Source of the DNA: Hyalangium gracile
GTDB lineage: Bacteria > Myxococcota > Myxococcia > Myxococcales > Myxococcaceae
DNA length: 64,000 nucleotides
Direction: 5' to 3'
NCBI RefSeq assembly: GCF_020103725.1
Contig: NZ_JAHXBG010000006.1
Coordinates: forward strand, 62,001 to 126,000
In this document: positions 1 through 64,000 of the stretch, one piece after another
Position numbering within the stretch: the stretch's first letter is position 1
Layout of the letters: each line of letters starts with the position of its first letter
Made by a program: the position numbers and the translations under genes
Notes under the pieces: model-generated
What the model saw: the letters and a program-made list of their open reading frames with translations, nothing else
Databases searched by the model: none
What the model was told of the DNA's origin: nothing

Positions 1-1
1 G

Positions 2-937
2 AGCAACGACAAGTGGGTGCTGGGGTCCGCGCTCAAGGAGGTGCGCTCGAAGCTGGGGAGCGGCTACGCCGCGACGCTGCGCTGCACGGAGGCCTCGTGC
101 ATGGCCGAGTCCGCGGAGACGCTCGATGCGGACCTCGTCGTCACCTCGCGCCTGGCGCTGGAGGACGACGGGTGGACCTTTCGCCTGTGGACCTACAACC
201 GTGACCGCAACCGGGTGGAGACGGACTCCGTGTCGGGCCGCAATCCACGCGACGTGAAGTTCCAGAAGGCCGCCGCGGACCTGCTGGCCCAGCGGCTCCA
301 GGGGCTGGCGAAGCCCCGGGCCATCCTCGCGGTGAAGGTGAATGTGCCGCAGGCGGTGGTTCGCCTGGGGGACAAGACGCTGGGGGTAGGCAACCTGGAG
401 CGGAACGTGCCGCCGGTCGAGGCTGCCCTCATCGTCGAGGCGGACGGCTTCACCTCGTACAACAAGCCCGTGGCCCTCAAGCCGGGGGAGAAGAGCTCCG
501 TGGAGGTGCTGCTGCAGCTGGCGGGCCCGTCGCAGGATGCTCCCTCGGAGGTGGCGGCGGAGGCGACGCAGAAGAAGCAGGGGGCTCCGGCTCCCGCCAT
601 CCTCAAGCGGCCGGCGCTGTACACGGCGGTGGTGGGGGCGCTCGCCATGGGCGCGGGCGTGGTGATGGGCATGCAGGCCAGGAAGGTCGCGGACCGGGCC
701 CAGGACACGGATGGTGACGGCGTTGCCAACATCACCCGTCAGGAGCGCATCGACTTGAAGGGCCAGGCCAACCTCTCCACGGCGCTGCTGGCGGGAGGCG
801 CCGCGGTGGCTGGCGGCAGCGTGCTGTGGCTGGTGCTCATGCCCACCCGGACCGAGGCCCCGAAGGCGGCGCCGGGCGCGGCCAGCGGCACCACCTCCTC
901 CACCGCGTTCCACCTCCTCCTGGGCGGGAGCTTCTGA
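2..937 (+). CDS. PEGA-type envelope protein, 5' end cut by window edge
   Basis: The open frame is already running at base 2, so the start lies outside the window. The visible part aligns closely with the neighbour at 1350-2603, starting at about residue 102 of that protein. It has an alpha/beta region with TLDADLVVTSRLAL, then a PEGA-like domain (AVKVNVPQAVVRLG onward), two hydrophobic helices near the C-terminus (ALYTAVVGALAMGAGVVMG and the ANLSTALLAGG region) and a DTDGDGVAN calcium-loop-like linker. PEGA domains are surface-associated beta modules. The exact role is unknown; an envelope-anchored location is inferred. It is followed 2 nt later by a small lipoprotein gene, repeating the arrangement of the second copy, so the pair looks like a tandem duplication. 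Confidence 0.85.
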   Translation, partial: SNDKWVLGSALKEVRSKLGSGYAATLRCTEASCMAESAETLDADLVVTSRLALEDDGWTFRLWTYNRDRNRVETDSVSGRNPRDVKFQKAAADLLAQRLQGLAKPRAILAVKVNVPQAVVRLGDKTLGVGNLERNVPPVEAALIVEADGFTSYNKPVALKPGEKSSVEVLLQLAGPSQDAPSEVAAEATQKKQGAPAPAILKRPALYTAVVGALAMGAGVVMGMQARKVADRAQDTDGDGVANITRQERIDLKGQANLSTALLAGGAAVAGGSVLWLVLMPTRTEAPKAAPGAASGTTSSTAFHLLLGGSF

Positions 938-939
938 CC

Positions 940-1191
940 ATGAAGGCGCTCTACCTTTCCCTGTGGTGCGCTCTGGCGGGTGCCGCCCTGGGCTGTGTCG
1001 GGGACCTGCCGGACGAGCTGCCCTATGGCTGCGAGACGGCGGACGACTGCGGCGGGGACGGCTACGTCTGCACGGTGCTGCCGGATGCGCGCCGCTACTG
1101 CTGCCTGCCCGCGGACGAGACGTGCAACGGCGTCGATGACGACTGCGACGGCGTGGTGGACGATGTGTCGAGCGGGCCCTGCAACCGCTGA
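940..1191 (+). CDS. Small Cys-rich MopE-like lipoprotein (short paralogue)
   Basis: An 83-residue protein with a signal peptide ending in the lipobox LGC (GAALGC), so it should be a lipoprotein. The mature part carries paired Cys residues and one CNGVDDDCDGVVDD element, the putative metal-binding motif of MopE-type proteins. It matches the first ~75 residues of the 461-residue protein at 2606-3991 and then stops, so it is a short or truncated paralogue lacking the repeat array. The start ATG lies 2 nt after the upstream stop, with GGGAGC as ribosome binding site inside the preceding gene. Function is unknown; metal or calcium binding at the outer membrane is inferred. Confidence 0.8.
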   Translation: MKALYLSLWCALAGAALGCVGDLPDELPYGCETADDCGGDGYVCTVLPDARRYCCLPADETCNGVDDDCDGVVDDVSSGPCNR

Positions 1192-1349
1192 GGGCCCGGG
1201 TCCAGCGGTTTCGGATGTAGGCAAGGACAGCCGGGCGGGCCTGTGACAGGGCCGAGGCCGGGGGCCGGAGGCGGCTGCTTGCCTCGCCAGGCGCATGATC
1301 TGTTCTCTGGGTAATTCCTTGTCGCAGGGCGGCGGGGTAGAACGGGGCC

Positions 1350-2603
1350 ATGCGTACCTTTGGCCTTCCGCTTACCGGCCTGCTCACGCTCTCGCTCATG
1401 CTGCTCGCCCCGTCCGCCGGAGCCCAGCAGGAGGAGGGTGGCATGGGGTTGGATCTCTCCGGTTCCGATGAGAATCAGGAGGCCCCCGCTGGGGGAGACG
1501 AGCAGCCCGGCTCCATCGGCCTGGACCTGAGTGGCGAGGTGGCCAACTCGGACCTGCTGCCGCGTGTGGTCATCCTCGGGCTGGACACGCCGGAGCGAGC
1601 CGGTGCGGCGGTGGCCTCCCGCTGGCTGAAGGGGCTCTACGTCTCCGCTCGGAGCAACGAGAAGTGGGTGCTGAGCTCGCCGCTCAAGGAGGTGCGCGAG
1701 AAGCTGGGCGATGGCTACACGGCGGCGCTGCAGTGCGCGGAGTCCGCGTGCATGGCGGAGCCCGCGGAGACGCTCGATGCGGACCTGCTCGTCACCTCGC
1801 GCCTGGCGCTCGAGGACGAGGGGTGGACCTTCCGCCTGTGGATCTTCGATCGCGACCGCAACCGGGTGGAGATGGACTTCGTGACGGGCCGCAACCCGAA
1901 GGACGCGAAGTTCCAGAAGGCCGCCGCGGAGCTGCTGGAGCAGCGGCTGCCGAGGCTGGCCCGGCAGCGAGCCACCCTGGCGGTGAAGGTGAACGTGCCG
2001 CAGGCGGTGGTGCGCCTGGGAGAGAAGACGCTGGGCGTGGGCAGCCTGGAGCGGAACGTGGCGCCGGGCGAGCCCGAGCTCATCGTCGAGGCGGACGGCT
2101 TCACCTCGTACAACAAGCCCGTCACCCTCAAGTCGGGAGAGAAGACCGAGGTGGCGGTGTACCTGGAGCTGACGGGCACGTCGGCGGACGGCCCCTCGGA
2201 GGTGGCGGCGGAGGCGCTGGAGACGCGCAAGGAGTCCTCGATGCCGGCGGTGTTCAGCCGGCCGGCGCTGTACACGGCGGTGGTGGGGGCGCTCGCCATG
2301 GGCGCGGGCGTGGTGGTCGGCATGCAGGCCAAGAACATCGCGGACCGGGCTCCGGATGGGGATGGCAACGGCATCTCGGACATCACCCGCAAGGAGCGCA
2401 TTGACGGCCAGAACCAGGCCAACCTCTCCACGGCGCTGCTGACGGGAGGCGCCGCGGTGGTGGGCGGCAGCGTGCTGTGGCTCGTCATCATGCCCACGCG
2501 GAGTGAGGCCCCGAAGGCGGCGCCGAGCGTGGCCCCCGGAGCAGCCAGCGGGGGGACTACCTCCTCCACCGCACTCCATCTCTTGTTTGGCGGGAGCTTC
2601 TGA
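1350..2603 (+). CDS. PEGA-domain envelope protein with C-terminal membrane helices
   Basis: A 417-residue protein. Residues 1-25 form a signal peptide (cleavage after SAGA). A low-complexity segment with two GLDLSG repeats follows (about 33-62), then an alpha/beta domain (70-205), a PEGA-like domain (209-275), and two hydrophobic helices (306-325 and 359-381) around a DGDGNGISD loop. PEGA modules occur in surface and envelope proteins; here the protein is probably tethered in the envelope by its C-terminus. It is nearly collinear with the gene cut by the left window edge. It precedes a lipoprotein gene by 2 nt, so the two are co-transcribed and probably act together. No enzymatic motif is visible. 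Confidence 0.88.
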   Translation: MRTFGLPLTGLLTLSLMLLAPSAGAQQEEGGMGLDLSGSDENQEAPAGGDEQPGSIGLDLSGEVANSDLLPRVVILGLDTPERAGAAVASRWLKGLYVSARSNEKWVLSSPLKEVREKLGDGYTAALQCAESACMAEPAETLDADLLVTSRLALEDEGWTFRLWIFDRDRNRVEMDFVTGRNPKDAKFQKAAAELLEQRLPRLARQRATLAVKVNVPQAVVRLGEKTLGVGSLERNVAPGEPELIVEADGFTSYNKPVTLKSGEKTEVAVYLELTGTSADGPSEVAAEALETRKESSMPAVFSRPALYTAVVGALAMGAGVVVGMQAKNIADRAPDGDGNGISDITRKERIDGQNQANLSTALLTGGAAVVGGSVLWLVIMPTRSEAPKAAPSVAPGAASGGTTSSTALHLLFGGSF

Positions 2604-2605
2604 AC

Positions 2606-3991
2606 ATGAAGGCGCTTTATCTCTCCTTGAGCTTGCTGCTGTGTAGCGTCCTCTTCGGGGCCGCCTCGGGCTGCGTCGTCGACTTCCCGGACGAGCTGCC
2701 CTACACCTGCGAGACGGACGCGGACTGTGGCGGCAAGGGCTACCTCTGTACCGCCCTGCCGGACACGCGGCGTTACTGCTGCCTGCCCGAGGCCGAGCAG
2801 TGCAACAAGCTCGACGACGACTGCAACGGCCAGGTGGACGATCTGACGGGGGAGAGCTGCTACACGGGCAGCCAGGAGACGCTCAACGTGGGCTCGTGCC
2901 GCCCGGGCAAGCCCGTGTGCGGAGAGGGCAACATCCGCTGCCTGGGCGAGGTGCTCCCCTCCACCGAGCTGTGCAACGGCAGGGATGACGACTGCGACGG
3001 CACCGTGGACGAGGGCTTCGACTTCCAGACGAGCCGGGAGACGTGCGGCCGCTGCGATCAGGCCTGCGGCACGCTCGAGGACTGCGTGAGCGGCCAGTGC
3101 GCGCGGCGCAGGGAGGTGGCATGCGACAACACGCAGGATGACGACACGGACGGGGACATCGACTGCGTGGACACGGACTGCAACAGCCTGCCGTGTGGCC
3201 CCGGCTGCACCTGCATTGCGCGCAAGAAGGCGGAGACGGACTGCAACAACCAGGCGGATGACGAAGGAGACGGCCTCATCGACTGCCTGGATCCGGACTG
3301 CGACTCGCGCTCCTGTGGCCCCGGCTGCCAGTGCCTGAACCTCACGCGAGGCGAGGCCGACTGCATCAACACCGTCAATGATGACGGGGACGCCCAGACG
3401 GACTGCGCGGACTCGGACTGCAACGAGAAGTCGTGCGGCGAAGGGTGCTTCTGCCGGAACAATGTGAAGGCCGAGGACCTGTGCGACGACAACCTGGACA
3501 ACGACGGTGACGGGACCATGGCCGCCCCGAAGACGGACTGCCAGGACAATGACTGCGTCTCCAAGCCCTGCGGCGTGGGCTGCCTGTGCGTGGCCGTCAA
3601 CACCAAGAAGGAAGTGGTGTGCTCGGACAAGCTGGACAATGACGGTGACGGGACCATGGCCACCCCGAGGACGGACTGCCAGGACTCGGACTGCAACGGG
3701 GAGGTGTGTGCCGTCGGCGGCGGAGCCAGATGCACCAACTCGGCCTGTGCGGAGATCAACTGCGCCGACACCCTCGATAACGACGGGGATGGGCTGGTGG
3801 ACTGCGCGGACACGATGGACTGCTCCACCTGCGGTCCGGGCTGCACTTGCGTAAGCGGCGTGAAGAAGGAGACCCAATGCGCCGACACCCTCGATAACGA
3901 CGGGGATGGCCTGCTGAACTGCGCGGACCCGGACTGCAACGGCGTGGCCTGCGGTGGAAACCGCACGTGCACCAACAGCACCTGCCAGTGA
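2606..3991 (+). CDS. Cys-rich lipoprotein with MopE-like Asp/Cys repeats
   Basis: A 461-residue protein with a signal peptide and lipobox (AASGC). After two CNxxDDDCNG/CDG elements typical of the putative Cu-binding MopE motif, it carries about seven repeats of roughly 40 residues, each with DNDGDG-like acidic loops followed by CxDxDC and CGxGCxC. These look like calcium- or metal-binding cystine-rich repeats, as in surface-exposed myxobacterial lipoproteins. The start is set by ATG 2606 with GGGAGC upstream inside the end of the preceding gene. It forms a two-gene unit with the PEGA protein. The repeat array is much longer than in the paralogue at 940-1191, which fits expansion or loss of repeats after duplication. 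Confidence 0.85.
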   Translation: MKALYLSLSLLLCSVLFGAASGCVVDFPDELPYTCETDADCGGKGYLCTALPDTRRYCCLPEAEQCNKLDDDCNGQVDDLTGESCYTGSQETLNVGSCRPGKPVCGEGNIRCLGEVLPSTELCNGRDDDCDGTVDEGFDFQTSRETCGRCDQACGTLEDCVSGQCARRREVACDNTQDDDTDGDIDCVDTDCNSLPCGPGCTCIARKKAETDCNNQADDEGDGLIDCLDPDCDSRSCGPGCQCLNLTRGEADCINTVNDDGDAQTDCADSDCNEKSCGEGCFCRNNVKAEDLCDDNLDNDGDGTMAAPKTDCQDNDCVSKPCGVGCLCVAVNTKKEVVCSDKLDNDGDGTMATPRTDCQDSDCNGEVCAVGGGARCTNSACAEINCADTLDNDGDGLVDCADTMDCSTCGPGCTCVSGVKKETQCADTLDNDGDGLLNCADPDCNGVACGGNRTCTNSTCQ

Positions 3992-4004
3992 GCCCTTGGG
4001 CGCC

Positions 4005-4346
4005 ATGAAGCTCTTCCTGGCCCTGCTTGCCCTCCTGGGGGCCGTGCTCCTCGCCAGCCAGCTCCTCTTCCGCTCCCGGGCGGGAGAGGCGCGGCGGTGG
4101 GTGGCGCAGGAGGGCGCGCTGCTGCTGGATGTCCGCTCCGCTCAGGAGTTCGCTGCCGGACACCTGCCCGGCGCGGTGAACGTCCCCGTCTCCCAGCTTG
4201 CCGCACAGGTTGGGACGTTGGGCGACAAGGGGCGCCCCGTCGTCGTCTACTGCGCAAGTGGGGTGCGCAGTACGCGTGCCACCTCCATGCTGCGCGAGGC
4301 GGGCTTCTCCCGGGTGTTGAACCTCGGGATCATGTCCGCCTGGTAG
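4005..4346 (+). CDS. Membrane-anchored rhodanese-domain protein
   Basis: A 113-residue protein with one N-terminal membrane helix (KLFLALLALLGAVLLASQLLF) and a single rhodanese domain. It has the LLDVRSAQEFAAGHLPGAVNVP signature region and a loop with the catalytic cysteine, VYCASGVRS. Single-domain rhodaneses transfer sulfane sulfur or act in redox and thiol chemistry; the anchor places this one at the inner membrane, with the domain on one face only. It starts 13 nt after the lipoprotein gene and may be co-transcribed with it. The active-site Cys is present, so activity is plausible. The substrate is unknown. Confidence 0.88.
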   Translation: MKLFLALLALLGAVLLASQLLFRSRAGEARRWVAQEGALLLDVRSAQEFAAGHLPGAVNVPVSQLAAQVGTLGDKGRPVVVYCASGVRSTRATSMLREAGFSRVLNLGIMSAW

Positions 4347-4459
4347 TGCATGTAGGTGTCGGCTGTCCGACGGAGAGGAAAGTCAGAACTCTCCGCAGTG
4401 GAGAAAGTGGGAGCTGATCGGGTTGCTGGATCGCCACCCCGTGAAAAGCTTTCCCTCCC

Positions 4460-5890
4460 ATGGGTGGCGACGACCTTATCGCACAGACCGTGCTGTCGAG
4501 TGTGGCCTCCCCAGGTGACGCGATGCGGAGCGTTCAGGAAGCCCAGGATGGAGATGTCCTGGGCAACTACCAGCTCGAGCGACTCCTGGGCGAAGGCTCC
4601 ATGGGTCGTGTCTTCCAGGCTCGCCACGTGCGCCTGGGGCGGCAGGTGGCCCTCAAGGTGCTCCGCCCCCAGCACGCGCAGGATGTCAGCTTCGTCCGCC
4701 GCTTCTTCCAGGAGGCGCGCTCCGTCAACCAGATCAACCACGAGCACATCGTGGAGATCTTCGACTTCGTCGAGGAGCCACAGCGGGGCCAGGTCTACTG
4801 CGTGATGGAGCTGTTGCGCGGGCAGAGCCTCGCCTCGCTGCTGAAGGAGGAGAAGCTGTCGCTCGAGCGCATCCAGCGCATCGGCGTGCAGGTGTGCGCG
4901 GCGCTCGGCGCGGCCCACGCGGTGGGCGTGGTGCACCGGGACGTCAAGCCCGACAACCTCTTCCTGGTCCACCGCGGTGGCCAGATGGACTTCGTGAAGG
5001 TGCTCGACTTCGGGGTGGCGAAGATTCTCACCTCCGAGGGGACGGGCAACACGCTGGACGGCACCATCATCGGAACGCCCACGTACATGGCGCCCGAGCA
5101 GGCCGCCGGGCTGCCGGTGGATCAGCGCGCGGACATCTACGCGGTGGGCAACCTGCTGTACGAGATGCTGGCGGGGCACCCGCCGTTCCAGGCGCCCGCC
5201 TTCGGCCAGCTCGTGGTGCAGATCATCACCCAGCCGCCTCCGCCGCTGCCTGACCGGCTGGCCTCGGGAGAGCCGATGCCGCCCGCGCTGGCGGAGCTGG
5301 TGCTGCGCTGCCTCGCCAAGGAGCCGGAGGCCCGGCCCCAGCGGCTCGAGGAAGTCACCACGGCGCTGCTGACGCTGGGCAGCAAGCCCGCCGTCTCCCT
5401 GCCCGTGGATGACGAGGAGATTCCCACCCGGCGCACGCGGATGCGGCCGGACGCGTGGTGGCTGAACCCGCGCCTGCCGATGCTGGTGGGCGGCATGGCC
5501 ATCGCGATGCTGGCGGGCGCGCTCACGTGGCACGGGATGGAGAAGCTGCTGGAGTCTCCTGCTCCCGCGCCGGTGGAGGCTCCCGCTCCCGTCACCCTCA
5601 CCGTGCGGACCTTCCCGGAGGGCGCGCGTGTCATTCGCGCGGACACGGGCGAGGCGCTCGGCGTCACGCCGCTGGTGAAGGAGCTGCCGCGCGCGGATGC
5701 CGCGCTGGGGCTGCGCGTGGAGCTTGCGGGCTACGTTCCCCTGGAGCGCCAGGTGCGGCTGGACTCGCACGCCGTCATCGAAGTTCCCCTGGCCAAGGAG
5801 AAGCCGGCCCCGCCTCCGCCCGCGCCGGCGAAGGCGGCTCCGCGCAAGGAGGTGAAGCGCGATGCCCTCATCGATCCGTTCGCGCAGTGA
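4460..5890 (+). CDS. Ser/Thr protein kinase with membrane helix and PEGA domain
   Basis: A 476-residue Hanks-type kinase. Residues ~38-305 form the kinase domain: glycine loop GEGSMGRVF (44-52), catalytic Lys66 in VALKV, catalytic loop HRDVKPDN (159-166), DFG at ~183-185 and APEQ (211-214). All catalytic residues are intact. A membrane helix follows at ~340-360, then a Pro/Ala linker and a PEGA domain (~383-455) on the far side, so an envelope signal could be passed to a cytoplasmic kinase. A later start at 4526 is possible because no clear ribosome binding site precedes 4460. Its last 29 nt overlap the downstream TPR gene, so the two are translationally coupled and probably work together. 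Confidence 0.92.
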   Translation: MGGDDLIAQTVLSSVASPGDAMRSVQEAQDGDVLGNYQLERLLGEGSMGRVFQARHVRLGRQVALKVLRPQHAQDVSFVRRFFQEARSVNQINHEHIVEIFDFVEEPQRGQVYCVMELLRGQSLASLLKEEKLSLERIQRIGVQVCAALGAAHAVGVVHRDVKPDNLFLVHRGGQMDFVKVLDFGVAKILTSEGTGNTLDGTIIGTPTYMAPEQAAGLPVDQRADIYAVGNLLYEMLAGHPPFQAPAFGQLVVQIITQPPPPLPDRLASGEPMPPALAELVLRCLAKEPEARPQRLEEVTTALLTLGSKPAVSLPVDDEEIPTRRTRMRPDAWWLNPRLPMLVGGMAIAMLAGALTWHGMEKLLESPAPAPVEAPAPVTLTVRTFPEGARVIRADTGEALGVTPLVKELPRADAALGLRVELAGYVPLERQVRLDSHAVIEVPLAKEKPAPPPPAPAKAAPRKEVKRDALIDPFAQ

Positions 5891-6611
5891 GCGCTGGTGG
5901 CTGTCCGTGCTGTTGCTCGTGCTGTGGGGGCTGCTCGCGCCGCTGCCCGCGGCAGGAGCGCAGCTCACCGACGAGGCCAAGGCGCAGGCGCGCGTGAAGT
6001 ACAACGACGGCAACGTCGCCTACGAGCAGGGAGACTTCCGCAAGGCGCTGGCCTCCTTCAACGCGGCGTACCAGCTGGCCCCGCTGCCGGGGTTCCTCTT
6101 CAACGTGGCCCAGTGCCACCGCCAGCTCGGCGCCTACGAGCGGGCCGCTCACTTCTACCGGCGCTACCTGAGCCTGTCCGCGAAGGAGCCGGCCAACGCG
6201 CCCATGGTGAGGGAGCTGATCGCGGAGATGGAGTCCAAGGCGAAGCAGCAGGCCGCGAGCCGCTCCGCGCGACAGAAGCCGGTGGTGCAGGCGAAGGGAG
6301 TGGAGAAGGATCGTCCCGAGGCCATCCACGCCAGGGCTTCCGAGCAGCGGGAGCACAGCGCGCTGAAGGAGGCCTCGCGCAAGGCCGTGGATCAGCGCAC
6401 CTCCCAGTCGCTCTCGGGGACGCGGAAGCCCCTGCCGTCGGAGGCGGTGCCGGGGGTGCCGGCGTCCGAGCCGCCGCGCGAGTCGCTGACGCGCAAGTGG
6501 TGGGTGTGGGCGGGAGCGGGGGCGGCGGTGCTCCTGACGGGAGGCATCGTCTACGCCGCCACCTCGTCCGACCCGCGCCCGACGACGCTGGGTTCCTTAC
6601 CCGCGCGCTGA
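5862..6611 (+). CDS. Secreted/envelope TPR protein coupled to the kinase
   Basis: A 249-residue protein with an N-terminal hydrophobic signal (WWLSVLLLVLWGLLAPLPAAGA) and two or three TPR-like helices (~38-115), including GNVAYEQGDFRKALASFNAA and a second unit with FYRRYLSLS. A charged low-complexity middle follows, then a C-terminal membrane helix (~207-228). Myxobacterial kinases are often paired with such TPR partners. The start is fixed by a strong AAGGAGGTG site 8 nt upstream, inside the kinase gene (29-nt overlap). It probably forms a complex with the kinase extracytoplasmic domain; this is inferred from the overlap alone. Confidence 0.85.
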   Translation: MPSSIRSRSERWWLSVLLLVLWGLLAPLPAAGAQLTDEAKAQARVKYNDGNVAYEQGDFRKALASFNAAYQLAPLPGFLFNVAQCHRQLGAYERAAHFYRRYLSLSAKEPANAPMVRELIAEMESKAKQQAASRSARQKPVVQAKGVEKDRPEAIHARASEQREHSALKEASRKAVDQRTSQSLSGTRKPLPSEAVPGVPASEPPRESLTRKWWVWAGAGAAVLLTGGIVYAATSSDPRPTTLGSLPAR

Positions 6612-6649
6612 GCCCTGTTCGGAAACGTCGGGGGTTCTGGAGAGGGTGT

Positions 6650-6675
6650 GCGCCTCGGCGAGAGCAGCGAGGCGC
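6650..6675. terminator. Stem-loop between convergent genes
   Basis: The arms GCGCCTCG and CGAGGCGC pair perfectly (8 bp) around a 10-nt loop, in the 100-bp gap between the convergent TPR gene and FHA gene. There is no T-tract, so this is a candidate bidirectional transcript end rather than a classical intrinsic terminator. Confidence 0.4.
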
Positions 6676-6711
6676 GGTGCACGAACGGCTGTGGGCGGGT
6701 GACGGAGCCGC

Positions 6712-7257
6712 TCAGATGGCTCGAGAGGCCCCAGCCTGGAGGCTGAGGCTGGCCGCGAGCCTGTCCAGGCGGACGTAGAAGCCCGCCGGATCATGGAAGG
6801 TGAGGCGCACGTCTCCCAGCTCGAGCCTCGCTCCGGGCACGAGCGGTGTCGGTCGGCCCGGCTCCAGCTCCACGCCATCGAGCTTCACGGGGCTCGACTT
6901 GGGCACGGCCTCCACCATCCACTGCCCGTACGGCCCGGTGCGCAGGACCAGGTGCTCACGCGACACGGTGGCATCGTTGATGACGAAGGCGTTGTGCGAG
7001 GCACGGCCCAGGGGCAGCACGGTGTCGTTGTCACCCATGGGCACGAGCTCGAAGCAGAGCGCGTCGCCGGCGGGCAGACAGTCGCGAAGGTCCGACACCG
7101 GCATCTGGGTGGCGGCGACGTTCTGGCGTCCGGTCTCCGGTACGTTCCACGCGCCGGCCTCCCAGACGAGCCAGGGGTGGGGGTAACGGGCCCGGAACTT
7201 CTCTTTGAGCACCAGATGCTGACGGACCAGAAGGGAGAGGAGCAGGGAGCGCGCCAT
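6712..7257 (-). CDS. FHA-domain protein
   Basis: A 181-residue protein whose C-terminal two-thirds form an FHA domain: PLGRASHNAFVINDATVSREHLVL contains the conserved Gly-Arg, the Ser-Arg-x-His and the Asn-containing strand that bind phosphothreonine. FHA proteins read the products of Ser/Thr kinases. The start ATG at 7257 was preferred over more distal in-frame starts because those run into a compositionally different region. It is the last gene of a minus-strand run that begins with a Ser/Thr kinase (10100-11710), a natural partner. The N-terminal ~60 residues are of unknown function. Confidence 0.85.
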   Translation of the reverse strand: MARSLLLSLLVRQHLVLKEKFRARYPHPWLVWEAGAWNVPETGRQNVAATQMPVSDLRDCLPAGDALCFELVPMGDNDTVLPLGRASHNAFVINDATVSREHLVLRTGPYGQWMVEAVPKSSPVKLDGVELEPGRPTPLVPGARLELGDVRLTFHDPAGFYVRLDRLAASLSLQAGASRAI

Positions 7258-7394
7258 GACTCCATGGTAAGCACCGGCTCCCATGATGTCGCAGGTGTTC
7301 CGGCGATCAGATGTCAACGAATGGGCGAAGTTCGGCTGCGGAGGGCCCACCGACGTCCACCTTGCGGCATGTGGGCATGGGGAAGTTCACAGCG

Positions 7395-8243
7395 CTACAG
7401 CTTGCGAGCGATCGCCTGGGCGAGCCGGGTTGGAGCGGCCGGGTCCAGGTTGAGGAAGAGGCCGGGCTCGGTCGCCTCCAGCTCTTGCAGGCGGGTGCGG
7501 CCCTCGTTGTCGGTGGCCACATCCACGCGGGCATAGAGCAGGGGCTGCCCCACGGCGGCGAGCACCTGCTCGCAGAGGCGCAGCTCCTCGGAGATGGGCT
7601 CGAAGAGGTGGGGCTGCTGGAAGCCGCGAGGAGTGTCCTTCATGCCCGGAGGCCTGCGTACGGCGTGGCTGAAGGCTCCGTCGAAGAAGATGTAGGCGCG
7701 CTCGCCCTCCGTCTCGAAGGCGGTGAGGTAGGGCTGCACCATCACCTCGTCCGCGGCGGACAGCGTCTGGAGGCACGACTGAGCGGCCTCCAGCTCCGCG
7801 CGCGGGAAGCGGTACGTCTTCAGCGCGTCGGCAGACACCACGGGTTTGAGCACCACGGACTCCCAGTCGCGCTCGCGCATCAGCGCGGCGAGGTCCACGG
7901 TGCCTCCCTGAGGGACCCAGACGGTGGGGGTGCAGGCAATGCCCTGGGCTTCGAGCCGGCGCAGGTACGCCTTGTGGGTGTTCCAGCGAATCACCTCAGG
8001 CGGGTTGTGGAGGCAGGTGAGCTTGCCCACCTTGGAGGCCCAGGCCACGAACGCATTGCGCCGCAGGTGGCTGTCCCAGGTGGAGCGGATGACCGCCACC
8101 TTGGTGGTGCGCCAGTCCATCCTCGGGTCATCCCAGACGACAGGGCGCGCATCCAGTCCCAGCGCCGCGAGCGCGGGAAGGAGCGGTGCCTCCTTCTCGT
8201 CGAGCTGTGGCAGGGCAGCGTAGGTGACGACGGCGACGTCCAC
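7395..8243 (-). CDS. ATP-grasp family ligase-like protein
   Basis: A 282-residue protein with a GTG start and GGGAG ribosome binding site. The fold pattern is that of RimK/glutathione-synthetase-like ATP-grasp proteins: an N-terminal Rossmann-like part (MDVAVVTYAALPQL with IRSTWDS), then the ATP-binding lid and core (WESVVLKPVVSA, VMVQPYL, YIFFDGAFSHAVRR) and a C-terminal metal-binding Glu in LQELEATEPGLFL. Family members couple ATP hydrolysis to carboxylate-amine ligation. The substrate cannot be told from the sequence. It lies 92 nt downstream of the M19-like dipeptidase gene on the same strand, so peptide or amino-acid metabolism is a plausible theme (inference). Confidence 0.82.
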   Translation of the reverse strand: MDVAVVTYAALPQLDEKEAPLLPALAALGLDARPVVWDDPRMDWRTTKVAVIRSTWDSHLRRNAFVAWASKVGKLTCLHNPPEVIRWNTHKAYLRRLEAQGIACTPTVWVPQGGTVDLAALMRERDWESVVLKPVVSADALKTYRFPRAELEAAQSCLQTLSAADEVMVQPYLTAFETEGERAYIFFDGAFSHAVRRPPGMKDTPRGFQQPHLFEPISEELRLCEQVLAAVGQPLLYARVDVATDNEGRTRLQELEATEPGLFLNLDPAAPTRLAQAIARKL

Positions 8244-8335
8244 GGTGGGAGCTCCCGAAGGCCCGCGGCGAGCGGGGAGCGCTTCTAAAGCACCCGCATT
8301 GGGATGTGTCTACCCCTCCGCCGAGCCCGGACGGC

Positions 8336-10069
8336 TCAGCTCACCGGCTCGCCGGCGGTGAGAGCCTGGCCTCGGGCCTCGCAGTTCTCCCACATGCGGA
8401 GGAAGGCCTCGGCCGAGGAGAACAGCGGGTTCATCTGCGCATCCGTCATGCCCACGTGGACGAGATCGCGAATGAAGTCCGGCAGCATGCCGATGTGGGC
8501 CAGCCCCTCGGTGTTGAAGTCGAACACGCGGGAGCCGGCGCGCGAGGGCACGAAGGGCAGGCTCGTCCCATACATGTTCCCCTCGTACTTCAGGGGCGGC
8601 TTCTGGGTCTGCAGCATCTTCTGGACGGCACGCCGCTTGTGGCGGCGCTCGTCGTCCTTGAGCCCGTACGCGGCGTCGGCACCGTAGCGCGGCCCGGGTT
8701 GCTGGTTGAGTCCGTTGAAGTCGGTGCCCACCGCGACGCCGCCAGCGCCCACCTCGCGCAGCAGCGAGAGGGCGTACTGGTAGGACTGCGCCCACGTCTT
8801 GGACGAGCGCGCGCAGTCATTGGCCACGGTGCTGCCCGGGAAGTCCTTCACCTCGTGCTGGTTGGTGATGGGGGCCAGCAGCCCGCCCAGCGCGAGGATG
8901 CGCCGCGCCTGCTCGCGCGTCTTCATGTACTCGTTGGCGCGCTTGGCCTTGACGCTCGTCTCATTGGGGTCCAGGGCCTGCTCGCGGAAGGAGCAGTGCG
9001 AGGCGACGACGGGGTAGCGGGCCTGCTCGGCCAGGGAGAGCACCTCGTTGGTGCAGTGCTGGGACATGTGCTCCACGTCGAGGATGAAGCCCTGGCGCAT
9101 GGCGGCGCGCAGGAAGGCCTTCCCCGTGTTCGTGAGTCCCAGCCGGTTGACGTGGCCCTGGCCCGGAGCGTTCAGCGAGTAGCCGCGCGGGTAGTGGGCC
9201 CGCTGCGTCAGCTCGTAGAACATGATGGAGGCCTTGGTCTGCGTGTCCAGGTCCTGCCCGAGCCGGAAGGCCACGCTGGTGTTGCCTTCCACCTGGAGGA
9301 AGTCCCCTCGGAGGAAGTGGTTCACCAGGTTGAACTTGTCGTCATAGACGGCGGCGCCGCCGAAGCTGTTGTTGGCCAGGTGCAGCGGCGTCATCATCCG
9401 GAAGCCCTGGTCCCTCAGCCACTGGAGGATGCGAGGCAGCTGCGCCTCGGTGAGGGGCTGCTGGTTGAGCTCCTGGCGGTCCCCGAGGATGCTGTCCAGC
9501 GAGTCCACCTCCACGCCGGCCACGACGGCGAGCTTGCCGGCCAGAATGAGCTGGCGGGCGTGCGAGGCGCTGAGGGCGAGCCCCATCCACTCCGAGTGCC
9601 GCTCGGTGAAGCGGCGCAGCTCGCGGATCTGCTTCTCGATGGAGCTCTCGTCCGTGTCGGGGTGGCGCGTCTGGTCCGCGAGCAGCTCGTTGTTGACGGC
9701 CACGGAGCACAGCAGCCGCAGCCCTCCGTCATGGGCGCGCTTGAGCCAGTCCACGAACACCTGCTGGTGGACCATGGTGGTGAAGCGGGGCCAGTGGGCG
9801 TACGAGCCATGGCCACACGGCCCGTGGCCGAGGCTGTCCTCGATGAAGACCTGGAGCAGGGACCAGTTCTTGCCGAACTGACCCAGACCCCAGGGCCCGT
9901 GGAGATGAACGTCGCAGCGGGCGAGCGCCTGTTCCATCTTCCCATCCGGGAAGCCCGCGAGCAGGTGCCCACCGAAGCCGAGGTGCGCCATCGTGTGGCA
10001 GTGCAGGTCGGCGAATCCAACGACGGGAGCGGGCAAGGGAGTCTCCGGGCTGTCGAGAGGCTCCAGCAT
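8336..10069 (-). CDS. M19 membrane-dipeptidase-like amidohydrolase
   Basis: A 577-residue protein with amidohydrolase metal-binding motifs: DLHCHTM near the N-terminus (HxH), VDVEHMSQH, a SHCSF segment and GTDFNG. This is the order seen in renal-dipeptidase/M19 peptidases, which cleave dipeptides, including D-amino-acid dipeptides, using two zinc ions. It is longer than typical M19 enzymes (about 350-420 residues) because of insertions after the first motif (residues ~40-190). No signal peptide is evident. It lies 30 nt downstream of a membrane kinase gene and upstream of an ATP-grasp gene on the same strand. The ribosome binding site is weak. Confidence 0.8.
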   Translation of the reverse strand: MLEPLDSPETPLPAPVVGFADLHCHTMAHLGFGGHLLAGFPDGKMEQALARCDVHLHGPWGLGQFGKNWSLLQVFIEDSLGHGPCGHGSYAHWPRFTTMVHQQVFVDWLKRAHDGGLRLLCSVAVNNELLADQTRHPDTDESSIEKQIRELRRFTERHSEWMGLALSASHARQLILAGKLAVVAGVEVDSLDSILGDRQELNQQPLTEAQLPRILQWLRDQGFRMMTPLHLANNSFGGAAVYDDKFNLVNHFLRGDFLQVEGNTSVAFRLGQDLDTQTKASIMFYELTQRAHYPRGYSLNAPGQGHVNRLGLTNTGKAFLRAAMRQGFILDVEHMSQHCTNEVLSLAEQARYPVVASHCSFREQALDPNETSVKAKRANEYMKTREQARRILALGGLLAPITNQHEVKDFPGSTVANDCARSSKTWAQSYQYALSLLREVGAGGVAVGTDFNGLNQQPGPRYGADAAYGLKDDERRHKRRAVQKMLQTQKPPLKYEGNMYGTSLPFVPSRAGSRVFDFNTEGLAHIGMLPDFIRDLVHVGMTDAQMNPLFSSAEAFLRMWENCEARGQALTAGEPVS

Positions 10070-10099
10070 GCCCCGGAGCCCTGACGGCGTGCCAGAGCC

Positions 10100-11710
10100 T
10101 CACCCCGAGCGCACGAGGATCTGCCCGGAGGCGCTCGGGCCGGAGCGCGAGCCCGACACCGGCTCGGTGCCCTGCTGCACGTGGGCCAGGGCTTCCTGCG
10201 CCGCGCGCGCCAGTGCCGCCTGTCCCTGCGGATAGGGCGCCGCCTCTCCAGTGAGCGCCAGCAGCTGCTGCCGCACCTCGGCGCCCGTGGCCGTGCGCTT
10301 GCTCACGTTGCGCTCCAGCAGCCCCATCACCACCGCATCCAGCTCGGGCGGCACGTCCGGGCGCGTCGCCGACGGCGGGAGGATCTCCTGCGTCACCGCC
10401 GCGTGCATCAGCTCGCCCTCGTTCTGCCCCAGCAGCACGCGCTGGCCCGTGAGCGCCTCGTGCAGCGTGAGCCCCAGCGCGTACAGGTCGATGCGCCCGT
10501 CAATCGGCTTGCCGTAGGCCTGCTCCGGCGCCATGTACCCCAGCTTGCCGCGCACGTTGCCTGCCACGGTGAGCTGCGCGCGCGCCGTGTCCCGCGCAAT
10601 CCCGAAGTCCGACAGCTTCACCTCGCCAATCCGCGACACCAGCACGTTGGGCGGGTTCACGTCCCGGTGGATCAGGTGCAGCGGCTCGCCCGTGCGCCCG
10701 GTGCGCCGGTGCAGGTAGTCCAGCGCCGAGGCCAGCTCCGCCCCCAGGTACGCCGCCGCGCTCACCGGAATGCCCTGCCAGCCCAGCCCTCGCAGCAGCG
10801 TGCTCAGCGGCAGCCCGTCCACGAACTCCATCGCCAGGAAGTACGTGTTGCCGTGCCGGCCCAGGTCGAACACCTGGACGATGTTCGGGTGGTGCAGCGT
10901 GGAGCACAGCTCCGCCTCGCGGCGGAACAGCGAGACGAACTCCGCGTCGTCCGCGTACGAGGGCAGGATCCGCTTGAGCGCCACCTGCTTCTCGAAGCCA
11001 CCCTCCGGGCTGTACGTGGCGCGGTACACCTCGGCCATGCCGCCCGAGCCAATCCGCTCGTGCAACATGTACTTGCCCATCACCTCCTGCTCGCGCAGCG
11101 CCGCCAGCGCCTGCTCCGTCTTGCGCAGGAAGTGCCGCGCGAGGATGGCCGTGGCCACCCCCGAGCTGAGCAGGAACACCGAGCGCATGATGATGAAGGG
11201 CGGGGTGAGCGTGAGCAGCGGCTGCTCGGGCAGCAGCGGCCGGACGAAGAAGAAGTACAGCAGCAGGTACTCGCCGCCCGCCAGCGCCCCGGCCACCAGC
11301 GCCAGCCGCGGCTGGGTGCGCAGCGCCGCCAGCACCACCAGCGTGCCCCAGATGACGAGCGTGGGCGCGGTGAGCGCGTACGCCGGGCCCTGGAAGCGCA
11401 GGTCGAACGCCAGCACCACCGAGGGGATGCTCACCTCGATGGCCACGTTGAGCCAGTGGATGGCGGGGTGGAACCACCCGGCGCGCAGGGCTCGCCAGAG
11501 GATGGTGTAGTAGACGCACAGCACCCCCACCAGCGACAGCAGCGCGCGCGTCAGCCCCCACCCCAGGTATGGCCCGAGCGCCCCCACCGCCACCAGGCAG
11601 GCGGCGGCCAGCCCCGCCATGTAGCCGGCCACGGACGTCTCTCGCGCCTGGGCATCCCGGCGCATGTGGTTCTCGAGGAAGCGGGAGACGGCGGAGGCAC
11701 GCGTGGTCAT
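10100..11710 (-). CDS. Ser/Thr kinase with N-terminal polytopic membrane domain
   Basis: A 536-residue protein with reversed architecture compared with most bacterial kinases: about six membrane helices come first (~26-195), then a short linker and a C-terminal kinase domain. Kinase motifs are IGSGGMAEV (220-228), Lys246, the catalytic loop HRDVNPPN (348-355), DFG (368-370) and APEQ. The catalytic-loop Lys usual in HRDxKPxN is Asn here; related substitutions occur in other myxobacterial kinases, so activity is uncertain rather than excluded. The start ATG at 11710 lies 21 codons inside the longest frame and precedes TTRASAVSRFLEN. It heads the minus-strand run with dipeptidase, ATP-grasp and FHA genes. 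Confidence 0.88.
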   Translation of the reverse strand: MTTRASAVSRFLENHMRRDAQARETSVAGYMAGLAAACLVAVGALGPYLGWGLTRALLSLVGVLCVYYTILWRALRAGWFHPAIHWLNVAIEVSIPSVVLAFDLRFQGPAYALTAPTLVIWGTLVVLAALRTQPRLALVAGALAGGEYLLLYFFFVRPLLPEQPLLTLTPPFIIMRSVFLLSSGVATAILARHFLRKTEQALAALREQEVMGKYMLHERIGSGGMAEVYRATYSPEGGFEKQVALKRILPSYADDAEFVSLFRREAELCSTLHHPNIVQVFDLGRHGNTYFLAMEFVDGLPLSTLLRGLGWQGIPVSAAAYLGAELASALDYLHRRTGRTGEPLHLIHRDVNPPNVLVSRIGEVKLSDFGIARDTARAQLTVAGNVRGKLGYMAPEQAYGKPIDGRIDLYALGLTLHEALTGQRVLLGQNEGELMHAAVTQEILPPSATRPDVPPELDAVVMGLLERNVSKRTATGAEVRQQLLALTGEAAPYPQGQAALARAAQEALAHVQQGTEPVSGSRSGPSASGQILVRSG

Positions 11711-11912
11711 GGGGAGAGCCGAACCATAGTGCGAACAGGGGTTTGGCTGGCAGAGGGCCACGGAGAGACCCACCAGGTCCTCTCTGCGTGAACCCCGCTC
11801 GCTTCCCTCACAGGTATGGTCCGGGGTAAAGTGTCGCTGAAATGTTGCACCGGGTCATCCGCGCCATGGCAGGTACGGAGGCCTTTTTCCTCGCTCTTCC
11901 CAGGACATCCGC

Positions 11913-14900
11913 ATGCGTCAAGCAACACGCCTGTTTCTGGCCGTGCTCGCCACGGGCCTCCTCGCTCTCACCGGCTGCTCCGGTGACGACAAGTCCGTCT
12001 GTGGGGACGGACAGAAGGAGGGCTCGGAACAATGTGACGACGGCAACACCGCGGAGGGGGATGGCTGTAGCAGCACCTGCACCGAGGAGACGACGACAGA
12101 GGCGTGCGGCAACGGCGTACGCGACATCGACGAGGCGTGTGACGACGGCAATGGCCAGGGTGGCGACGGGTGCGAGAACGACTGCACCGTCACGCCCAGG
12201 CCCATCACCCAGTGCGCCACCCTGCCGCCGCTGAGCAGCGGCGCCACCTGCGAGGTGACGAGGCCGGGCACCAACGGCGCGCGGCTGTTCCAGGGCGTGG
12301 TGCTCAAGGACAGCGGGGTGCTCAACGGCGGCCAGGTGCTGGTGGACGGCAACGGCGTCATCCAGTGCTCGGCGTGTGACTGCTCCACCGCCACGGGGGC
12401 CTCGGAGGCCACCGTCGTCTCCTGCCCGCAGGGCGTCATCTCCCCGGGCCTCATCAACACGCACGACCACATCACCTTCCAGGGCGCGCCCAAGCCGCGC
12501 ACGGCCGAGCGCTACGAGCACCGCCACGACTGGCGCGAGGGCAACGACGGCCACACGAAGCTGACCAACCCCAGCACCAGCGGCAACAACCCCATCCTCT
12601 GGGGCGAGCTGCGGCAGGTGCTGGCGGGCACCACCTCGGTGGCGGGCAGCGGCGGTCAGCCCGGCCTGCTGCGCAACCTGGACAAGGACAGCGTCACCAC
12701 CAGCGGCGGCAACCAGGCGGGGCTGGATGAGCCGGCGCTCCTGTACCAGACGTTCCCGCTGGGGGACTCGGGGGGCAAGGAGCTGACGAACAGCTGCGAC
12801 TACCCGGCCTCCGCCATCGACTCTCCCTCCGTCATTCCGCGCCACTCCGCCTACTTCCCCCACATCGGCGAGGGCATCGAGGAGTCCGCGCGCAACGAGT
12901 TCCGCTGCACCTCCACCACCGCCAACGGCGGCAAGGACTTGTTCCAGCGCCAGACGGCCATCATCCACGGCATCTCCGTGACGGCCGAGGAGATCGGCCA
13001 CATGGCCACCCGGGGGACGGACCTCATCTGGTCTCCGCGCTCCAACGTCTCGTTGTACGGCGACACGGCCATGGTGACGGCGTACAAGCAGATGGGCGTC
13101 ACCATCGCCCTGGGCACCGACTGGGTGGCCTCTGGCTCCATGAACGTGCTGCGCGAGCTGCAGTGCGCCGACTACCTGAACTCCACCTTCTACTCGCGCT
13201 CCTTCACGGACGAGGAGCTGTGGCGGATGGTGACGGCCAGCGCGGCGGACATCACCGACACGCACGAGAAGCTGGGCCGGCTCGAGCCGGGCAAGGTGGC
13301 GGACCTGGCCATCTTCCGGCTGCGCACCTTCGCCGCCTCGCCCTACCGCGCCGTCATCACCGCCAACCCGGAGGACGTGGTGCTCACCATGCGCGGGGGC
13401 CGGCCGCTCTACGGAGATCAGTCGTTGGTGGCCACGCTGGGCCAGGGCGGCTGCGAGTCCCTGGACGTGTGCGGGGCGCAGAGGGTGGTGTGCATCAACG
13501 ACGACATCAAGCAGACGTACGCAGCGCTCAGCACGACCAACAAGGACCTCTACCCGCTCTTCTTCTGCGGCCAGGCCCCCAGGGACGAGCCGACCTGCGT
13601 GCCCCAGCGTAACTCCACCAACGCCTCGTTCCCCGCCAGCGTGAACAAGTCCACGGCGTACAGCGGCGCGCGCGCCGAGAGCGACAAGGACGGCGACGGC
13701 GTGGCCGACGGCGAGGACAACTGCCCCATCCTCTTCAACCCCATCCGCCCCATGGACAACGGAGCCCAGGCGGACACGGACAAGGACGGCGTGGGAGACG
13801 CGTGCGACGTGTGCCCGCTGGCCGCCAACAGCACCACCTGCGTGCGGCCTCCGGCGGAGGACGAGGACGGGGACGGCATCAAGGACTGGCAGGACAACTG
13901 CCCGTACGTGGCCAACGCGGACCAGGCGGACGCGGATGCGGACGGGCGCGGCAACGCGTGCGACGCGTGCGCCGCGGCCAACCCGGGCGCTCGGCCCTGC
14001 CCGGTGGGCATCTATGACGTGAAGAAGCCGGTGAATGGCACGCACCTGCTGGTGAACGAGCCGGTGTCCCTGGCGGACGTGCTGGTGACGGCGGTGGGCA
14101 CCAACGGCTTCTTCATCCAGGCGCACCCCTCCGAGGGCGCGCGCTACCAGGGCCCGGACTACTCGGGCATGTTCGTCTTCACCAGCTCCAAGCCCACGGT
14201 GGCGGCGGGAGACCGCATCACCATCACCGCCGCGACGGTGGCGGACTTCTTCGGGCAGATCGAGCTCACGGACGCCTCCATCACGAAGAACTCCAGCGGC
14301 CACCCGCTGCCGGTGCCGGTGACGGTGAGCCCGGGGGATGTGCGCACCGCGGGCCCGCGCGCCGCGGCGCTGGAGGGCGTGCTGGTGGAGCTCAACAACG
14401 TCTACGTGACGAAGCACGAGCCCACGGTGGGCGCGGGCGACCGGGCGCCCACCAACGAGTTCGTCGTGGACACCACGGCGGGCACGGACGGGGAGACGGT
14501 GGGTCTGCGGGTGAATGACTACTTCTACCTGTCCTCGCCGCTGCCGGCGGTGGGCACGAAGTTCCGCGTGGTGCGCGGCGTGCTGGACTTCCGCAACGGC
14601 AACTCCAAGCTGGAGCCGCGCGGGACGCAGGACTTCGTGGCGCCGCCTCCGGCGCTCACGGCGTTCGGCCCCTCCGGCCAGTACGTGCGCGTGGGGCAGA
14701 TGGGGACGGATGCCTTCCCGAGGGCGCTCACGGTGACGATGGGCGGCACCTACTTCGAGGATGTGGTGGTGACGCTCGAGTCCAGCTCGGGCGCGCTGCG
14801 CGCGGGCACCAACGGCACCGTCACCATCCCCGCCGGGCAGACCTCGGCGGTGGTTCCCCTGCAGGCGCTGGCCCAGGCGGCCAGCGTCACCCTCACGGCG

Positions 14901-16427
14901 CGGGTGGATGACTCCTCGCGGACGACGACGGTGCGCGTGCTGGGCGAGATGGAGCAGCCCACGGTGGTGGCGCTGACGCCGAGCTCCGCCGTGACGACGG
15001 CGGGCGGGCAGGTACGCTTCTCCGTTCAGCTGGACATCCCTGCTCCCGCGGGGACCACGCTGGACATCACGGCGGGGCCTGCGGGCTTCGGCACCGTCAC
15101 GCCCGCCTCGCTGAGCATCCCGCTCAACAGCATGGAGGGCGTGTTCCGCTTCACCGCGGACGCGGCCCCGGCCGCCATGCAGGGCACGGTGACGGCGGCG
15201 CTGGGGACCGCCAGCAGCGCGAGCGCCACGGTGAGCATCGCCGCAGCGGTTCCCAAGCTGGCGAGCCTCACGCCCAGCACGGCGGTGCTGGTGGAGCCGA
15301 ACGCCACCCAGACGTTCACCGTCACGTTGGACTCGGCGGCGCTGTACGATACGCCCGTGGAGCTGTCGGCGACGCCCGACACCGCGGGGGACACGTACGG
15401 CACGGTGCCGGCGGTGGTGGTGGTGCGCACGGGGCAGAGCTCGGCCACCTTCACCTTCACGGCGGGCAACCAGCCGAACGTGAACGGCATGGTGAAGGCC
15501 ATGCTGGACGGCGTGGAGTTCTCCACGCAGGTGCAGGTGGGGGCGACGCTGCCTCGCCTGGCGAGCCTCACGCCCGCCACCCCCACCATCCCCTCCGGCG
15601 GAACGCAGACCTTCACGGTGACGCTGGATCGGCAGGCCTTGGGGAACACCGCCGTGACGCTCGCGCTCACGCCGGAGACGGGGGCGGGCTCGGTGCCCGC
15701 ATCCGTCACGGTGCCCGCGGGCGCGACGTCGGCCACGTTCACCTTCACCGCCGCGGAGGCTCCCTCGGTCACGGCGGCGACGCTGACGGCCAACCTGAAC
15801 GGCGTGACGCTCACCTCCAACCTGAAGATCATCGTCTCGGTGGCGGGCCTCGTCATCAATGAGGTGGACTACGACCAGACGGTGAATCCGGACTCGACGG
15901 AGTTCGTGGAGATTCTCAACACCTCCTCCAAGACGCTCCCGCTCTCCGGGCTGGTGCTGGTCTTCGTCAACGGCGCGTCGACGTCGCTGAAGGAGTACCG
16001 TCGCGTGGACCTCGGAGCCGCTGGCGAGCTGGCGCCGGGACAGTACCTGCTCGTGAGTGTCCCGCTGGTGCTCGACACGGTGTCGAACACGAACGTGAAG
16101 GAGCTGCGGCTCGACAACAGCCAGGACAGCGCGCCGAGAGATCTCATCCAGAACGGCCCGCCGGACGCGGTGGCCATCTACAACACGGGGACGGACAGCC
16201 TGGTGGACTCGCTCTCGTACGAGGGGGCGGTGTCCAACGCGATCCTCAATGGCACGACGACGACGTTCAACCTCCAGGAGGGGGCGGCGTCGGCGAGCTC
16301 CTTCGCGGACGCAGCGGACGGCTCGCTGTCGCGCCAGCCCAACGGCACGGACACCAACGACAACGTGGCGGACTTCAAGTTCACGAAGACTTCCACTCCG
16401 GGCGCCGAGAACGTCCACACGCCCTGA
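11913..16427 (+). CDS. Giant secreted amidohydrolase lipoprotein with calcium repeats and lamin-tail domain
   Basis: A 1504-residue protein. A signal peptide and lipobox (LLALTGC) are followed by two Cys-rich CGDGxxxGxExCDDGN repeats (~28-85). An amidohydrolase domain (~90-490) has the metal motif NTHDH (~180), an HG segment, WSPRSN (~375) and LGTDW (~401), the pattern of TrzA/cytosine-deaminase-like enzymes. Thrombospondin-3-like calcium repeats ([14 protein letters not shown], ~590-685) come next, then a nucleic-acid-binding-like beta region (~700-910), four Ig-like beta repeats (~915-1305) and a C-terminal lamin-tail domain ([12 protein letters not shown] onward, ~1311-1500). The amide or amine substrate is unknown. 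The fusion of a deaminase-type enzyme to adhesive modules on a surface lipoprotein is unusual. Confidence 0.87.
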
Positions 16428-16444
16428 GCGGGCATCCGCCGTAC

Positions 16445-16482
16445 CTCCCGGCGCTCCCAGCCGTCACAGGGGGCGCCGGGAG
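16445..16482. terminator. GC-rich stem-loop after the amidohydrolase gene
   Basis: The 10-nt arms CTCCCGGCGC and GCGCCGGGAG are perfectly complementary around an 18-nt loop, in the gap between the convergent amidohydrolase and TetR genes. No T-run follows. It probably marks the shared transcript end. Confidence 0.5.
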
Positions 16483-16531
16483 CAGTCCCGCCGTCACCCG
16501 CCGAGCCAGCACGGCTCGGCCTGGCGGGCCG

Positions 16532-17170
16532 CTACTCCTTCGGCGGCCGGAAGCCGTTGACCAGCAGGGTGTCCAGCGCGGCCAGCACCGGATCGTACGT
16601 CACCGTGGCGCGGAACAGGTTCTGGTGCACCAGCACGCCGATGTACGCGCCCATCATCCCGTGCGCCGTCTGCACCGGATCGATGTCCGCGCGGAACTCC
16701 TGCTTCTTCTGCCCGTAGCGGATGATGCCCGCCAGCACCTGGACGTAGACGGACAGCTTCTCGCGGAGGGCCTCGGCCACGCGCTCGTTGGACTCGGCGG
16801 ACTCGGCCGCCACCATGCCGAAGAAGATGCCGTACTCGCGGTGGTAGCGCAGGAACTGCCCGGTGCGGTTCATGAACGACACCAGCTGCTCGCGCGCGCT
16901 CAGCTTGCGGTGCTCGGACAGCAGATCCACGAACTCGTTGAGGTAGCGCTGGTGCAGCTCGTCGATGGCCGCCAGCAGCAGATCCTCCTTGGTGGGGAAG
17001 TGCCAGTACAGCGCTCCGGGCGTCATCCGGATGGCCTTGGCCAGCTCCGCCATCGTCGTCGCCAGGAAGCCGCGCCGGGCGAACAGCGTGATGGCCGCCT
17101 CGAGGATCTCGACCCGGGTGCGTGCTGCGCGCTCCTGTTTGATCTCCCGCTTCGCCGGTTCCTTGCCCAT
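16532..17170 (-). CDS. TetR-family transcriptional regulator
   Basis: A 212-residue protein with an N-terminal TetR helix-turn-helix (residues ~18-64; RVEILEAAITLFARRGF then TTMAELAKAIRMTPGALYWHF) and an all-helical ligand-binding C-terminal domain. Such regulators repress nearby genes until a small ligand binds. It lies 21 nt downstream of the membrane metallophosphoesterase gene on the same strand, so the two may form an operon. The ligand is not predictable. Confidence 0.93.
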   Translation of the reverse strand: MGKEPAKREIKQERAARTRVEILEAAITLFARRGFLATTMAELAKAIRMTPGALYWHFPTKEDLLLAAIDELHQRYLNEFVDLLSEHRKLSAREQLVSFMNRTGQFLRYHREYGIFFGMVAAESAESNERVAEALREKLSVYVQVLAGIIRYGQKKQEFRADIDPVQTAHGMMGAYIGVLVHQNLFRATVTYDPVLAALDTLLVNGFRPPKE

Positions 17171-17191
17171 GTGAGGGCCATCCTACCTACC

Positions 17192-18421
17192 TCATGAGAG
17201 CAGTGTCACATGGACAATCTCCGGGGGGGCGGCGATGCGCACCGGAGGCCCCCAGAAGCCCGTGCCCCGGCTCACATACAGGTGGCGCCCGTTCTCCTCG
17301 AAGTGTCCAGCGTCGTACTCCCAGATGGCGGCCACGGCCAGGTTGAATGGAAAGAACTGGCCCCCGTGCGTGTGTCCGGACAGCTGCAGGCCGATGCCCG
17401 CCTTTGACGCTTCGCGCCAGTTGGCCGGCTGGTGCGCCAGGAGCACCGCCGCGCGCTCCGGATCCCTCCCCACCAGGGCCTGCTTCAAGTCATACCCTTG
17501 GCTGAACCCGGAGCGAGCCGCGGCCCAGTCATCCACTCCCACCAGATCAAACGAGGCGTTCGGCTCGCCGATGCGCACGTGCCGGTTGCGCAGCACGGGG
17601 ATGCCCATGCGCTCCAGGGCCTGCGTCCACTCCTCGTCTCCGGAGTAGTACTCGTGGTTGCCGGTGACGAAGTAGGAGCCATGCCGGCTGCGCAGGTTCG
17701 TCAGGGCGCTCACCGCGTGGCCCAGCTCGTCCACGCTGCCGTCGACCAGGTCTCCGGTGATGCACACCAGGTCCGGCTTGAGCGCGTTGCACTGCGCCAC
17801 CATGGCGTCCATGAAGCGGCGCTGGATGACGGGGCCCACGTGGATGTCGCTCACCTGGACCAGGGTGAAGCCGTCCAGCGCCTTGGGCAGCCCCGGCAGG
17901 CGGACGGCCACCCGGTTGACGACGGGAGGGTGGAACGCGCGCCAGGTGCCGTACCCCACCATGCCGCCCGTGGCGAGCAGGGCCCCGCTGGCGGTGGCCC
18001 GCGCGAGGAACTGGCGCCGCTCCGGGGAGGCGAGCGTGTGCGCCGCTGCGGGCGTGGGAGCGGCCGGGGCGGGAGCCTCGGGAGCGTGGGCGGGCGGGGC
18101 GCCCCGGTTGCGCACCAGGCTGAAGAGGGAGCGCGCGCTGCCCACCACGAAGAGGGCCAGGATGAGGTAGATGGCCACGCCCATCCAGGTCCACCCCACG
18201 GTGGCCAGGACGAACATGAGGCGCTCGGGCAGCACGAACGCCAGCGCCCGCGAGCCCAGCATGAGCAGGGCCAGCACCCCCAGCGTCACCACGCCCGCCT
18301 TGCGCCAGCCCGGGTGGCCGGAGGTGTCCCGGAAGATGCGCCGGTACAGGTAGACGTGCGTCAGCACGGAGAGCAAGGCGAGGATGCCGAAGAAGATGAG
18401 GAGGCGCACGGGGGCGGGCAT
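17192..18421 (-). CDS. Membrane metallophosphoesterase (YkuE/YaeI-like)
   Basis: A 409-residue protein. About four N-terminal membrane helices (~5-105) are followed by an Ala/Pro linker, a short hydrophobic segment (~145-165; RRQFLARATASGALLATGGM, reminiscent of a Tat or anchor segment) and a calcineurin-like phosphoesterase domain. Metal ligands are all present: SDIHVGP, GDLVDG, GNHEYY, LAHQP and SGHTHGGQ. Relatives hydrolyse UDP-sugar lipid or phospholipid headgroups outside the cytoplasm; the substrate here is unknown. ATG 18421 was chosen over an upstream TTG. The TetR gene follows after 21 nt. Confidence 0.88.
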   Translation of the reverse strand: MPAPVRLLIFFGILALLSVLTHVYLYRRIFRDTSGHPGWRKAGVVTLGVLALLMLGSRALAFVLPERLMFVLATVGWTWMGVAIYLILALFVVGSARSLFSLVRNRGAPPAHAPEAPAPAAPTPAAAHTLASPERRQFLARATASGALLATGGMVGYGTWRAFHPPVVNRVAVRLPGLPKALDGFTLVQVSDIHVGPVIQRRFMDAMVAQCNALKPDLVCITGDLVDGSVDELGHAVSALTNLRSRHGSYFVTGNHEYYSGDEEWTQALERMGIPVLRNRHVRIGEPNASFDLVGVDDWAAARSGFSQGYDLKQALVGRDPERAAVLLAHQPANWREASKAGIGLQLSGHTHGGQFFPFNLAVAAIWEYDAGHFEENGRHLYVSRGTGFWGPPVRIAAPPEIVHVTLLS

Positions 18422-18503
18422 GGCCCCCAATACTTACCCCGTCCGCCCGCGCCGCAACCCGAACTGCATATGAAGAAGCGTGAAGCGGTTCACACGGCCC
18501 TGC

Positions 18504-21500
18504 TCAGGCGGCGGGAACCGAGGTGGGGTGGCCCCGCTCGGCGAGCAGGGCGCGGACGCGGGCGCGCAGGGCCTCCGGCTCGAAGGGCTTCTCCAGCCAG
18601 GGCAGGTGCGTGCTGTCCAGGAACGTCCGCGCCGCCTCGGTGAAGGCGCCGCCGGTGAGGAACACCATGCGCTCGGCCTGCGAGGGCGCCTCCTCGCGCA
18701 GCACATCGTGCAGCTCCATGCCCGTCATCTCCGGCATCATCAAGTCACACAGGATGAGCGCGTAGCGCTCCCCCGCGCGCAGCCGCTCCAGGGCTTGCCG
18801 GGCGCTGGTGAAGGACACCACCTCGTGCTCGGGCGCCAGCGTGCGCGACAGGGCGGAGATGAGCAGGGGCTCGTCGTCGATGATCATCAGCCGGCCGCGC
18901 GCCGTGGCGGCCAGGTCCGCGGCGGGGATGACGGGGTGCGCCCCGGAGGGATCCTTCGGGGCCGGAGGCAGCTCCACCTCGAAGGTGGTGCCCTTTCCCA
19001 CCTCGCTGCGCACGCGAATCTCCCCGCCCATGTTCTGGATGTAGGAGTGGCAGATGGACAGGCCCAGCCCGGTGCCCACGCCCACCGGCTTGGTGGTGAA
19101 GAAGGGCTCGAAGATGCGGGGCAGCACCTCGGGGGGAATGCCCGAGCCGGTGTCGCTCACCGTGGCCACGATGTGGTCCCGCTCGTTTCGGCGCAGGCTG
19201 ACGCGAATCTCGTGCTGATCCGCCCGGCCCTCGGGGATGGCCTGGGCGGCGTTCACCAGCAGGTTGAGGAACACCTGGCCCAGGCGCGTCTCGTCTCCCA
19301 GCACCTCGAGCGACCCGTGGTAGTCCTTCACCACCCGGGCCCGGTGGCGGATCTCCGCATCCGCGATGGACAGCGCCAGCTCCAGCACCGCATGCAGGTC
19401 CACCCGCCGCAGCCGCTCCGGCTGCATCCGGGAGAACGTCTTCAAGTCCTGCACGATGCGGCGCACCCGATCGGCGCCCTGCAGCGCATCGTCCAGCGCC
19501 TGCCCCACCTCGCCCCAGCGCGTGTCGGGGCCCTCGCGCTGGGCGGCCTCGCGCACCTCGGACGTGGCGTAGTGGATGTTGGAGATGATGTAGGCCAGGG
19601 GGTTGTTGATCTCATGCCCCACGCCAGCGGCCAGCGTGCCCACCGCCGCCATCTTCTCGGCGTGGATGAGCCGCTCGCGCGTGGCCTGCAGCTCCTGGAG
19701 CCGGGCCTGCAGGTCCGCGTTGACGGTGGCCAGCTGCGCGGTGCGCTCGTCCACGCGGGCCTGCAGCTGGCGCTCGCGCCGGCGCACGCGGAGGATGCGC
19801 AGCCACACCACGCCTGCCACCGCCAGCGCGGCGAGCAGCCCGCTCGCCACGCGGAACAGCCACGTCTGGTGGAAGCGGGGCCGCAGGGCGAAGCGCAGGG
19901 TGCCCTCGGAGACGGCCTGGCTGTCATGCGGGGCGGACACCTTCACCTGGAACCGGTAGTGCCCGGGCGGCAGGTGCGTGTAGTAGGCCACGCGCCGGGT
20001 GCCCGCCTCCACCCAGTCCGTGTCCACGCCCTCCAGCCGGTAGCGGAAGTGCAGCAGCTGGGGCGCGCGCAGGCTCGTGGCGGTGTAGTGGATCTCCACC
20101 CGGCCCTCGCCCACGGGGATGGCGCTCGTGTCGGAGAGCCGCACGAGCTTCGAGTCCACCTGCAGCTCCTCGAAGAGCACCTTCGGCTCGGGCAGCGCCT
20201 GCGTCTGCCAGGGCCGGTTCGGCGCATAGGAGACGATGCCGCGGATGGTGGGGAACCAGAGCCGCCCGTCGCGGCTGACGACGCCCGCGGGGGCGCCCAC
20301 GCCGTTGCACTCCTCGGCGCGCATGCCGTCATCCATGCCGTAGGGCTCGGAGGTGACGCGCACGCGCTGTCCGGCGTTCACCGCCTCCAGCTCCTCCAGG
20401 GACACGCGGAAGATGCCCTTGTTGCAGCTCATCCACAGGTTGCCGTGCCCGTCGGGGAGGATGGCGAAGATGCGATCATTGAAGAGGCCCTCGGCGCGGG
20501 AGAAGCGCCGGAAGCCTCCGTCCTTCCACCGGTAGAGCCCCTCGTCGGTGCCGATCCACAGCACGCCCTGGGGCGCCTCGTAGAGCGCCTGGACTTCGCT
20601 GAACATGGGGTGGCCCTCGGCGGCCACGGGCACCAGGCGCCCCTGGAGCATGTAGGCCAGGCCCCCCTCGGAGGTGCCCACCCAGAAGCCGCCCGCCTGG
20701 CGCTTCGTCAGCAGGGTGATGGAGGTGCCGGGCAGGCCCTGGGCGCGGGTGAGCAGCTCGAAGCGCTCGCCGGTCCACCGCGCCAGGCCCTCCTGGGTGC
20801 CGGCCCAGAGCGTGCCGTCCGAGTGGAAGTACGCCACGCGCACCGGCCCCGAGGGCAGGCCCAGGTCCCGGCCGAGCGAGGTGGTGATCTTCCCGCCCTC
20901 CCAGCGGTTGAGGCCCGTCTGGGTGGCGAACCAGATGCCGCCATCCGGGGCCTCGGTGATGGAGCGGACGCGGTCGTGGAGCAGCCCCTCGCGCGTCGTC
21001 CACGTGCTCATCTTCCCCTCGTGCCAGCGGGTGACGCCGGTGCCCAGGCCGGAGATCCAGAGGCTGCCGTCGCGGGCCTCGAGCAGGGCGCTGACGACGA
21101 CCTGGGGCAGCCCCTCGGGCACGCCCACGGAGGTGAAGGGAGCGTCCTTGAGGCGGTGCAGCCCGCCCTCGGAGGCGCCGATCCACAGGTTGCCCTCGAG
21201 GTCCTCCAGGAAGGCGATGACGGTGTTGCTCACCAGGCCCTGGCTGGCATCCAGGGTGAAGCGCCTGCCGCGGGCCAGGCGCAGCATGCCTCGGCCCGTG
21301 CTCCCCACCCACAGGGTGTTGAGCCGGTCCACGAAGAGCTCCTCGATGGGAGCGCCGGGCAGGCTCGCCTCGGGCGCGGGCCGCATGCGCCCCTGCTGGA
21401 GCCGGTACACGGTGCCGTCCTCGGAGCCGGCCCAGAGCGTGTCCTCGTGGTCCACCACGAGGGACATGACGGCGGTGCCCGTCCCCTCCAGCGCGGGCCC

Positions 21501-22172
21501 CGCGAGCAGGGTGGTGCCGTCCCAGAACTGGAGCCCCTTCGGGGTGCCCACCCAGAGCTTGCCCGTCGAGTCCTCGGCGAGCGCCGTGACGCGGTTGCTG
21601 GCCAGCCCGCTGTCGGCGGTCCACGCCTGGAAGCGGCCCTGGAAGTAGCGCAGCACCCCATGGCCCGAGGTGGCGATCCACAGCGAGCCATCCTTCGTGG
21701 GGAGCAGGGAGTGGAGGTGGCGCAGCGTGACGCCGGGAGGCGCGGGGATGGCGGAGAAGGCGCCTCCGCTCATCCGGGTGAGCCCCTCGTCGGTGCCGAT
21801 CCACAGGGTGCCGGCGGCGTCCGTGGCGAGGCAGCGGACGGTGCGCCCCTGGAGCGCCGGGGTGGTGATGAAGTCGAAGACGGTGAAGCGCGCCCCATCG
21901 AAGCGCACCAGCCCTTCCCAGGTGCCCGACCAGAGGTAGCCGTCGGGCGTCTGGGCCAGGGCCTCGATGGCGTTCTCTGGCAGCCCGTCGGTGGTCTGCC
22001 AGACGCGGTGGGGGAACTGGAGCAGGGACTTGTCCGGTGCCAGGGCCTCGGCGGGAGGCACGACCGCGAGCAGGCTGACGAGCAGCATGGCCGTGAGGGC
22101 GCTCGGGGAGCGGTGGCCGATCGGAGCGCCGGAGGGAGGCGCTCGGCGGTGGCTTCGTGAGGCGTGAGGCAT
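18504..22172 (-). CDS. Hybrid two-component sensor kinase with periplasmic propellers
   Basis: A 1222-residue one-protein signalling chain. A signal or anchor segment (~25-45) is followed by about 14 two-component-regulator propeller repeats (LWIGTDEGLxR and LWVGTxxGL motifs), a Y_Y_Y domain and a transmembrane helix (ASGLLAALAVAGVVWLRIL). A HisKA domain has the phospho-acceptor in AAGVGHEINNPLAY, followed by an HATPase domain (VFLNLLVNAAQA, DTGSGIPP, GTGLGLSI) and a C-terminal receiver domain with acceptor Asp in LILCDLMMPEMTG (~1143). The propeller plus Y_Y_Y layout resembles the polysaccharide-sensing hybrid regulators of Bacteroidetes, but here the output ends in a receiver rather than a DNA-binding domain, so a separate partner must carry the output. 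ATG 22172 was chosen because a signal-like segment follows. Confidence 0.9.
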   Translation of the reverse strand: MPHASRSHRRAPPSGAPIGHRSPSALTAMLLVSLLAVVPPAEALAPDKSLLQFPHRVWQTTDGLPENAIEALAQTPDGYLWSGTWEGLVRFDGARFTVFDFITTPALQGRTVRCLATDAAGTLWIGTDEGLTRMSGGAFSAIPAPPGVTLRHLHSLLPTKDGSLWIATSGHGVLRYFQGRFQAWTADSGLASNRVTALAEDSTGKLWVGTPKGLQFWDGTTLLAGPALEGTGTAVMSLVVDHEDTLWAGSEDGTVYRLQQGRMRPAPEASLPGAPIEELFVDRLNTLWVGSTGRGMLRLARGRRFTLDASQGLVSNTVIAFLEDLEGNLWIGASEGGLHRLKDAPFTSVGVPEGLPQVVVSALLEARDGSLWISGLGTGVTRWHEGKMSTWTTREGLLHDRVRSITEAPDGGIWFATQTGLNRWEGGKITTSLGRDLGLPSGPVRVAYFHSDGTLWAGTQEGLARWTGERFELLTRAQGLPGTSITLLTKRQAGGFWVGTSEGGLAYMLQGRLVPVAAEGHPMFSEVQALYEAPQGVLWIGTDEGLYRWKDGGFRRFSRAEGLFNDRIFAILPDGHGNLWMSCNKGIFRVSLEELEAVNAGQRVRVTSEPYGMDDGMRAEECNGVGAPAGVVSRDGRLWFPTIRGIVSYAPNRPWQTQALPEPKVLFEELQVDSKLVRLSDTSAIPVGEGRVEIHYTATSLRAPQLLHFRYRLEGVDTDWVEAGTRRVAYYTHLPPGHYRFQVKVSAPHDSQAVSEGTLRFALRPRFHQTWLFRVASGLLAALAVAGVVWLRILRVRRRERQLQARVDERTAQLATVNADLQARLQELQATRERLIHAEKMAAVGTLAAGVGHEINNPLAYIISNIHYATSEVREAAQREGPDTRWGEVGQALDDALQGADRVRRIVQDLKTFSRMQPERLRRVDLHAVLELALSIADAEIRHRARVVKDYHGSLEVLGDETRLGQVFLNLLVNAAQAIPEGRADQHEIRVSLRRNERDHIVATVSDTGSGIPPEVLPRIFEPFFTTKPVGVGTGLGLSICHSYIQNMGGEIRVRSEVGKGTTFEVELPPAPKDPSGAHPVIPAADLAATARGRLMIIDDEPLLISALSRTLAPEHEVVSFTSARQALERLRAGERYALILCDLMMPEMTGMELHDVLREEAPSQAERMVFLTGGAFTEAARTFLDSTHLPWLEKPFEPEALRARVRALLAERGHPTSVPAA

Positions 22173-22247
22173 GTGTGGACCTTGCGGGGCGGCACCGTAG
22201 CGGGGAGCAAGGCCGGGGGAAAGTCGGGTCCTACCGGAAGGAACTAC

Positions 22248-22264
22248 CCTACCCGAGGGGTAGG
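22248..22264. promoter_or_regulatory. Inverted repeat upstream of the hybrid sensor gene
   Basis: The perfect 7-bp arms CCTACCC and GGGTAGG surround a 3-nt spacer about 75 bp upstream of the hybrid kinase start. Candidate operator in a divergent control region; no binding protein can be named. Confidence 0.3.
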
Positions 22265-22320
22265 AATCCGGAACCCACGAGGAGGGGTTGCCAAGTTGGT
22301 TCGCGCGATTCGGCGGCACG

Positions 22321-22631
22321 TGGAGTGAGGCCTACGGAATCGCGAGCTCCTGGGCCCTGTGCAGCTCCGCGAGCATGCGAGGCGTGTACCCGAGCATCCG
22401 CGTGCAGGTTCGGGTGAGGAGCCTCGGGGCGCTGGTGGATGAGTACAGCACGCACCTCCAGGCGCGGCACGTGGAGCGCACGCGGCCCTCCACCCAGAAG
22501 GTGCTGGACGGGGGAGGTACTCGGATGCGCGCATGCCCGTCTCCCTCTCGTACCAGCTCGCCCACCGCTTCGATGGGGACCAGGGGCTGCTGCATCAGTT
22601 CCTGCTGGGCATCGAATCGGTCGCGCTCTGA
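22321..22631 (+). pseudogene. Frameshifted remnant of an unidentified gene
   Basis: Two adjacent frames read like one protein. The first gives LVDEYSTHLQARHVERTRPSTQKVLD (up to about 22510), and a second frame then gives YSDARMPVSLSYQLAHRFDGDQ and ends GIESVAL at a TGA at 22629-22631. Codon use and residue composition in each part look genuine, and a single shift near 22515 joins them. No clear start is seen. The family was not recognised. It sits directly upstream of the nuclease-like gene. Confidence 0.35.
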
Positions 22632-22695
22632 GAGGGGGCCCTCGTGCGGACAGGGAACCCAGCGTAGTAGTCTTCCCGGTGGGAGGTGCCCTCCA

Positions 22696-24141
22696 TTGCC
22701 ACGCAAGCAGGCGATCAGCCCCAAGTCCCAGTCGAGCTCCGCGAAGCGCCGCGCTGTCGAGGAACCACCCCAGCACACGGGAGTGGAGCCGGCGCCGGGG
22801 GAGCGAAGCCTGGGGCCGTCAGCCCGTCCGGGGCCTGACCTCAACCGCATCCCCGTTCGCGCTCCGCGGCTGGGCAACGGCACCACGCCCGGGGTGGTGC
22901 AGCGGGCCAAGAAGCGGAAGGGGAGCGACGCCCCGAAGTCATGGCTGGACCTCGATCTGCCGGCGGAGGACTCGGAGGACGAGGACTTCGAGCCTTCGAA
23001 CAGCAACGATGAGATGGAGCTGACGGCGGAAGAGCGCGAGATGAACCGCGTGGGAGCGAGCCTGCGGATGGGTACCACGGACTTCACCGCGCTCACCTCG
23101 AACGTCGCGAAGTACGCCGAGTCCTCCAACGACACGGTCAAGCAGAAGAAGAGCGGTGCGCTGGCGGAGACGGTCGACAAGCTCCATCCCACGTTCGTCA
23201 CGTTCCAGGAGGTGACCAATCCCACCGCCTTCCAGCAGGGGCTCGTCGGCTCCAGCGTGTTCCAGGAGCACGGGACGGCCGAGTACGCGATGTTGCCCGG
23301 CCCTGCATACGAGTCGGGCCCGTACCACGAGTCCTATCCCTTCCTGTACGACACCTCGATGATCCACCAGACGCCGCGGCTGTCGGTGATGAGCGATGAC
23401 AACTCGGGGATCGAGTCGTACTCAGGGACGCTGAAGTTCGGCAAGCAGCGCCAGCAGCCCCGCCCCACCACGGTCTGGGAGTTCCAGCTTCCGACGGGAG
23501 GCTACAACTTCCGCCCGCCATCCAAGGATGACCCCAGCACGGGCAAGCCGGATCCCCAGTACGCGCGGACGCACAAGAACCTCCGGCGCAGGGACATTCC
23601 GTACCAGCCCATGTCCGTCGTGAACGTGCACACCTCGCCATCGATCACGACGATCAACAAGCAGGTGAAGGACATCCGCGAGTCCGTCGAGGTGCTCAAG
23701 GAGCTGGGGCACAGCACCCTGGCCTCGGGTGACTGGTATGCCCAGCGCGGGGCGAAGACACAGTGGAAGCAGCTGGAGCAGAGCGAGGACTGGAACCTCG
23801 CTGCTCCGGAGCAGTCCACCAGCTTCCCTGGCGGGAGGAAGAAGGGGCAGACCGCGGACCACTTCCTTTTGGACAATGCCGCGTTCGACACCCACTCCGC
23901 CACGGCGATTCCGCCGCCGAGCGACGACTTCTCCGCGCTCGAGGACCACCTCACCCAGGACGTCTCGGAGGCGCAGCTGAAGGAGTGGGTGGACAGGAAG
24001 ATCGATCACGCGCCGGTGTTCCTCCACGCCACGCTCAATCCCTCCTCCGAGGTGCCTCGGAAGCGCCAGCGCACGGAAGGTCCGGTCCGGAAGGTCCAGT
24101 CCCGCAAGAAGCGGCCTCAGAGGAGGAGAGGGCGGAGGTAG
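22696..24141 (+). CDS. EEP-fold nuclease/phosphatase-like protein with NLS-like basic tracts
   Basis: A 481-residue protein. The start is a TTG preceded by GGGAGGTG at 7-nt spacing; upstream of it the frame is a decayed gene. Residues 1-120 are disordered, with basic clusters (AKRR at 16-19, AKKRK at 71-75) and an acidic patch (EDSEDEDFE). Residues ~125-450 fit the endonuclease/exonuclease/phosphatase superfamily: Asn136, FQEV (Glu172), YDT (218-220), VNVHTSP (His312), GDWY (345-348, where GDxN is usual) and IDHAP (437-440). The C-terminus is a strongly basic tail (PRKRQRTEG to the end, 454-481). No signal peptide. The NLS-like tracts suggest a DNase-type effector acting in eukaryotic cells; this is inference. 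The GDxN change could weaken catalysis. Confidence 0.7.
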   Translation: MPRKQAISPKSQSSSAKRRAVEEPPQHTGVEPAPGERSLGPSARPGPDLNRIPVRAPRLGNGTTPGVVQRAKKRKGSDAPKSWLDLDLPAEDSEDEDFEPSNSNDEMELTAEEREMNRVGASLRMGTTDFTALTSNVAKYAESSNDTVKQKKSGALAETVDKLHPTFVTFQEVTNPTAFQQGLVGSSVFQEHGTAEYAMLPGPAYESGPYHESYPFLYDTSMIHQTPRLSVMSDDNSGIESYSGTLKFGKQRQQPRPTTVWEFQLPTGGYNFRPPSKDDPSTGKPDPQYARTHKNLRRRDIPYQPMSVVNVHTSPSITTINKQVKDIRESVEVLKELGHSTLASGDWYAQRGAKTQWKQLEQSEDWNLAAPEQSTSFPGGRKKGQTADHFLLDNAAFDTHSATAIPPPSDDFSALEDHLTQDVSEAQLKEWVDRKIDHAPVFLHATLNPSSEVPRKRQRTEGPVRKVQSRKKRPQRRRGRR

Positions 24142-24174
24142 TAACGCCGCTCGTGCTGGGGCTCCGGCCGGTCG

Positions 24175-24209
24175 GCCCGTTCGCTGCAGCCGGGAGCCCT
24201 TTGGCTGCA
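24175..24209 (+). promoter_or_regulatory. Candidate LytTR operator upstream of the LytS-like gene
   Basis: Two direct repeats, GCCCGTTCGCTGCA (24175-24188) and GCCCTTTGGCTGCA (24196-24209), match at 12 of 14 positions and start exactly 21 bp apart, two helical turns. The core CCGTTCGCT resembles the AlgR-type LytTR consensus CCGTTCGTC. The pair ends 44 bp before the histidine kinase start, so autoregulation by the LytTR regulator is plausible. Confidence 0.5.
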
Positions 24210-24253
24210 CCGCTTCGAAAGGCGCCGTTGCCTGGGCGTAGACTCCTTTGTCC

Positions 24254-25444
24254 ATGGAATCCGCCTCTCCCGCCGCGAGCCCCGTCCTGCCGTCCTCCGC
24301 TGGGGCACTCCGGCCGGGGCTCCCCACGTCAGCGCTGTCCGCGCTGCTACGGCTGGCGCGCCGCCTGCCGCTGCTCCTGCTGGCGTATGCCGTGCCAGGC
24401 GTCATCACCTCGAGCCAGACCTACTTCTACGCCCAGGCCAAGGACCCCACCTACCCCTTCGGGAGGGCGCTGCTGGTGCAGCTGCCGCCCTGGTGGTACT
24501 GGGCGCTCGCCACGCCGCTCGTCCTCGCGCTCGGCTGGCGCTTTCGCCTGGAGCGCGGCGTGTGGCTCCGCAGCCTCAGGGTCCATGTGCCCGCCCTCAT
24601 CGGGCTCACGCTCCCCCACCTGCTCCTCATCGTCTTCATCTCCCGCCTCGCGGGGGAGAAGTGGTTCCTGGACAACTCGTTGGCCTTCATCATGCCCTTG
24701 ATGCTGGCCAAGTACGGCGTCACCGACGTCATCATCTACAGCGGCATCCTCTCCGTCGGCTACGCCATGGACTATCACCGCCGCTATCGCGAGGGAGAGC
24801 TGGCCCAGTCGCAGCTCGAGACGCGCCTGGCCCATGCGCAGCTCGACGCCCTGCGCGCCCAGCTCCACCCGCACTTCCTCTTCAACACGCTCAACGCCAT
24901 CTCCGTCCTCGTGCGCAAGCAGGACACCGCCGGCTCCATCCGCATGCTCACCGGCGTCAGCGAGCTGCTGCGCATGGCCCTCAACACCACCGGCCGCCAG
25001 CAGGTTCCCCTCCACGAGGACCTCGACTTCCTGGACCGCTACCTGGACATCGAGCAGACCCGCTTCCAGGATCGGCTCCAGGTGGTCCGGGCCATCGACT
25101 CCGCGACGCTCGGCGCGCTCGTGCCCAGCCTCATCCTCCAGCCCCTGGTGGAGAACGCCATCAAGCACGGTCTCGGCACCCGCTCCGGAGCCGGGCGCGT
25201 GGAGCTGCGCGCCTCGCGTGAGGGTGGCCGGCTGGTGCTCGAGGTGCTCGATGACGGCCCTGGGCTCGCGCCCGGCTGGGACACCCAGGGCGGCTGCATT
25301 GGCGTGGCCAACGTGCGCGCCCGCCTGCGCCAGCTCTACGGAGACCGCCACGCCTTCACGCTGGAGAACCGAGCCGAGGGTGGAGTGCGCGCCCGCCTGG
25401 AGCTGCCCTTCCAGTCCGCCTCACCGGAGGTGCCCGTGTCATGA
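24254..25444 (+). CDS. LytS/YehU-type sensor histidine kinase
   Basis: A 396-residue protein with about four membrane helices (~30-185), a coiled linker and a His_kinase domain of the LytS type with phospho-acceptor His in QLHPHFLFNTLNAIS. An HATPase domain follows (LVENAIKHG, DDGPGLAPG, IGVANVRARL). The helices probably form the sensor. Its TGA overlaps the ATG of the LytTR response-regulator gene (ATGA), a standard kinase-regulator pair. A direct-repeat operator lies 45-80 bp upstream. Confidence 0.93.
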   Translation: MESASPAASPVLPSSAGALRPGLPTSALSALLRLARRLPLLLLAYAVPGVITSSQTYFYAQAKDPTYPFGRALLVQLPPWWYWALATPLVLALGWRFRLERGVWLRSLRVHVPALIGLTLPHLLLIVFISRLAGEKWFLDNSLAFIMPLMLAKYGVTDVIIYSGILSVGYAMDYHRRYREGELAQSQLETRLAHAQLDALRAQLHPHFLFNTLNAISVLVRKQDTAGSIRMLTGVSELLRMALNTTGRQQVPLHEDLDFLDRYLDIEQTRFQDRLQVVRAIDSATLGALVPSLILQPLVENAIKHGLGTRSGAGRVELRASREGGRLVLEVLDDGPGLAPGWDTQGGCIGVANVRARLRQLYGDRHAFTLENRAEGGVRARLELPFQSASPEVPVS

Positions 25445-26256
25445 ACGCGCCCGCCTGCATCCGCACGCTCGTCGTGGATGACGAGCCCCTGGCTCGCGAG
25501 GGGCTGCGCCTGCTGCTCGCCTCGGACCCGGAGGTCAGCGTGGTGGGCGAGGCCGGCAACGGGCCGGAGGCCGTGCGCCTCATCCGTGAGCAGCGGCCGG
25601 ACCTCGTCCTGCTCGACGTGCAGATGCCGGAGCTCAATGGCTTCGAGGTGCTCGCCCACCTGGGCCCTGGCGAGGTGCCCGCCGTCATCTTCGTCACCGC
25701 GTACGACCACTACGCTCTGCGCGCCTTCGACATCCACGCGCTCGACTACCTCCTCAAGCCCTTCCGCGACGATCGCTTCCACGAGGCCGTGGGCCGCGCG
25801 AAGGCGCAGATTCGCCTGGCGCGCATGTCCGACCTGAGCCAGCGGCTGATGTCCGTGCTCGCCACCTATGGCGAGCGTGACGTCACTCCCGCGCCTGCCT
25901 CGGCGCCCGCGCCCATCGCCGCTCCCGAGCCGTGGGTGCGCCGGCTCGCCATTCGCGACACGGGGCGCGTGGTGTTCCTCGACGTGGATGAGATCGAATA
26001 CATCGAGGCCGCCGACTACTACGTGCAGATTCATGCGGGCGGGAAGGGGTACCTCCACCGCGAGACGATGCAGAGCCTGGAGGCGCGCCTGGACCCGGAG
26101 CGCTTCATGCGCATCCACCGCTCGGCCATCGTGAACTCGCGCCGCATCCGCGAGCTGCGCAGCGAGGGCCGCAGGGAGCTCATCGTGGTGCTGACGGGGG
26201 GCGCCGAGCTGCGCGTCGCTCGCAGCCACCGCGAAAAGTTCCAGCACCTGCGCTGA
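25441..26256 (+). CDS. LytTR-family response regulator
   Basis: A 271-residue protein. The receiver domain (~8-125) has the acidic pair VVDDEP, phospho-acceptor Asp in LVLLDVQMPELNG and the conserved Lys in LLKPF. A Pro/Ala linker (~145-165) is followed by a LytTR DNA-binding domain (~170-271; FLDVDEIEYIEAADYYVQI, RFMRIHRSAIVN). LytTR proteins bind pairs of direct repeats about 21 bp apart; two such pairs lie at 24175-24209 and 26285-26321. It is coupled to the sensor gene by a 4-nt overlap. Confidence 0.94.
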   Translation: MNAPACIRTLVVDDEPLAREGLRLLLASDPEVSVVGEAGNGPEAVRLIREQRPDLVLLDVQMPELNGFEVLAHLGPGEVPAVIFVTAYDHYALRAFDIHALDYLLKPFRDDRFHEAVGRAKAQIRLARMSDLSQRLMSVLATYGERDVTPAPASAPAPIAAPEPWVRRLAIRDTGRVVFLDVDEIEYIEAADYYVQIHAGGKGYLHRETMQSLEARLDPERFMRIHRSAIVNSRRIRELRSEGRRELIVVLTGGAELRVARSHREKFQHLR

Positions 26257-26284
26257 GCACCCGAGACCGCGGCGATGAGAGGGA

Positions 26285-26321
26285 GCCCGTTCGCCGCACG
26301 GGAGTGCCCGTTCGCCGCACG
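26285..26321 (+). promoter_or_regulatory. Candidate LytTR operator upstream of the LolA-like gene
   Basis: A perfect 16-bp direct repeat, GCCCGTTCGCCGCACG, occurs at 26285-26300 and again at 26306-26321, 21 bp apart start to start. The core CCGTTCGCC differs by one base from the AlgR-type consensus CCGTTCGTC. It lies 87 bp upstream of the next start codon and immediately downstream of the LytTR regulator gene, which suggests that gene is a target. Confidence 0.55.
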
Positions 26322-26408
26322 CCCGTCCCCACCGGCTGAACACTCCAGCAGCGCGGCGCTCGAGCGGGCACTGTGCCTTCCGTAACCTACTCTCCACGGA
26401 GGCACCCC

Positions 26409-27161
26409 ATGCTGCGCAAGTCTCTCGTTTCCTCGTTTCTGGCCCTCGGTCTGACGTTCGCTCCCGCCATCTCGGCCGCTGGCGAGGGCGCCGAGTGTGT
26501 CCAGGGCAAGCTGTCGCTCCAGACCGTCGTCGACAAGCACCTGAACGCCGTGGGCGGCAAGGAGCGGCTCAAGGCCGTGAAGACCCTGCAGATCACCACC
26601 CTCGTGCGGGAGGGTGACACCGTCACTACCACCACCATGCAGCGCCTGCGCCCCAACCTCGTGCGCTACGACATGGACAAGAACGGCACCCGGGTCAGCA
26701 AGATGTTCGACGGCCAGCAGGGCTGGATGGTGGAGGGCTCGGCTGCTCCTCAGCGCTTGGACCAGGAGAAGAGCGCGATGATGGCCGAGGGCGCTTCCTT
26801 CGATGACGCCCTGATGGATCCGAAGGCCCGGGGCGTCGCGCTGAAGCTGGACGGCATCGCGGAGGTGAATGGTGCTCCCGCCTTCAAGCTGGTCCTCACC
26901 CGGGGCACCACCACGGAGGTCCGCTTCATCGACCAGGGGTCCTTCCTGGAGGTGCGCCGCACCTACGCTGGCACCCATGAGGGGAAGGCGTACAACAAGG
27001 CCATCACCTTCTCCGACTACCGCGCCGTGGACGGCATCATGCTGAGCCACCGCGCGCAGTGGGAGGCCGACGGCAAGCAGGGCGAGAAGGTCGTCCAGAG
27101 CGCCCGCTACGACGCGCCCATCGACGCCACGGTCTTCAAGCCGGCGGCGCCGCGCAGCTGA
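26409..27161 (+). CDS. LolA-like periplasmic lipoprotein-sorting-type protein
   Basis: A 250-residue protein with a signal peptide (~1-24, cleavage after ISAAG) and the beta-rich fold of outer-membrane lipoprotein-sorting (LolA/LolB-like) proteins, starting with LQTVVDKHLNAVGGKERLKAVKTL, a motif common in this group, and ending FSDYRAVDGIMLSHR. Members bind lipid or lipoprotein acyl chains in the periplasm. GGAGG lies about 8 nt before ATG 26409. The perfect LytTR-type repeat upstream suggests control by the adjacent two-component system. Substrate unknown. Confidence 0.8.
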   Translation: MLRKSLVSSFLALGLTFAPAISAAGEGAECVQGKLSLQTVVDKHLNAVGGKERLKAVKTLQITTLVREGDTVTTTTMQRLRPNLVRYDMDKNGTRVSKMFDGQQGWMVEGSAAPQRLDQEKSAMMAEGASFDDALMDPKARGVALKLDGIAEVNGAPAFKLVLTRGTTTEVRFIDQGSFLEVRRTYAGTHEGKAYNKAITFSDYRAVDGIMLSHRAQWEADGKQGEKVVQSARYDAPIDATVFKPAAPRS

Positions 27162-27250
27162 GCCGCACTCCCTGCGTGCTCGAGCGAGCGTTGGGGCGTG
27201 TTCGGGCTCCCAACGTTGACCGCCACCGGGCGCGCTGGGAACATGGTCCC

Positions 27251-27562
27251 ATGGGGCTCAAGGTCGCGCTGCTGTTCGGAGGCACATGGCTCGGCTCGCT
27301 GGCCGTGTCCGTGCTCTGCACGGGCATCGCGGCGGCGGCGACCTCGAGCTGGTCCGCCTCGCGGGTCGGCGGAGTGATGTTCCTGGTCATGGCGATGGAC
27401 GTGGCGTTCGCGCTGGCGGGGAGCCTCGTGCTCTGGCGCGGGCTGTCCTCGAGTCTTCAGGGGGCAGTCCCGCGGATCACGCTCATGCTCGGCCATGGAG
27501 TGCTCCAGCTGGCGACGGCGGCGGTGCTCATCCTGATGACGTTCGTGGCCTTCAACCGGTAA
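27251..27562 (+). CDS. Small four-helix membrane protein
   Basis: A 103-residue hydrophobic protein with about three or four membrane helices (~4-28, 38-64, 75-100). No domain is recognised and only two short charged loops are present. It is separated from the LolA-like gene by 89 nt on the same strand. Function unknown. Confidence 0.7.
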   Translation: MGLKVALLFGGTWLGSLAVSVLCTGIAAAATSSWSASRVGGVMFLVMAMDVAFALAGSLVLWRGLSSSLQGAVPRITLMLGHGVLQLATAAVLILMTFVAFNR

Positions 27563-27597
27563 CCGAAGGAAGGACCACTCCGGGCGCGGCCTGAGAC

Positions 27598-27622
27598 AAC
27601 TGGTATGGCTGTCATACCAGTT
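27598..27622. promoter_or_regulatory. Perfect 10-bp inverted repeat, candidate operator
   Basis: AACTGGTATG and CATACCAGTT are exact reverse complements around a 5-bp spacer. The TGGTAT...ATACCA form resembles sites bound by GntR-family dimers. It lies 36 bp after the small membrane-protein gene and in front of a decayed reading frame. With no T-tract it is a better operator than terminator. Confidence 0.4.
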
Positions 27623-27847
27623 CGGTCGAGCTCCGCTTCATGCTCGACACGCGGAGACACGCTGCCCCTCATCGCCAGAAGGAACTGTCCTGATGCCCGA
27701 GGAGCTCGACGCGGAACTGCGCATCGCCTCGCCGAGGGGTTGCTCAAGGAAGCGGAGAGGGACGTACTGAGAGAGGAGGCCCGGCGCCTGGGCCGAAGCC
27801 GCTTCGTCGCCGAGGCCCGAGCGCAGGCGCGCGTGAACCACAAGTGA
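27605..27847 (+). pseudogene. Probable decayed small gene
   Basis: Between 27563 and 27908 there is no convincing intact gene. An 80-codon frame starts inside the palindrome. Its second half (RLAEGLLKEAERDVLREEARRLGRS, ending in RVNHK) looks like a real helical, charged protein end, while the first half does not. An alternative frame starting at 27692 (MPEELDAELR) would join it with one shift. Possibly the remains of a small regulator or antitoxin; family not recognised. Confidence 0.25.
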
Positions 27848-27908
27848 AGACCGTGGGTGACGTACTGCCTGGTGCTACGAGGGCCCCCAGCTGCGTGGGG
27901 ACATCCTT

Positions 27909-30900
27909 CTAGCGCAGCGCCGCGAGGGCTGCGCCGACCTTCGCCACCGTCACCGACACAGGCGTCGTCACCTCCGGAGCGAAGATGGCCACGCGGAGCT
28001 CCTCGAAGGCCCACCTCAGCTCCTGCGCCGCCTCCTGGTCACGCACGGTGGCGCGCCTGGCGAGGAAGGTCTCCCACAGGGGGGTGAAGGGCGCGGTCTT
28101 CCCTGCATCCTTGCCGGGGTTTGCCACCGCACGCGACAGCCGTGCCTGGGCCGCGCGGAGGTAGCGTGGGTAGTTCAGCAGGCGCACGATGGGAATCCAC
28201 TCGATGAGGTTCGCGGGGAACAGGTGCCCGAGCTGCGAGCGGATGTCCCGCACGGCCGCCGCGCCGCTCGGCCCCTTTGATGCCGCCTTGAGTGCGGCGA
28301 GCGTCGCAGCGAGCTCCGAGGAGGTGGCAACGACGGCCTCCACCCAGTCCCGGGCCGCACTCTCGATGCGCGGTGAGCCATCAGAAACCAGCGCCTCGAA
28401 GGCCGCCTTCGTGCGGGGCAGCGGCGCACCCGGTGCGAGCTTGAACGCATCGTCGACGCTGCGTGCGAGGAGGAGCGCCCGGAAGGCCTCGGCCTGGCCC
28501 CGCGCGGGCGGCGCGCCGTCCAGGGACGGGAAGGGCAGCGGCATGCGCGCGGCGCTGACAGCCACGTGTCCGCGCGCGGCGAGCATCAGGAGCCGGCGGA
28601 CTCCCGTGCGCATGGCCGCGTCGGCGGCGGCGGAGGTCTCGAGCAGCACCAGGTCTACGGCCGCGCCACGGTCGACGAGCGCGGGGTAGCTGCGGACCTC
28701 GAGCCCGCCGACCCGCCGGATGACTACGGGGGGCAGCTCGCCGAAGGTCCAGGCCGTCAGCCCCTTGCGCTCCCAGTCCGAAGTCGGTGCCACGCTGCGC
28801 AGCGCTGCCCGTGCACGTCCCCCGTACTGCTCGAGCAGCGCGTCGGCGTCGCGGCTCCGCGCGAGCTCCTTTCCCCGCTCATCGAGCACCCGGAGCGTGA
28901 TGCGCAGGTACGGCACCACGGCATCCGCCCGGAAGGATTCCTCGGGCACGTCCACGCCGCACAGCCGGGACACCGCACGCGCGAGCGCTGGAATCATCGG
29001 CCCGTGGAAGGGCACAAGTTCCTCCTCGAGACGGTCGACCAGGTTCGGCACCGGCCCCAGCTGCTTGCGCTGGGCGCGGGGGACCTGCTCGAGCAGGGCG
29101 GTGAGTTTCTCCCGCTGCCACCCGGGGATGGTCCAGTCGAGCTCACCCGGGACCAGCTGTGCGAGCAGCAGCAGCGGCACGCTCAGGGTGATGCCGTCGT
29201 CCTCGGCCGAGGGGTCGAAGGTGTACGTCACCGGCACGGACGCGCCGTGCAGGGTGATGGCGTCCGGGTAGTGCGCCGGAGACAGGTCCGGGTCGTGCGA
29301 GAGGGCATCCTCCATCGAGAGGACGAGCACGTCGGGGTCGGCCGCCTCGGCCTTGCGGCGCCAGGCCTCGAAGCTCGCTCCGTCCGTCACGTCCGCCGGG
29401 AGGCGCTGGTCGAAGAACGTCAGCAGCGCCTCGCTGTCGAGCAGCTCGCTGCGCCGGGCCTTGTCCATCAGGCGCGCCACGCGCTCGAGCACCTGGCGGT
29501 TCTTCTCCTGGAACGCCCCCCGGGCGCGGTACTCGCCGCGCACCAGGGCATGCTCGATGAACATCAGCCGTGCCCGGGCGGGGTCCATGTTGGCCAGGGC
29601 CACGGGGCGCTCCTTGAAGACCTGAAGCCCGAAGAGGGTCGCGCTCTCCTTCACCACGGCGCGCGCGGACTTCTCCGACCAGTGCGGTTCGGAGTAGCTG
29701 CGTTTGAGCAGGTGGGGGGCCGCCTCCGCGAGCCACTCCGGGTCGAGCTTCGCCACGGTGCGCGCGAACAGCTGGGACGTCTCCACGAGCTCGAACGCCA
29801 TCACCCAGGCAGGGGGCTTTTTCGCGAGCGCCGACGAGGGGTGAACCATGAAGCGCGTCTGCTTCGCGCCCGTATAGTGGCGCTGCTCCGGATTCCACTG
29901 GCCGAGGCGGGACAGGAGCCCGGTGAGGAGAGCCTGGTGCAGGGCGTCCCCTCGCGACGGGGCGCCCCGGCCCTTGCGCGGCAGGCGCAGCTCGCGGACG
30001 GTCTCCTCGAGCTGGCGCTGGACGTCCCGCCACTCGCGCACCCGCAGGAAGGACAGGAAGTTGTCCCGGCACACGCGCCGAAGATGGGATGTCCCCCGGC
30101 CCTCGGCCTCGCGCACGAACGCCCACAGCTTGAGGAGCCCCGTGAAGTCCGAGTGCTCGTCACGGAAGCGCCGGTGCAGCTCGTCCGCCTTCTGCGCGAG
30201 CTCCCGTGGCCGCTCGCGCGGGTCCTGCAGGTTGAGCGCCGCGGCGATGATGAGCACATCGTCCAGGCACCCGTACTCGGCGCCGGCGAGAATCATCCGC
30301 GCGATGCGCGGGTCCACCGGGAAGCGCGCGAGCTGGTGCCCGAGCGGCGTCAAGGTGCGCTCCTTGCCCTCGATGGCCCCGAGCTCTTCGAGCACCCGCC
30401 AGCCCTCGGCGATGGCCCTCGGCTGGGGCGGGTCGAGGAAGGGGAAGTCCTCGACGTCACCGAGGCCGAGGGACTTCATCCGCAGGATGACTCCCGCGAG
30501 CCCGGTGCGCTTGATTTCCGGGTCGGTGAAGGCGGACCGAGCGGTGAAGCTCGCCTCGTCGTAGAGGCGCACGCAGACCCCCTCGCGCACGCGGCCGCAG
30601 CGCCCTTTGCGCTGGTCGGCGCTGGCCTGGGAGATCGGCTCGATGTGCAGGCGTGTGGTGCCCGAGCGCGGGTCGTAGCGCGACAGGCGCGCTACCCCCG
30701 TATCCACGACGTACACGATGCCCGGGATGGTGACCGACGTCTCCGCGACGTTGGTGGCGAGGATGACCCGGCGCTCGGGGATGGTAGCGAAGACACGCGA
30801 CTGCTCGGCGGCCGACAGGCGCGCATACAGGGGCTGCACCACCGTGCCGCGGAGCTCGCGCGCGTTCAGGGCATTCTCGGCCTCGCGGATTTCCCGCTCC

Positions 30901-31619
30901 CCGGGGAGGAACACGAGGACGTCCCCGTCCGGGTCGAGCGAGAGCACGTCCGCCACCGCTTCGGCGACGGAGTCGGCGAGCTCGGCGTCCTCGGAGGGCG
31001 GCTCGTAGAGCACATCCACCGGAAAGGTACGGCCCTCCACCTGGATGACCGGAGCCCCCCCGAAGAACTGCGAGAAGCGCTCGGTCTCGATGGTGGCCGA
31101 GCTCACCACCACCTTGAGGTCGGGGCGCCTGGGGAGGATGCGCTTGAGCCACCCGAGCAGGAAGTCGATGGTGAGGCTGCGCTCGTGGGCCTCGTCGAGC
31201 ACGATCGTATCGTAGCGGCTCAGGAGCGGGTCGCTGTGAATCTGCGCGAGAAGGACTCCGTCGGTCATGAACTTCACGGCCGTCCGCCGGGACGAGCGGT
31301 CCTCGAAGCGAATCTGGTAGCCGACGTCCGTGCCCAGCTCCGTGCCCAGCTCGCGTGCCACGCGCGCCGCCACGCTCGTCGCGGCGATGCGCCGGGGCTG
31401 GGTGACGCCAATCTGGCGCGGGCGGCCACGCCCCATGGCGAGCAGGACTTTCGGCAGCTGCGTCGTCTTCCCCGAGCCGGTGGCCCCCGCGACAATGACC
31501 ACCTGATGGGGGGTGATGGCCGCGGTGATGTCCTCCACCCGGCTCGAGATGGGGAGCTCGGGGGGGAAGTGCAGGGTGGGCAAGCCGCCGGGGGGAGGGA
31601 TGGGTGAGTCACCGGACAT
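27909..31619 (-). CDS. hrpA: HrpA-type DEAH-box RNA helicase
   Basis: A 1236-residue protein of the usual HrpA size. Walker A GATGSGKT (45-52), DEAH (142-145), SATIE (motif III) and the helicase C motifs TNVAETSVTI and QRKGRCGRVREG are all intact. The helicase-associated domain and the long C-terminal DUF3418-like region typical of HrpA follow. HrpA unwinds RNA and, in other bacteria, rescues stalled ribosomes on mRNA. ATG 31619 was taken; a GTG 18 nt upstream is possible. It lies 72 nt downstream of a secreted-protein gene on the same strand, probably as an independent housekeeping function. Confidence 0.95.
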   Translation of the reverse strand: MSGDSPIPPPGGLPTLHFPPELPISSRVEDITAAITPHQVVIVAGATGSGKTTQLPKVLLAMGRGRPRQIGVTQPRRIAATSVAARVARELGTELGTDVGYQIRFEDRSSRRTAVKFMTDGVLLAQIHSDPLLSRYDTIVLDEAHERSLTIDFLLGWLKRILPRRPDLKVVVSSATIETERFSQFFGGAPVIQVEGRTFPVDVLYEPPSEDAELADSVAEAVADVLSLDPDGDVLVFLPGEREIREAENALNARELRGTVVQPLYARLSAAEQSRVFATIPERRVILATNVAETSVTIPGIVYVVDTGVARLSRYDPRSGTTRLHIEPISQASADQRKGRCGRVREGVCVRLYDEASFTARSAFTDPEIKRTGLAGVILRMKSLGLGDVEDFPFLDPPQPRAIAEGWRVLEELGAIEGKERTLTPLGHQLARFPVDPRIARMILAGAEYGCLDDVLIIAAALNLQDPRERPRELAQKADELHRRFRDEHSDFTGLLKLWAFVREAEGRGTSHLRRVCRDNFLSFLRVREWRDVQRQLEETVRELRLPRKGRGAPSRGDALHQALLTGLLSRLGQWNPEQRHYTGAKQTRFMVHPSSALAKKPPAWVMAFELVETSQLFARTVAKLDPEWLAEAAPHLLKRSYSEPHWSEKSARAVVKESATLFGLQVFKERPVALANMDPARARLMFIEHALVRGEYRARGAFQEKNRQVLERVARLMDKARRSELLDSEALLTFFDQRLPADVTDGASFEAWRRKAEAADPDVLVLSMEDALSHDPDLSPAHYPDAITLHGASVPVTYTFDPSAEDDGITLSVPLLLLAQLVPGELDWTIPGWQREKLTALLEQVPRAQRKQLGPVPNLVDRLEEELVPFHGPMIPALARAVSRLCGVDVPEESFRADAVVPYLRITLRVLDERGKELARSRDADALLEQYGGRARAALRSVAPTSDWERKGLTAWTFGELPPVVIRRVGGLEVRSYPALVDRGAAVDLVLLETSAAADAAMRTGVRRLLMLAARGHVAVSAARMPLPFPSLDGAPPARGQAEAFRALLLARSVDDAFKLAPGAPLPRTKAAFEALVSDGSPRIESAARDWVEAVVATSSELAATLAALKAASKGPSGAAAVRDIRSQLGHLFPANLIEWIPIVRLLNYPRYLRAAQARLSRAVANPGKDAGKTAPFTPLWETFLARRATVRDQEAAQELRWAFEELRVAIFAPEVTTPVSVTVAKVGAALAALR

Positions 31620-31691
31620 GGCCACATGACCTAGCACTGAAGCGCGCTCTCCACCCCTGACGAAGTGTGTGGGTGCCTGATCCCGAGAGAG

Positions 31692-33917
31692 TCACCGACC
31701 GAAGAGCGGCTGATCGAGGAGCCGCGACCAGCGGTACGTCCTGACGTCGTAGCGGTTGATGATCCACTCCCCATCTCCGCTGGAGCCCTGCCGGTACTTG
31801 AAGAGGAAGTCCCCTTGAGGGCTTCGGTAGAAGCGGGGGTAGGTCGCCCGCGTCTCCAGGGTGCCCACCATGGGCTGCCGGGCAAACGTCGACGTGACGA
31901 GCCCCCGTGACCGCCAGTACGTCAGGGGATGGCCGTGCAGGTCTCCCGATAGGTGGATGTCGTGGTTGTCGTCGACCTCCAGCGTCAGGTAGTTGTGGCT
32001 GTCCCAGCCCCTGAACTGGTCATCGAGGACCACGTAGGTCCACGGCCCTTCTCCATTGCGGATGGCGACCTTCACGCGCCGGTTGGCGTCGTAGTACGCG
32101 ACGATCTGGTGCCGCTTGAAGACCACGAAGTCGAACGAGGCGGAGCTCCCGCCCCAGGCGCGATCGACCCGGCTGCTTCGCCACGCCTGGGCGGTGGGGT
32201 CGTAACGCCAGACGACGAGCTCCGTGAGGAACTTCTCCGGGCAGGTGGTCTCCGTCGGCTGGTACGCGGAGAGCGCGTGTCCCGAGCAGTCGTAGGGCAG
32301 ATCCCGGTTCGTGGGCATGGACTCCCAGCGCAGGTAATACGTGAGCGCCGGATCCTGCGAGTCCCAGCGCAGGGGGCCATCCGTGGCGCCGAGGGAGGCA
32401 ATCCCGCCCGTCCCGGAGGCGTCGGCGGTCCCGCCCGCCAGGAGATTTCTCAGGTAGTAGCGCTCGGTGACTGGATCGACGATGCCGATGGTGGACAGGC
32501 CGTCCTGGTCCCAGTCCCCGACGAGCGGCAGGAAGGGCGTGGTGGCTGGGCCGAAGTTGAAGCGCGAGGTGCCATCGCGGCGCTGGATGACGAAGGTTCG
32601 TGTCTTGGTCAGGAAGAGCCCCGCGCGATTGCCATCACCATCCCAGTTGCCGCGGATGACGATGGCGTCCTTCTGCACTCGAGGGCGCATGAGGCGCAGG
32701 GTGAAGGGAGTCGCCCAGCCGGTCTCGCGCGTCTCCTTCTCGCGAGCCTCGGCTGGCAGCCCGGGCACCGGCTGCGTGAAGGTGTCGTAGTCGATGCTGG
32801 CCCCCGGTGCCGTGGTCACCACGAGCTGCGTCCCCGCGGCCGAGAGGGTCCAGTTCCCCGAGGTGGGCGTACCGGTGGTGTCGGCGTCCGCCCGGGAGAA
32901 GGACTGGACGACCGCGCCGGTGTTCGTCACCCGGGGCACGGAGTAGGACACCGAGAAGGGTGTCCTCGGGAGTGAACCGCCTCCCAGGAGCACGTGCTGG
33001 GTCCTCCAGGCGGTCATCTCGTGGATCGTCCACTGGGAGCCCTCGAGCCGGGCGTTGTAGACCTGCGTGGTCCAGACAGGGGGCTGGTTCTCGGAATAGA
33101 CGGCCTTGTACTTCTGATACGTCACGACGGGGCGTCCCTCGCCATCGAAGCCGACGTTCACGTTGTTGAGCACGCCCTGGTGGGTCTGGAGCGGATCGAC
33201 GACGGCGCGGGACGCGGTCGTCAGGGGCAGCGGGAGCTTCTCTCCGCAGGTGTTGTACCAGTTGACCAGGTCCTGGCTCCGGGCGACCGAGACGCTGTGG
33301 TTGGTCTCCACCGCGGGCGTCTCCCGCCACACCCAGGCCATGTAGACCCAGGGCTGCCCCTGGCCCTGCGCATTCCCCGAGGGATAGGCATTGCGCTCCG
33401 CTGTGTCGGCCCAGAGCGAGGACATACAGCCGCGAGGAGCGTCCGAGAGCGGCCGGGGGAAGCGAATCTTCCCGGAGTTCACGAGGGCCGAGTTCTGCAC
33501 GCCGTCAATGGCGCGCAGGCCATGCACGTAGAGCGTCTGTCCTCCCACCGCCGCGAGCACGTGCTCCGGTATGGCTACGTGGAAGCGGTAGCGTCCGCTG
33601 CCCGCGCCACAGCGCTCGCTCACGGCCGGCTCGGCCATGAAGCGGGACACGCCGGAGAACATGAACTGGCCCCGGGGCTCGTCATATGCCGAGGCTCCGG
33701 CGTACACGTGGATGCCCAGCGAGGCAGCGACGCCCTGCTGGCAGGTCCACCCGGTCACGAAGTACTGGTCTCCCTCGAGCACCACGCCTTCCAACTGGCC
33801 GATGACCGCACCGGGAGTTGCCAGTGCGGAGAAGGGCTCCGCCGCTCCCAGCGCCGGCAGCAGCAGCGAGAACACGACGAGCAGGCGCGATGAACTCCTG
33901 TTGCTGCTTCGTTGCAT
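31692..33917 (-). CDS. Secreted BNR-repeat-like protein
   Basis: A 741-residue protein with a signal peptide (SSRLLVVFSLLLPALGAAEP), an N-terminal beta module with two Cys residues, then a five- or six-bladed propeller-like array reminiscent of BNR-4 repeat proteins that bind or cleave polysaccharides (WVYMAWVWRETP, NHSVSVARSQDLVNWYN, HDIHLSGDLHGHPL, YPRFYRSPQGDFLFKYRQ). A pseudo-FG-GAP-like insert (GNWDGDGNRAGLFLTK, VGDWDQDGLSTIGIVDP) sits in the middle. The His/Asp-rich C-terminal part resembles polysaccharide-lyase-like BNR proteins, but catalytic residues cannot be assigned. The start has GAGGGTG about 6 nt upstream. Confidence 0.75.
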   Translation of the reverse strand: MQRSSNRSSSRLLVVFSLLLPALGAAEPFSALATPGAVIGQLEGVVLEGDQYFVTGWTCQQGVAASLGIHVYAGASAYDEPRGQFMFSGVSRFMAEPAVSERCGAGSGRYRFHVAIPEHVLAAVGGQTLYVHGLRAIDGVQNSALVNSGKIRFPRPLSDAPRGCMSSLWADTAERNAYPSGNAQGQGQPWVYMAWVWRETPAVETNHSVSVARSQDLVNWYNTCGEKLPLPLTTASRAVVDPLQTHQGVLNNVNVGFDGEGRPVVTYQKYKAVYSENQPPVWTTQVYNARLEGSQWTIHEMTAWRTQHVLLGGGSLPRTPFSVSYSVPRVTNTGAVVQSFSRADADTTGTPTSGNWTLSAAGTQLVVTTAPGASIDYDTFTQPVPGLPAEAREKETRETGWATPFTLRLMRPRVQKDAIVIRGNWDGDGNRAGLFLTKTRTFVIQRRDGTSRFNFGPATTPFLPLVGDWDQDGLSTIGIVDPVTERYYLRNLLAGGTADASGTGGIASLGATDGPLRWDSQDPALTYYLRWESMPTNRDLPYDCSGHALSAYQPTETTCPEKFLTELVVWRYDPTAQAWRSSRVDRAWGGSSASFDFVVFKRHQIVAYYDANRRVKVAIRNGEGPWTYVVLDDQFRGWDSHNYLTLEVDDNHDIHLSGDLHGHPLTYWRSRGLVTSTFARQPMVGTLETRATYPRFYRSPQGDFLFKYRQGSSGDGEWIINRYDVRTYRWSRLLDQPLFGR

Positions 33918-34044
33918 GGACACCCTCGAGATGATGGGCCCCACGACGACTGGGGCGCGCCGGGGATTGTGCCCGGTGGATGCCGCACGCTCAAAGCGGT
34001 CAGGACGCGACGCCTGCGATAGCGTGTGTCCTGGTGGCGTCAAG

Positions 34045-34456
34045 ATGAGATTCTACTGGCTAAGTCCCGAAGAGTTGTCGCGCCGCACGGCTCATATCAA
34101 TGCTGCCCATCACGGCCTCCGGCACCTTCGGACCATTCTGCTTCCAGAACCCATGGACACTGCTCGCTCGGCGCGAGGCCTTGAAGCGGCTCCAATCGGA
34201 AGGCATCCGCGGCTTGAAGGGGTGCCGAACGCAGTTGCGCTTCCGCCAGAAGAAGCCCCCGACTTGTTGGAATTGGAGATCCATCCTCACGGCAGACTGC
34301 ACCCCAGTTGTCTCCCGGGAGATCTGCCACCGCCTTGCGAAACATGTGGTTGGCAAGCACTCAGCCGACCTGCTCGTTGCCAGCGAGCGATTCGTGGAGG
34401 CTGTGCGTCGGTTGGACTTGGGAGGCATCGTCTTCCGGGAGCTTGCACTGCGCTGA
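34045..34456 (+). pseudogene. Frameshifted, deleted SitI6-like double-CXXCG immunity gene
   Basis: Three frame segments rebuild one protein of the myxobacterial double-CXXCG (SitI6-type) immunity family. An N-terminal start MRFYWLSPEEL is in one frame; GTFGPFCFQNPWTLLARREA to RFRQKK is in a second (34100-34255). The first frame resumes with PDLLELEIHPHGRLHPSC and the second CXXCG (CETCG, 34336-34350). The second frame then finishes with LLVASERFVEAVRRLDLGG and stops at 34456. The N-terminal region holding the first CXXCG is missing. At least two shifts plus a deletion make the gene dead. It lies just outside the SitA-like cassette. Confidence 0.72.
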
Positions 34457-34468
34457 GATGGGCCGCCG

Positions 34469-34496
34469 GGATGGAGGCGGCAGAAATCGAACCCGC
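34469..34496 (-). repeat. Direct repeat resembling a tRNA/tmRNA 3' end, left copy
   Basis: On the minus strand the sequence begins GCGGGTTCGATTTCTG and continues CCGCCTCCATCC, i.e. a T-arm followed by an acceptor-stem-like end. It matches the copy at 36430-36457 in 24 of 28 positions and the same orientation. It starts 3 bp after the immunity-gene stop. Such 3'-end sequences are common att sites for integrases. Confidence 0.6.
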
Positions 34497-34499
34497 TGT

Positions 34500-34970
34500 T
34501 CAAACTTCCTCGTCGGGCAAGAGCGTGCGGAGCAACTCGTCGTCGGGTCCGAGCGGGCGCCAACCTGGCGGCGGCGGAGTGGCGCGGAGCGCTGCTCTGG
34601 CCTGCTTGACTCGCTCCTTATGAGTATCAGGGGTGTCGGCAGACCAGCAACCAAGCGCCTTGGCCACCTGGAAACGGGACTCGTCGTCCATCACCGCCGG
34701 CCAGCCATTGGGAAGACTCTCGGACAGTTCGCGCACGAGCACGTCGCGCACGAAACGCGTGACCTGCTTGCGCTGCTCAGCCTCGGCATGCAATCCGCCC
34801 AACACCTGCACCCCGGCAATGTCGTCCTTGCCGAGTTCCGCGGCGAGCTGATTCAGGGGGACAGCAGGGCGTGCCTCGGCAAAGGCGGTGAGCGAATCGT
34901 AACCGCGCTCGCGCACGCGCTCATAAAGGCGGGCCTTCCAGTTGCCCTGCCATGAACGCCCATCGGTCAT
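34500..34970 (-). CDS. Putative immunity protein for the SitA-like toxin
   Basis: A 156-residue soluble, mostly helical protein starting MTDGRSWQGNWKARLYERVRERGYDSLTAF. Homologues in myxobacteria are often labelled NUDIX hydrolase, but no Nudix box (GX5EX7REUXEEXGU) is present, so that label is not supported. Its ATG overlaps the TGA of the upstream toxin gene (ATGA), and the gene ends right at a tRNA-like repeat, the position expected for a cognate cytoplasmic immunity protein. Function is inferred from position. Confidence 0.72.
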   Translation of the reverse strand: MTDGRSWQGNWKARLYERVRERGYDSLTAFAEARPAVPLNQLAAELGKDDIAGVQVLGGLHAEAEQRKQVTRFVRDVLVRELSESLPNGWPAVMDDESRFQVAKALGCWSADTPDTHKERVKQARAALRATPPPPGWRPLGPDDELLRTLLPDEEV

Positions 34971-36394
34971 CCCCGTCCCCCTTGAATGAACTTCATCGGG
35001 ATGTCGTAGCGCTTCATGCGAGCTGCGACAATGTTCAGGATCTCATTCCGGGTCAACTGCCGCCCGGCTTCAACTTCAGCCTCACCCAGCGCCTCCATGA
35101 GCATCCGGTTCCATTCGTTGGGCCAAGTGCGTCCCAGGCGCCAGTTGCCCCCACCGTGAATCGCCTGATGGTGTGCCTGCTCCAGCCGGACGCAGAACTT
35201 GTCGATGTCCATGTCGCCCCTGAATCCACGCTGCTCGAACCACGCGCGGAACTCTTTCGGCAGGACGTGGTGCTTCGGTGCCTTGGACATTCCCGCCCCT
35301 GCTCCGTCAGTCACCCGCATGCCGCGCACTTCGGGACTTTCACCCAGCGCGTCACGTACACCCTTCGGCAGGTCCCCGTTCGCCTGCGCCATCATCACCT
35401 GACCGCCGTGGATGCGGACGGCGGCGCTGATGGCTGGGAGGGAGAGGACACCCGCCTGAACGAGCCGGCGGATCATCTCCACCCACTCAGCGGAGACGAC
35501 AATCTGCGAGCCCGCCATCACGCCGCCCGAGCCCATCACGAGGCCCACGCCGAGCGAGGCAGGAACGGCGGGCGGCAGTCGTGGCAGCGACATCCTCAGT
35601 GCCGAGGCCAGCGTGAGCATCTCCACGAGTTGCGCCGCCGCCATGATCCTTCCGCTGTTCTCCATTGCTATGCGTGCGCCGTCACGGATGGAACCGAACT
35701 CGCGGGTAAGCTTGCCCATCAACTCGGGCATCTCCGTGGCCGCGGCCTCGACCTTCTCCGGATCCTGTGACGCGAGCGCCCAAAGGGTGGGCTCTATCAG
35801 CTGTTGCACACGGTGCATGTCCATGAACAGCCTCTCGGTGCTGTAGGCAGGGCACTCTCGAAGCACGATGTCGGCGAGTCGTAGGAAGTCGAGCCATGTG
35901 GCGAGCAGCATGGAGCCGAACATGGCCGACTCGAGCCGGGGGCCGGTGAGACGCAAGAGAGCGTGGCCCATCTCTGGGTCTTCTACCTGCCACGCAGCGT
36001 CAGCCAGCGTGGAGACGCTCCGCAGATGACCGTAAAGCCAGTGCAACTGGTCCGAGCCATAACCGACGTGGCGGCTGAACACACCATTGGCCCGGCCGCC
36101 GAGGCTGCTGCCATCCTCGAGCTGGCGGAGCGAGTCGGCGATGCCAGCCGTGGAGCGCTCCACGTCATTGAGGACACCAAGGATGGCTTGCCGGGTCTGG
36201 GTGACGAGCTGACGCCCAGCCGCTGAAGTCGTGGGAGGCGACGGCTCCCTGGTGGAAAACGAACGGAGCGCAGGTCCCATCTCCTGCCGATAGGTGGTGG
36301 CTACCCCAGAGGGAAGTCCGGTACGTCCCTCGCCCGTCGCACAGCTGGTGAGCAATGCAGTGATGCATCCCAACCCGATGGCTGTCAGCCTCAT
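34967..36394 (-). CDS. SitA-like (DUF2380-type) lipoprotein toxin
   Basis: A 475-residue protein with signal peptide and lipobox (ALLTSC, Cys18), a mostly helical middle with a hydrophobic stretch (~275-330), and a C-terminal ~100-residue domain with paired histidines: PKHHVLP (375-376), AHHQAIHGGGNW (408-413) and a WNRML helix. That His-rich end fits HNH/AHH-like nuclease toxins. Sit toxins are lipoproteins passed between myxobacterial cells by TraA/TraB outer-membrane exchange, and kill recipients lacking the immunity gene. The downstream overlapping gene is the likely immunity. Nuclease activity is inferred from the histidine pattern. Confidence 0.78.
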   Translation of the reverse strand: MRLTAIGLGCITALLTSCATGEGRTGLPSGVATTYRQEMGPALRSFSTREPSPPTTSAAGRQLVTQTRQAILGVLNDVERSTAGIADSLRQLEDGSSLGGRANGVFSRHVGYGSDQLHWLYGHLRSVSTLADAAWQVEDPEMGHALLRLTGPRLESAMFGSMLLATWLDFLRLADIVLRECPAYSTERLFMDMHRVQQLIEPTLWALASQDPEKVEAAATEMPELMGKLTREFGSIRDGARIAMENSGRIMAAAQLVEMLTLASALRMSLPRLPPAVPASLGVGLVMGSGGVMAGSQIVVSAEWVEMIRRLVQAGVLSLPAISAAVRIHGGQVMMAQANGDLPKGVRDALGESPEVRGMRVTDGAGAGMSKAPKHHVLPKEFRAWFEQRGFRGDMDIDKFCVRLEQAHHQAIHGGGNWRLGRTWPNEWNRMLMEALGEAEVEAGRQLTRNEILNIVAARMKRYDIPMKFIQGGRG

Positions 36395-36429
36395 GAATCC
36401 GCCTGTCAGAACGAGGAGGGGCTCTCTGG

Positions 36430-36457
36430 GGACGGAGGCGGCGGGAATCGAAGCCGC
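36430..36457 (-). repeat. Direct repeat resembling a tRNA/tmRNA 3' end, right copy
   Basis: The minus-strand sequence GCGGCTTCGATTCCCG followed by CCGCCTCCGTCC again reads as T-arm plus acceptor end. It lies 35 bp upstream of the toxin gene start and, with the copy at 34469-34496, brackets the toxin/immunity pair exactly. No full tRNA precedes it. Confidence 0.6.
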
Positions 36458-36505
36458 CGCCAGACGATGCCAACGCCTCTTGATTGGCTCGCGAGTAGTC
36501 GAGAG

Positions 36506-38632
36506 CTACGGACAGAGATAGCTCACATCGAAGGACTTCAGCGCCGGCGTGGCCTGCTGGCTGCTCGACGAGAGCACGAACTCGACGTGCAGGTACTGGC
36601 CGGCGGGCACGCCCGCCGCGGACAGGTTCGCGGGCTGGGAGGTGAATGGCCCCTTGCGCAGCGCCGGGTTGCCCAGGTCTCCCACCTGATTGGCGGACGT
36701 CACGTACGCCTGCAGGCCCGTGCTCGCGGGCACCACCGCGTCCCAGACGAGCTGACGCCACTGAGTGCCCGGCCCGCAGCCGCTGAGCTGATGGAAGTAG
36801 CTGCCTCGTGCCGCCGTGAACCGGCGCAGCTGGTAGCCGGTGAAGTCCGAGTACGTGTAGAGCCCGGCCATTTGCTGGGCCGTGCGCAGCACCTCTCCCG
36901 TGTCGCGGTGGACGCGCATGGCGTTGCCGGAGCGGTTGTTCACCCACGCGTGGTTGTTCGTGTCGAGCGCCACGCCCACCGCCTCGCGCGTCCGGCTGTC
37001 CGTCGCGTCGATGAAGTCCACCATCCCGATGTTGGGGACGTTGAAGCGCTTGAGCGCGCCGGTGTCGCCGTTGAAGGCGAGGAGCTGGGAGGCGCTGGCG
37101 TTGGTGTCGTTCAGGTCCGAGGTCAACCACACGAAGCCCTGGTCATCTGTGGCGATTCCTCGGGCTCGCCTCATCCGCGTGTTCAGCTGGCTGACGGCGG
37201 TGGTGAAGTCGAACACCGTCCACGTGCCCAGGGTGCTCCCCACTCCATCGGGGTGCGTGTAACGGAAGGCCTTGGCGCCCGCGCTCCACCCGGCCAGCCA
37301 CACGCGGTCCTTGGCATCCACCGCGATGCCGTAGGAGCCGGAGGGCGAGGGCGGAACGATGTCGGCTCGCACGAGCGTGCCCGTGGCCGTGTCGACGAGC
37401 GCCAGCCGCGCCGGGCTCAGGGTGGACGCCATCACCCACAGCCGCTGCTGGCGGTCCGCCGCCGCGCCGTAGGGCCCGAAGGGCAGGGTGAGGGACGCGG
37501 AGCCGTTGAGCTGCTCCTGCTGGCCGCTCTGGGCGTTCAGCTTGAAGATGGAGTTGGTGTTGTGCAGGCCCACCCAGACGTCGCCCGCGGTGCCCTCGGC
37601 GCCACGGGAGATGGCCAGGGCGCGTGCCTTGACGGTGTCCTCGGCGGCGACGCCAAGCGGGGTGCTGAAGAGGATGCATTCGTCATACTGGGTCGGGTCG
37701 CTCCAGTCGGTGGGGAAGATCATCTCCCCGTCGGCGGGGTTCGTGCTGATCGCGCCGTCGCCATTGAGGTCCTGACTGGTCTGGATGCCGGGCAGGCCAT
37801 TGCGCTCACGGCAGTCGGTCAGGACGCTGGCGATCTTCGTCACCGAGCCCTGGACGCTGATGGCGCGGTTGGCAATCCAGACGTTCCCGAAGAGGTCCAC
37901 CGCGGTGCGGCTCGGGTTGTTGCCCTCGTTGCCGCGCAGGCCGTTGGGGTTGCCCACGCCGCCGTCCGAGGCGGGGAGCCCATCCACGGGGATGACGGCG
38001 TGATAGCGGGCCACCTCCCTGCCTGTCCGGGTGTCGAACTTGGAGACGGTGCTCTGATCATTGTTGGCGAGCCACGCGAAGGGCAGTTCCGCGTTCGCGG
38101 TGCCCAGGCCCAAGGAGCCGTCCGGGTTGAGCTGGACGTTGGAGCCACCCGAGAGGCTCCCGCCGTCGAGCTGGAAGCCGCCAGGTCCCACGCTCAGCGA
38201 GCCACCGTCCGAGGAGGTGCCGCCGTCCAGCCCGCTGCCGCCGTCCAGCCCGCTGCCGCCGTCTTGAGTCTCTCCCGCGTCGGGCGTCATGCCCCCGTCG
38301 GTGGTGCTCCCTCCGTCGGGGCCCGGGAGGCCTCCATCCGCGGAGCCTCCATCCGGCAAGGTCTGACCGCCATCCGAGCCACCGCCATCCGGTCCGCCCG
38401 GATTCGTCCCGCCATCATCCACGGGGGGCGTGCCGCAGATGCAGGGCTCGTAACCCTTGCCATCCTCGCGGCACACCTGCCCTCCCACGCAGCCGCCGGG
38501 GCCCACGCAAGCCACGGAGCGTCCAGGGACGCAGTCCTTGCCATCGGGAGGTGGCTCGGAGTCCCCACAGGCCGTGAGCCACAGGCCGAGCACGGCCAGA
38601 CCGACTCTCATTCCCCACGCAGGCAGGCGCAT
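36506..38632 (-). CDS. Secreted lipoprotein with Vgb/NHL-like propeller
   Basis: A 708-residue protein with signal peptide and lipobox (LWLTAC), a Cys-containing segment (GRSVACVGPGGCVGGQVC), a long Gly/Asp/Ser-rich linker with DGGS repeats (~65-165), and a propeller-type domain with repeated units of the form VGVALDTNNHAWVNNRSG, YGIAVDAKDRVWLAGW and GIATDDQGFVWLTSD. These resemble virginiamycin-B-lyase/NHL propellers. The C-terminal ~130 residues are a beta domain. The linker is typical of myxobacterial surface lipoproteins. The start is uncertain among three ATGs (38644, 38632, 38611). Enzymatic role unproven. Confidence 0.8.
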   Translation of the reverse strand: MRLPAWGMRVGLAVLGLWLTACGDSEPPPDGKDCVPGRSVACVGPGGCVGGQVCREDGKGYEPCICGTPPVDDGGTNPGGPDGGGSDGGQTLPDGGSADGGLPGPDGGSTTDGGMTPDAGETQDGGSGLDGGSGLDGGTSSDGGSLSVGPGGFQLDGGSLSGGSNVQLNPDGSLGLGTANAELPFAWLANNDQSTVSKFDTRTGREVARYHAVIPVDGLPASDGGVGNPNGLRGNEGNNPSRTAVDLFGNVWIANRAISVQGSVTKIASVLTDCRERNGLPGIQTSQDLNGDGAISTNPADGEMIFPTDWSDPTQYDECILFSTPLGVAAEDTVKARALAISRGAEGTAGDVWVGLHNTNSIFKLNAQSGQQEQLNGSASLTLPFGPYGAAADRQQRLWVMASTLSPARLALVDTATGTLVRADIVPPSPSGSYGIAVDAKDRVWLAGWSAGAKAFRYTHPDGVGSTLGTWTVFDFTTAVSQLNTRMRRARGIATDDQGFVWLTSDLNDTNASASQLLAFNGDTGALKRFNVPNIGMVDFIDATDSRTREAVGVALDTNNHAWVNNRSGNAMRVHRDTGEVLRTAQQMAGLYTYSDFTGYQLRRFTAARGSYFHQLSGCGPGTQWRQLVWDAVVPASTGLQAYVTSANQVGDLGNPALRKGPFTSQPANLSAAGVPAGQYLHVEFVLSSSSQQATPALKSFDVSYLCP

Positions 38633-38694
38633 GCGTGGGAACATACTCCGCGTGATAGAGCCGAGAACCTAGAGAACTTCTATGGGTGCGGCCG

Positions 38695-39492
38695 CTACTC
38701 GTTGTCCCCCAGCAGCCCGCCGAGCCCCACGCCGCCGAGCACACTGCCCTCATCCCGGCCACCGGCCGGGCCCGCGGACGCGAGGATGCGGCCAGCCAGC
38801 CGGCTCAGCGGCAGCGACTGCAGCCACACCGTGCCCGGGCCGCGCAGGGTGGCGAAGAAGAGGCCCTCGCCGCCGAAGAAGGCCGTCTTGATGCCGCCCA
38901 CCATCTGGATGTCGTAGTCCACGCTGGGCTGGAAGGCGACGATGCAGCCGGTGTCCACGCGCAGCACCTGGCCGGGCGCCAGTGTGCGCTCCAGCAGCGT
39001 GCCGCCCGCGTGGATGAACGCCAGCCCGTCTCCCTGCAGCCGCTGCATGATGAAGCCCTCGCCGCCAAACAGGCCCGCGCCCAGCTTCTTCTGGAAGGCG
39101 ATGCCCAGCGAGACGCCCTTGGCCGCCGCCAGGAAGCTGTCCTTCTGCGCGATCAGCTCGCCTCCCATCTTCCCCAGGTTCACCGGGATGATGCGCCCCG
39201 GGTACGGCGCGGCGAAGGCCACCTTGCGCTTGCCGGAGGCTCGGTTGAGGAACACGGTGGTGAAGAGCGACTCGCCGGTCAGCAGCCGCTTGCCCGCGCC
39301 CAGCAGCGAGCCCAGGAAGCCGCTCTTCTTCTCCGAGCCATCGCCGAAGAGCGTCTCCATCTCGATGCCGTCGTCCATGTACATCATCGCGCCGGCCTCG
39401 CCGACGGCGGCCTCATTCGGGTCCAGCTCCACCTCGACGAACTGCATGTCGTCGCCGTGGATCTCGAAGTCCACTTCATGCATCTGTGCCAT
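38695..39492 (-). CDS. AIM24/TIGR00266-family protein
   Basis: A 265-residue cytoplasmic protein with the double beta-barrel pattern of the AIM24 family (TIGR00266-like): [51 protein letters not shown] and [22 protein letters not shown] are typical family signatures. The C-terminus is a Gly-rich tail. Biochemical function in bacteria is unknown. The start is fixed by GGAGGAG 8 nt upstream of ATG 39492. Confidence 0.88.
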
Positions 39493-39577
39493 GGGCGCTC
39501 CTCCAGGAGAGGGGTTGAACGGCGCGAACCATAGGACACCCAGGGCCGTCCGGCGCGGGCTAGAATGAGGTGCTCCC

Positions 39578-40810
39578 ATGGGCGCGCATCCAGAAGTGGA
39601 CCCGGCGGTCGCCAGGTTCCTCCGCTGGCTCGAGCAGGGCGGATCCCAGATCTCCAAGGTCCACATCGTCACCCCGGAGGGAGGCGAGCGGGGCGTTCTG
39701 GCCCTGGACGACATCGCTCCGGGAGAGACGCTCCTGCGCATTCCCCGCCGGCACGTGCTGACGGTGGAGGACGTCCGAGCCTCCGAGATGGGCCAGCTCC
39801 TCGATGCCCACGCCCAGCTCGACGAGGAGCGGACCTACCTGTCCGCCTTCCTCCTCCAGGAGCGGGAGCGGGGGGAGGACTCCTTCTGGAAGCCCTTCCT
39901 GGACATGCTGCCGAAGGCCTTCCCCTCGCACCCGTTCTTCTTCGAGGAGCACGAGCTGGCGCTGCTGCAGGGCTCCTTCCTGGCGGGGATGGTCGGGATT
40001 CAGCAGCGGATCGTCGCGGAGCGGTACGTGCACCTGAGCCAGCACGTCCCCGGGTTCAACCGGTTCACCTTCGACGCGTTCGTCTGGGCGCACTTCGCGG
40101 TGGTGACGCGCACCTTCACCATGACGCGGAGCGGCTCCCACGCCTCGTGCCTGGTGCCGCTGGTGGACATGATCAACGACGGCAGGCCGTGGGACAGCCC
40201 CTGGGCCTGGCTGGAGGAGGAGCAGTGCTTCCAGGTGAAGAGCCTGGGCGCCGTGGCGGCGGGCCAGGAGCTGCACACCACCTACGGCAACAAGAGCAAC
40301 CTGAGCCTCCTGCTCCAGTACGGCTACGTGCACGAGGACAACGCGCACGACGAGGTGCTGCTGCTGCTGGGCATTCCTCCGGGCGATGCCTTCACCGCGG
40401 AGAAGCAGCGGCTGCTGGGGCTCTCCTCGCCGGACGAGCAGCGCTCCTTCAAGCTGTCGCGCACCTATGACGCCGAGGCGATGGCCGAGCTGTTCGCCTT
40501 CCTGCGGATAGCCCAGGCGGAGGCCGGGGAGCTCTCCGTGCTCGAGGCCGCACCCGATGCGCTCGCCCTCGCCCGGGCGCCGCTGAGCCCGCGCAACGAG
40601 GAGAAGCTCCACGCCGCCTTCGCCGCCGGCTGCGAGAAGCGGCTGGCCGGCTACGCCACCTCGCTGGAGGAGGATGAGCGACTCCTCCGGGAAGAGGCGC
40701 TCTCGCCCAACGCACGCAACTGCATCCTGCTGCGGCGCGGCGAGAAGCGGCTCCTCCAGTCGTACGCCGTGCGCGCACGCGCGGGTTTTCCTTCGCTCGG
40801 GTCTGACTGA
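39578..40810 (+). CDS. Eukaryote-like SET-domain protein (SETD3/SETD6/RLSMT type)
   Basis: A 410-residue protein. The N-terminal part ([25 protein letters not shown]) is the start of a split SET domain. An inserted helical region follows, then [33 protein letters not shown] (194-205) and [18 protein letters not shown] (234-251), with a Rubs_subs-bind-like C-terminal domain. These motifs define the SETD3/Rubisco-methyltransferase class, which methylates lysine or histidine in proteins using S-adenosylmethionine. The near-invariant Asn-His of the NH box is Asn-Asp here (200-201), while the catalytic Tyr236 is present. Divergent from the AIM24 gene (85 bp apart). Substrate unknown. Confidence 0.82.
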
Positions 40811-40901
40811 AGAGCGACGGTCCCATCCCACGTCGGCGGTCATCCTCCACTGGAAGCTCGAGTCCCACAGAGGTGTTCGCGTCACCCCTGAGAGGTACGC
40901 T

Positions 40902-40927
40902 AGGGCTCCACCTTCGGTGGAGGCCCT
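40902..40927 (+). promoter_or_regulatory. Hairpin covering the ribosome binding site of the DUF4157 gene
   Basis: AGGGCTCCACC and GGTGGAGGCCCT pair over 11 bp with one bulge around a TTC loop. The 3' arm contains the Shine-Dalgarno stretch GGTGGAGG (40916-40923), and the stem ends 2 nt before ATG 40930. A folded mRNA would hide the ribosome binding site. Confidence 0.55.
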
Positions 40928-40929
40928 GC

Positions 40930-43224
40930 ATGTTCTCTTCGGATCGAAAGCCACCCGCGTCGAACTCGGCTCCTCCTTCACCGAAGGCCGCTTCGCCGAG
41001 TCCCGCGAAGGCTCCCCTCGTGGATCCGGTGTCGCTCCAGCTCGCCCTGCTGAGCCGCTCCAGGGCCGACGCTCCGGGCGGGACGGCCGCACCTGTGGTC
41101 CAACGCAAGCCGACCGTCAGCTCTCCCGGGAGCCCGCTCGAGCGCGAGGCGGACGAGGTGGCCGAGCAGGTGATGCGGATGGCGGAGCCGGCGCCCATCG
41201 GATCGGCGCCACTGGCCATCCAGCGCCTCTGCTCGGAGGCGGATGACGAGGAGCATATGATTCACCCCAAGCGGGAGGGCACGCCGGGAGTCGAGACGGC
41301 GCGGAACGTGGAGACCGCCGTCCGCGCGGCGGAGCACGGCGGAGCGCCGCTGCCGGGCACGGTGCGGTCCCAGTTCGAGCCGCGCTTCGGGCAGGACTTC
41401 AGCCAGGTGCGAGTGCATGTCGGCAGCCAGGCGGCGGAGGCGGCGCGCGCGGTGCAGGCTCGCGCGTATACGGTCGGCCGCGACATCGTCTTCGGCTCTG
41501 GCCAGTACCAGCCGGACACCGAGGGGGGACGTCGGCTCCTGGCGCACGAGCTCACTCACGTGGTGCAGCAGGGCGGAGCTCCGGAGCAGCCCGCAGCACG
41601 GCCGGCTTCGTCGGATGCCTCGGTGGCCATCCGGCGGCATTCGGCTGCTCCCTTCATCGGACGCGACAACACCCGCGAGACGACGGCCGTCATGCGCACC
41701 GGCACGGTGCGGGGCTCTGGCCTGCAGTTCTGGCCGCTCCAGGTGACCAGCACGCGGATCGGTCCCGTCTCGGGCCAGGGGGGCCTGCTCAATGACAGGC
41801 GCAACCGGCTGTCGGTCATCGTCGCTCCGACGATGACGCTGAAGAGCATCGCCACGCTCCTCCTGCCGCTGTGGAACTCCGCGGAGCCGTTCACGCCGCC
41901 AGGCGCCACCGCCCCCCTCGTCACCGGGCCTATCACCGCCGAGGAGCTCGCGCGCGGGCTGCTGGTCTACAACCGCTACTACCTTCGTGTGCTCTCGGAG
42001 CCGACGCCGTCGATGACCGGATGGACGGGCGGGCTGCGCTTCCCGCTGCCCGTCGAGATCGACGACACCGGTGTGGCCACCGTGAACAAGGACCTGCTCC
42101 AGCAGATGGCCTCGGGGTTCGATGCGGCCTGGGCTCCGCTGATCGAGCGGCCCGCCGCGGCGGTCGCCACGCCACCAGCGGCAGACCTCCAGCGCTCCGT
42201 CACGGAGTTCCTGACCGCCACCCCGGACACCGACAGCCGGGGGATGGCACTCGCCTCGCGCACCGTCACCAACCCGGTCGAGGCGCGCCCCTTCGTGCTC
42301 GAGGTCTTCAACCAGCTCGGGGCCGGAAGGTTCGACGTCGCGCTGGCGTTCATGGATGCCTCGGTCAACACGCGCATCTCGCTGCTGGCCTCCCAGCGGG
42401 ACGGCGCGGCCGTGCTCGGCGCGATCAACACCGCGCTCTCCTCCCCACCCGCGGAGCTCTCGCCGCGGCAGCAGGAGAGCCTGTCGCGAGCCCAGACCAT
42501 GCTCGGGCTCGTCTCCGGCATCGTGGCGCGGGAGGCGCCCACGTTCGGCCTCCCCACGCCCTCGGGAGGGACGGGAGGCACGCCCTTCCCCGATACCCAG
42601 CTTCGGGCCTTCGGCACCGCCGAACAGACAGCCTTCAAGCGACAGGTGTACAACGCCCACGTCGCGGCGGCTCGCGCGCGGGGACGCGTGTTCAACATGG
42701 ACCTCGCGGAGGATCAGCTCGCGCCCATCGAGGGGGGAGGCCGGCTGCACCGGGATGCGGCACCCTTCCTGACGCAGATGCTCGCGGCGGCGCGGGCCGA
42801 TCTCCAGGCGGCGCGGACCGCCAACGAAGCGCTCGCCCTGGGGGCGACGAGCATCGGAGTGGGCTCGGCCTATCGCAGCGCCACGCAGGAGCTCACCATC
42901 TGGGAGGACCTCTTCCCCCAGTACTACGCGGCCACGGCGGGGGACCGTGCCACCGCGGAGGGGGGCGAGCACGGGGCGGCTGCGGTGCGGGTCATGGTGG
43001 CCCACTACACGACGCGCAAGGCCGCCCCCGGGTTCGGCAATCACACCAACGGCATCGCGGTGGACTTCACCACCACCCAGGGAGGGGCCGCGCTGGGGGC
43101 GAACACGTCCCAGAACGAGCTATGGAGGGCCTCCTGGTTCCACGCCTGGCTCGTGGCGCACGCCTCGCAATACCACTTCCAGCCGTTGGCGAGCGAGGCG
43201 TGGCACTGGGAATACCGGCCGTGA
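40930..43224 (+). CDS. DUF4157 (eCIS-core) protein fused to M15/VanY-type peptidase
   Basis: A 764-residue protein without signal peptide. Residues ~55-100 carry VVQRK and AIQRL elements, then the DUF4157 domain (~137-215) with LPGTVRSQFEPRFGQDFSQVRVHV and HELTH (206-210, HExxH metal motif). DUF4157 marks proteins loaded in contractile injection systems and many polymorphic toxins. A long helical middle follows (~300-640). The C-terminus is M15/VanY-like: SAYRS, NHTNGIAVDF (His705, Asp712) and EAWHWEY (Glu756, His759), the zinc ligands and catalytic Glu of D,D- or L,D-carboxypeptidases. A peptidoglycan-cutting effector is inferred. The start has GGTGGAGG inside a hairpin. Confidence 0.82.
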   Translation: MFSSDRKPPASNSAPPSPKAASPSPAKAPLVDPVSLQLALLSRSRADAPGGTAAPVVQRKPTVSSPGSPLEREADEVAEQVMRMAEPAPIGSAPLAIQRLCSEADDEEHMIHPKREGTPGVETARNVETAVRAAEHGGAPLPGTVRSQFEPRFGQDFSQVRVHVGSQAAEAARAVQARAYTVGRDIVFGSGQYQPDTEGGRRLLAHELTHVVQQGGAPEQPAARPASSDASVAIRRHSAAPFIGRDNTRETTAVMRTGTVRGSGLQFWPLQVTSTRIGPVSGQGGLLNDRRNRLSVIVAPTMTLKSIATLLLPLWNSAEPFTPPGATAPLVTGPITAEELARGLLVYNRYYLRVLSEPTPSMTGWTGGLRFPLPVEIDDTGVATVNKDLLQQMASGFDAAWAPLIERPAAAVATPPAADLQRSVTEFLTATPDTDSRGMALASRTVTNPVEARPFVLEVFNQLGAGRFDVALAFMDASVNTRISLLASQRDGAAVLGAINTALSSPPAELSPRQQESLSRAQTMLGLVSGIVAREAPTFGLPTPSGGTGGTPFPDTQLRAFGTAEQTAFKRQVYNAHVAAARARGRVFNMDLAEDQLAPIEGGGRLHRDAAPFLTQMLAAARADLQAARTANEALALGATSIGVGSAYRSATQELTIWEDLFPQYYAATAGDRATAEGGEHGAAAVRVMVAHYTTRKAAPGFGNHTNGIAVDFTTTQGGAALGANTSQNELWRASWFHAWLVAHASQYHFQPLASEAWHWEYRP

Positions 43225-43234
43225 CGCGGCGGCT

Positions 43235-43756
43235 TCAGCGCGCCGCGTGCTCCGCCACGGTGATGGCCCACCAGGGCCCCTGGGATTGGCCGAAGAGCGC
43301 GCTCCAGTACCACTCCGTCACATCCGTCCACCGCCCGCCCGGCTCGGCGGTGATGGCCTCGCGCACCACGAGGCGCGAGTCGCCTCGGGCGGCGATGAAC
43401 CGCTGCCAGGGCTGGCCATCCTCCCGACGCCAGAGCGTGGCTGGAGTAATGGAGTACCCGAGCCCCCGGAAGCAGTCCTCCGTGGAGTGGAGCTGGCGCG
43501 TGGGGACCGCCACCCACCGGATGACCAGCACGCGCTGTCCATCCGTGAAGCGAGCGATGCGCCCGGGGAAGCCCGCGTTGAACCGCTCTTCCAGCTCCGT
43601 CAGGGGCAGCGCCATCAGCGCCCGTCCCTCGAAGGTCGACGGCCAGCCTGGGAACGCCGTCGCCACGGGCTCGGGCTCGCGAGGCACGCGCCACAGGGGA
43701 GCGGTCGCCAGCAGCGCGCTCGAGAGCGCGAACGCCACCCATGCACCCCGGCTCAT
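43235..43756 (-). CDS. EpsI/DUF3485-like exosortase partner
   Basis: A 173-residue protein with an N-terminal membrane segment (WVAFALSSALLATAPLW) and a periplasmic domain with HSTEDCFRGLGY, matching the His/Cys signature of EpsI/DUF3485 proteins found fused to or beside exosortases. Its ATG overlaps the exosortase stop (ATGA). It probably assists sorting by the adjacent exosortase. It is the third and last gene of the sorting operon. Confidence 0.75.
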   Translation of the reverse strand: MSRGAWVAFALSSALLATAPLWRVPREPEPVATAFPGWPSTFEGRALMALPLTELEERFNAGFPGRIARFTDGQRVLVIRWVAVPTRQLHSTEDCFRGLGYSITPATLWRREDGQPWQRFIAARGDSRLVVREAITAEPGGRWTDVTEWYWSALFGQSQGPWWAITVAEHAAR

Positions 43757-44547
43757 GCGCGCGCCTCCGCTGCCCGCTGTCGCGAGCGCTGCCACAGACA
43801 GATGGCGGTGATGCATAGGCTGACCGGAATGAAGGCGCTCACTCCCACGGCATCATGGAGCCAGGAGATGTCCCATCCGCCCTGCTGATCGAGGAGGGTG
43901 AGCGAGCTCACCCGCACCGCGTTGCCGAGGAGGATGGCGCCCGTGGCCAGCACGCAGGCCACCATCGTCCTCAGCGCGCCGAGCTTCATCAGGCACGCCA
44001 GGGTGACAGCCAGGAACAGCCCCACCCAGAGCATGCGCGCGCCGCTGCACGGCGCATCCACGAGGGTGACCTTGGAGCCGATGACCAGGTGGAGGCCCTC
44101 GCGGACGGCGGGTAGCCCGATGCCGCGAAGCATGGGCGTGGCCAGCACGGCGGACACCAGGCGCAGCGGGTAGCCCAGGTAGAACTGCACCGTGGCGAGC
44201 ACGGGCATGGACAGCAGCGCCAGCAGCCAGGTGCCCAGGTGGAAGGCATGGCCGGAGGCCATCCGCGAGACGATGGCGGTGACGCACAGCAGGCACACCG
44301 CCGCGCGGACCAGGGGCGGCACCCAGGCCCAGGTCAGCACGAGCGCGAGGTTGACGCCCGCCAGCACGCCGACATCCAGGGGCCGCAGCGGGTGACGTGC
44401 CCCTCGAGGCAGCACCAGCGCCAGCGCGAGCAGGGCGAGCAGGCCCCACGGCTCCTGCGAGCCGTCCAGCACGCGCTGGACATACCAGCTCCAGGCGTGC
44501 CAGCCGGCGAGCAATTGCAGCAGGAGGATGAGGTGCGACGGCCCCAT
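43753..44547 (-). CDS. Exosortase (transmembrane sorting peptidase)
   Basis: A 264-residue protein with about seven membrane helices. The catalytic residues of exosortases are present: Cys167 in LVDAPCSGARMLW, Arg212 in NAVRVSSL and His231 in HDAVGVSAF. Exosortases recognise PEP-CTERM tails and cleave them near the membrane, in the way sortases act on LPXTG proteins. The gene directly upstream, whose stop overlaps this ATG (ATGA), ends in a PEP-CTERM tail and is the obvious dedicated substrate. The exact exosortase subtype was not assigned. Confidence 0.9.
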   Translation of the reverse strand: MGPSHLILLLQLLAGWHAWSWYVQRVLDGSQEPWGLLALLALALVLPRGARHPLRPLDVGVLAGVNLALVLTWAWVPPLVRAAVCLLCVTAIVSRMASGHAFHLGTWLLALLSMPVLATVQFYLGYPLRLVSAVLATPMLRGIGLPAVREGLHLVIGSKVTLVDAPCSGARMLWVGLFLAVTLACLMKLGALRTMVACVLATGAILLGNAVRVSSLTLLDQQGGWDISWLHDAVGVSAFIPVSLCITAICLWQRSRQRAAEARA

Positions 44548-47012
44548 CAAGCCTGCCGGCGGCGCAGGCGGAAGGCGATCACCAGCGCGCAGGCGACACC
44601 CAGGAGCATCCACGTCTCCGGCTCCGGCACGCTGGGCACGGAGTCCGGATCCACGGGCTTCAGGCCCGCCTCGTCATACTGCTCCTGGCGCTCGAGGACG
44701 ACGGCCCCCGTCACCTCCGTGACGAGCTGATGGCGGGAGGCCAGCTGGACGGCCTGGGCGCGCGGCTCCGGCTCATTCGTGGCAATCAGCCGGGAGACCT
44801 CCTCGCGGGCCCACAGGCGCGCCAGGTGCGGAGACGTCTTCCACGCGGACTCCGGAAGCTCCAGCCCCGCGCGGAGCATGCGCTCGCGGTGGACCTGGGG
44901 AGTGGCGTGGCCCCAGGAGGAGAACAGGTTCTTCAGGTCCTCCTCCAGCGTGCCCAGTCGCGGCACGGTGCGGAACGAGGCGTAGGGCGCGAGGTCCACC
45001 GCCATCTTGTTCGGGCCCTGTCCCACCATCACGTCGAGGAGCTCGGCGAGAGGCGCGGGCGTGGGCCACCTGCTGGCGGCGTACTCGCGCGAGGTGGTGT
45101 CGCCCGAGAGGCGCGGGGTTCCCAGCGGCTGAGGCCCGTGGACCCACACCGCGACGGTGCGCCCCTGGGGAGCCGCCAGTGACCACGCGCGGGCGAGCGC
45201 GGCGTTGGCATCCTGCCCGCCGACGGGGGACAGCTCCCTCACCCGCTCCGCCGCGCGCTGGAGCGCCGCTGCATCCGCCTTGCCCAGGGGCAGCAGCTCC
45301 TCCACGCCATCCCAGGCGGCCAGGACGGCCAGCTCCGTGCCCTGGGGGAAGGCGGACAGGGCGGCGGCGACCTGCGGCAGGGCGTCCTTCATTCCCGCCG
45401 AGGCATCCAGGATGAGCAGAACCCGCTCGGGCACCTCCGCCACGGTGTTGCGCACCTGCTGGCGCACCACATAGGCCGGGTCGAACATGTCCTCCGCCCA
45501 GGCGATGTCCGCGGCGCCCTTGCGCTGGACGGTGAGCACGGCCTGGGGCGGGACGAGCGCCTCGTCGCTCAGCGCGGCCAGCCACTCGCTCACCCCATCC
45601 TTGCGCTGCTCCAGGTTGCCACCGGCCGGCGTGGTGAGGGGACGCAGGGACTCGACGCGCACCACGTGCCGGAAGTCCTCGGCGATGTGGAAGTTGCGCT
45701 CGGCCAGGGTGGGCAGCGGCAGGGAGGCGAAGCGGCCCTCGTCCCGGGGCGCGAGCGGCGCGGTGATGCCGATTTTGATCTTCATCGGCGGCCCCTTGAC
45801 GATCGGGAAGCACTGGACCTGGATGCGATCCTTGCCCTTCTGGGTAATGAGCAGCGGATCCCTCCGGGCATGGACGACCTTCTGGTAGGCGGCGCGCACC
45901 TGCTTGGTGCTGGAGAAGGCGGCCTCGCGCTCCTGGCCGTCGATGTAGAGCGTCACCCGGGACACCACCGCGCCTGGCGGGAGGGCCACCTGGGTGCGAG
46001 CTTCGGCCTGGCCGGTGGCCGTCATCTCGAAGCTCATCGTCCACTCCAGGTACGCGAGCGCAGCGTCGCCATCCACCGCGCCCTTCATCTCCGAGCTGAC
46101 GAGGGACAGCCCGGGGACGCGGCCTCCGACATGCTCACCGCCCAGCTCCGAGTCCCAGCTGGAGGAGCGGAAGCCCTTGCCCCGGCGGAGGTTGTCCGGC
46201 TTGGGGACGGAATTGAACGTGCGCCCTGTCACCCGGTAGTAGGTGTCCCGCGCGTCCTCGGCGCTGATCTGCGAATCGAAGGACAGCAGGAAGGCCACGA
46301 GGCTGGAGCGCTTCACGCCGAGGTAGCTCGAGGCGAGCAGCGTCTCCTCGTCTCCCACCGAGCGCAGCCACTGCAGCCCCGCGCGGCGGGTCTCCGGCCG
46401 GGTGCCGTGCGTTGCGGCTTGCAGCGCCACCTGGGTCACCGCGCCCGTCACCTCCACGGTGGACAGCGCGAGCAGGGCAACCAAGGCCCCGTGCAACGGG
46501 CGCAGGGGAGAGGCGTGGTGTACCGCATGGAGCTTCTTCAGCCGGCGCCGCAGCACCAGGGCCGTGATGAAGGACAGGTGGGGCGAGAGCGGCAGCAGGC
46601 CCAGCCCGTAGATGATCACGCCGATGAAACCCAGGGGCGCGAACGGCAGGAAGATGAGGGAGTAGATGGTGCTCACCGCCAGCGCCATGCCGTTGAGGAG
46701 GATGGCGGCGCGCAGCAGGCGGGGGTTGCGCGTGTGCGAGTAGATCAGCGCCACGGCGTTGCCCAGCGGTACGCTGGCCACGAGCAGCGAGTGCACGTGG
46801 GTGGGCACCGGATCGAAGAACTCGCTGGCGCACCATGCCCAGGCCAGCTCGATGGTGAGCGTCGCCGCGGGCACGATGATGCCGAACAGGCACATGCAGG
46901 CCGTCCCGAACGTCGACCACTTGGGCTCTTCCTTGGCCGGGAAGGTGTGCAGCTTCACCGGCGGTTGGGAAGGCGGTTCGACGGGGAGGGGCTGTCTCGA
47001 GGGCTCGTTCAC
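44547..47012 (-). CDS. VIT/vWA membrane protein with PEP-CTERM tail
   Basis: An 821-residue protein. The start is GTG 47012 with GGAGA 5 nt upstream. After a Pro-rich leader come about five N-terminal membrane helices (~38-205). A VIT domain (~345-450; QVALPPGAVVSRVTLYIDGQ, then AAYQKVVHARRDP) and a vWA-like domain with a degenerate MIDAS (LLILDASAGMKD) follow. The C-terminus is a classical PEP-CTERM signal: VPEPETWMLLG, hydrophobic helix, then RLRRRQA. VIT/vWA proteins resemble inter-alpha-trypsin-inhibitor heavy chains and mediate adhesion. The N-terminal polytopic membrane domain is unusual for a sorted protein. Heads a three-gene sorting operon. Confidence 0.87.
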   Translation of the reverse strand: MNEPSRQPLPVEPPSQPPVKLHTFPAKEEPKWSTFGTACMCLFGIIVPAATLTIELAWAWCASEFFDPVPTHVHSLLVASVPLGNAVALIYSHTRNPRLLRAAILLNGMALAVSTIYSLIFLPFAPLGFIGVIIYGLGLLPLSPHLSFITALVLRRRLKKLHAVHHASPLRPLHGALVALLALSTVEVTGAVTQVALQAATHGTRPETRRAGLQWLRSVGDEETLLASSYLGVKRSSLVAFLLSFDSQISAEDARDTYYRVTGRTFNSVPKPDNLRRGKGFRSSSWDSELGGEHVGGRVPGLSLVSSEMKGAVDGDAALAYLEWTMSFEMTATGQAEARTQVALPPGAVVSRVTLYIDGQEREAAFSSTKQVRAAYQKVVHARRDPLLITQKGKDRIQVQCFPIVKGPPMKIKIGITAPLAPRDEGRFASLPLPTLAERNFHIAEDFRHVVRVESLRPLTTPAGGNLEQRKDGVSEWLAALSDEALVPPQAVLTVQRKGAADIAWAEDMFDPAYVVRQQVRNTVAEVPERVLLILDASAGMKDALPQVAAALSAFPQGTELAVLAAWDGVEELLPLGKADAAALQRAAERVRELSPVGGQDANAALARAWSLAAPQGRTVAVWVHGPQPLGTPRLSGDTTSREYAASRWPTPAPLAELLDVMVGQGPNKMAVDLAPYASFRTVPRLGTLEEDLKNLFSSWGHATPQVHRERMLRAGLELPESAWKTSPHLARLWAREEVSRLIATNEPEPRAQAVQLASRHQLVTEVTGAVVLERQEQYDEAGLKPVDPDSVPSVPEPETWMLLGVACALVIAFRLRRRQA

Positions 47013-47119
47013 GCGGATCTCCAGGCCGGAGCGGATCCTAGCCTGAGTGTCCCTCGGTCCGCCTGGGGGGCGCCATGCACACGCTCGGCGCATGGCGCTC
47101 CCTCTGGGAAGGACCGCCG

Positions 47120-49510
47120 CTAGAAGTCGAGCCCCTCGTACTTGTAGGCGAGCTGCAGGTAGGCCATGACGCCGCCCGGCGGGGAGCCGAGCTGGTCCAC
47201 GCCCCGGTTGTTGAAGACGTTGAGGACGTTGGCGCTCAGGGCCAGCCCGCTGTCGAAGGTGTAGCCGAGGGCGACGTCCGCCACGAAGCGAGCGGGGACC
47301 TTGCCTTCCTCGAAGAACACCGCGCTGTCCCACCGACCCGAGCGGAACTGGTAGGGCGTCTGGTACCGGCCGAAGACGCGCACGAAGGAGTTCCGCACCA
47401 GCAGGTTCTGCACGGTGACGGAGGCCTTGAGCTTCAGGTCCGGCACGTTCAGCAGGAGCGGAGGCTGGGTCGGGTCGCCGCTGCGGAAGCGCAGCAGCTT
47501 GATGTACGAGATGCTGCCGTTGAGGCTGATCTCGGGGGAGAGCTTGTACTCGGCGCCCAGGTCGGCTCCGGCCACGCGGGAGCGGCCGAAGTTGGAGTAG
47601 GTGGAGAGGGTGCCCTGCTGCGGGGTGCCCTCCGCCACGGGCGTGCCATCCGGGTAGAAGGCGAAGGTGCCGTTGGCGGGGTTGGCCCGCGAGGTCAGCG
47701 CGCTGATGAAGTTCTCGTACCACGAGTGGTAGGCGACGATGTCCACCAGGAGCTTCTCGGAGAAGGTCGCCTTGTAGCCGACCTCGACCGAGTCCACGCT
47801 CTCGGGCACCAGGGAGGGGATCTCCGAGAGCACGTTGCCCTCCGCGTCCTTGATGGTGAAGCCGGTCTTGTTGCCCAGCAGGACGTTGCTGATGAGCAGG
47901 TAGTTCTCCAGGATGGTGGGGCTCTTGAAGGCGCGGTTGTAGCCGAGCCGCAGGTGCTGGTTGCGGGTGGGGCTGTAGACGACGGCGGCCTTGGGGCTGA
48001 ACTGCGCCGAGTAGTCGGAGTGGGTGTCGAGCCGCGCGGCGGCCACCAGGCGGAGCTTGTCACGCAGCAGCGAGTAGTCGCCCTGCAGGTAGCCGCCGAT
48101 CTCCCGGGCGCTGAGCTTCTTGCCGTTCACGTCGGCCAGGTAGGAGCCCTCGGAGCTGGGGTTGTAGAGGCGCAGCTGGAGGCCGGTGATGAACTTCAAG
48201 CCGCCCAGCTGGTTCTGGTACTGCACCTCCGAGTCGAGCAGCTGGCTCTTGTCGATGAAGCGGATCTGATCCCTCACCGGATCCAGGGTGGAGGGGTCCT
48301 CCGGGGGGCCGCCATCGGGCTGCACCACGCTGGCGAGCCGGTCCAGCTGGTAGGTGCCGCCCGCGTTGCTGTAGGTGCGGGACACCTGGACGAACCAGTT
48401 GGGGTGGCTGGCGGACACCGTCTGCTGGTGCACCTGCCAGCCGCGCAGGTGGTTGCGGCCGGAGTTGGTGAGCGTCACGCCGTCGGTGAGCGAGAAGCCG
48501 TAGCCTCCCTTGAAGTTCCAGTCTCCCAGCCGGTAGTAGAGGAAGCCCTCGGCCTTGGCGGAGAGGACGTCGTAGTTCTTCAGCAGATCCCCCTCGAAGA
48601 CGAGCGGGCGGGCGGTGCTGCCGTAGTAGTGGGACTGCAGCTCGCGGCTGGGAGCGAAGTCGCGGCCGCGCAGCAGCTGGCCGTTGAACTTGTAGCCGAA
48701 GTCCTTGTTGACGGTGCCCGCCACGCGCGCGGAGCCGTCGATGAGCTGCTGGGTGCCGCCGCGCAGCGCCGCGGAGACGCCGGACTCATCCCACGGCGTC
48801 TTGGTGAGGACGTTGATGACGCCGGCGTGGGCGTTGGCGCCATAGAGGGCGGAGGCGGGGCCGACGACCACCTCCACGGACTTGATGTCGAGGTTGGGGG
48901 TGGGCAGCTGGGGGCCCAGCGGCAGGCCGCTGCCGGGGAGCTGGGCCAGCCGGCCGTCCATCATGGTGATCATCCGCGAGTTGAACTGGGTGTTGAAGCC
49001 GCGGGTGGAGATGCGCTTCTCGTTGATGCCGGTGTCCGCGTAGTCGATGCCCTTCACCGACGAGAGGGCGGCCATGTACGAGGTGCCGCCGCTCATCTGG
49101 ATGGTCTTGGCGTTGACGGACTCGACGGTGACGGGGGACTCGAGGCGCTTCTCGCCGAACTTCGAGCCGGTGACGACGATCTCCTCGCCGAACTGCTCAT
49201 CGAGCTTCAGGTCCGCCTCGATGGAGACGACCTTGCCGGCGACGACGTCCACGGACTGGGTGACGTCCGCGTAGCCGGGGAAGGAGATCTTCAGCTCGCG
49301 CTTGGAGGGAGGGACGTTGCGCAGCTCGAACTGGCCTTCGGCGTTGGTGGTGGCCGTCAGCTCGGTGCCCACCACCGTCACCTGGGCCTCGGGGAGCGGC
49401 TCGTTGCCCTCGACGTAGACCGTGCCCCGAACCGTCCCGCCCTCCTGGGCCCAGGCCGCTGCGCCCAGGCATAGCGAGACGACTATGACCCACTGCGTCA
49501 TGAGCTTCAT
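47120..49510 (-). CDS. TonB-dependent outer-membrane receptor
   Basis: A 796-residue protein with signal peptide (cleavage after AWA), an N-terminal carboxypeptidase-regulatory-like beta domain (~24-105; GTVRGTVYVEGNEPLPEAQVTVVG) and a plug domain (EIVVTGSKFGEKRLESPVTVESV onward, ~108-225). A 22-strand barrel follows, with the family C-terminal end FNNRGVDQLGS and LAYKYEGLDF. These receptors import siderophores, cobalamin or oligosaccharides using TonB energy. No neighbouring TonB/ExbB or transport gene gives a substrate. A ribosome binding site (GGGGG stretch) precedes the ATG at 49510. Confidence 0.92.
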   Translation of the reverse strand: MKLMTQWVIVVSLCLGAAAWAQEGGTVRGTVYVEGNEPLPEAQVTVVGTELTATTNAEGQFELRNVPPSKRELKISFPGYADVTQSVDVVAGKVVSIEADLKLDEQFGEEIVVTGSKFGEKRLESPVTVESVNAKTIQMSGGTSYMAALSSVKGIDYADTGINEKRISTRGFNTQFNSRMITMMDGRLAQLPGSGLPLGPQLPTPNLDIKSVEVVVGPASALYGANAHAGVINVLTKTPWDESGVSAALRGGTQQLIDGSARVAGTVNKDFGYKFNGQLLRGRDFAPSRELQSHYYGSTARPLVFEGDLLKNYDVLSAKAEGFLYYRLGDWNFKGGYGFSLTDGVTLTNSGRNHLRGWQVHQQTVSASHPNWFVQVSRTYSNAGGTYQLDRLASVVQPDGGPPEDPSTLDPVRDQIRFIDKSQLLDSEVQYQNQLGGLKFITGLQLRLYNPSSEGSYLADVNGKKLSAREIGGYLQGDYSLLRDKLRLVAAARLDTHSDYSAQFSPKAAVVYSPTRNQHLRLGYNRAFKSPTILENYLLISNVLLGNKTGFTIKDAEGNVLSEIPSLVPESVDSVEVGYKATFSEKLLVDIVAYHSWYENFISALTSRANPANGTFAFYPDGTPVAEGTPQQGTLSTYSNFGRSRVAGADLGAEYKLSPEISLNGSISYIKLLRFRSGDPTQPPLLLNVPDLKLKASVTVQNLLVRNSFVRVFGRYQTPYQFRSGRWDSAVFFEEGKVPARFVADVALGYTFDSGLALSANVLNVFNNRGVDQLGSPPGGVMAYLQLAYKYEGLDF

Positions 49511-49683
49511 GAGAACCCCCTCCGTAGGCTTCGGGCGCGGACGATGGCCCTCCGCCGGCTGCGCTTCAAGTTGAAAGTTGATTCAGGTTTCGGGGGCCGC
49601 GTAGCACCGGCATTTCGTCACTGTCAATGCGCGGCGAGTCAAGACCCGCGGCATCTCCTATGGATCGAGTGCTTGACGGCATT

Positions 49684-49719
49684 TAACCAAATGGTTAGTT
49701 TGCCGATCGGTTAATTACC
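49684..49719. promoter_or_regulatory. Palindromic operator region before the ArsR gene
   Basis: TAACCAAATGGTTA (49684-49697) is a perfect palindrome with 6-bp arms. A related half-palindromic GGTTAATTACC lies at 49709-49719, just before the ATG at 49725. AT-rich palindromes here are typical ArsR-dimer sites, and the position overlaps the promoter and start, so autorepression is likely. Confidence 0.5.
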
Positions 49720-49724
49720 TGAAC

Positions 49725-50111
49725 ATGATCGATCCCCTCAGCGCCACCTTCGCGGCCCTTGCAGACCCCACTCGGCGGGCGATCCTCGCTCGGCTGGCAA
49801 AGGGCGAGACCTCCGTCACCGAGCTCGCACAGCCGTTCGAGATGAGCCTCCCGGCAGTGACGAAGCACCTCAAGGTGCTCGAGCGCGCCGGGCTGATCAC
49901 GCGGAGCCGCACGGCTCAGTGGAGACCGTGTCGTCTGGCGCCAGCGCCGCTGAAGACCGCCAACGACTGGCTCGAGGACTACCGACAGTTCTGGGAAGGC
50001 AGCTTCGACAGGCTCGAGGACTACCTCGCTGACCTGCAGGGGCAGCCGCGTCCGAAACGCACCCGCAGGGTGACACCCCCGAAGAAGTCCCGAACAGGAG
50101 AGAAGACATGA
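49725..50111 (+). CDS. ArsR-family transcriptional regulator
   Basis: A 128-residue protein with the ArsR winged helix (LADPTRRAILARLAKGETSVTELAQPF, then SLPAVTKHLKVLERAGLITRSR). No Cys metal-sensor motif (ELCVCDL) is present, as in the ArsR regulators that are paired with AHSA1 genes. The ATG of the next gene overlaps its stop (ATGA), so the pair is an operon; the palindrome at 49684 is its probable operator. Confidence 0.93.
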   Translation: MIDPLSATFAALADPTRRAILARLAKGETSVTELAQPFEMSLPAVTKHLKVLERAGLITRSRTAQWRPCRLAPAPLKTANDWLEDYRQFWEGSFDRLEDYLADLQGQPRPKRTRRVTPPKKSRTGEKT

Positions 50112-50575
50112 ACGCAGCGCTCGATCCAAATGAACTCGCGAAGCGGCAGCTCGAATTGACCCGGCTGATCAACGCGCCACGCGCGCTGGTCTTTCAGGCG
50201 TTCACGGACGCGAAGATGATCTCGAACTGGTGGGGGCCGAACGGGTTTCGGACGACGACCTACAGCAAGGACGTGCGGCCCGGCGGCGCGTGGCGCTTCA
50301 CGATGCACGGTCCCGACGGCACCGACTACTCGAACCACATCCTCTACACGAAGGTGGTCCCCGACGAGCGGCTCGAGTGGGACCACGGCACGAAGGAAGG
50401 GGAGGTGTTGTTCAAAGCCGTCGTCACCTTCAAGGACGAAGGCGGCAAGACGCGTGTCACGCTCCAGCACACCTTGCCGACCGTCGAAGCTCGCGAGCAG
50501 GCGGCGAAGTACGCAATCGAGGGTGGAATCCAGACCCTCGCGCGGCTCGAAGCGCACCTCGCATCTCAGCGTTGA
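50108..50575 (+). CDS. AHSA1/SRPBCC-domain protein
   Basis: A 155-residue protein with the SRPBCC helix-grip fold of the AHSA1 (activator of Hsp90 ATPase-like) group: INAPRALVFQAFTDAKMISNWWGPNGF, GGAWRFTMHGPDG and the C-terminal amphipathic helix with ARLEAHL. Such proteins bind hydrophobic ligands, and are commonly encoded with an ArsR regulator as here. Ligand unknown. Confidence 0.93.
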   Translation: MNAALDPNELAKRQLELTRLINAPRALVFQAFTDAKMISNWWGPNGFRTTTYSKDVRPGGAWRFTMHGPDGTDYSNHILYTKVVPDERLEWDHGTKEGEVLFKAVVTFKDEGGKTRVTLQHTLPTVEAREQAAKYAIEGGIQTLARLEAHLASQR

Positions 50576-50867
50576 GGAGGCGGCCTCGCTGGAGTGTGGC
50601 GGGCGGCTGGGCAGGAGCTTCGCGCTCGAGGTGTTCGCCTGTGGCCGAGGGCGTGTCTCGGTCACCCTGGGTCGATCCGCTGAGACGGGCGGTATTTGAC
50701 GCTGGAGCAGGAGGGGGAGTCGCGGAGGGCTCCCTGGGCAGGAGGGTTTCTGTCGGCTGGTCAGGCTTCGCCACAGGTGCGGCTGTTCCATCACGGGGAC
50801 ACGCCGTGGCTCCAGACGGTAGAGCATGACCGCAAGTGCTGCAGGCGCGGGAGCTGTAGACGGTCAT
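50576..50867 (-). pseudogene. Zinc-ribbon N-terminus of a lost protein, probably a kinase
   Basis: A minus-strand frame begins at ATG 50867 with MTVYSSRACSTCGHALPSGATACPRD, a zinc-ribbon leader seen at the N-terminus of some myxobacterial Ser/Thr kinases, followed by ~80 residues of Pro/Ala/Thr-rich linker. No kinase domain follows; the frame runs into the AHSA1 gene in antisense. A truncated remnant. Just upstream, at 50892-50990 (minus), another fragment reads FENCTDAAYHILTAYGCVLQ and stops, an unidentified gene end. Confidence 0.35.
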
Positions 50868-51024
50868 ATGCGAGGAGCCTTCCCTCGCACGTCATAGCTT
50901 GGGGAGCCAGTTCTTCGACGGGGGCTGCAGCACACAGCCGTAGGCCGTGAGGATGTGGTACGCCGCGTCCGTGCAGTTCTCGAACCGTTTCGAGCGCCCG
51001 GGCGGGCGTCTCGAGACGAGCGCC

Positions 51025-51444
51025 CTACAGGTTCGGGTCGGTGCAGCTATCCGGGCACGTCTGGCCGGGAGGGCAGTAACAAGGGGAGTTCACGACCAGG
51101 ATCCTGGTCACCGGGGTGGACGCGCCGAACCAGGAGACGCCATCCTGGACCATCTTCCACTGGAACACGTAGTTCCCCGTGGTGGTCGGCGCCTTGAAGG
51201 TGGCGATGAAGGTCTTCGTGGCGCCCGGGCCGGTGGCGTCGGCCGAGTCCAGGTAGACGCGCCCGCGGCCCCAGGTGGTGTTGTCCTGGGGGTTCTGCGA
51301 ACCGAGCCTGTATCCGGCCGTGTCCGTCCACGTGGAGCCGCCCGTGTTCTTCATCGTCACCACGGCCGTGAAGTAGGTCCCCTTCTGGACCGTGGAGGGC
51401 ACCTACATGCTCACGAAGGCCGCGTCCTGCATGTTCTGGATGAA
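51025..51444 (-). pseudogene. In-frame continuation of the PPC lipoprotein behind two amber codons
   Basis: The frame is the same as the PPC gene ending at 51445. After its TAG (51445-51447) the sequence reads FIQNMQDAAFVSM, another TAG (51403-51405), then VPSTVQKGTYFTAVVTMKN and a full NBR1-like Ig domain (four-Trp FW type; GSTWTDTAGYRLG, VFQWKMVQDGVSWFG) and a Cys-rich end stopping at 51025. No frameshift is present. In homologous layouts the linker is continuous, and Gln (CAG) would fit both stop positions. Confidence 0.6.
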
Positions 51445-52563
51445 CTAGTTGTAATAGTCCGTGTAGTTCACGCCGATGCGCATGCCGGTGATGGGCGTGT
51501 GCTTCGCTTCGACGAGGACGTAGTAGCGGCCCGTCTTGCCCCAGCCCATCGAGCAGTTGGTATTGGTTGAGATTCCGTCGTCCTTGCAGTCGTGGTTGTA
51601 GCTCGTGGGCGCCTGCTCGTACTTCACGTACAGGTTCGCGTACCCGGTGCCTCCGGAGGTGAAGAACTGGACGTTATTCTTTCCCCAAGGCATGTCGATC
51701 TCGAACCGGCGCTGCTCCCCCACGGCCATGGAGACGTCGATGTACGGCTGTCCGCGAACGAGGACGGGCGCGGTATAGGGGCGATCCATCATCACCAGGA
51801 ACTGAGCCCCGCTGCTCGCGGAGGTGCCGTAGAGCTTGATGTAATACGTGCCAGCGGTCGGGGAGTACAACGTGCACGTCTCGCTGTTGCTGTAGCCCGT
51901 CGACCTGCAATCGTATGCGTCCGTCCTGGGCCAATCGCTTCTCCGGACGTAGAGGTCAGCGTTCCCGGTGCCTCCCGCGGTCGTGAACGTCACGCTGTTC
52001 ACGCCTGTGGGAATCGTGACCAGGTAACCGCACGAGAACAGCCCTTGCGGGGTGTTGATGTTCGAGTACGTGCGACCCATGTCGACGAGGGTGGTGCTGG
52101 TGCAGGGAGTGGCATAGGTGGCGGTCAAGCTCGCGCCGCTGTAGGTGCCGTATCCGTAGAGCCGAACGTAATAGGTGCCGGATTGGGGCGACTCGATGGT
52201 GCATTGCTCTTCGTTGGTCACCCCCATCGAGCGACAGTCGTGCAAGGCCGCGTCTGGCGTCAGGCCACGACGGACGTACAGATCCGCGTCACCCGTCCCG
52301 CCTGTCGTCTTGAACGTCAGCCCCGCCACACCGCTCGGGACGGTCAATTTGTAGATGCAGGACCAGCTGCCCTGGGCACCCGAGAGGTTGGCCTGGGCCA
52401 CGTCCTTGGTGAGCGAATACGTAGAGGTGCAGTCTCCCGCGAGCGGCTGCTGGATCGCCGCGAGGTCGAACTTGGGCGCAGGCTCCGGGACTTCCGACCC
52501 CGGGAGCTCACCCGGACCACAGGCGACCACGAACGCGAAACATGCTGCGTACATCGTTCTCAT
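51445..52563 (-). CDS. Lipoprotein with PPC-like domains (interrupted by amber codon)
   Basis: A 372-residue protein as annotated to the first stop. Signal peptide and lipobox (AFVVACG). Three bacterial pre-peptidase C-terminal (PPC)-like beta domains follow, each with GGTGDADLYVRRG or a similar DLYV core and a Cys pair (CRSMGVTNEEQC, CRSTGYSNSETC, CKDDGISTNTNC). PPC domains occur at the end of secreted proteases and bind surfaces. No catalytic domain remains. The frame continues past this TAG for another ~140 codons (51025-51444), so the annotated end may be a nonsense mutation. Confidence 0.7.
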   Translation of the reverse strand: MRTMYAACFAFVVACGPGELPGSEVPEPAPKFDLAAIQQPLAGDCTSTYSLTKDVAQANLSGAQGSWSCIYKLTVPSGVAGLTFKTTGGTGDADLYVRRGLTPDAALHDCRSMGVTNEEQCTIESPQSGTYYVRLYGYGTYSGASLTATYATPCTSTTLVDMGRTYSNINTPQGLFSCGYLVTIPTGVNSVTFTTAGGTGNADLYVRRSDWPRTDAYDCRSTGYSNSETCTLYSPTAGTYYIKLYGTSASSGAQFLVMMDRPYTAPVLVRGQPYIDVSMAVGEQRRFEIDMPWGKNNVQFFTSGGTGYANLYVKYEQAPTSYNHDCKDDGISTNTNCSMGWGKTGRYYVLVEAKHTPITGMRIGVNYTDYYN

Positions 52564-52778
52564 TGAAATGGAATTCAAAGATAGACCCTTGGGATGCGCT
52601 GAACTGATCATCAGCTCAAGCGAGGGCGCCATCCTAATGAGAGGGCTGACACTCCAGGTTCATTGGGGGTTACCCAATGTCAGGGAACGGGAGAGAAGGG
52701 GGCTCATGCCTCCATCTCCTGGCACGGGCGCTCGGGCTCTTGGAGAGTTCATGCATGGCGCGGGGTAGAGTGGGGAGG

Positions 52779-53252
52779 ATGGCGATCACCCTGCGCCCTT
52801 CCACCCTTGCCGATGTCGATGCGATGTTCCGCGTCTGGCATGACGCCGTGCGGGCGACGCATCATTTCCTGTCCGAGGAGGACATCGCGTTCTACGCGAC
52901 GATGGTCCGCGAGCAGTATCTGCCGACGGCGGCATTCACCGTCGCCGTGGACGACGCGGATGGCGCCGGGCGGGTGGTGGGGTTTCTGGGCGTGACCGGT
53001 TCGAAGCTCGACGCGCTGTTCATCGACCCGGCCGTCCACGGCCGCGGGATCGGACGGCGGATGGTGGAGTTCGCCCGCGCGGGACACGACGTCATGGACC
53101 TCGACGTCAACGAGGCCAATGACGCGGCCCGCGCGTTCTATGAGCACATGGGCTTCGTGCGGATCGGCCGATCGCCGCTCGACGATCAGGGCCGACCGAT
53201 GCCGCTGCTGCACCTTCGGTGGACACGCGGGGACGGCAAGCACGTGGCGTGA
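52779..53252 (+). CDS. GNAT-family N-acetyltransferase
   Basis: A 157-residue protein with the GNAT fold: RPSTLADVDAMFRVWHDAV at the N-terminus, the acetyl-CoA-binding V/I-x-x-x-x-R-G-x-G-x-G/A loop as AVHGRGIGRRMVEFA and the terminal beta/alpha part AFYEHMGFVRIGRSPLD. It transfers an acetyl group to a small molecule or peptide N-terminus. The sequence is similar to YjaB-type acetyltransferases. The start at 52779 has GGGGAGG immediately before it; an upstream ATG at 52755 gives an 8-residue longer protein. Confidence 0.9.
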   Translation: MAITLRPSTLADVDAMFRVWHDAVRATHHFLSEEDIAFYATMVREQYLPTAAFTVAVDDADGAGRVVGFLGVTGSKLDALFIDPAVHGRGIGRRMVEFARAGHDVMDLDVNEANDAARAFYEHMGFVRIGRSPLDDQGRPMPLLHLRWTRGDGKHVA

Positions 53253-53440
53253 CGGCGGCGGCTCAGCTCATCCACCCACAGCCCGGGGACACAGGTCGCG
53301 GGTCCCTCGCTGCGGGGCGGGTCCCCCCGTCGCTGACAGGTCCGCCCGCCCCGGCGTCCCGCTCTCCATCGAATCACGGCCTCACGCGTGCTCACGCCAT
53401 GGATGGCTCACTCTCGCTTCACCCTCTCTCCTGAAGGCGA

Positions 53441-53727
53441 TCAGGGGATGACGATCGGCACGAACATGCTCCTGCCGTCGTAGGCCGTCCAGGCCGACCC
53501 GAGGGTGGTGCGCGGATACGTCGTGCTGGGGTTGATCGGCCTGGGCGCGCCGAAGGCGAGGTTCAAGTCGGGGGCCGAGGCCACGAAGGTCGTCACATCC
53601 TGGCCAGAGGCCGGGCAGGCCGCGCCATTGGGCACCCGCTGCGCCGAGAAGTAGAGCTGGTAGGCGCCGTTGTATCTGCTCAGGTCCGGCGCCCAGATCA
53701 TGCAGTAGTCGTAGGAGCACCATGCCG
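53441..53727 (-). pseudogene. Fragment of a GH43-like glycosidase
   Basis: A minus-strand segment after an in-frame TGA reads AWCSYDYCMIWAPDLSRYNGA and YQLYFSAQRVPNGAACP and ends at 53441 with FVPIVIP. The WAPDLSRYNGAYQLYFS pattern is that of five-bladed GH43/GH117-type glycosidases. Only about 90 residues survive, without N-terminal catalytic blades. It is joined directly to a kinase remnant on the same strand. Confidence 0.45.
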
Positions 53728-54230
53728 ACCCGCGTCAGGCCGCCATCCATGGCGGTACCCGCGGAGCGGTGAGCGCCCGGGGCCGTGGCGGGCTCGGCGC
53801 GTGAGAGAGCCTTGGCCAGGCCCCAGTCGATGACCAGCGTCTCGCCGAACCCGAACGCCTCGGTCATGAAGCGGGACTCGGCCCTCCGCAGTGGGCGAGA
53901 GCATCTGCTTGAGGGCCACGGGCCTGCCGAGCCTCAGGTCCTGGCCGCGCAGGATTCGGTCGATGCCGCCGTGGGCGATCTCCCCCTTGATGAGGTGTGG
54001 GCAGGGGCCACCACGGGCAGCGGCTGATCTGGAGCAGGCCTCTCCGGGAGCGTCCGGGCCAGGGAGCGTCCGGGCGGAGGGCAGCGTGGCGGCATCCCCG
54101 ATGCCAGAGAGGGCATGCCCATGGGCGGAGAAGCAGGAGAAGGAAGGGTTCCAGACGAAGCCGACGCGTCGGTGGGGACACGCGCATCGACGGGTTTGAC
54201 CTGACTCATGAATCTCCGCATGTTCTTGAT
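53728..54230 (-). pseudogene. Deleted and frameshifted Ser/Thr kinase remnant
   Basis: Three shifted frames rebuild a kinase. An N-terminal part starts MSQVKPVDARVPTDASASSG at about 54206. A second frame gives LIKGEIAHGGIDRILRGQDLRLG and VALKQML, the glycine loop and catalytic Lys. After a jump a third frame gives FGFGETLVIDWGLAKALS, the metal-binding DFG-equivalent of this kinase group. The stretch between, with the catalytic HRDLKPAN loop, is missing (about 90 codons). The upstream 54190-54290 stretch is unusually AT-rich. Confidence 0.5.
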
Positions 54231-54373
54231 TTGATTGAATTTAATTTTTAAGTTGGAGTTACCCGTCCGCGAACGAGCAGAGGGCTTCCTCTTTTTCTGG
54301 GACGGAAGCCGGGTCCGGCCCTCCTTACGGGGCAAGCCTGAATCTCTCAGCTCGCATTGCGGCGGAGGTCCCC

Positions 54374-55408
54374 ATGAAGCTCAAGGTCCTGGTCTCGGTG
54401 ATGGTCTCCCTCTCCCTGTTCGGTTGTGGAGGGGGCGAAGCGCTGGCTCCGGCGGAGTCCGATGTTCCGGGCACGGCGTCCCAGGCGGTCTCGGTGAACG
54501 ACAACCCCGGCTTCCTGATGGTCTACAACGTGAACTACGAGAACCTGCCCACCGCGACCGAGCAATGCGCGGGGGACTGGCAGGACCTCATCTATTACAT
54601 GAAGACGCAGGCGTACTCGCCGGACGTCTTCATCGTCCACCAGATGAGCGGCGCCGGTCAGGCCGCCACGCTCGCGCAGTTCATGGATGACAACCTGCCC
54701 GGGCTGTACGCCTCCATCGTGGCCGAGGCGAATCCCGACGCCATGAACAGCCCCTGTGGCCCCGCGAAGGACTACCAGACCAACGCCATCATCTACCGCA
54801 CCGGGCGCCTGCAGCCCATCTCGGGCACGAAGGAGACGTGGCAGGTCTACAAGGGCGCCAATGGCTCGTGCGTGATGAACACCCAGGCGCGCTCCATCGG
54901 CGTGCGCATGGCGTTCACGGACCTCGTCACCGGCAAGAAGGTCGTCATCGGCTCGGCGCACTGGCCCACCAACCAGGAGGGACCGGCCTCGGACCCCGGA
55001 TGCGCCGAGAAGAACATCCAGCTCACGGACACGAAGATGCGCGGGGTCGCGGGCGCCAACCTGATGGTGTGGGGCGTCGACGCCAACGAGAGTGACTACG
55101 GCAGCAACGGCTACAAGGATTGGTACAAGCGGGCGAACTCCCAGCTCGCCAGCACCATCAACTACAACTGGAACGATCCCATCTACGAGGCCTGCTCGGG
55201 CGGCCGGAGCTGCCTCGCGGACAACTGGACGGTGGGCTCGGGTGCCCGCATCGACTTCCTCTTCTTCAACGCGGCGGCGACCTCTTCACATGGACACACG
55301 GTGACCTACAACGAGGGGGATGCCGCCGACGTGCAGTTCACCGGGAGCGACCGGGACGACCTCAACTACTCGGGTCACCGAGCGCAGAGCGCTCGCATCC
55401 GTTATTGA
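54374..55408 (+). CDS. EEP-fold-like lipoprotein
   Basis: A 344-residue protein with signal peptide and lipobox (SLSLFGC). The domain resembles secreted endonuclease/exonuclease/phosphatase proteins: VYNVNYENL, a DVFIVHQM strand where the family has a QE-type metal ligand, GSAHWPTNQ, VWGVDANESD (GDxN-like) and a C-terminal YSGHRAQSA (SDHxP-like). The first metal-ligand Glu appears to be missing (HQM), so catalysis is uncertain. Cys pairs suggest disulfides. Surface-anchored location; substrate unknown. Confidence 0.68.
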   Translation: MKLKVLVSVMVSLSLFGCGGGEALAPAESDVPGTASQAVSVNDNPGFLMVYNVNYENLPTATEQCAGDWQDLIYYMKTQAYSPDVFIVHQMSGAGQAATLAQFMDDNLPGLYASIVAEANPDAMNSPCGPAKDYQTNAIIYRTGRLQPISGTKETWQVYKGANGSCVMNTQARSIGVRMAFTDLVTGKKVVIGSAHWPTNQEGPASDPGCAEKNIQLTDTKMRGVAGANLMVWGVDANESDYGSNGYKDWYKRANSQLASTINYNWNDPIYEACSGGRSCLADNWTVGSGARIDFLFFNAAATSSHGHTVTYNEGDAADVQFTGSDRDDLNYSGHRAQSARIRY

Positions 55409-55551
55409 GGCGCGGGCAGGGGCCGCGACAGAAGCCTTGGCTGGCGGAGGAGTGAGCAGGCGTGCCAGTGTGCACCGCCGGTCGCTCGACGCCGTGCTCC
55501 AGGCATGCGAGACGCGGTGCGCGAGAGTGGCCCCACGGAGTCGATGAACCC

Positions 55552-56952
55552 ATGGAAGTAGCAGCGTCGTCGCAGGGAGATGTGCAGGCAGAGCCTCGCC
55601 TTGGGCTGTTCCGACTGACCTGGCCCATCTTCTTGGAGCTCCTACTGTTCATGCTGATGGGGACGTCGGACACGCTCATGCTGAGCGGCGTGTCCGACGA
55701 CGCCGTCTCGGCGGTGGGGGTGGTCAATCAGTACGTCTTCATCTGCATCCTGAGCACGGGTGTCATCGGCAACGGGGCCGCCGTCGTGGTGGCCCAGTAC
55801 CTGGGCGCTCGGAGGAAGCAGGAGGCCGCCCGAATTTCTGCGCTCGCCCTCACGCTGAACCTCGGGCTCGGCATCACGGTCAGCTCGGGCCTGCTGCTGC
55901 TGGGGGACACCCTGCTGGGCGGGATGAACCTGGAGGGGCAGGTGCTCGCGTATGCGCGGACGTACCTGCACCTGGTAGGCGGCTTCATCTTCCTGCAGGC
56001 GCTGATCAACGTCTTCTCGGGCCTGCTGCGCACCTACGGCTTCACCCGGCAGTCGATGTTCGTCTCGCTGGGCATGAACGTGCTGCACGTGGTCGCCAAC
56101 TACGCCCTCATCTTCGGCCACTTCGGGCTGCCAGCGCTGGGGGTGAAGGGCGCGGCCATCTCCACCGTGCTGAGCCGGGCCGCCGCGCTGGGCGTCTTCG
56201 CCTGGATGCTCTACCGCGTCATGCCGGTCCGGATGGTGCTCCGCGACTACGTGACGTTCTCGAGGGAGTACATCCAGAAGATCCTCAAGGTGGGCATCCC
56301 CTCCGCGGTCGAGCAGATCACCTATCAGGGCTGCCAGACGGCGTTCCTGTACTTCATCACCTCGCTGGGCTCTGTCGCGCTGGCGTCTCGGCAGTATGCC
56401 CACTCCATCTCCCAGTACGTCTTCCTGTGCAGCCTGGCCATCGGGATGGGGACGGGCATCATCGTCGGGCGGCTGGTGGGCGCTCGCCGCGGCGAGGACG
56501 CGTACCGTCAGGCCCTGGAGAGCCTGAAGTGGGGCCTGGGCATCACCGTCGTGGTGGATGTGGTCGTCATCCTCTTCCGCGAGCGGCTGGTGGGTCTGTT
56601 CACGGACAATGGCGACATCATCCAGGTGACGGCCCAGGTCATCGTCCTGGGCTTCCTGCTGGAGACGGGACGGTCCTTCAACCTGGTCCTGGTCAACGCC
56701 CTGCGGGCCGCCGGAGATGCCCCCTTCACCGTCTACATGGGCGTGCTCTCGATGGCCTGCATGAGCGTGCCCCTGGGCTACTTCCTGGTGTTCCGGATGA
56801 ACATGGGGCTGCCCGGGGTGTGGCTCGCCGTCGCGACCGATGAGTGGCTGCGCGGCGTCACCATGTGGCTGCGGTGGCGGAGTCGGGCCTGGGAGCGACA
56901 GTCGCTCGTGAAGCCCGAGGCGGAGCCAGCCGCCGTGGCGGTTGGCGGGTAG
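55552..56952 (+). CDS. MATE-family multidrug/cation antiporter
   Basis: A 466-residue protein with 12 predicted membrane helices in two six-helix halves, the MATE layout. Typical signatures are LTWPIFLELLLFMLMGTSDTLML near the start, NALRAAGDAPFTVYMG in the C half and GVVNQYVFICILSTGVIGNGAAVVVAQYLGARR in the N half. MATE proteins export cationic or aromatic compounds using H+ or Na+ gradients. GGAG lies 11 nt before ATG 55552. No obvious regulator or biosynthetic partner is adjacent. Confidence 0.93.
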   Translation: MEVAASSQGDVQAEPRLGLFRLTWPIFLELLLFMLMGTSDTLMLSGVSDDAVSAVGVVNQYVFICILSTGVIGNGAAVVVAQYLGARRKQEAARISALALTLNLGLGITVSSGLLLLGDTLLGGMNLEGQVLAYARTYLHLVGGFIFLQALINVFSGLLRTYGFTRQSMFVSLGMNVLHVVANYALIFGHFGLPALGVKGAAISTVLSRAAALGVFAWMLYRVMPVRMVLRDYVTFSREYIQKILKVGIPSAVEQITYQGCQTAFLYFITSLGSVALASRQYAHSISQYVFLCSLAIGMGTGIIVGRLVGARRGEDAYRQALESLKWGLGITVVVDVVVILFRERLVGLFTDNGDIIQVTAQVIVLGFLLETGRSFNLVLVNALRAAGDAPFTVYMGVLSMACMSVPLGYFLVFRMNMGLPGVWLAVATDEWLRGVTMWLRWRSRAWERQSLVKPEAEPAAVAVGG

Positions 56953-57066
56953 CGCCCCAGCGAACCCTCGAGAGCTGCGGGTCTGGAGCTGGAGCTATCC
57001 GGCGTTCTCCATGCCGTTGCCCGCGTGCAGGTGCACCAGGACGTGCGTGGCCTGCTCCCGAGGACT

Positions 57067-57918
57067 TCAGTGGATATTGCCGAGGATCATCAGGGCGATG
57101 ACCCAGTCGAGGCCCAGCTCCACCGCTGCGTACGTGGAGCCCACGTGCGAGGTCCCGAAGCCGAGGCCCATATGCCCGAGCGGCCCCCAGAAGAGCTTCA
57201 GCCCCGCCTCCACGCCGACATTGGGACGCGCGCCTCCTGAGCGCAGCTGGGTGCCCGCAAGCACCCGCGCGTAGGGTGCCGCCCAGTCCGAGACGAAGTA
57301 CTGGTAGCCGACGTACCCGTTCAGCTCCACTCGCGACGAGTACGTGGTCGACAGCGTCAGGTTCGCACCCACGTTGAGGCGCCGTGCGAGGAACGCCATG
57401 GGCTGGACGTTCACGTCCATCGCCACGCCACTGCCGCCCGTCACCCCGAAGCGGTACGCCAGGACGAACTCCACCACGGACTTGTCGATGGAGAGCGCCT
57501 CGTAGCGCAGGCGCTCCGCGCCCAGCGCATCGCCTCGTGCCGCGGAGAGGTCCGCCAGGGCCTGCGCGCCCTCCACCATGTTGGCGTCGTAGGACTTGTG
57601 CAGCGGCGGCGCGGCTCCGTCCAGATCGCCGTGCTCCATCCGCAGCCGTCCTTCGGTCAGGCAGGCCGTCGTGTCGTTCCATTGGCAGGCCCGACCGTAC
57701 GCCGCCGCCGCTTCCTCCCATCGGCCTTCGCCCAGGAGCTGCTCTGCCCACGCGTTGCAAGCGCCCAGCTCACCGGCGTCGCAGCGTGATGCGAGATCGG
57801 TGGGCGTCTGCACTCCCGAAGGGGAGAGCGTGGCGCATGCCGACAACACACAAGGAAGCAGCACCACCCACCAACGCACGGCATGGCGCGGGCCACGCTG
57901 GGCCACGGAAGTGTCCAT
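57067..57918 (-). CDS. Lipoprotein with TPR/Sel1-like repeats and beta-barrel-like C-terminus
   Basis: A 283-residue protein with signal peptide and lipobox (VLSAC). Residues ~45-130 contain Sel1/TPR-like helices with Cys-containing repeats (CDAGELGACNAWAEQLLGEG, AAYGRACQWNDTTACL). The C-terminal ~140 residues alternate as beta strands with aromatic ends (VGYQYFVSDWAAPYARVLAG, HMGLGFGTSHVGS). Probably an outer-membrane-associated protein. It lies 13 nt after the small Cys-rich frame that follows the RADAR genes, on the same strand, but no functional link is evident. Confidence 0.72.
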   Translation of the reverse strand: MDTSVAQRGPRHAVRWWVVLLPCVLSACATLSPSGVQTPTDLASRCDAGELGACNAWAEQLLGEGRWEEAAAAYGRACQWNDTTACLTEGRLRMEHGDLDGAAPPLHKSYDANMVEGAQALADLSAARGDALGAERLRYEALSIDKSVVEFVLAYRFGVTGGSGVAMDVNVQPMAFLARRLNVGANLTLSTTYSSRVELNGYVGYQYFVSDWAAPYARVLAGTQLRSGGARPNVGVEAGLKLFWGPLGHMGLGFGTSHVGSTYAAVELGLDWVIALMILGNIH

Positions 57919-57931
57919 GCGCGGCATTCAA

Positions 57932-58135
57932 TCACGAGCACGGGGTGGCCCGCCCACGGGGCTGGCCAGCATCCCGGGGGAGAGCCCCGTCTCGTTCCCT
58001 TTCGTCCCCGTCAGGCGCTCCGAGTTCGAGTGCGCATACCGGCGCTTCTTCTTCGACGGGATGGCAGATGCGCACCTTCTCGCCGTTCTGTCCGCAGGTC
58101 TCCGAGCACGCCGGCGGAGGACACTCAATCTTCAT
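57932..58135 (-). CDS. Possible small Cys-rich protein downstream of rdrB
   Basis: A 67-residue frame: MKIECPPPACSETCGQNGEK followed by VRICHPVEEEAPVC, giving five cysteines in the first 35 residues, and a charged, disordered tail. AAGGA lies 9 nt upstream of the ATG. It starts 50 nt after the rdrB stop on the same strand and could be a third operon gene. No family recognised. A competing frame over the 3' half reads KKKRRYAHSNSERL, so a frameshift or a different product cannot be excluded. Confidence 0.3.
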   Translation of the reverse strand: MKIECPPPACSETCGQNGEKVRICHPVEEEAPVCALELGAPDGDERERDGALPRDAGQPRGRATPCS

Positions 58136-58185
58136 CGAACGCATTCCTTGCCTGCCGGGTGGGACCGTCCCGACCACGGCGCTGA

Positions 58186-60999
58186 TCAGTCGTACTCGAT
58201 GAATGGTTTGCGCAGGTAGTGCTCCAACTCGTGCAGCAGCTCGTCCGCCATGCCCAGGGCGGTAGGTCTCCAGGGCACGGTGAAGCGCGCGTCCATGCTC
58301 GTCTGGCGAATCGCGGTCAGCCACTCCTGCACCACCCGCTCCGAGTAGCCCGCTCCCGTCGCCGCCTCGTGCAGCAGCGAGTACTCCCGCAGCAGGAAGG
58401 TGCTGAAGACGATCGGGTCGTCCGCCCCGAGCGCGATCGGAACGGGCGGAGGAGCACCCTCCTGCGCTTGCGGTGGAAACAGCCGCAGGATCGGGTGGTT
58501 GCGCAGGTCCAGCAGGTCGCCGATGAGCAGGTTGCTGGAGGGGTTCACCTCCACGACGATGCCTCGGGCCCCCACGAGCCGGCGCAGCCCGTCCTGCACG
58601 GTCTGCAGCGCCGCCACCTCCGAGTCATCCAGGGCAATGTCCACCAGCCGCTGCCCGCGCTGGAAGACGGCCTCATCATCGCGGTACGCATGCAGGAGCC
58701 TCCGCACCTGCCTGTGCCCTTGCACCTGCAGCCAGTCCAGCCGCTCGAACGCGCGGGTGAAGGCATCCAGCCCCACGCCTCCCTCGCCTCGTGACAGCGG
58801 CGGACACCAGAGCTGGTGCAGCACGTGGTGGGCTTCGGCCAGCTGGTGCGGCAGATAGCACCTGCCGAAGACGAGCTCGGACAGCTCGCGGAGCTTGTTC
58901 TCCACCTGGGGGGGCCGCCCCGAGGGGGGCTGCACGCTCAGCGCCACGGGGAGCCGGTGGTTGCTGTACAGCCTCCACTCGAAGACCAGGTCCCACAGCC
59001 GATCCTCGGCCGGCATCATCACCGCGCCCACGGACTCGGCCCATATCCGTGGCTCCACGCCCAGGGCGGTAGCATGCCCCAGGCGTCCCCCGGAGCGATC
59101 CAGCTGGTAGTAGACGCACTCGAAGATGCGGCGCAGCCCCTCCATGAGGTGGCGGTAGTCCTCGCCCACGTGAGCGGTCATCCGCAGCGGGGGCGCGTTC
59201 CTGGATGCGCTCGAGGCCGCCGCGCGGGCCGCCGCCTGGCGCACGTAGCGGAAGAGCGGCACCACCACCCACGTGGGCACGCTCAGCTCGTCCGCGGCCA
59301 CGTCCAATCCACGCACCAGCCACAACATGCGCGGCACGGCCGCCAGCAGGTCCGCCGTCGCCTGGGCCATCAGGGACTGCTTGTCGAAGTATTCCGCGAA
59401 GCGGCCCCCCAGCCGCACCTGCTCGTACTCCTGGCTCTTGGGATGAGGCTCGGCATAGGTGCCCATCCCGTACGCCGGTGGGGCGCCGCGGGCCCACTGC
59501 CTCCTGGGGTCCCTCGACTTGTTGAGGTGCAGCACCACGCCGAACTCGGGTGTGGAGCCACTTCCCAGGCTACTGCCCGTCTGCTCCAGCACGTGCCGCC
59601 AGGAGCGCGTCAGCCACCACAGATCCTGGGCCAGCGTCATGGAGTTGCTCGCGGGGGTGATGCGGACCTCCAGGGCGGCGATGGGCTGCCCCCCTCCCGC
59701 CACGTGGTAGGACACCTCGGCGCGGGCGGCGCTCAGCGGGCCCCGCGCCACGTGCACCCGATCATAGAAGCGGATGAACCACTGCAGCCCCGCCGTCATG
59801 GGCCGCTGCACGTAGGCGCGGTAGGTCAGGCACCGCGCACGCACCACCTGCCAGAAGAGGTGGCTGAACAGCTCATCCTTCACCGCTCCCTCTTTCTTGG
59901 CGGCCTCCGCTTCCAGCCACTCGAGCCGCTCCAGGGCATGGCTGACCAGCCAGCGCTCTCCGGCGTTGGGCTTGGACAGGTGCAGGCGGACGGCAAGGGG
60001 ATCGCACCGCCTCCACACCTCGTCCAGCGTCTCGGGGGGCTCGAAGCTGTTGCGGGCCGCCGTCGGGTGAAGGTCCTGATAGAGCCCGTGCAGCGCGGTG
60101 AAGTCTGGCAGCAGCGCGAGCCGGCCCCGCGCCAGTGCCTCCAGCGCCTGCCGCAAGACGCGGTGCCGCCCGGGCAGCCAGCCCCGCGAGCGCTTCAGGC
60201 TCCACACGAAGTCTGGCAGCAGCGCGTCGTCCGAGCGCAGGAGGAACTCGGCCAGCACGCAGCGCGCCACCGCGGCGGCCAGCAGCCAGCGCAGCAGCTC
60301 CTCTCCATCCCTGGAGGGCAGGCCCGGCCCCTGCACCGCATCCGAGCGCAGGCCTGGAGCTCCCAGGGCCGACAGCAGAGAGGCCCACATGAGGGGAAAG
60401 TCCATGCCCGCGCCGATGTGGTGGTGGATCTCCGTCACCCCTCGGTCCAGCAGGCGCCGCACCAGCAGGGGCGGCTCGATGTTCACCCGGGTGGCGGGCG
60501 GGGAGACTGGCATGGCGGCCAGCAGCAGATCCTCCGGCAGCGCGAAGGTGAGCCAGCGGTAGTGGGTGAGGGCATCCACCGCCTCGATATCGCTGCGCTG
60601 GGCCACCTCGGTGACGCCCGGGCGCCGCTCCAGGTGCGTCAGGGCCAGGCGCCGCAGGTAGCGATGGAGCGGCACGCCCCTCAGGGGCTGCCTTTCGTCG
60701 GCGTCTCCGGGCGGAATGAACCAGAAGTGGTCGCGCACGGCGATGAGCCGGTCGAGCGACCAGCCGCTGGCGTGCTCCGACAAGCTCTTCTCGCACTCGC
60801 GCCACAGCTCCCGGGTGGGATGAGGCTGGCTGTGGCTCATCCGCCCGTCCAGCTGGGGATCCAGCACCGTCAGCGACGTCTGGAAGGCCTTGAGGTGGGT
60901 CAGCGGAAAGCTGGCCACCTCGGCACGGATATAGGCCTCGGGCACGCGCCGGGGCGTCAGCGTCCCGAGGCCCAGCTGCCCCTGCCCCGCGCCGCTCAC
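58186..60999 (-). CDS. rdrB: RADAR system adenosine deaminase RdrB
   Basis: A 937-residue protein. The start GTG 60999 shares the GTGA with the rdrA stop. All adenosine-deaminase metal and catalytic motifs are present in order: EIHHHIGAG (HxH, 192-194), TAHVGED (His610, Glu613), RLGHATALG (His642), VNPSSN (819-823), NHPILRL (835-836) and LGADDPIVFS (858-866). The large size with helical insertions between the first two motifs is that of RdrB, not of free-living adenosine deaminase (~330-350 residues). RdrB forms giant assemblies with RdrA and deaminates adenosine in RNA or ATP/dATP on phage infection. Function is inferred from motif order and partner. Confidence 0.9.
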   Translation of the reverse strand: MSGAGQGQLGLGTLTPRRVPEAYIRAEVASFPLTHLKAFQTSLTVLDPQLDGRMSHSQPHPTRELWRECEKSLSEHASGWSLDRLIAVRDHFWFIPPGDADERQPLRGVPLHRYLRRLALTHLERRPGVTEVAQRSDIEAVDALTHYRWLTFALPEDLLLAAMPVSPPATRVNIEPPLLVRRLLDRGVTEIHHHIGAGMDFPLMWASLLSALGAPGLRSDAVQGPGLPSRDGEELLRWLLAAAVARCVLAEFLLRSDDALLPDFVWSLKRSRGWLPGRHRVLRQALEALARGRLALLPDFTALHGLYQDLHPTAARNSFEPPETLDEVWRRCDPLAVRLHLSKPNAGERWLVSHALERLEWLEAEAAKKEGAVKDELFSHLFWQVVRARCLTYRAYVQRPMTAGLQWFIRFYDRVHVARGPLSAARAEVSYHVAGGGQPIAALEVRITPASNSMTLAQDLWWLTRSWRHVLEQTGSSLGSGSTPEFGVVLHLNKSRDPRRQWARGAPPAYGMGTYAEPHPKSQEYEQVRLGGRFAEYFDKQSLMAQATADLLAAVPRMLWLVRGLDVAADELSVPTWVVVPLFRYVRQAAARAAASSASRNAPPLRMTAHVGEDYRHLMEGLRRIFECVYYQLDRSGGRLGHATALGVEPRIWAESVGAVMMPAEDRLWDLVFEWRLYSNHRLPVALSVQPPSGRPPQVENKLRELSELVFGRCYLPHQLAEAHHVLHQLWCPPLSRGEGGVGLDAFTRAFERLDWLQVQGHRQVRRLLHAYRDDEAVFQRGQRLVDIALDDSEVAALQTVQDGLRRLVGARGIVVEVNPSSNLLIGDLLDLRNHPILRLFPPQAQEGAPPPVPIALGADDPIVFSTFLLREYSLLHEAATGAGYSERVVQEWLTAIRQTSMDARFTVPWRPTALGMADELLHELEHYLRKPFIEYD

Positions 61000-63716
61000 G
61001 AATGCACCGCCCCCGGGCCATCCTGCCGGGCCGCCTCCCGCGAAGCGCTCCACGCATCCAGCTCGAGGGGAGTCATCTTCTGGAGCACCTCCTCCTCGCG
61101 AGCGATCCGCGCGCTCGGCTCATCCATGACCTCGAACCAGGCCTGCGTCACCTTGTGGAGCCAGGCTTGGACCAGCTCCTCCGCGCCGGCCGGATTCATG
61201 CTCGAGGCCTTGCGGAGGGCCTCGTAGCTGCTGGAGCGCATGGCGACGGCGCGCACCAGGTTCTCCCGGAAGCGCGTCAACCGGGGCAGGTGCTTCTTCC
61301 AGTGCCCCACCAGCTCTTTCCACGCCTTCTCCTCCACCCGGCGCTGGCTGACATGCCCCAGCAGGGAGGGGAGCTCGGGAGAGGGAGCGAACTCCGGCTG
61401 CGCGAGCAGGGGCAGGAGCTGCTCCAGCCAGGTGCGCGCCATCCGCAGCCTGTCGTAGCCCTTGCTCTCGTTCAGGCACTTCTGGGAGAGCTGGCCGAGG
61501 GCGGCCCGCGCCTGCTCCTCGTAGCGCTCCAGCGCCGCGCTGGTCAGCACCGAGCCCTGCGTCGGCTCGGGCTGCCAGGGCTCCCACTGGCCACGCTGGT
61601 CGCTGGCCACCGAGCGGATGTTGTCGACCCAGGAGGCGAGGACGAGGCGGAACAGGAGCGCGACGGTGTCCCCGTCGTACCTGTCCTCCTCGAGCCCCTC
61701 GAGGCGCTTGCGCATCCGCGGAAGGAAGGCCTTCCACTGCGTGGTGAAGATGTTGAAGTCGAGGAACATGTCCCAGGAGGGGAGGCTCCACAGGAAGTCC
61801 ATCTTGACCAGGGGCTGGAGCTGCTCGTTCCTCACCCACAGCTCGTGCAGCGTCACCACGAGCTCGGGGCTGATCTCATAAGGCGTCACGTCCACGTTCA
61901 AGACCCGCGGCTCGTCAAAGAGCATCAGCACGTCGTGCAGCAACATGAACCAGCCGGCGACGCTGGGGGGCAGGTGCGTGCGGTTGCGTGGATCCTCGAG
62001 ATCGACCAGCTCGAGGATGACGTCATGAATGTGCCGCAGATGCAGCTCGCTGATGAGGACCGCGCTGTTCGACGAATTCCCGCCCGTCCCCGAGGAGGCC
62101 CGCTTGCCCTTCTCCTCGAGGAACATGCCGCGTGAGACCTCCAGGGCATCGGACAGGGTGGTGCGCCTGGCGCGGCGCACCGGCTTGCCGGTCAGGTCCA
62201 GGACCATCTTCCCGTGGACGTCCCTGCGGAGCATCCGGTTGTGGAACTGCTGGCTCGCCCAGGCGGGCAGCTCGCTCTCGTCGAGGGCATTGCGCAGCAT
62301 CTCGGTCGCGATGCGGACGATGCTCTCGGCGGGCTCCTCGTCCTTCTCGAGCTGCTCGCTCTGGGAGCGCATCGACTCGCGGCGAGCGGAGTGCCACAAA
62401 TCCCTCAGGGTGCGTGCGGGCAGGGTGAGTGCCATGCGGGCCGCGCTGGTGAGATGGATCGCGCCCGTTGTCGAGGAGTCTTTCGCCTCGGTGGCTCCAT
62501 GCCGCTGGTGCTCCTCCGGGAGCGCCTCCTTCACGGAGGAAGAGAGCCGCTCGCCGATGTCGAAGAGGTGGGCGAAGGCTCTGAGCTGGTGTCCCCGGGC
62601 CGCCGACACCGGCAGCAGGAGCTTGTCGAGCAGTTCGTGCAGGCGCGGGCCCCCGTTGGAGTTGCCAGTGAACTCCCATGCCTCCACCGGGTTCACCGGC
62701 TCGATGCGGATGCGGTAGCTGGGGGGAAGCGCGCGGCGCAGGGTGGTGGCGGCCTGCCGGCGTGCGATGGCCATGGACTCGTCGTGGCCCTTGGGGCCGA
62801 GGCCGGCCTGGCCGGAGACGATGAGCTCCTTCTGGAAGGAGCGCTCCATGAAGAGCTGAAACTCCTCCTGGCCGGCCGCCATGATGAACCAGAGGCGGCG
62901 GCTGGTCACCATGCGGGTGAGCTTCACGATGTTGTGGAGGTGCCCGATGCTCCGGTCCACGTTGTCGATGGGGAGCACGAGGATGCCTTTGGCATCATCC
63001 ACGGTGCTGGAGTGGGTGAGGGCGAGCGTGGTGGCCACGTCATCCATGGCGTCGATGAAGCTCTGCTGGAAGTGGGCGAAGATCTCGGAGGCCTTGATCT
63101 GCTCTTCGGTGCGTACGCGGGCCTCGGTGGTGTTGGGGATGTCCTCCCACATGAACGAGGCATCACGGATGAGCCGGTCCAGCTTGCCCCAGGGGTCCTC
63201 CGCGCTCTCCTCGAGGAGGGAGGCGCCGCGCCAGGAGCCCTGCTTGCGACCGGCAGTGCTCTTGCGGGTCTTGTCGAGGGCGGCCCGCACGCGGACCAGG
63301 ATGGCGGCCAGGAGGTTGGCCGACTCCGGGAGCGGCTCCAGATCCAGCGGCTCGAGCCAGGTAATCTGCGGCTTGATCTTCGAGAGGAACTCCGCCAGCT
63401 CCTTGTTCTTCTGCTTCGCGTTGTCCGTGCTCCCCTCCGACTTGAGGAAGTCATCCGGATTGCTGAGCGCCTGCGCAGCGCTGAGGAACACCGTCGTCTT
63501 GCCCGTGCCCCGGGCGCCATGGATGAGGAGGCTGGTGGAGACGTGCTCTTGCGTGTCCTTGCGGGAGCTGTCGTCGCAGGCGGCCCTCAGCCACACGAGC
63601 AGTTCGTACAAGGCATCCTGGGTGGGGCGCAGCAGCTCCCCCCACCTGAACGCCTGGGCCTCCGGGATGGGCGCCGGTGCAAAGGGGATGCTCGGGGGCT
63701 GGGGATTCGAGGGCAT
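60996..63716 (-). CDS. rdrA: RADAR system AAA+ ATPase RdrA
   Basis: A 906-residue protein of the size of RdrA. It has a Walker A GARGTGKTT (67-75), Walker B LVLPIDNVD (246-254) and an arginine/sensor region LWFIMAAGQEEF, followed by a long helical C-terminal region (~450-900) as in STAND-like ATPases. It acts as the ATPase partner that loads or activates RdrB after phage detection. ATG 63716 has GGAGAAGG 7 nt upstream. Its TGA overlaps the GTG of rdrB, giving translational coupling. It shares a 251-bp intergenic region with a divergent gene at the right edge, so its own promoter should lie there. Confidence 0.88.
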   Translation of the reverse strand: MPSNPQPPSIPFAPAPIPEAQAFRWGELLRPTQDALYELLVWLRAACDDSSRKDTQEHVSTSLLIHGARGTGKTTVFLSAAQALSNPDDFLKSEGSTDNAKQKNKELAEFLSKIKPQITWLEPLDLEPLPESANLLAAILVRVRAALDKTRKSTAGRKQGSWRGASLLEESAEDPWGKLDRLIRDASFMWEDIPNTTEARVRTEEQIKASEIFAHFQQSFIDAMDDVATTLALTHSSTVDDAKGILVLPIDNVDRSIGHLHNIVKLTRMVTSRRLWFIMAAGQEEFQLFMERSFQKELIVSGQAGLGPKGHDESMAIARRQAATTLRRALPPSYRIRIEPVNPVEAWEFTGNSNGGPRLHELLDKLLLPVSAARGHQLRAFAHLFDIGERLSSSVKEALPEEHQRHGATEAKDSSTTGAIHLTSAARMALTLPARTLRDLWHSARRESMRSQSEQLEKDEEPAESIVRIATEMLRNALDESELPAWASQQFHNRMLRRDVHGKMVLDLTGKPVRRARRTTLSDALEVSRGMFLEEKGKRASSGTGGNSSNSAVLISELHLRHIHDVILELVDLEDPRNRTHLPPSVAGWFMLLHDVLMLFDEPRVLNVDVTPYEISPELVVTLHELWVRNEQLQPLVKMDFLWSLPSWDMFLDFNIFTTQWKAFLPRMRKRLEGLEEDRYDGDTVALLFRLVLASWVDNIRSVASDQRGQWEPWQPEPTQGSVLTSAALERYEEQARAALGQLSQKCLNESKGYDRLRMARTWLEQLLPLLAQPEFAPSPELPSLLGHVSQRRVEEKAWKELVGHWKKHLPRLTRFRENLVRAVAMRSSSYEALRKASSMNPAGAEELVQAWLHKVTQAWFEVMDEPSARIAREEEVLQKMTPLELDAWSASREAARQDGPGAVHS

Positions 63717-63967
63717 GGTCGAGCCTTCTCCAGTTCAAGAGGGAGCAAGCGGAGAAGGGCCACTATGGGAAGGCCCGCCCAGGGTGAGAATCGAGCGCGG
63801 AGGCGAGGAGGGTGTGGGGTGACGGACTTCCAACGGGCCGCTTCATCTCTGGGCCCTTCTGTTCAGCTCCGCGACAGGCCAGGTCGGTTGCCCCTCCCCC
63901 GCGTCTCATGGCCAGGAGGAAGTCTGCCTCCCAATGTCTACTCGTGCGATGTGTCGAGGAGAGGGCC

Positions 63968-64000
63968 ATGAATCCCAACAAGCAACTCCGCTCCGCGGGC
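63968..64000 (+). CDS. Start of a gene cut by the right window edge
   Basis: ATG at 63968 is preceded by a strong GAGGAGAGG ribosome binding site and reads MNPNKQLRSAG before the window ends. Only 11 codons are visible, so no function can be assigned. It is divergent from rdrA across a 251-bp control region in which no clear repeat is seen. Confidence 0.5.
   Translation, partial: MNPNKQLRSAG

What the first reader, a model, noticed from the sequence alone, without database searches (positions are those of the whole stretch)
40930..43224. DUF4157 protein carrying an M15/VanY-like peptidase: candidate injected or released cell-wall effector
The HELTH-bearing DUF4157 domain marks contractile-injection-system cargo and polymorphic toxins. 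The C-terminus keeps the full zinc site of D,D/L,D-carboxypeptidases (His705, Asp712, Glu756, His759). No immunity gene or secretion gene is adjacent, so delivery and self-protection are open questions.
Basis: partly seen in the sequence, partly recalled or inferred. Interest (0 to 1): 0.7.

Follow-up and report, generated by a model that had tools for sequence, protein, structure and literature searches.

The report
Injection-type protein with cell-wall enzyme tail
A predatory soil bacterium carries a gene for a protein that looks like cargo of a phage-tail-like injection machine, ending in an enzyme of the kind that trims bacterial cell walls; relatives in other bacteria keep the same front and middle but end in different enzymes, and three of them sit inside injection-machine gene clusters.

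Summary
Window 40930-43224 (+), 764 aa, carries eCIS_core/DUF4157 (120.7 bits, cut-off 22) and a C-terminal VanY/M15 domain (26.8, cut-off 25). R649, H705, D712, E756 and H759 are invariant in a 26-row alignment, and the predicted fold is VanY/LdcB-like. No CIS or immunity gene adjoins, but the same genome holds CIS clusters at three places.

New here: residues ~231-535 are a middle module without a Pfam or NCBIfam name. A scan found 12 loci with it in several phyla. Nine of the 12 listed ORFs also carry eCIS_core; apart from the ortholog, all align to the window protein only up to residue 535 at most, then carry other tails: SLT transglycosylase, phage-type lysozyme, HExxH, and two unidentified types. 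In 3 of 12 loci the gene lies inside a CIS operon, directly after the AAA ATPase.

Best reading: an orphan cargo of a resident CIS, most likely the C5-type shared with Hyalangium versicolor, delivering a peptidoglycan peptidase into other bacteria. Loading, delivery, activity and toxicity are untested. DUF4157-toxin fusions are published; this M15 tail and tail-swapping module were not found in the searches made.

The parts
40919..40923 (+). Shine-Dalgarno-like ggagg, 6 bases before the ATG
   Evidence: read from the sequence
40930..43224 (+). CDS, 764 aa: eCIS_core / middle module / VanY-M15
40930..41346 (+). residues 1-139: Ser/Pro/Ala-rich start without a hydrophobic signal segment
   Evidence: highest 19-residue hydropathy in the first 60 residues 0.77
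41347..41580 (+). eCIS_core (PF13699, formerly DUF4157), residues 140-217
   Evidence: 120.7 bits
41545..41559 (+). HELTH motif, residues 206-210
41620..42534 (+). shared middle module, residues ~231-535; first part has a LysM-like string (TLxxIA...VYN...GLRFPLP), second part helical
   Evidence: no Pfam or NCBIfam match over cut-off; LysM comparison inconclusive
42535..42846 (+). residues 536-639: between module and Pfam VanY match; the structural model of the tail starts at 555
42847..43218 (+). VanY/M15 domain, residues 640-763; R649, H705, D712, E756, H759

Best explanation
An orphan cargo protein of a contractile injection system. The disordered N-terminus, eCIS_core and middle module get it recognised and loaded in the cytoplasm (inferred); a resident CIS, most likely the C5-type cluster, carries it out and into another bacterium (inferred); there the C-terminal zinc M15 domain cuts peptidoglycan stem peptides in the periplasm or wall (fold and site shown, activity and substrate inferred). 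The tail is one of several exchangeable catalytic tails placed behind the same head and middle module (shown by sequence).
For: eCIS_core 120.7 bits and VanY 26.8 bits. Site invariant in 26 rows. Model matches VanYB/LdcB/VanXY. Own genome: 7 eCIS_core places; C5 cluster with eCIS_core, Pvc16_N, sheath, tube, CIS_tube, Baseplate_J and AAA; C11 with AAA, gp25, Baseplate_J and tube; C25 with sheath, Phage_GPD/base_V and Baseplate_J. 12 loci carry the middle module; in 3 of 12 (L062, L064, L069) it lies in a CIS operon after the AAA gene. Tails are exchanged at residue ~525-535, two of them peptidoglycan hydrolases over cut-off (SLT 55.5, Phage_lysozyme 84.5 bits). H. versicolor, which has a full-length ortholog (74% identity), shares the C5 cluster at ~87% DNA identity over 24 kb, and its only 2 sheath matches lie in it. 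In 145 genomes of the order, 61 of 62 with eCIS_core at best E < 1e-9 also have a sheath match.
Against: The gene is not in or beside a CIS cluster and its context is not conserved in H. versicolor. Only 2 of 195 Myxococcota genomes have the full protein. Three of 12 genomes with the module gave no sheath match and one only a sub-cut-off match, though several are MAGs. The HExxH tails of 3 loci are not evident peptidoglycan hydrolases. A sheath match does not prove a CIS, because prophage tails match too, and the 145 genomes are related. The ATPases of the three CIS operons resemble the C11 ATPase more than the C5 one, while H. versicolor lacks a C11-type one. No expression, loading or toxicity data.
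Confidence: 0.6

Rival explanations
1. It acts on the producer's own wall: carried by the CIS or set free when the CIS fires, it helps lyse the producing cell or open its peptidoglycan, for particle release or programmed death during development.
For: A CIS is reported to be required for developmentally regulated cell death in Streptomyces (title and start of abstract, PMC10020575). M15 enzymes also trim a cell's own wall (recalled). No immunity gene adjoins, and the host genus is multicellular and developmental (recalled).
Against: Only 2 of 195 Myxococcota genomes have it, which is odd for a release or development function. Tails are exchanged between bacteria.
Confidence: 0.17
2. It is an effector of another route: type VI secretion, or passive release by lysis or vesicles. 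eCIS_core is not strictly tied to eCIS.
For: Danov et al. state that the domain is sometimes present in T6SS effectors (passage, PMC11297309); VgrG2b of Pseudomonas aeruginosa carries a metallopeptidase tail (passages, PMC6899460). The gene is distant from the CIS clusters.
Against: No VgrG, PAAR or other spike domain matched in the protein. Relatives sit in CIS operons. Presence of a T6SS in this genome was not tested.
Confidence: 0.13
3. A stranded cargo gene without present function: a horizontally gained orphan no longer loaded.
For: Patchy occurrence, unconserved context, and a tail-like remnant that has lost the zinc Asp in another genome of the family, G074.
Against: Intact frame with high GC3 (0.89), intact zinc site, and an intact ortholog at 74% identity.
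Confidence: 0.1

Closest known systems
eCIS-associated toxins (EATs) with DUF4157/eCIS_core (Geller 2021, PMC8213781; Danov 2024, PMC11297309; passages read)
   Same: N-terminal eCIS_core, long middle, C-terminal catalytic domain; often no immunity gene; a predicted peptidoglycan-hydrolase EAT (EAT10) was shown to be more toxic in the periplasm
   Different: VanY/M15 tail (terms 'vany' and 'm15' have 0 occurrences in both papers); gene far from any CIS cluster; a defined middle module shared across phyla; EAT10 itself is listed without DUF4157
Peptidase family M15 VanY/LdcB type (VanYB 5hnm/5zhf, LdcB 4ox3, BaLdcB 4mph)
   Same: Fold, zinc residues His/Asp/His, catalytic Glu, conserved Arg
   Different: Longer insertion before HxxGxAxD, fused behind eCIS_core and middle module, no export signal
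VgrG2b C-terminal metallopeptidase, T6SS (PMC6899460, passages)
   Same: zinc-metallopeptidase domain in an injected protein acting in the periplasm
   Different: There the metallopeptidase domain is the toxin on a VgrG spike with an adjacent immunity gene; here the HExxH domain is N-terminal, with no spike and no immunity gene

Membership tests
DUF4157-type eCIS-associated toxin | eCIS_core domain | tested here: met
   120.7 bits, cut-off 22
DUF4157-type eCIS-associated toxin | separate C-terminal enzymatic domain | tested here: met
   VanY 26.8 bits and M15 fold
DUF4157-type eCIS-associated toxin | genome encodes a CIS | tested here: met
   CIS clusters on C5, C11 and C25
DUF4157-type eCIS-associated toxin | gene within about ten genes of the CIS operon (typical, 88% in PMC11297309, not defining) | tested here: not met
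   no sheath match on the gene's contig C6; 3 of 12 relatives do lie inside CIS operons
DUF4157-type eCIS-associated toxin | loaded into the particle and toxic | not testable with these tools
   needs particles and cells
Peptidase family M15 (VanY/LdcB) | zinc site His, Asp, His plus catalytic Glu | tested here: met
   H705, D712, H759, E756 invariant in 26 rows
Peptidase family M15 (VanY/LdcB) | fold | tested here: met
   VIA Z 11-12, rmsd 2.5-3.0 over 129-142 residues with VanY, LdcB and VanXY
Peptidase family M15 (VanY/LdcB) | hydrolysis of peptidoglycan stem peptides | not testable with these tools
   assay needed
T6SS metallopeptidase effector (VgrG2b/Tpe type) | VgrG-fused or T6SS-linked, with adjacent immunity gene | tested here: not met
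   no such domain in the protein; neighbours are SET-type and exosortase genes
LysM domain (first part of the middle module) | significant profile match | tested here: inconclusive
   no Pfam LysM hit in 13 rows; hhalign probability 5.4%, 14 columns; predicted strand-helix-helix-strand order is compatible

The most novel reading that the evidence does not exclude
The ~300-residue middle module is an unnamed adapter of a cross-phylum family of polymorphic CIS cargo. Behind eCIS_core plus this module, bacteria exchange catalytic tails, several of them cell-wall hydrolases. In operon-borne members the gene follows the AAA ATPase, which would load it. The window gene is a distant member loaded in trans, used by a predatory myxobacterium to break prey walls from inside after injection.
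Probability: 0.4. Interest if true: 0.65.

Novelty: new variant of a known kind. Interest (0 to 1): 0.5.

Why it matters
How CIS cargo is recognised and what DUF4157 does are open questions in the papers read. A module that stays while tails change gives a concrete candidate for a loading or delivery part and a handle to predict orphan cargo away from CIS loci. A peptidoglycan peptidase cargo would also support bacteria, rather than only animal cells, as targets of myxobacterial CIS.

Tried and rejected
Middle module in viral contigs: 0 relatives; 11 pattern matches, none confirmed. Tail in phage records: no match. Whole protein in plasmids: 89 records, none with a place covering 80% or more of the query; the 20 rows shown match only within about residues 47-265. 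Own protein against PDB sequences, PADLOC and PHROGs: no hit; middle module against PDB sequences: no hit. Model of eCIS_core plus middle module (pLDDT 78.1, pTM 0.63): no Foldseek match at E <= 0.001; the VIA list is led by PUF-type helical repeats at Z up to 7.1, which the tool says may mean only a common arrangement; no fold is claimed. LysM: attractive by eye, not supported by profiles. A CIS reading of the weak sheath locus on C3 was dropped: it has DNA_circ_N, Phage_GPD and sheath domains and looks like a prophage tail. A toxin-immunity pair was dropped for want of a small neighbour gene. The unknown tails (L065/L066/L071 type and L070/L072 type) gave no convincing Pfam hit; my guess of a Cys-His hydrolase for the first rests on reading alone.

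The strong set is best E < 1e-9, although my comment in the script says 1e-8; at 1e-8 G132 would be a second exception (61 of 63). With any match it is 69 of 82. Phylogeny was not corrected for, and PF17482 also matches phage tails. Genes come from a simple home-made ORF picker. Two of the 12 loci (L061, L072) are genomes that supplied rows of the query alignment. Nine of the 12 ORFs carry eCIS_core: L061 and seven others by Pfam, and L068 by its HELVH-bearing ORF and its alignment to the window protein from residue 57 (it was not in the Pfam scan). L070 and L072 have no eCIS_core by Pfam; L071's listed ORF starts inside the module, so its upstream part is unknown. Of 41 viral loci, 29 non-redundant motif-bearing rows were extracted and 24 of these were put into the 26-row alignment.

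Full report
The observation. The frame 40930-43224 (+) gives 764 aa with a good ribosome-binding sequence at 40919-40923. Pfam finds eCIS_core (the renamed DUF4157) at 140-217 with 120.7 bits against a cut-off of 22, and VanY at 640-763 with 26.8 bits against 25. The VanY score is marginal, and the ortholog in H. versicolor falls below the cut-off at 23.0, so the tail was tested in two further ways. In an alignment of 26 rows, 24 of them M15 domains from viral contigs, R649, H705, D712, E756 and H759 are invariant. The predicted structure of 555-764 (pLDDT 85.0, pTM 0.77) matches VanYB, LdcB and VanXY best (Foldseek E 1.1e-6, TM about 0.5; VIA Z 11-12). Phage endolysins of the M15 type follow at Z about 8.

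Host and context. Kinship and contig length tie the closest genome (G082) to Hyalangium versicolor H56D21, so the window is most likely another Hyalangium (inference). The gene stands between a SET/Rubisco-LSMT-like gene and a convergent exosortase cluster. In H. versicolor the SET gene has its own ortholog (91% over 1234 bases) with no other homology to the window's 34-50 kb in the 10-kb stretch fetched around it, and the effector ortholog is on a different contig: the context is not conserved. No immunity or secretion gene adjoins.

Injection machinery. The genome has seven eCIS_core places and six matches to the sheath family. Cluster C5 (about 365-388 kb) has eCIS_core, Pvc16_N, sheath, two gp19 tube proteins, CIS_tube, Baseplate_J and an AAA ATPase; C11 has AAA, gp25, Baseplate_J and tube, with two sheath matches; C25 has sheath, a Phage_GPD/base_V hub and Baseplate_J. 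In H. versicolor only two sheath matches were found, both in a cluster that is 87% identical to C5 over 24 kb; its ATPase closest to the C11 query is the C5-type one. The C5-type machine is therefore the only one seen in both genomes that hold this cargo. Across 145 genomes of the order, 82 have eCIS_core, 79 a sheath C-terminal match and 69 both; of 62 with eCIS_core at E < 1e-9, 61 have a sheath. This is not corrected for relatedness.

The middle module. A search with residues 226-551 of the window protein and two relatives found the module in only 3 of 195 Myxococcota genomes, but a scan of 84,980 species genomes gave 12 loci: Opitutae, Chloroflexi, Sphingomonas, Syntrophobacteraceae (2), Gemmatimonadetes (2), a beta-proteobacterium, Bradyrhizobium, a gamma-proteobacterium, Citreicoccus and H. 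versicolor. In nine of the 12 listed ORFs eCIS_core precedes the module (Pfam for eight; L068 by its ORF and alignment only); two lack it (L070, L072), and one ORF (L071) begins inside the module. Every alignment to the window protein except the ortholog's stops at or before residue 535, at 525-535 where the partner runs that far (L068 is cut by its contig end at 475). Behind that point the tails fall into six groups without detectable similarity to each other: M15 (2), SLT (1; 55.5 bits), phage-type lysozyme (1; 84.5 bits), an HExxH type (3), an unidentified type with Cys and His (3 readable tails: L065, L066, L071; L068 is cut off), and a second unidentified type (2). This is the head-and-tail exchange of polymorphic toxins, here with a fixed middle part. 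In Pfam one of 13 rows gave one weak hit (E 0.024), and in NCBIfam three rows gave single weak hits (E 0.008-0.07); all look like chance.

Placement of relatives. With the Hyalangium CIS proteins as queries, three loci (L062 Opitutae, L064 Sphingomonas deserti, L069 Bradyrhizobium) show the order sheath, tube, AAA ATPase, cargo gene, then gp25 and Baseplate_J-type genes, supported by Pfam for sheath and AAA in L064, gp25 in L069 and Baseplate_J in L062. The cargo gene is directly after the ATPase in all three. The other nine loci show no such run of neighbours; five of them are on contigs under 20 kb that leave little to see. Nine of the 12 genomes have a sheath match, eight of them over the cut-off.

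How it probably works. Shown: domains, zinc site, predicted fold, tail exchange, CIS in the genome, relatives inside CIS operons. Inferred: the N-terminal half is the loading part; the protein stays in the cytoplasm (no hydrophobic N-terminus), is packed into a CIS, is injected into another bacterium, and cuts peptidoglycan peptides there. Whether it acts as D,D- or L,D-carboxypeptidase or as an endopeptidase cannot be told from the fold: the best structural rows are tied. A plain carboxypeptidase may weaken rather than kill, so toxicity is not assured.

What is known. Geller et al. 2021 (passages) named DUF4157 an eCIS core domain, described it at the N-terminus of multidomain toxins with long linkers, and showed a predicted peptidoglycan-hydrolase toxin, EAT10, to be far more toxic in the periplasm. 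Danov et al. 2024 (passages) found 36% of known eCIS toxins to hold DUF4157, 88% to lie within ten genes of the operon, and 68 predicted ones to have a peptidoglycan-binding domain. A seamount study suggested that eCIS helps Myxococcota prey (passages, PMC11937823). The searches listed no paper that I recognised as describing a DUF4157-M15 fusion or this middle module; supplements and preprints were not searched, and most listed papers were seen only as listings. The find is thus a new variant within a known kind.

Noticed in passing
window 43235-47723 (-): Exosortase (PF09721, 82.7 bits; nearest NCBIfam XrtQ, below its cut-off), a small partner resembling the C-terminal part of XrtT, and a VIT/MSEP-type protein with a PEP-CTERM-like end: possibly a dedicated one-target exosortase system.
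   Followed up: partly
window 34967-36394 (-): Protein with a weak match to SitA6 polymorphic toxin lipoproteins (24.5 bits, cut-off 85.75).
   Followed up: no
window 39578-40810 (+): SET/Rubisco-LSMT-like methyltransferase gene (Rubis-subs-bind 76.1 bits) in a bacterium, with a second, 49% identical copy in the same genome.
   Followed up: partly
L070 9827-11743 and L072 1709-3610: Middle module without eCIS_core by Pfam, followed by a ~327-aa unidentified tail shared at 45% identity.
   Followed up: partly
L022 (own genome C3, 407-426 kb): Prophage-like tail genes (DNA_circ_N, Phage_GPD, sheath).
   Followed up: partly
L084 3103-3558 (-): Remnant resembling the M15 tail in another genus of the family, with the zinc Asp of the HxxGxAxD motif lost.
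   Followed up: no
L026 4909-6699 (-) (own genome C42): eCIS_core domain combined with an OmpA domain.
   Followed up: no

Follow-up and report, generated by a model that had tools for sequence, protein, structure and literature searches.

RADAR is an anti-phage system known from 75 genera in seven phyla and present in less than 1% of genomes (PMC9994260). Its RdrB component deaminates ATP to ITP and dATP to dITP, and both RdrA and RdrB are needed for protection from phage; the E. coli and Citrobacter systems function with rdrA and rdrB alone (PMC9994260). Other RADAR loci have membrane partners, SLATT or Csx27, in rdrABCD and rdrABC arrangements (PMC7699616). The E. coli P0304799.3 system provides solved structures of RdrA (EcRdrA, 8fnt), RdrB (EcRdrB, 8fnv) and their complex (8fnw/8hr7), and the zinc and catalytic residues of EcRdrB are H152, H154, H498, E501 and H530 (PMC9994260).

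We analyzed a 64,000-nucleotide stretch of the Hyalangium gracile genome (contig NZ_JAHXBG010000006.1, positions 62,001 to 126,000; hereafter the window), in which a reading of the sequence alone had predicted a RADAR (rdrA-rdrB) locus in a myxobacterium. Profile searches, structural comparison and conservation of the gene pair all support that prediction. The locus is a real RADAR, ordinary in kind, whose only extraordinary features are its divergence, the signature of its ATPase site and the neighbors of its relatives. Taken together, our analyses make it very probable that this is a two-gene RADAR from a divergent branch, for which we propose defense by ATP/dATP to ITP/dITP conversion. The original prediction had also pointed to an intact copy outside the enterobacteria; the identity of the system in a myxobacterium stands, but its novelty does not, given the published taxonomic range (PMC9994260). 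We found no publication on a Corallococcus or Myxococcus RADAR in the openly accessible literature.

Layout of the gene pair

The host contig is 548 kb long, and its genome, of 11.7 Mb, contains just one copy of rdrB. Both open reading frames and their overlap were found as predicted (Table 1), with an ATPase gene of 906 codons starting at ATG, followed by a deaminase gene of 937 codons starting at GTG. The junction reads ...GTG CAT TCG TGA with the rdrB start inside it, and the overlap probably couples translation of the two genes; an alternative upstream GTG would yield an RdrB of 955 aa. The order of the genes is that of E. coli RADAR, and the tandem arrangement of a large deaminase behind a large ATPase, which the original prediction took as the RADAR layout, recurs at every full-length locus described below. 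Neither gene contains a stop codon or frameshift. Pairwise dN/dS among relatives is 0.28-0.59 for rdrA, which evolves faster, and 0.13-0.39 for rdrB, i.e., both genes are under purifying selection. These values, together with the recurrent pairing at 37/37 loci, rule out chance open reading frames.

Table 1. Coordinates of features of the RADAR locus (window positions) and of 4-TM genes at related loci (locus:position)
Feature	Position	Strand	Basis or conservation
rdrA, AAA+ ATPase of RADAR	60996..63716	-	ORF, NF041743, Foldseek, VIA-align, profile-profile
rdrB, large adenosine-deaminase-fold effector of RADAR	58186..60999	-	ORF, NF041744, PADLOC, 8fnv, profile-profile
GTGA overlap, rdrA stop/rdrB start	60996..60999	-	sequence read directly
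RdrA Walker A GARGTGKT, residues 67-74, K73 = EcRdrA K82	63495..63518	-	sequence alignment
RdrA Walker B D251-N252-V-D254, N252 = EcRdrA D222	62955..62966	-	RdrA alignment
RdrA R435, sensor-2 arginine = EcRdrA R377	62412..62414	-	R in 37/37; hhalign
RdrB zinc ligands H192, H194 = EcRdrB H152, H154	60418..60426	-	43/43 rows
RdrB H610-V-G-E613, zinc ligand and catalytic Glu = EcRdrB H498, E501	59161..59172	-	43/43 rows
RdrB H642 (RLGH642), zinc ligand = EcRdrB H530	59074..59076	-	43/43 rows
RdrB NPSSN motif, residues 819-823	58531..58545	-	invariant in 36 relatives
RdrB D860-D861 (D860DP) = EcRdrB D748-D749	58417..58422	-	43/43 rows
4-TM gene	L025:8776-9978	-	
4-TM gene	L005:10776-12209	-	
4-TM gene	L095:1-549	-	
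4-TM gene	L097:10619-11833	+	
4-TM gene	L115:10765-12150	-	
4-TM gene	L104:11322-12482	-	

The deaminase belongs to the RdrB family

The HMM search proposed with the original prediction gave a clear RdrB match. Against the NCBIfam profile NF041744 the deaminase scored 155.9 bits (E 1.6e-45), a profile matched by all 36 members of its family, and it also matched the PADLOC RdrB model (E 3.6e-37) and the sequence of the solved EcRdrB (E 2.7e-29). A profile-profile comparison of the family with seven plasmid-borne RADAR RdrBs gave E 4.4e-71 over 738 columns. The protein was expected to be about three times the normal length of a deaminase, and single-domain deaminases in our hit lists are indeed only roughly 330-370 aa long. 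RdrBs, at ~90 kDa, have additional segments flanking and interrupting the deaminase core, and the window protein fits this pattern.

All of the adenosine-deaminase motifs that the original prediction listed could be located (H192xH194, H610VGE613, RLGH642, N819PSSN823, HP at residues 835-836, and D860DP), and 36 relatives show little or no variation in them. The five catalytic residues (H192, H194, H610, E613 and H642) are identical in 43/43 alignment rows, including a proxy of E. coli RdrB, and the H498-E501-H530 spacing of EcRdrB, with 32 residues to H530, is retained. By this alignment, the deaminase active site is complete. In contrast, the window RdrB is 138 residues longer than EcRdrB, and the glutamate triad E595-597 of the EcRdrB three-fold interface is absent from it and is likewise not conserved in the aligned plasmid RADARs. 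The AlphaFold model of RdrB, for which only 7-9 sequences were usable, is poor (mean pLDDT 50); its Foldseek search (E 3.5e-10) returned seven significant matches, all to RdrB, but at an rmsd above 20 Å and partly driven by sequence, so that we give this match no weight.

The ATPase is recognized by its fold

For RdrA, the same proposed search gave a faint match. The protein matched NF041743 at E 4.7e-7, in the stretch around Walker A, with a score of 28.7 bits that lies far below the curated cut-off. Such near-invisibility by sequence is expected, because even among published RdrAs the ATPase domains are no more than 22-25% identical (PMC9994260); the aligned identity between the window and E. 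coli ATPase cores is ~16%. The best PDB match of the RdrA family profile was E. coli RdrA, in an alignment that keeps Walker A and the Walker B/sensor region in register, and an hhalign profile-profile comparison to plasmid-borne RdrAs gave E 1.6e-20 over 336 columns.

Structural comparison, the second check proposed, placed the predicted fold closest to RdrA. The top 19 Foldseek matches (best E 2.9e-9) were to E. coli or S. suis RdrA, and so were all matches at E<=1e-3; the first other protein appeared at 7.6e-3. VIA-align superposed 271 residues of RdrA on model residues 14-349 at 3.5 Å with Z 20.7, compared to Z 12.8 for BrxC, the next family. The underlying AlphaFold model, again built from only 7-9 usable sequences, has a mean pLDDT of 47, with moderate confidence in the ATPase domain and poor confidence elsewhere. 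In this model, the Walker B strand (245-251) comes after helices at residues 135-157, 175-190 and 199-233, and the predicted bundle of helices that separates Walker B from the second strand of the core occupies the position of the E. coli crown. The window RdrA thus resembles its E. coli counterpart in its AAA+ fold with a helical insertion, its Walker A motif and its sensor-2 arginine. Beyond about residue 342, where the alpha-helical C-terminal lobe of RdrA would lie, the prediction is mostly helical, but with pLDDT below 50.

Both window proteins belong to the NF041743 and NF041744 families by E-value and differ from these Citrobacter-type models in falling below the NCBI equivalog cut-offs (28.7 vs. 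600 bits for RdrA and 155.9 vs. 800 bits for RdrB). A Pantoea plasmid RdrB that is almost identical to the solved E. coli protein (1675 bits, all 799 residues) reached just 114.6 bits against NF041744 and so also lies under the cut-off, and the E. coli protein to which it is so close has been both structurally solved and phage-tested (PMC9994260). Failing the cut-off is therefore no argument against RADAR membership. The Aliivibrio and Salmonella plasmid copies pass NF041743 and NF041744; the NF041744 cut-off marks a Citrobacter-type subgroup rather than RADAR.

An altered ATPase site

The Walker A lysine and the glycine preceding it are kept in 37/37 aligned RdrAs. The second Walker-B acid, D222 in EcRdrA, is Asn in 20/20 RdrAs of the window's branch and Asp in all 17 comparison RdrAs, which come from a second Myxococcota RADAR clade and from plasmids. 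That second clade (L034-L045) shares the rdrA-rdrB pair and has 30-33% RdrB identity to the window, but it keeps the Walker B DD, and several of its RdrAs are longer (~1120-1220 aa). The sensor-1 Asp (EcRdrA D253) is absent from the 18 Myxococcota members of the branch and present in the two Methylococcales members; it is also missing from a few RADARs outside the branch. Unchanged in the branch are the first Walker-B Asp (EcRdrA D221), D254 as the third acid, and the arginine of sensor 2. The full E. coli set (Walker A, D221/D222, D253 and R377) is not found in the window RdrA, with D222 replaced by N252 and the sensor-1 Asp lost, a set made up of described features of E. coli RdrA rather than a published membership criterion. 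As far as these residues can tell, RdrAs of the branch may be slow at hydrolyzing ATP or may rely on D254, the third acid of Walker B, and the change in Walker B could also mean that the ATPase has another role or has lost its role.

In this natural branch the ATPase site has changed and the deaminase site is intact, which offers a direct test of ATP hydrolysis against ATP binding in RdrA. The question it addresses is which RdrA step switches on ATP-to-ITP conversion, hydrolysis or binding alone.

Neighborhood of the locus and membrane-protein genes in relatives

The original prediction had placed the locus next to other conflict genes, which did not hold up. The flanking genes are ordinary (MATE transporter, GNAT, ArsR/AHSA1, TonB receptor, ELWxxDGT-repeat protein and polysaccharide deacetylase), and we reject a defense island around the window rdrAB. 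Downstream of rdrB are a 286-aa lipoprotein-like ORF (57067-57927) with no Pfam match and then the MATE transporter gene; on the upstream side of rdrA, beyond the window, lie first a divergent 108-aa ORF with three predicted TM segments and then the ELWxxDGT-repeat protein, the polysaccharide deacetylase and other genes. The 108-aa ORF was considered as a RADAR partner and set aside, as it has no relative in any other of 58 family genomes. In an empty-site comparison, the flanking MATE and deacetylase genes were not syntenic in congeners. Among the neighbors tested, no conflict gene was recognized except an eCIS-core-domain protein 15 kb away, a 783-aa protein (window 40873-43224) with a VanY-like C-terminal domain, which is adjoined by a Rubisco-LSMT-substrate-binding-domain protein (39578-40810).

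Relatives of the locus do have a recurrent neighbor, a protein of ~400 aa that matches no Pfam family and is predicted to have four TM segments (4-TM). It is encoded beside rdrAB in every other member of the window's 17-row RdrB subclade. In 14 Corallococcus genomes the gene is convergent to rdrB with ends 4-40 bp apart, at loci L095 and L097, from two other families, it is a same-strand third gene after rdrB, and at the second locus of genome G030 it is divergent to rdrA; the two Corallococcus genomes lacking the window's branch also lack the gene. The window locus has no 4-TM gene, and its genome contains one unlinked copy, on contig C46. In the 4-TM family tree, all RADAR-linked copies cluster apart from unlinked ones (97/94), with the exception that the C46 copy falls inside the linked group. 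Its neighbors on C46 are two DUF6345 genes and one for a papain-family protease.

Published SLATT- and Csx27-associated RADARs (PMC7699616) resemble these relatives in keeping a membrane-protein gene beside rdrAB, from which the window locus differs in having no adjacent membrane gene shared with its relatives. We considered the 4-TM family as a SLATT relative and rejected this, as the Corallococcus protein shows no similarity to the one SLATT protein tested and PADLOC and Pfam are silent; the silence of PADLOC says little, because it missed that SLATT protein, an annotated one, as well. The family seems to be undescribed in the accessible literature, and the linked protein is a candidate link between some RADARs and the membrane. 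Other multi-TM proteins are encoded beside rdrA in the same branch (L028:2203-3129, L032:9349-9945 and L030:1798-2553), the first two of which are related to each other and the third separate. A Methylobacter member of the branch has a SLATT-like protein (L009:4243-4950) whose gene overlaps rdrA by 8 bp. Directly upstream of rdrA at L030 is a gene for a 152-aa nucleoside 2-deoxyribosyltransferase-like protein (2563-3021; PF15891, E 1e-6), possibly another nucleotide-acting partner.

The original description of the locus as complete is accurate for the two intact core genes but not for the membrane-protein neighbor of most sister loci, which is missing. With every subclade relative keeping a linked copy and the window genome only an unlinked one, the locus might be a defective RADAR that has lost a needed membrane protein and is inactive or dependent on a copy elsewhere. 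We consider this improbable: rdrA and rdrB suffice in E. coli and Citrobacter (PMC9994260), neither window gene is interrupted, and the unlinked copy could act in trans. In a distinct RADAR branch of this kind, an RdrA that lacks standard hydrolysis residues could serve as an ATP-binding switch, with the undescribed 4-TM protein as a third component in most relatives and unlinked in the window genome, a tentative model that we put forward as possible while rating it unlikely.

Distribution and co-inheritance

A profile search of 145 Myxococcales genomes found full-length rdrB in 30 species genomes (21%) at 37 loci. RdrA is the neighbor at each of the 37, and no lone rdrB copy was seen among them. 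RdrA and RdrB distance matrices agree closely (r 0.95; Mantel, 0/2000 permutations), which indicates co-inheritance rather than contact, because shared ancestry alone contributes. In the RdrB tree, the window protein is grouped with the Corallococcus proteins and the second G030 copy at full SH-aLRT support, L095 and L097 come next (92), and the Methylococcales lie outside. The branch is common in myxobacteria and is missed by standard gene-naming models. RADAR has been counted as rare with models that even the near-twin of the E. coli protein fails, and its spread is probably underestimated, because so large a share of Myxococcales genomes contains a full-length match.

The branch occurs in 14/16 Corallococcus species, with a fifteenth carrying a different branch, and in three Methylococcales contigs. 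In the window's own genus, 4/6 other sampled species lack it. Several genomes contain two to four different RADAR copies, and G003, G042, G067 and G040 combine both Myxococcota clades in two to three loci. A short rdrA fragment beside a 4-TM gene fragment in genome G017 (contig C530, L114:9326-10256) is probably what is left of a second RADAR locus that has decayed. A pattern scan of 50,697 phage records and IMG/VR found no RdrB relatives, and a phage or prophage origin was rejected on this basis. Plasmid RdrB copies exist but are distant (21-29% identity).

Near-fixation in Corallococcus is unusual for a system in <1% of genomes (PMC9994260), and, together with the ordinary genomic surroundings and the changed ATPase site, it would suit proteins of the same families co-opted for housekeeping or development, e.g., nucleotide-pool control in starvation or fruiting. 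However, the patchy occurrence elsewhere in the family (with absence from most sampled congeners), the multiple differing copies per genome, the decayed rdrA and membrane-gene fragments in G017, the faster change of rdrA and the spread to Methylococcales are habits of defense genes and argue against such a role, which we judge distinctly improbable. An oversized nucleoside-salvage deaminase with an unrelated NTPase upstream by chance, as might be read from the weak similarity of the deaminase C-terminus to PF00962 (A_deaminase; 22.5 bits vs. a cut-off of 27) and the weak ATPase matches to several AAA families, can be dismissed with near certainty on scores and length (RdrB models score five times any salvage model, the best salvage match covers only the C-terminal part at E 2.9e-7 against 1.6e-45 for RdrB, TIGR01430 gives 20.7 bits vs. 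a cut-off of 216.6, and the protein has 937 aa), and it is contradicted by an ATPase that matches RdrA folds above all others, by pairing at 37/37 loci and by correlated distances, so that neither observation named beforehand as refuting RADAR, a salvage deaminase or an unrelated NTPase, was made.

Proposed mechanism

On the reading of the locus as a functional RADAR, RdrA would be an AAA+ ATPase that forms oligomers, bears a crown of helices and a large lobe at its C-terminus, responds to a cue from the phage and attaches to a shell of RdrB. The RdrB enzyme, of adenosine-deaminase fold, would then turn ATP into ITP and dATP into dITP, and the nucleotide pool poisoned in this way would stop phage replication. 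In the window's branch, ATP binding rather than fast turnover might drive assembly of the complex. The oligomeric states (RdrA heptamer and RdrB dodecamer in one supramolecular assembly), the substrate and the protection from phage are our best guess, carried over from the RADARs of E. coli, Citrobacter and S. suis.

Two further observations concern more distant loci. A 2707-codon frame present in two genomes has a weak 31-bit match to the RdrB C-terminal deaminase (L099, G065:C168:40094-40336; L100, G075:C16:18269-18511). On the Rhizobium leguminosarum plasmid pRLN3, an annotated adenylosuccinate synthetase is encoded ~900 bp downstream of a RADAR-like pair (L086:4516-9554), which could bear on inosine nucleotide handling.
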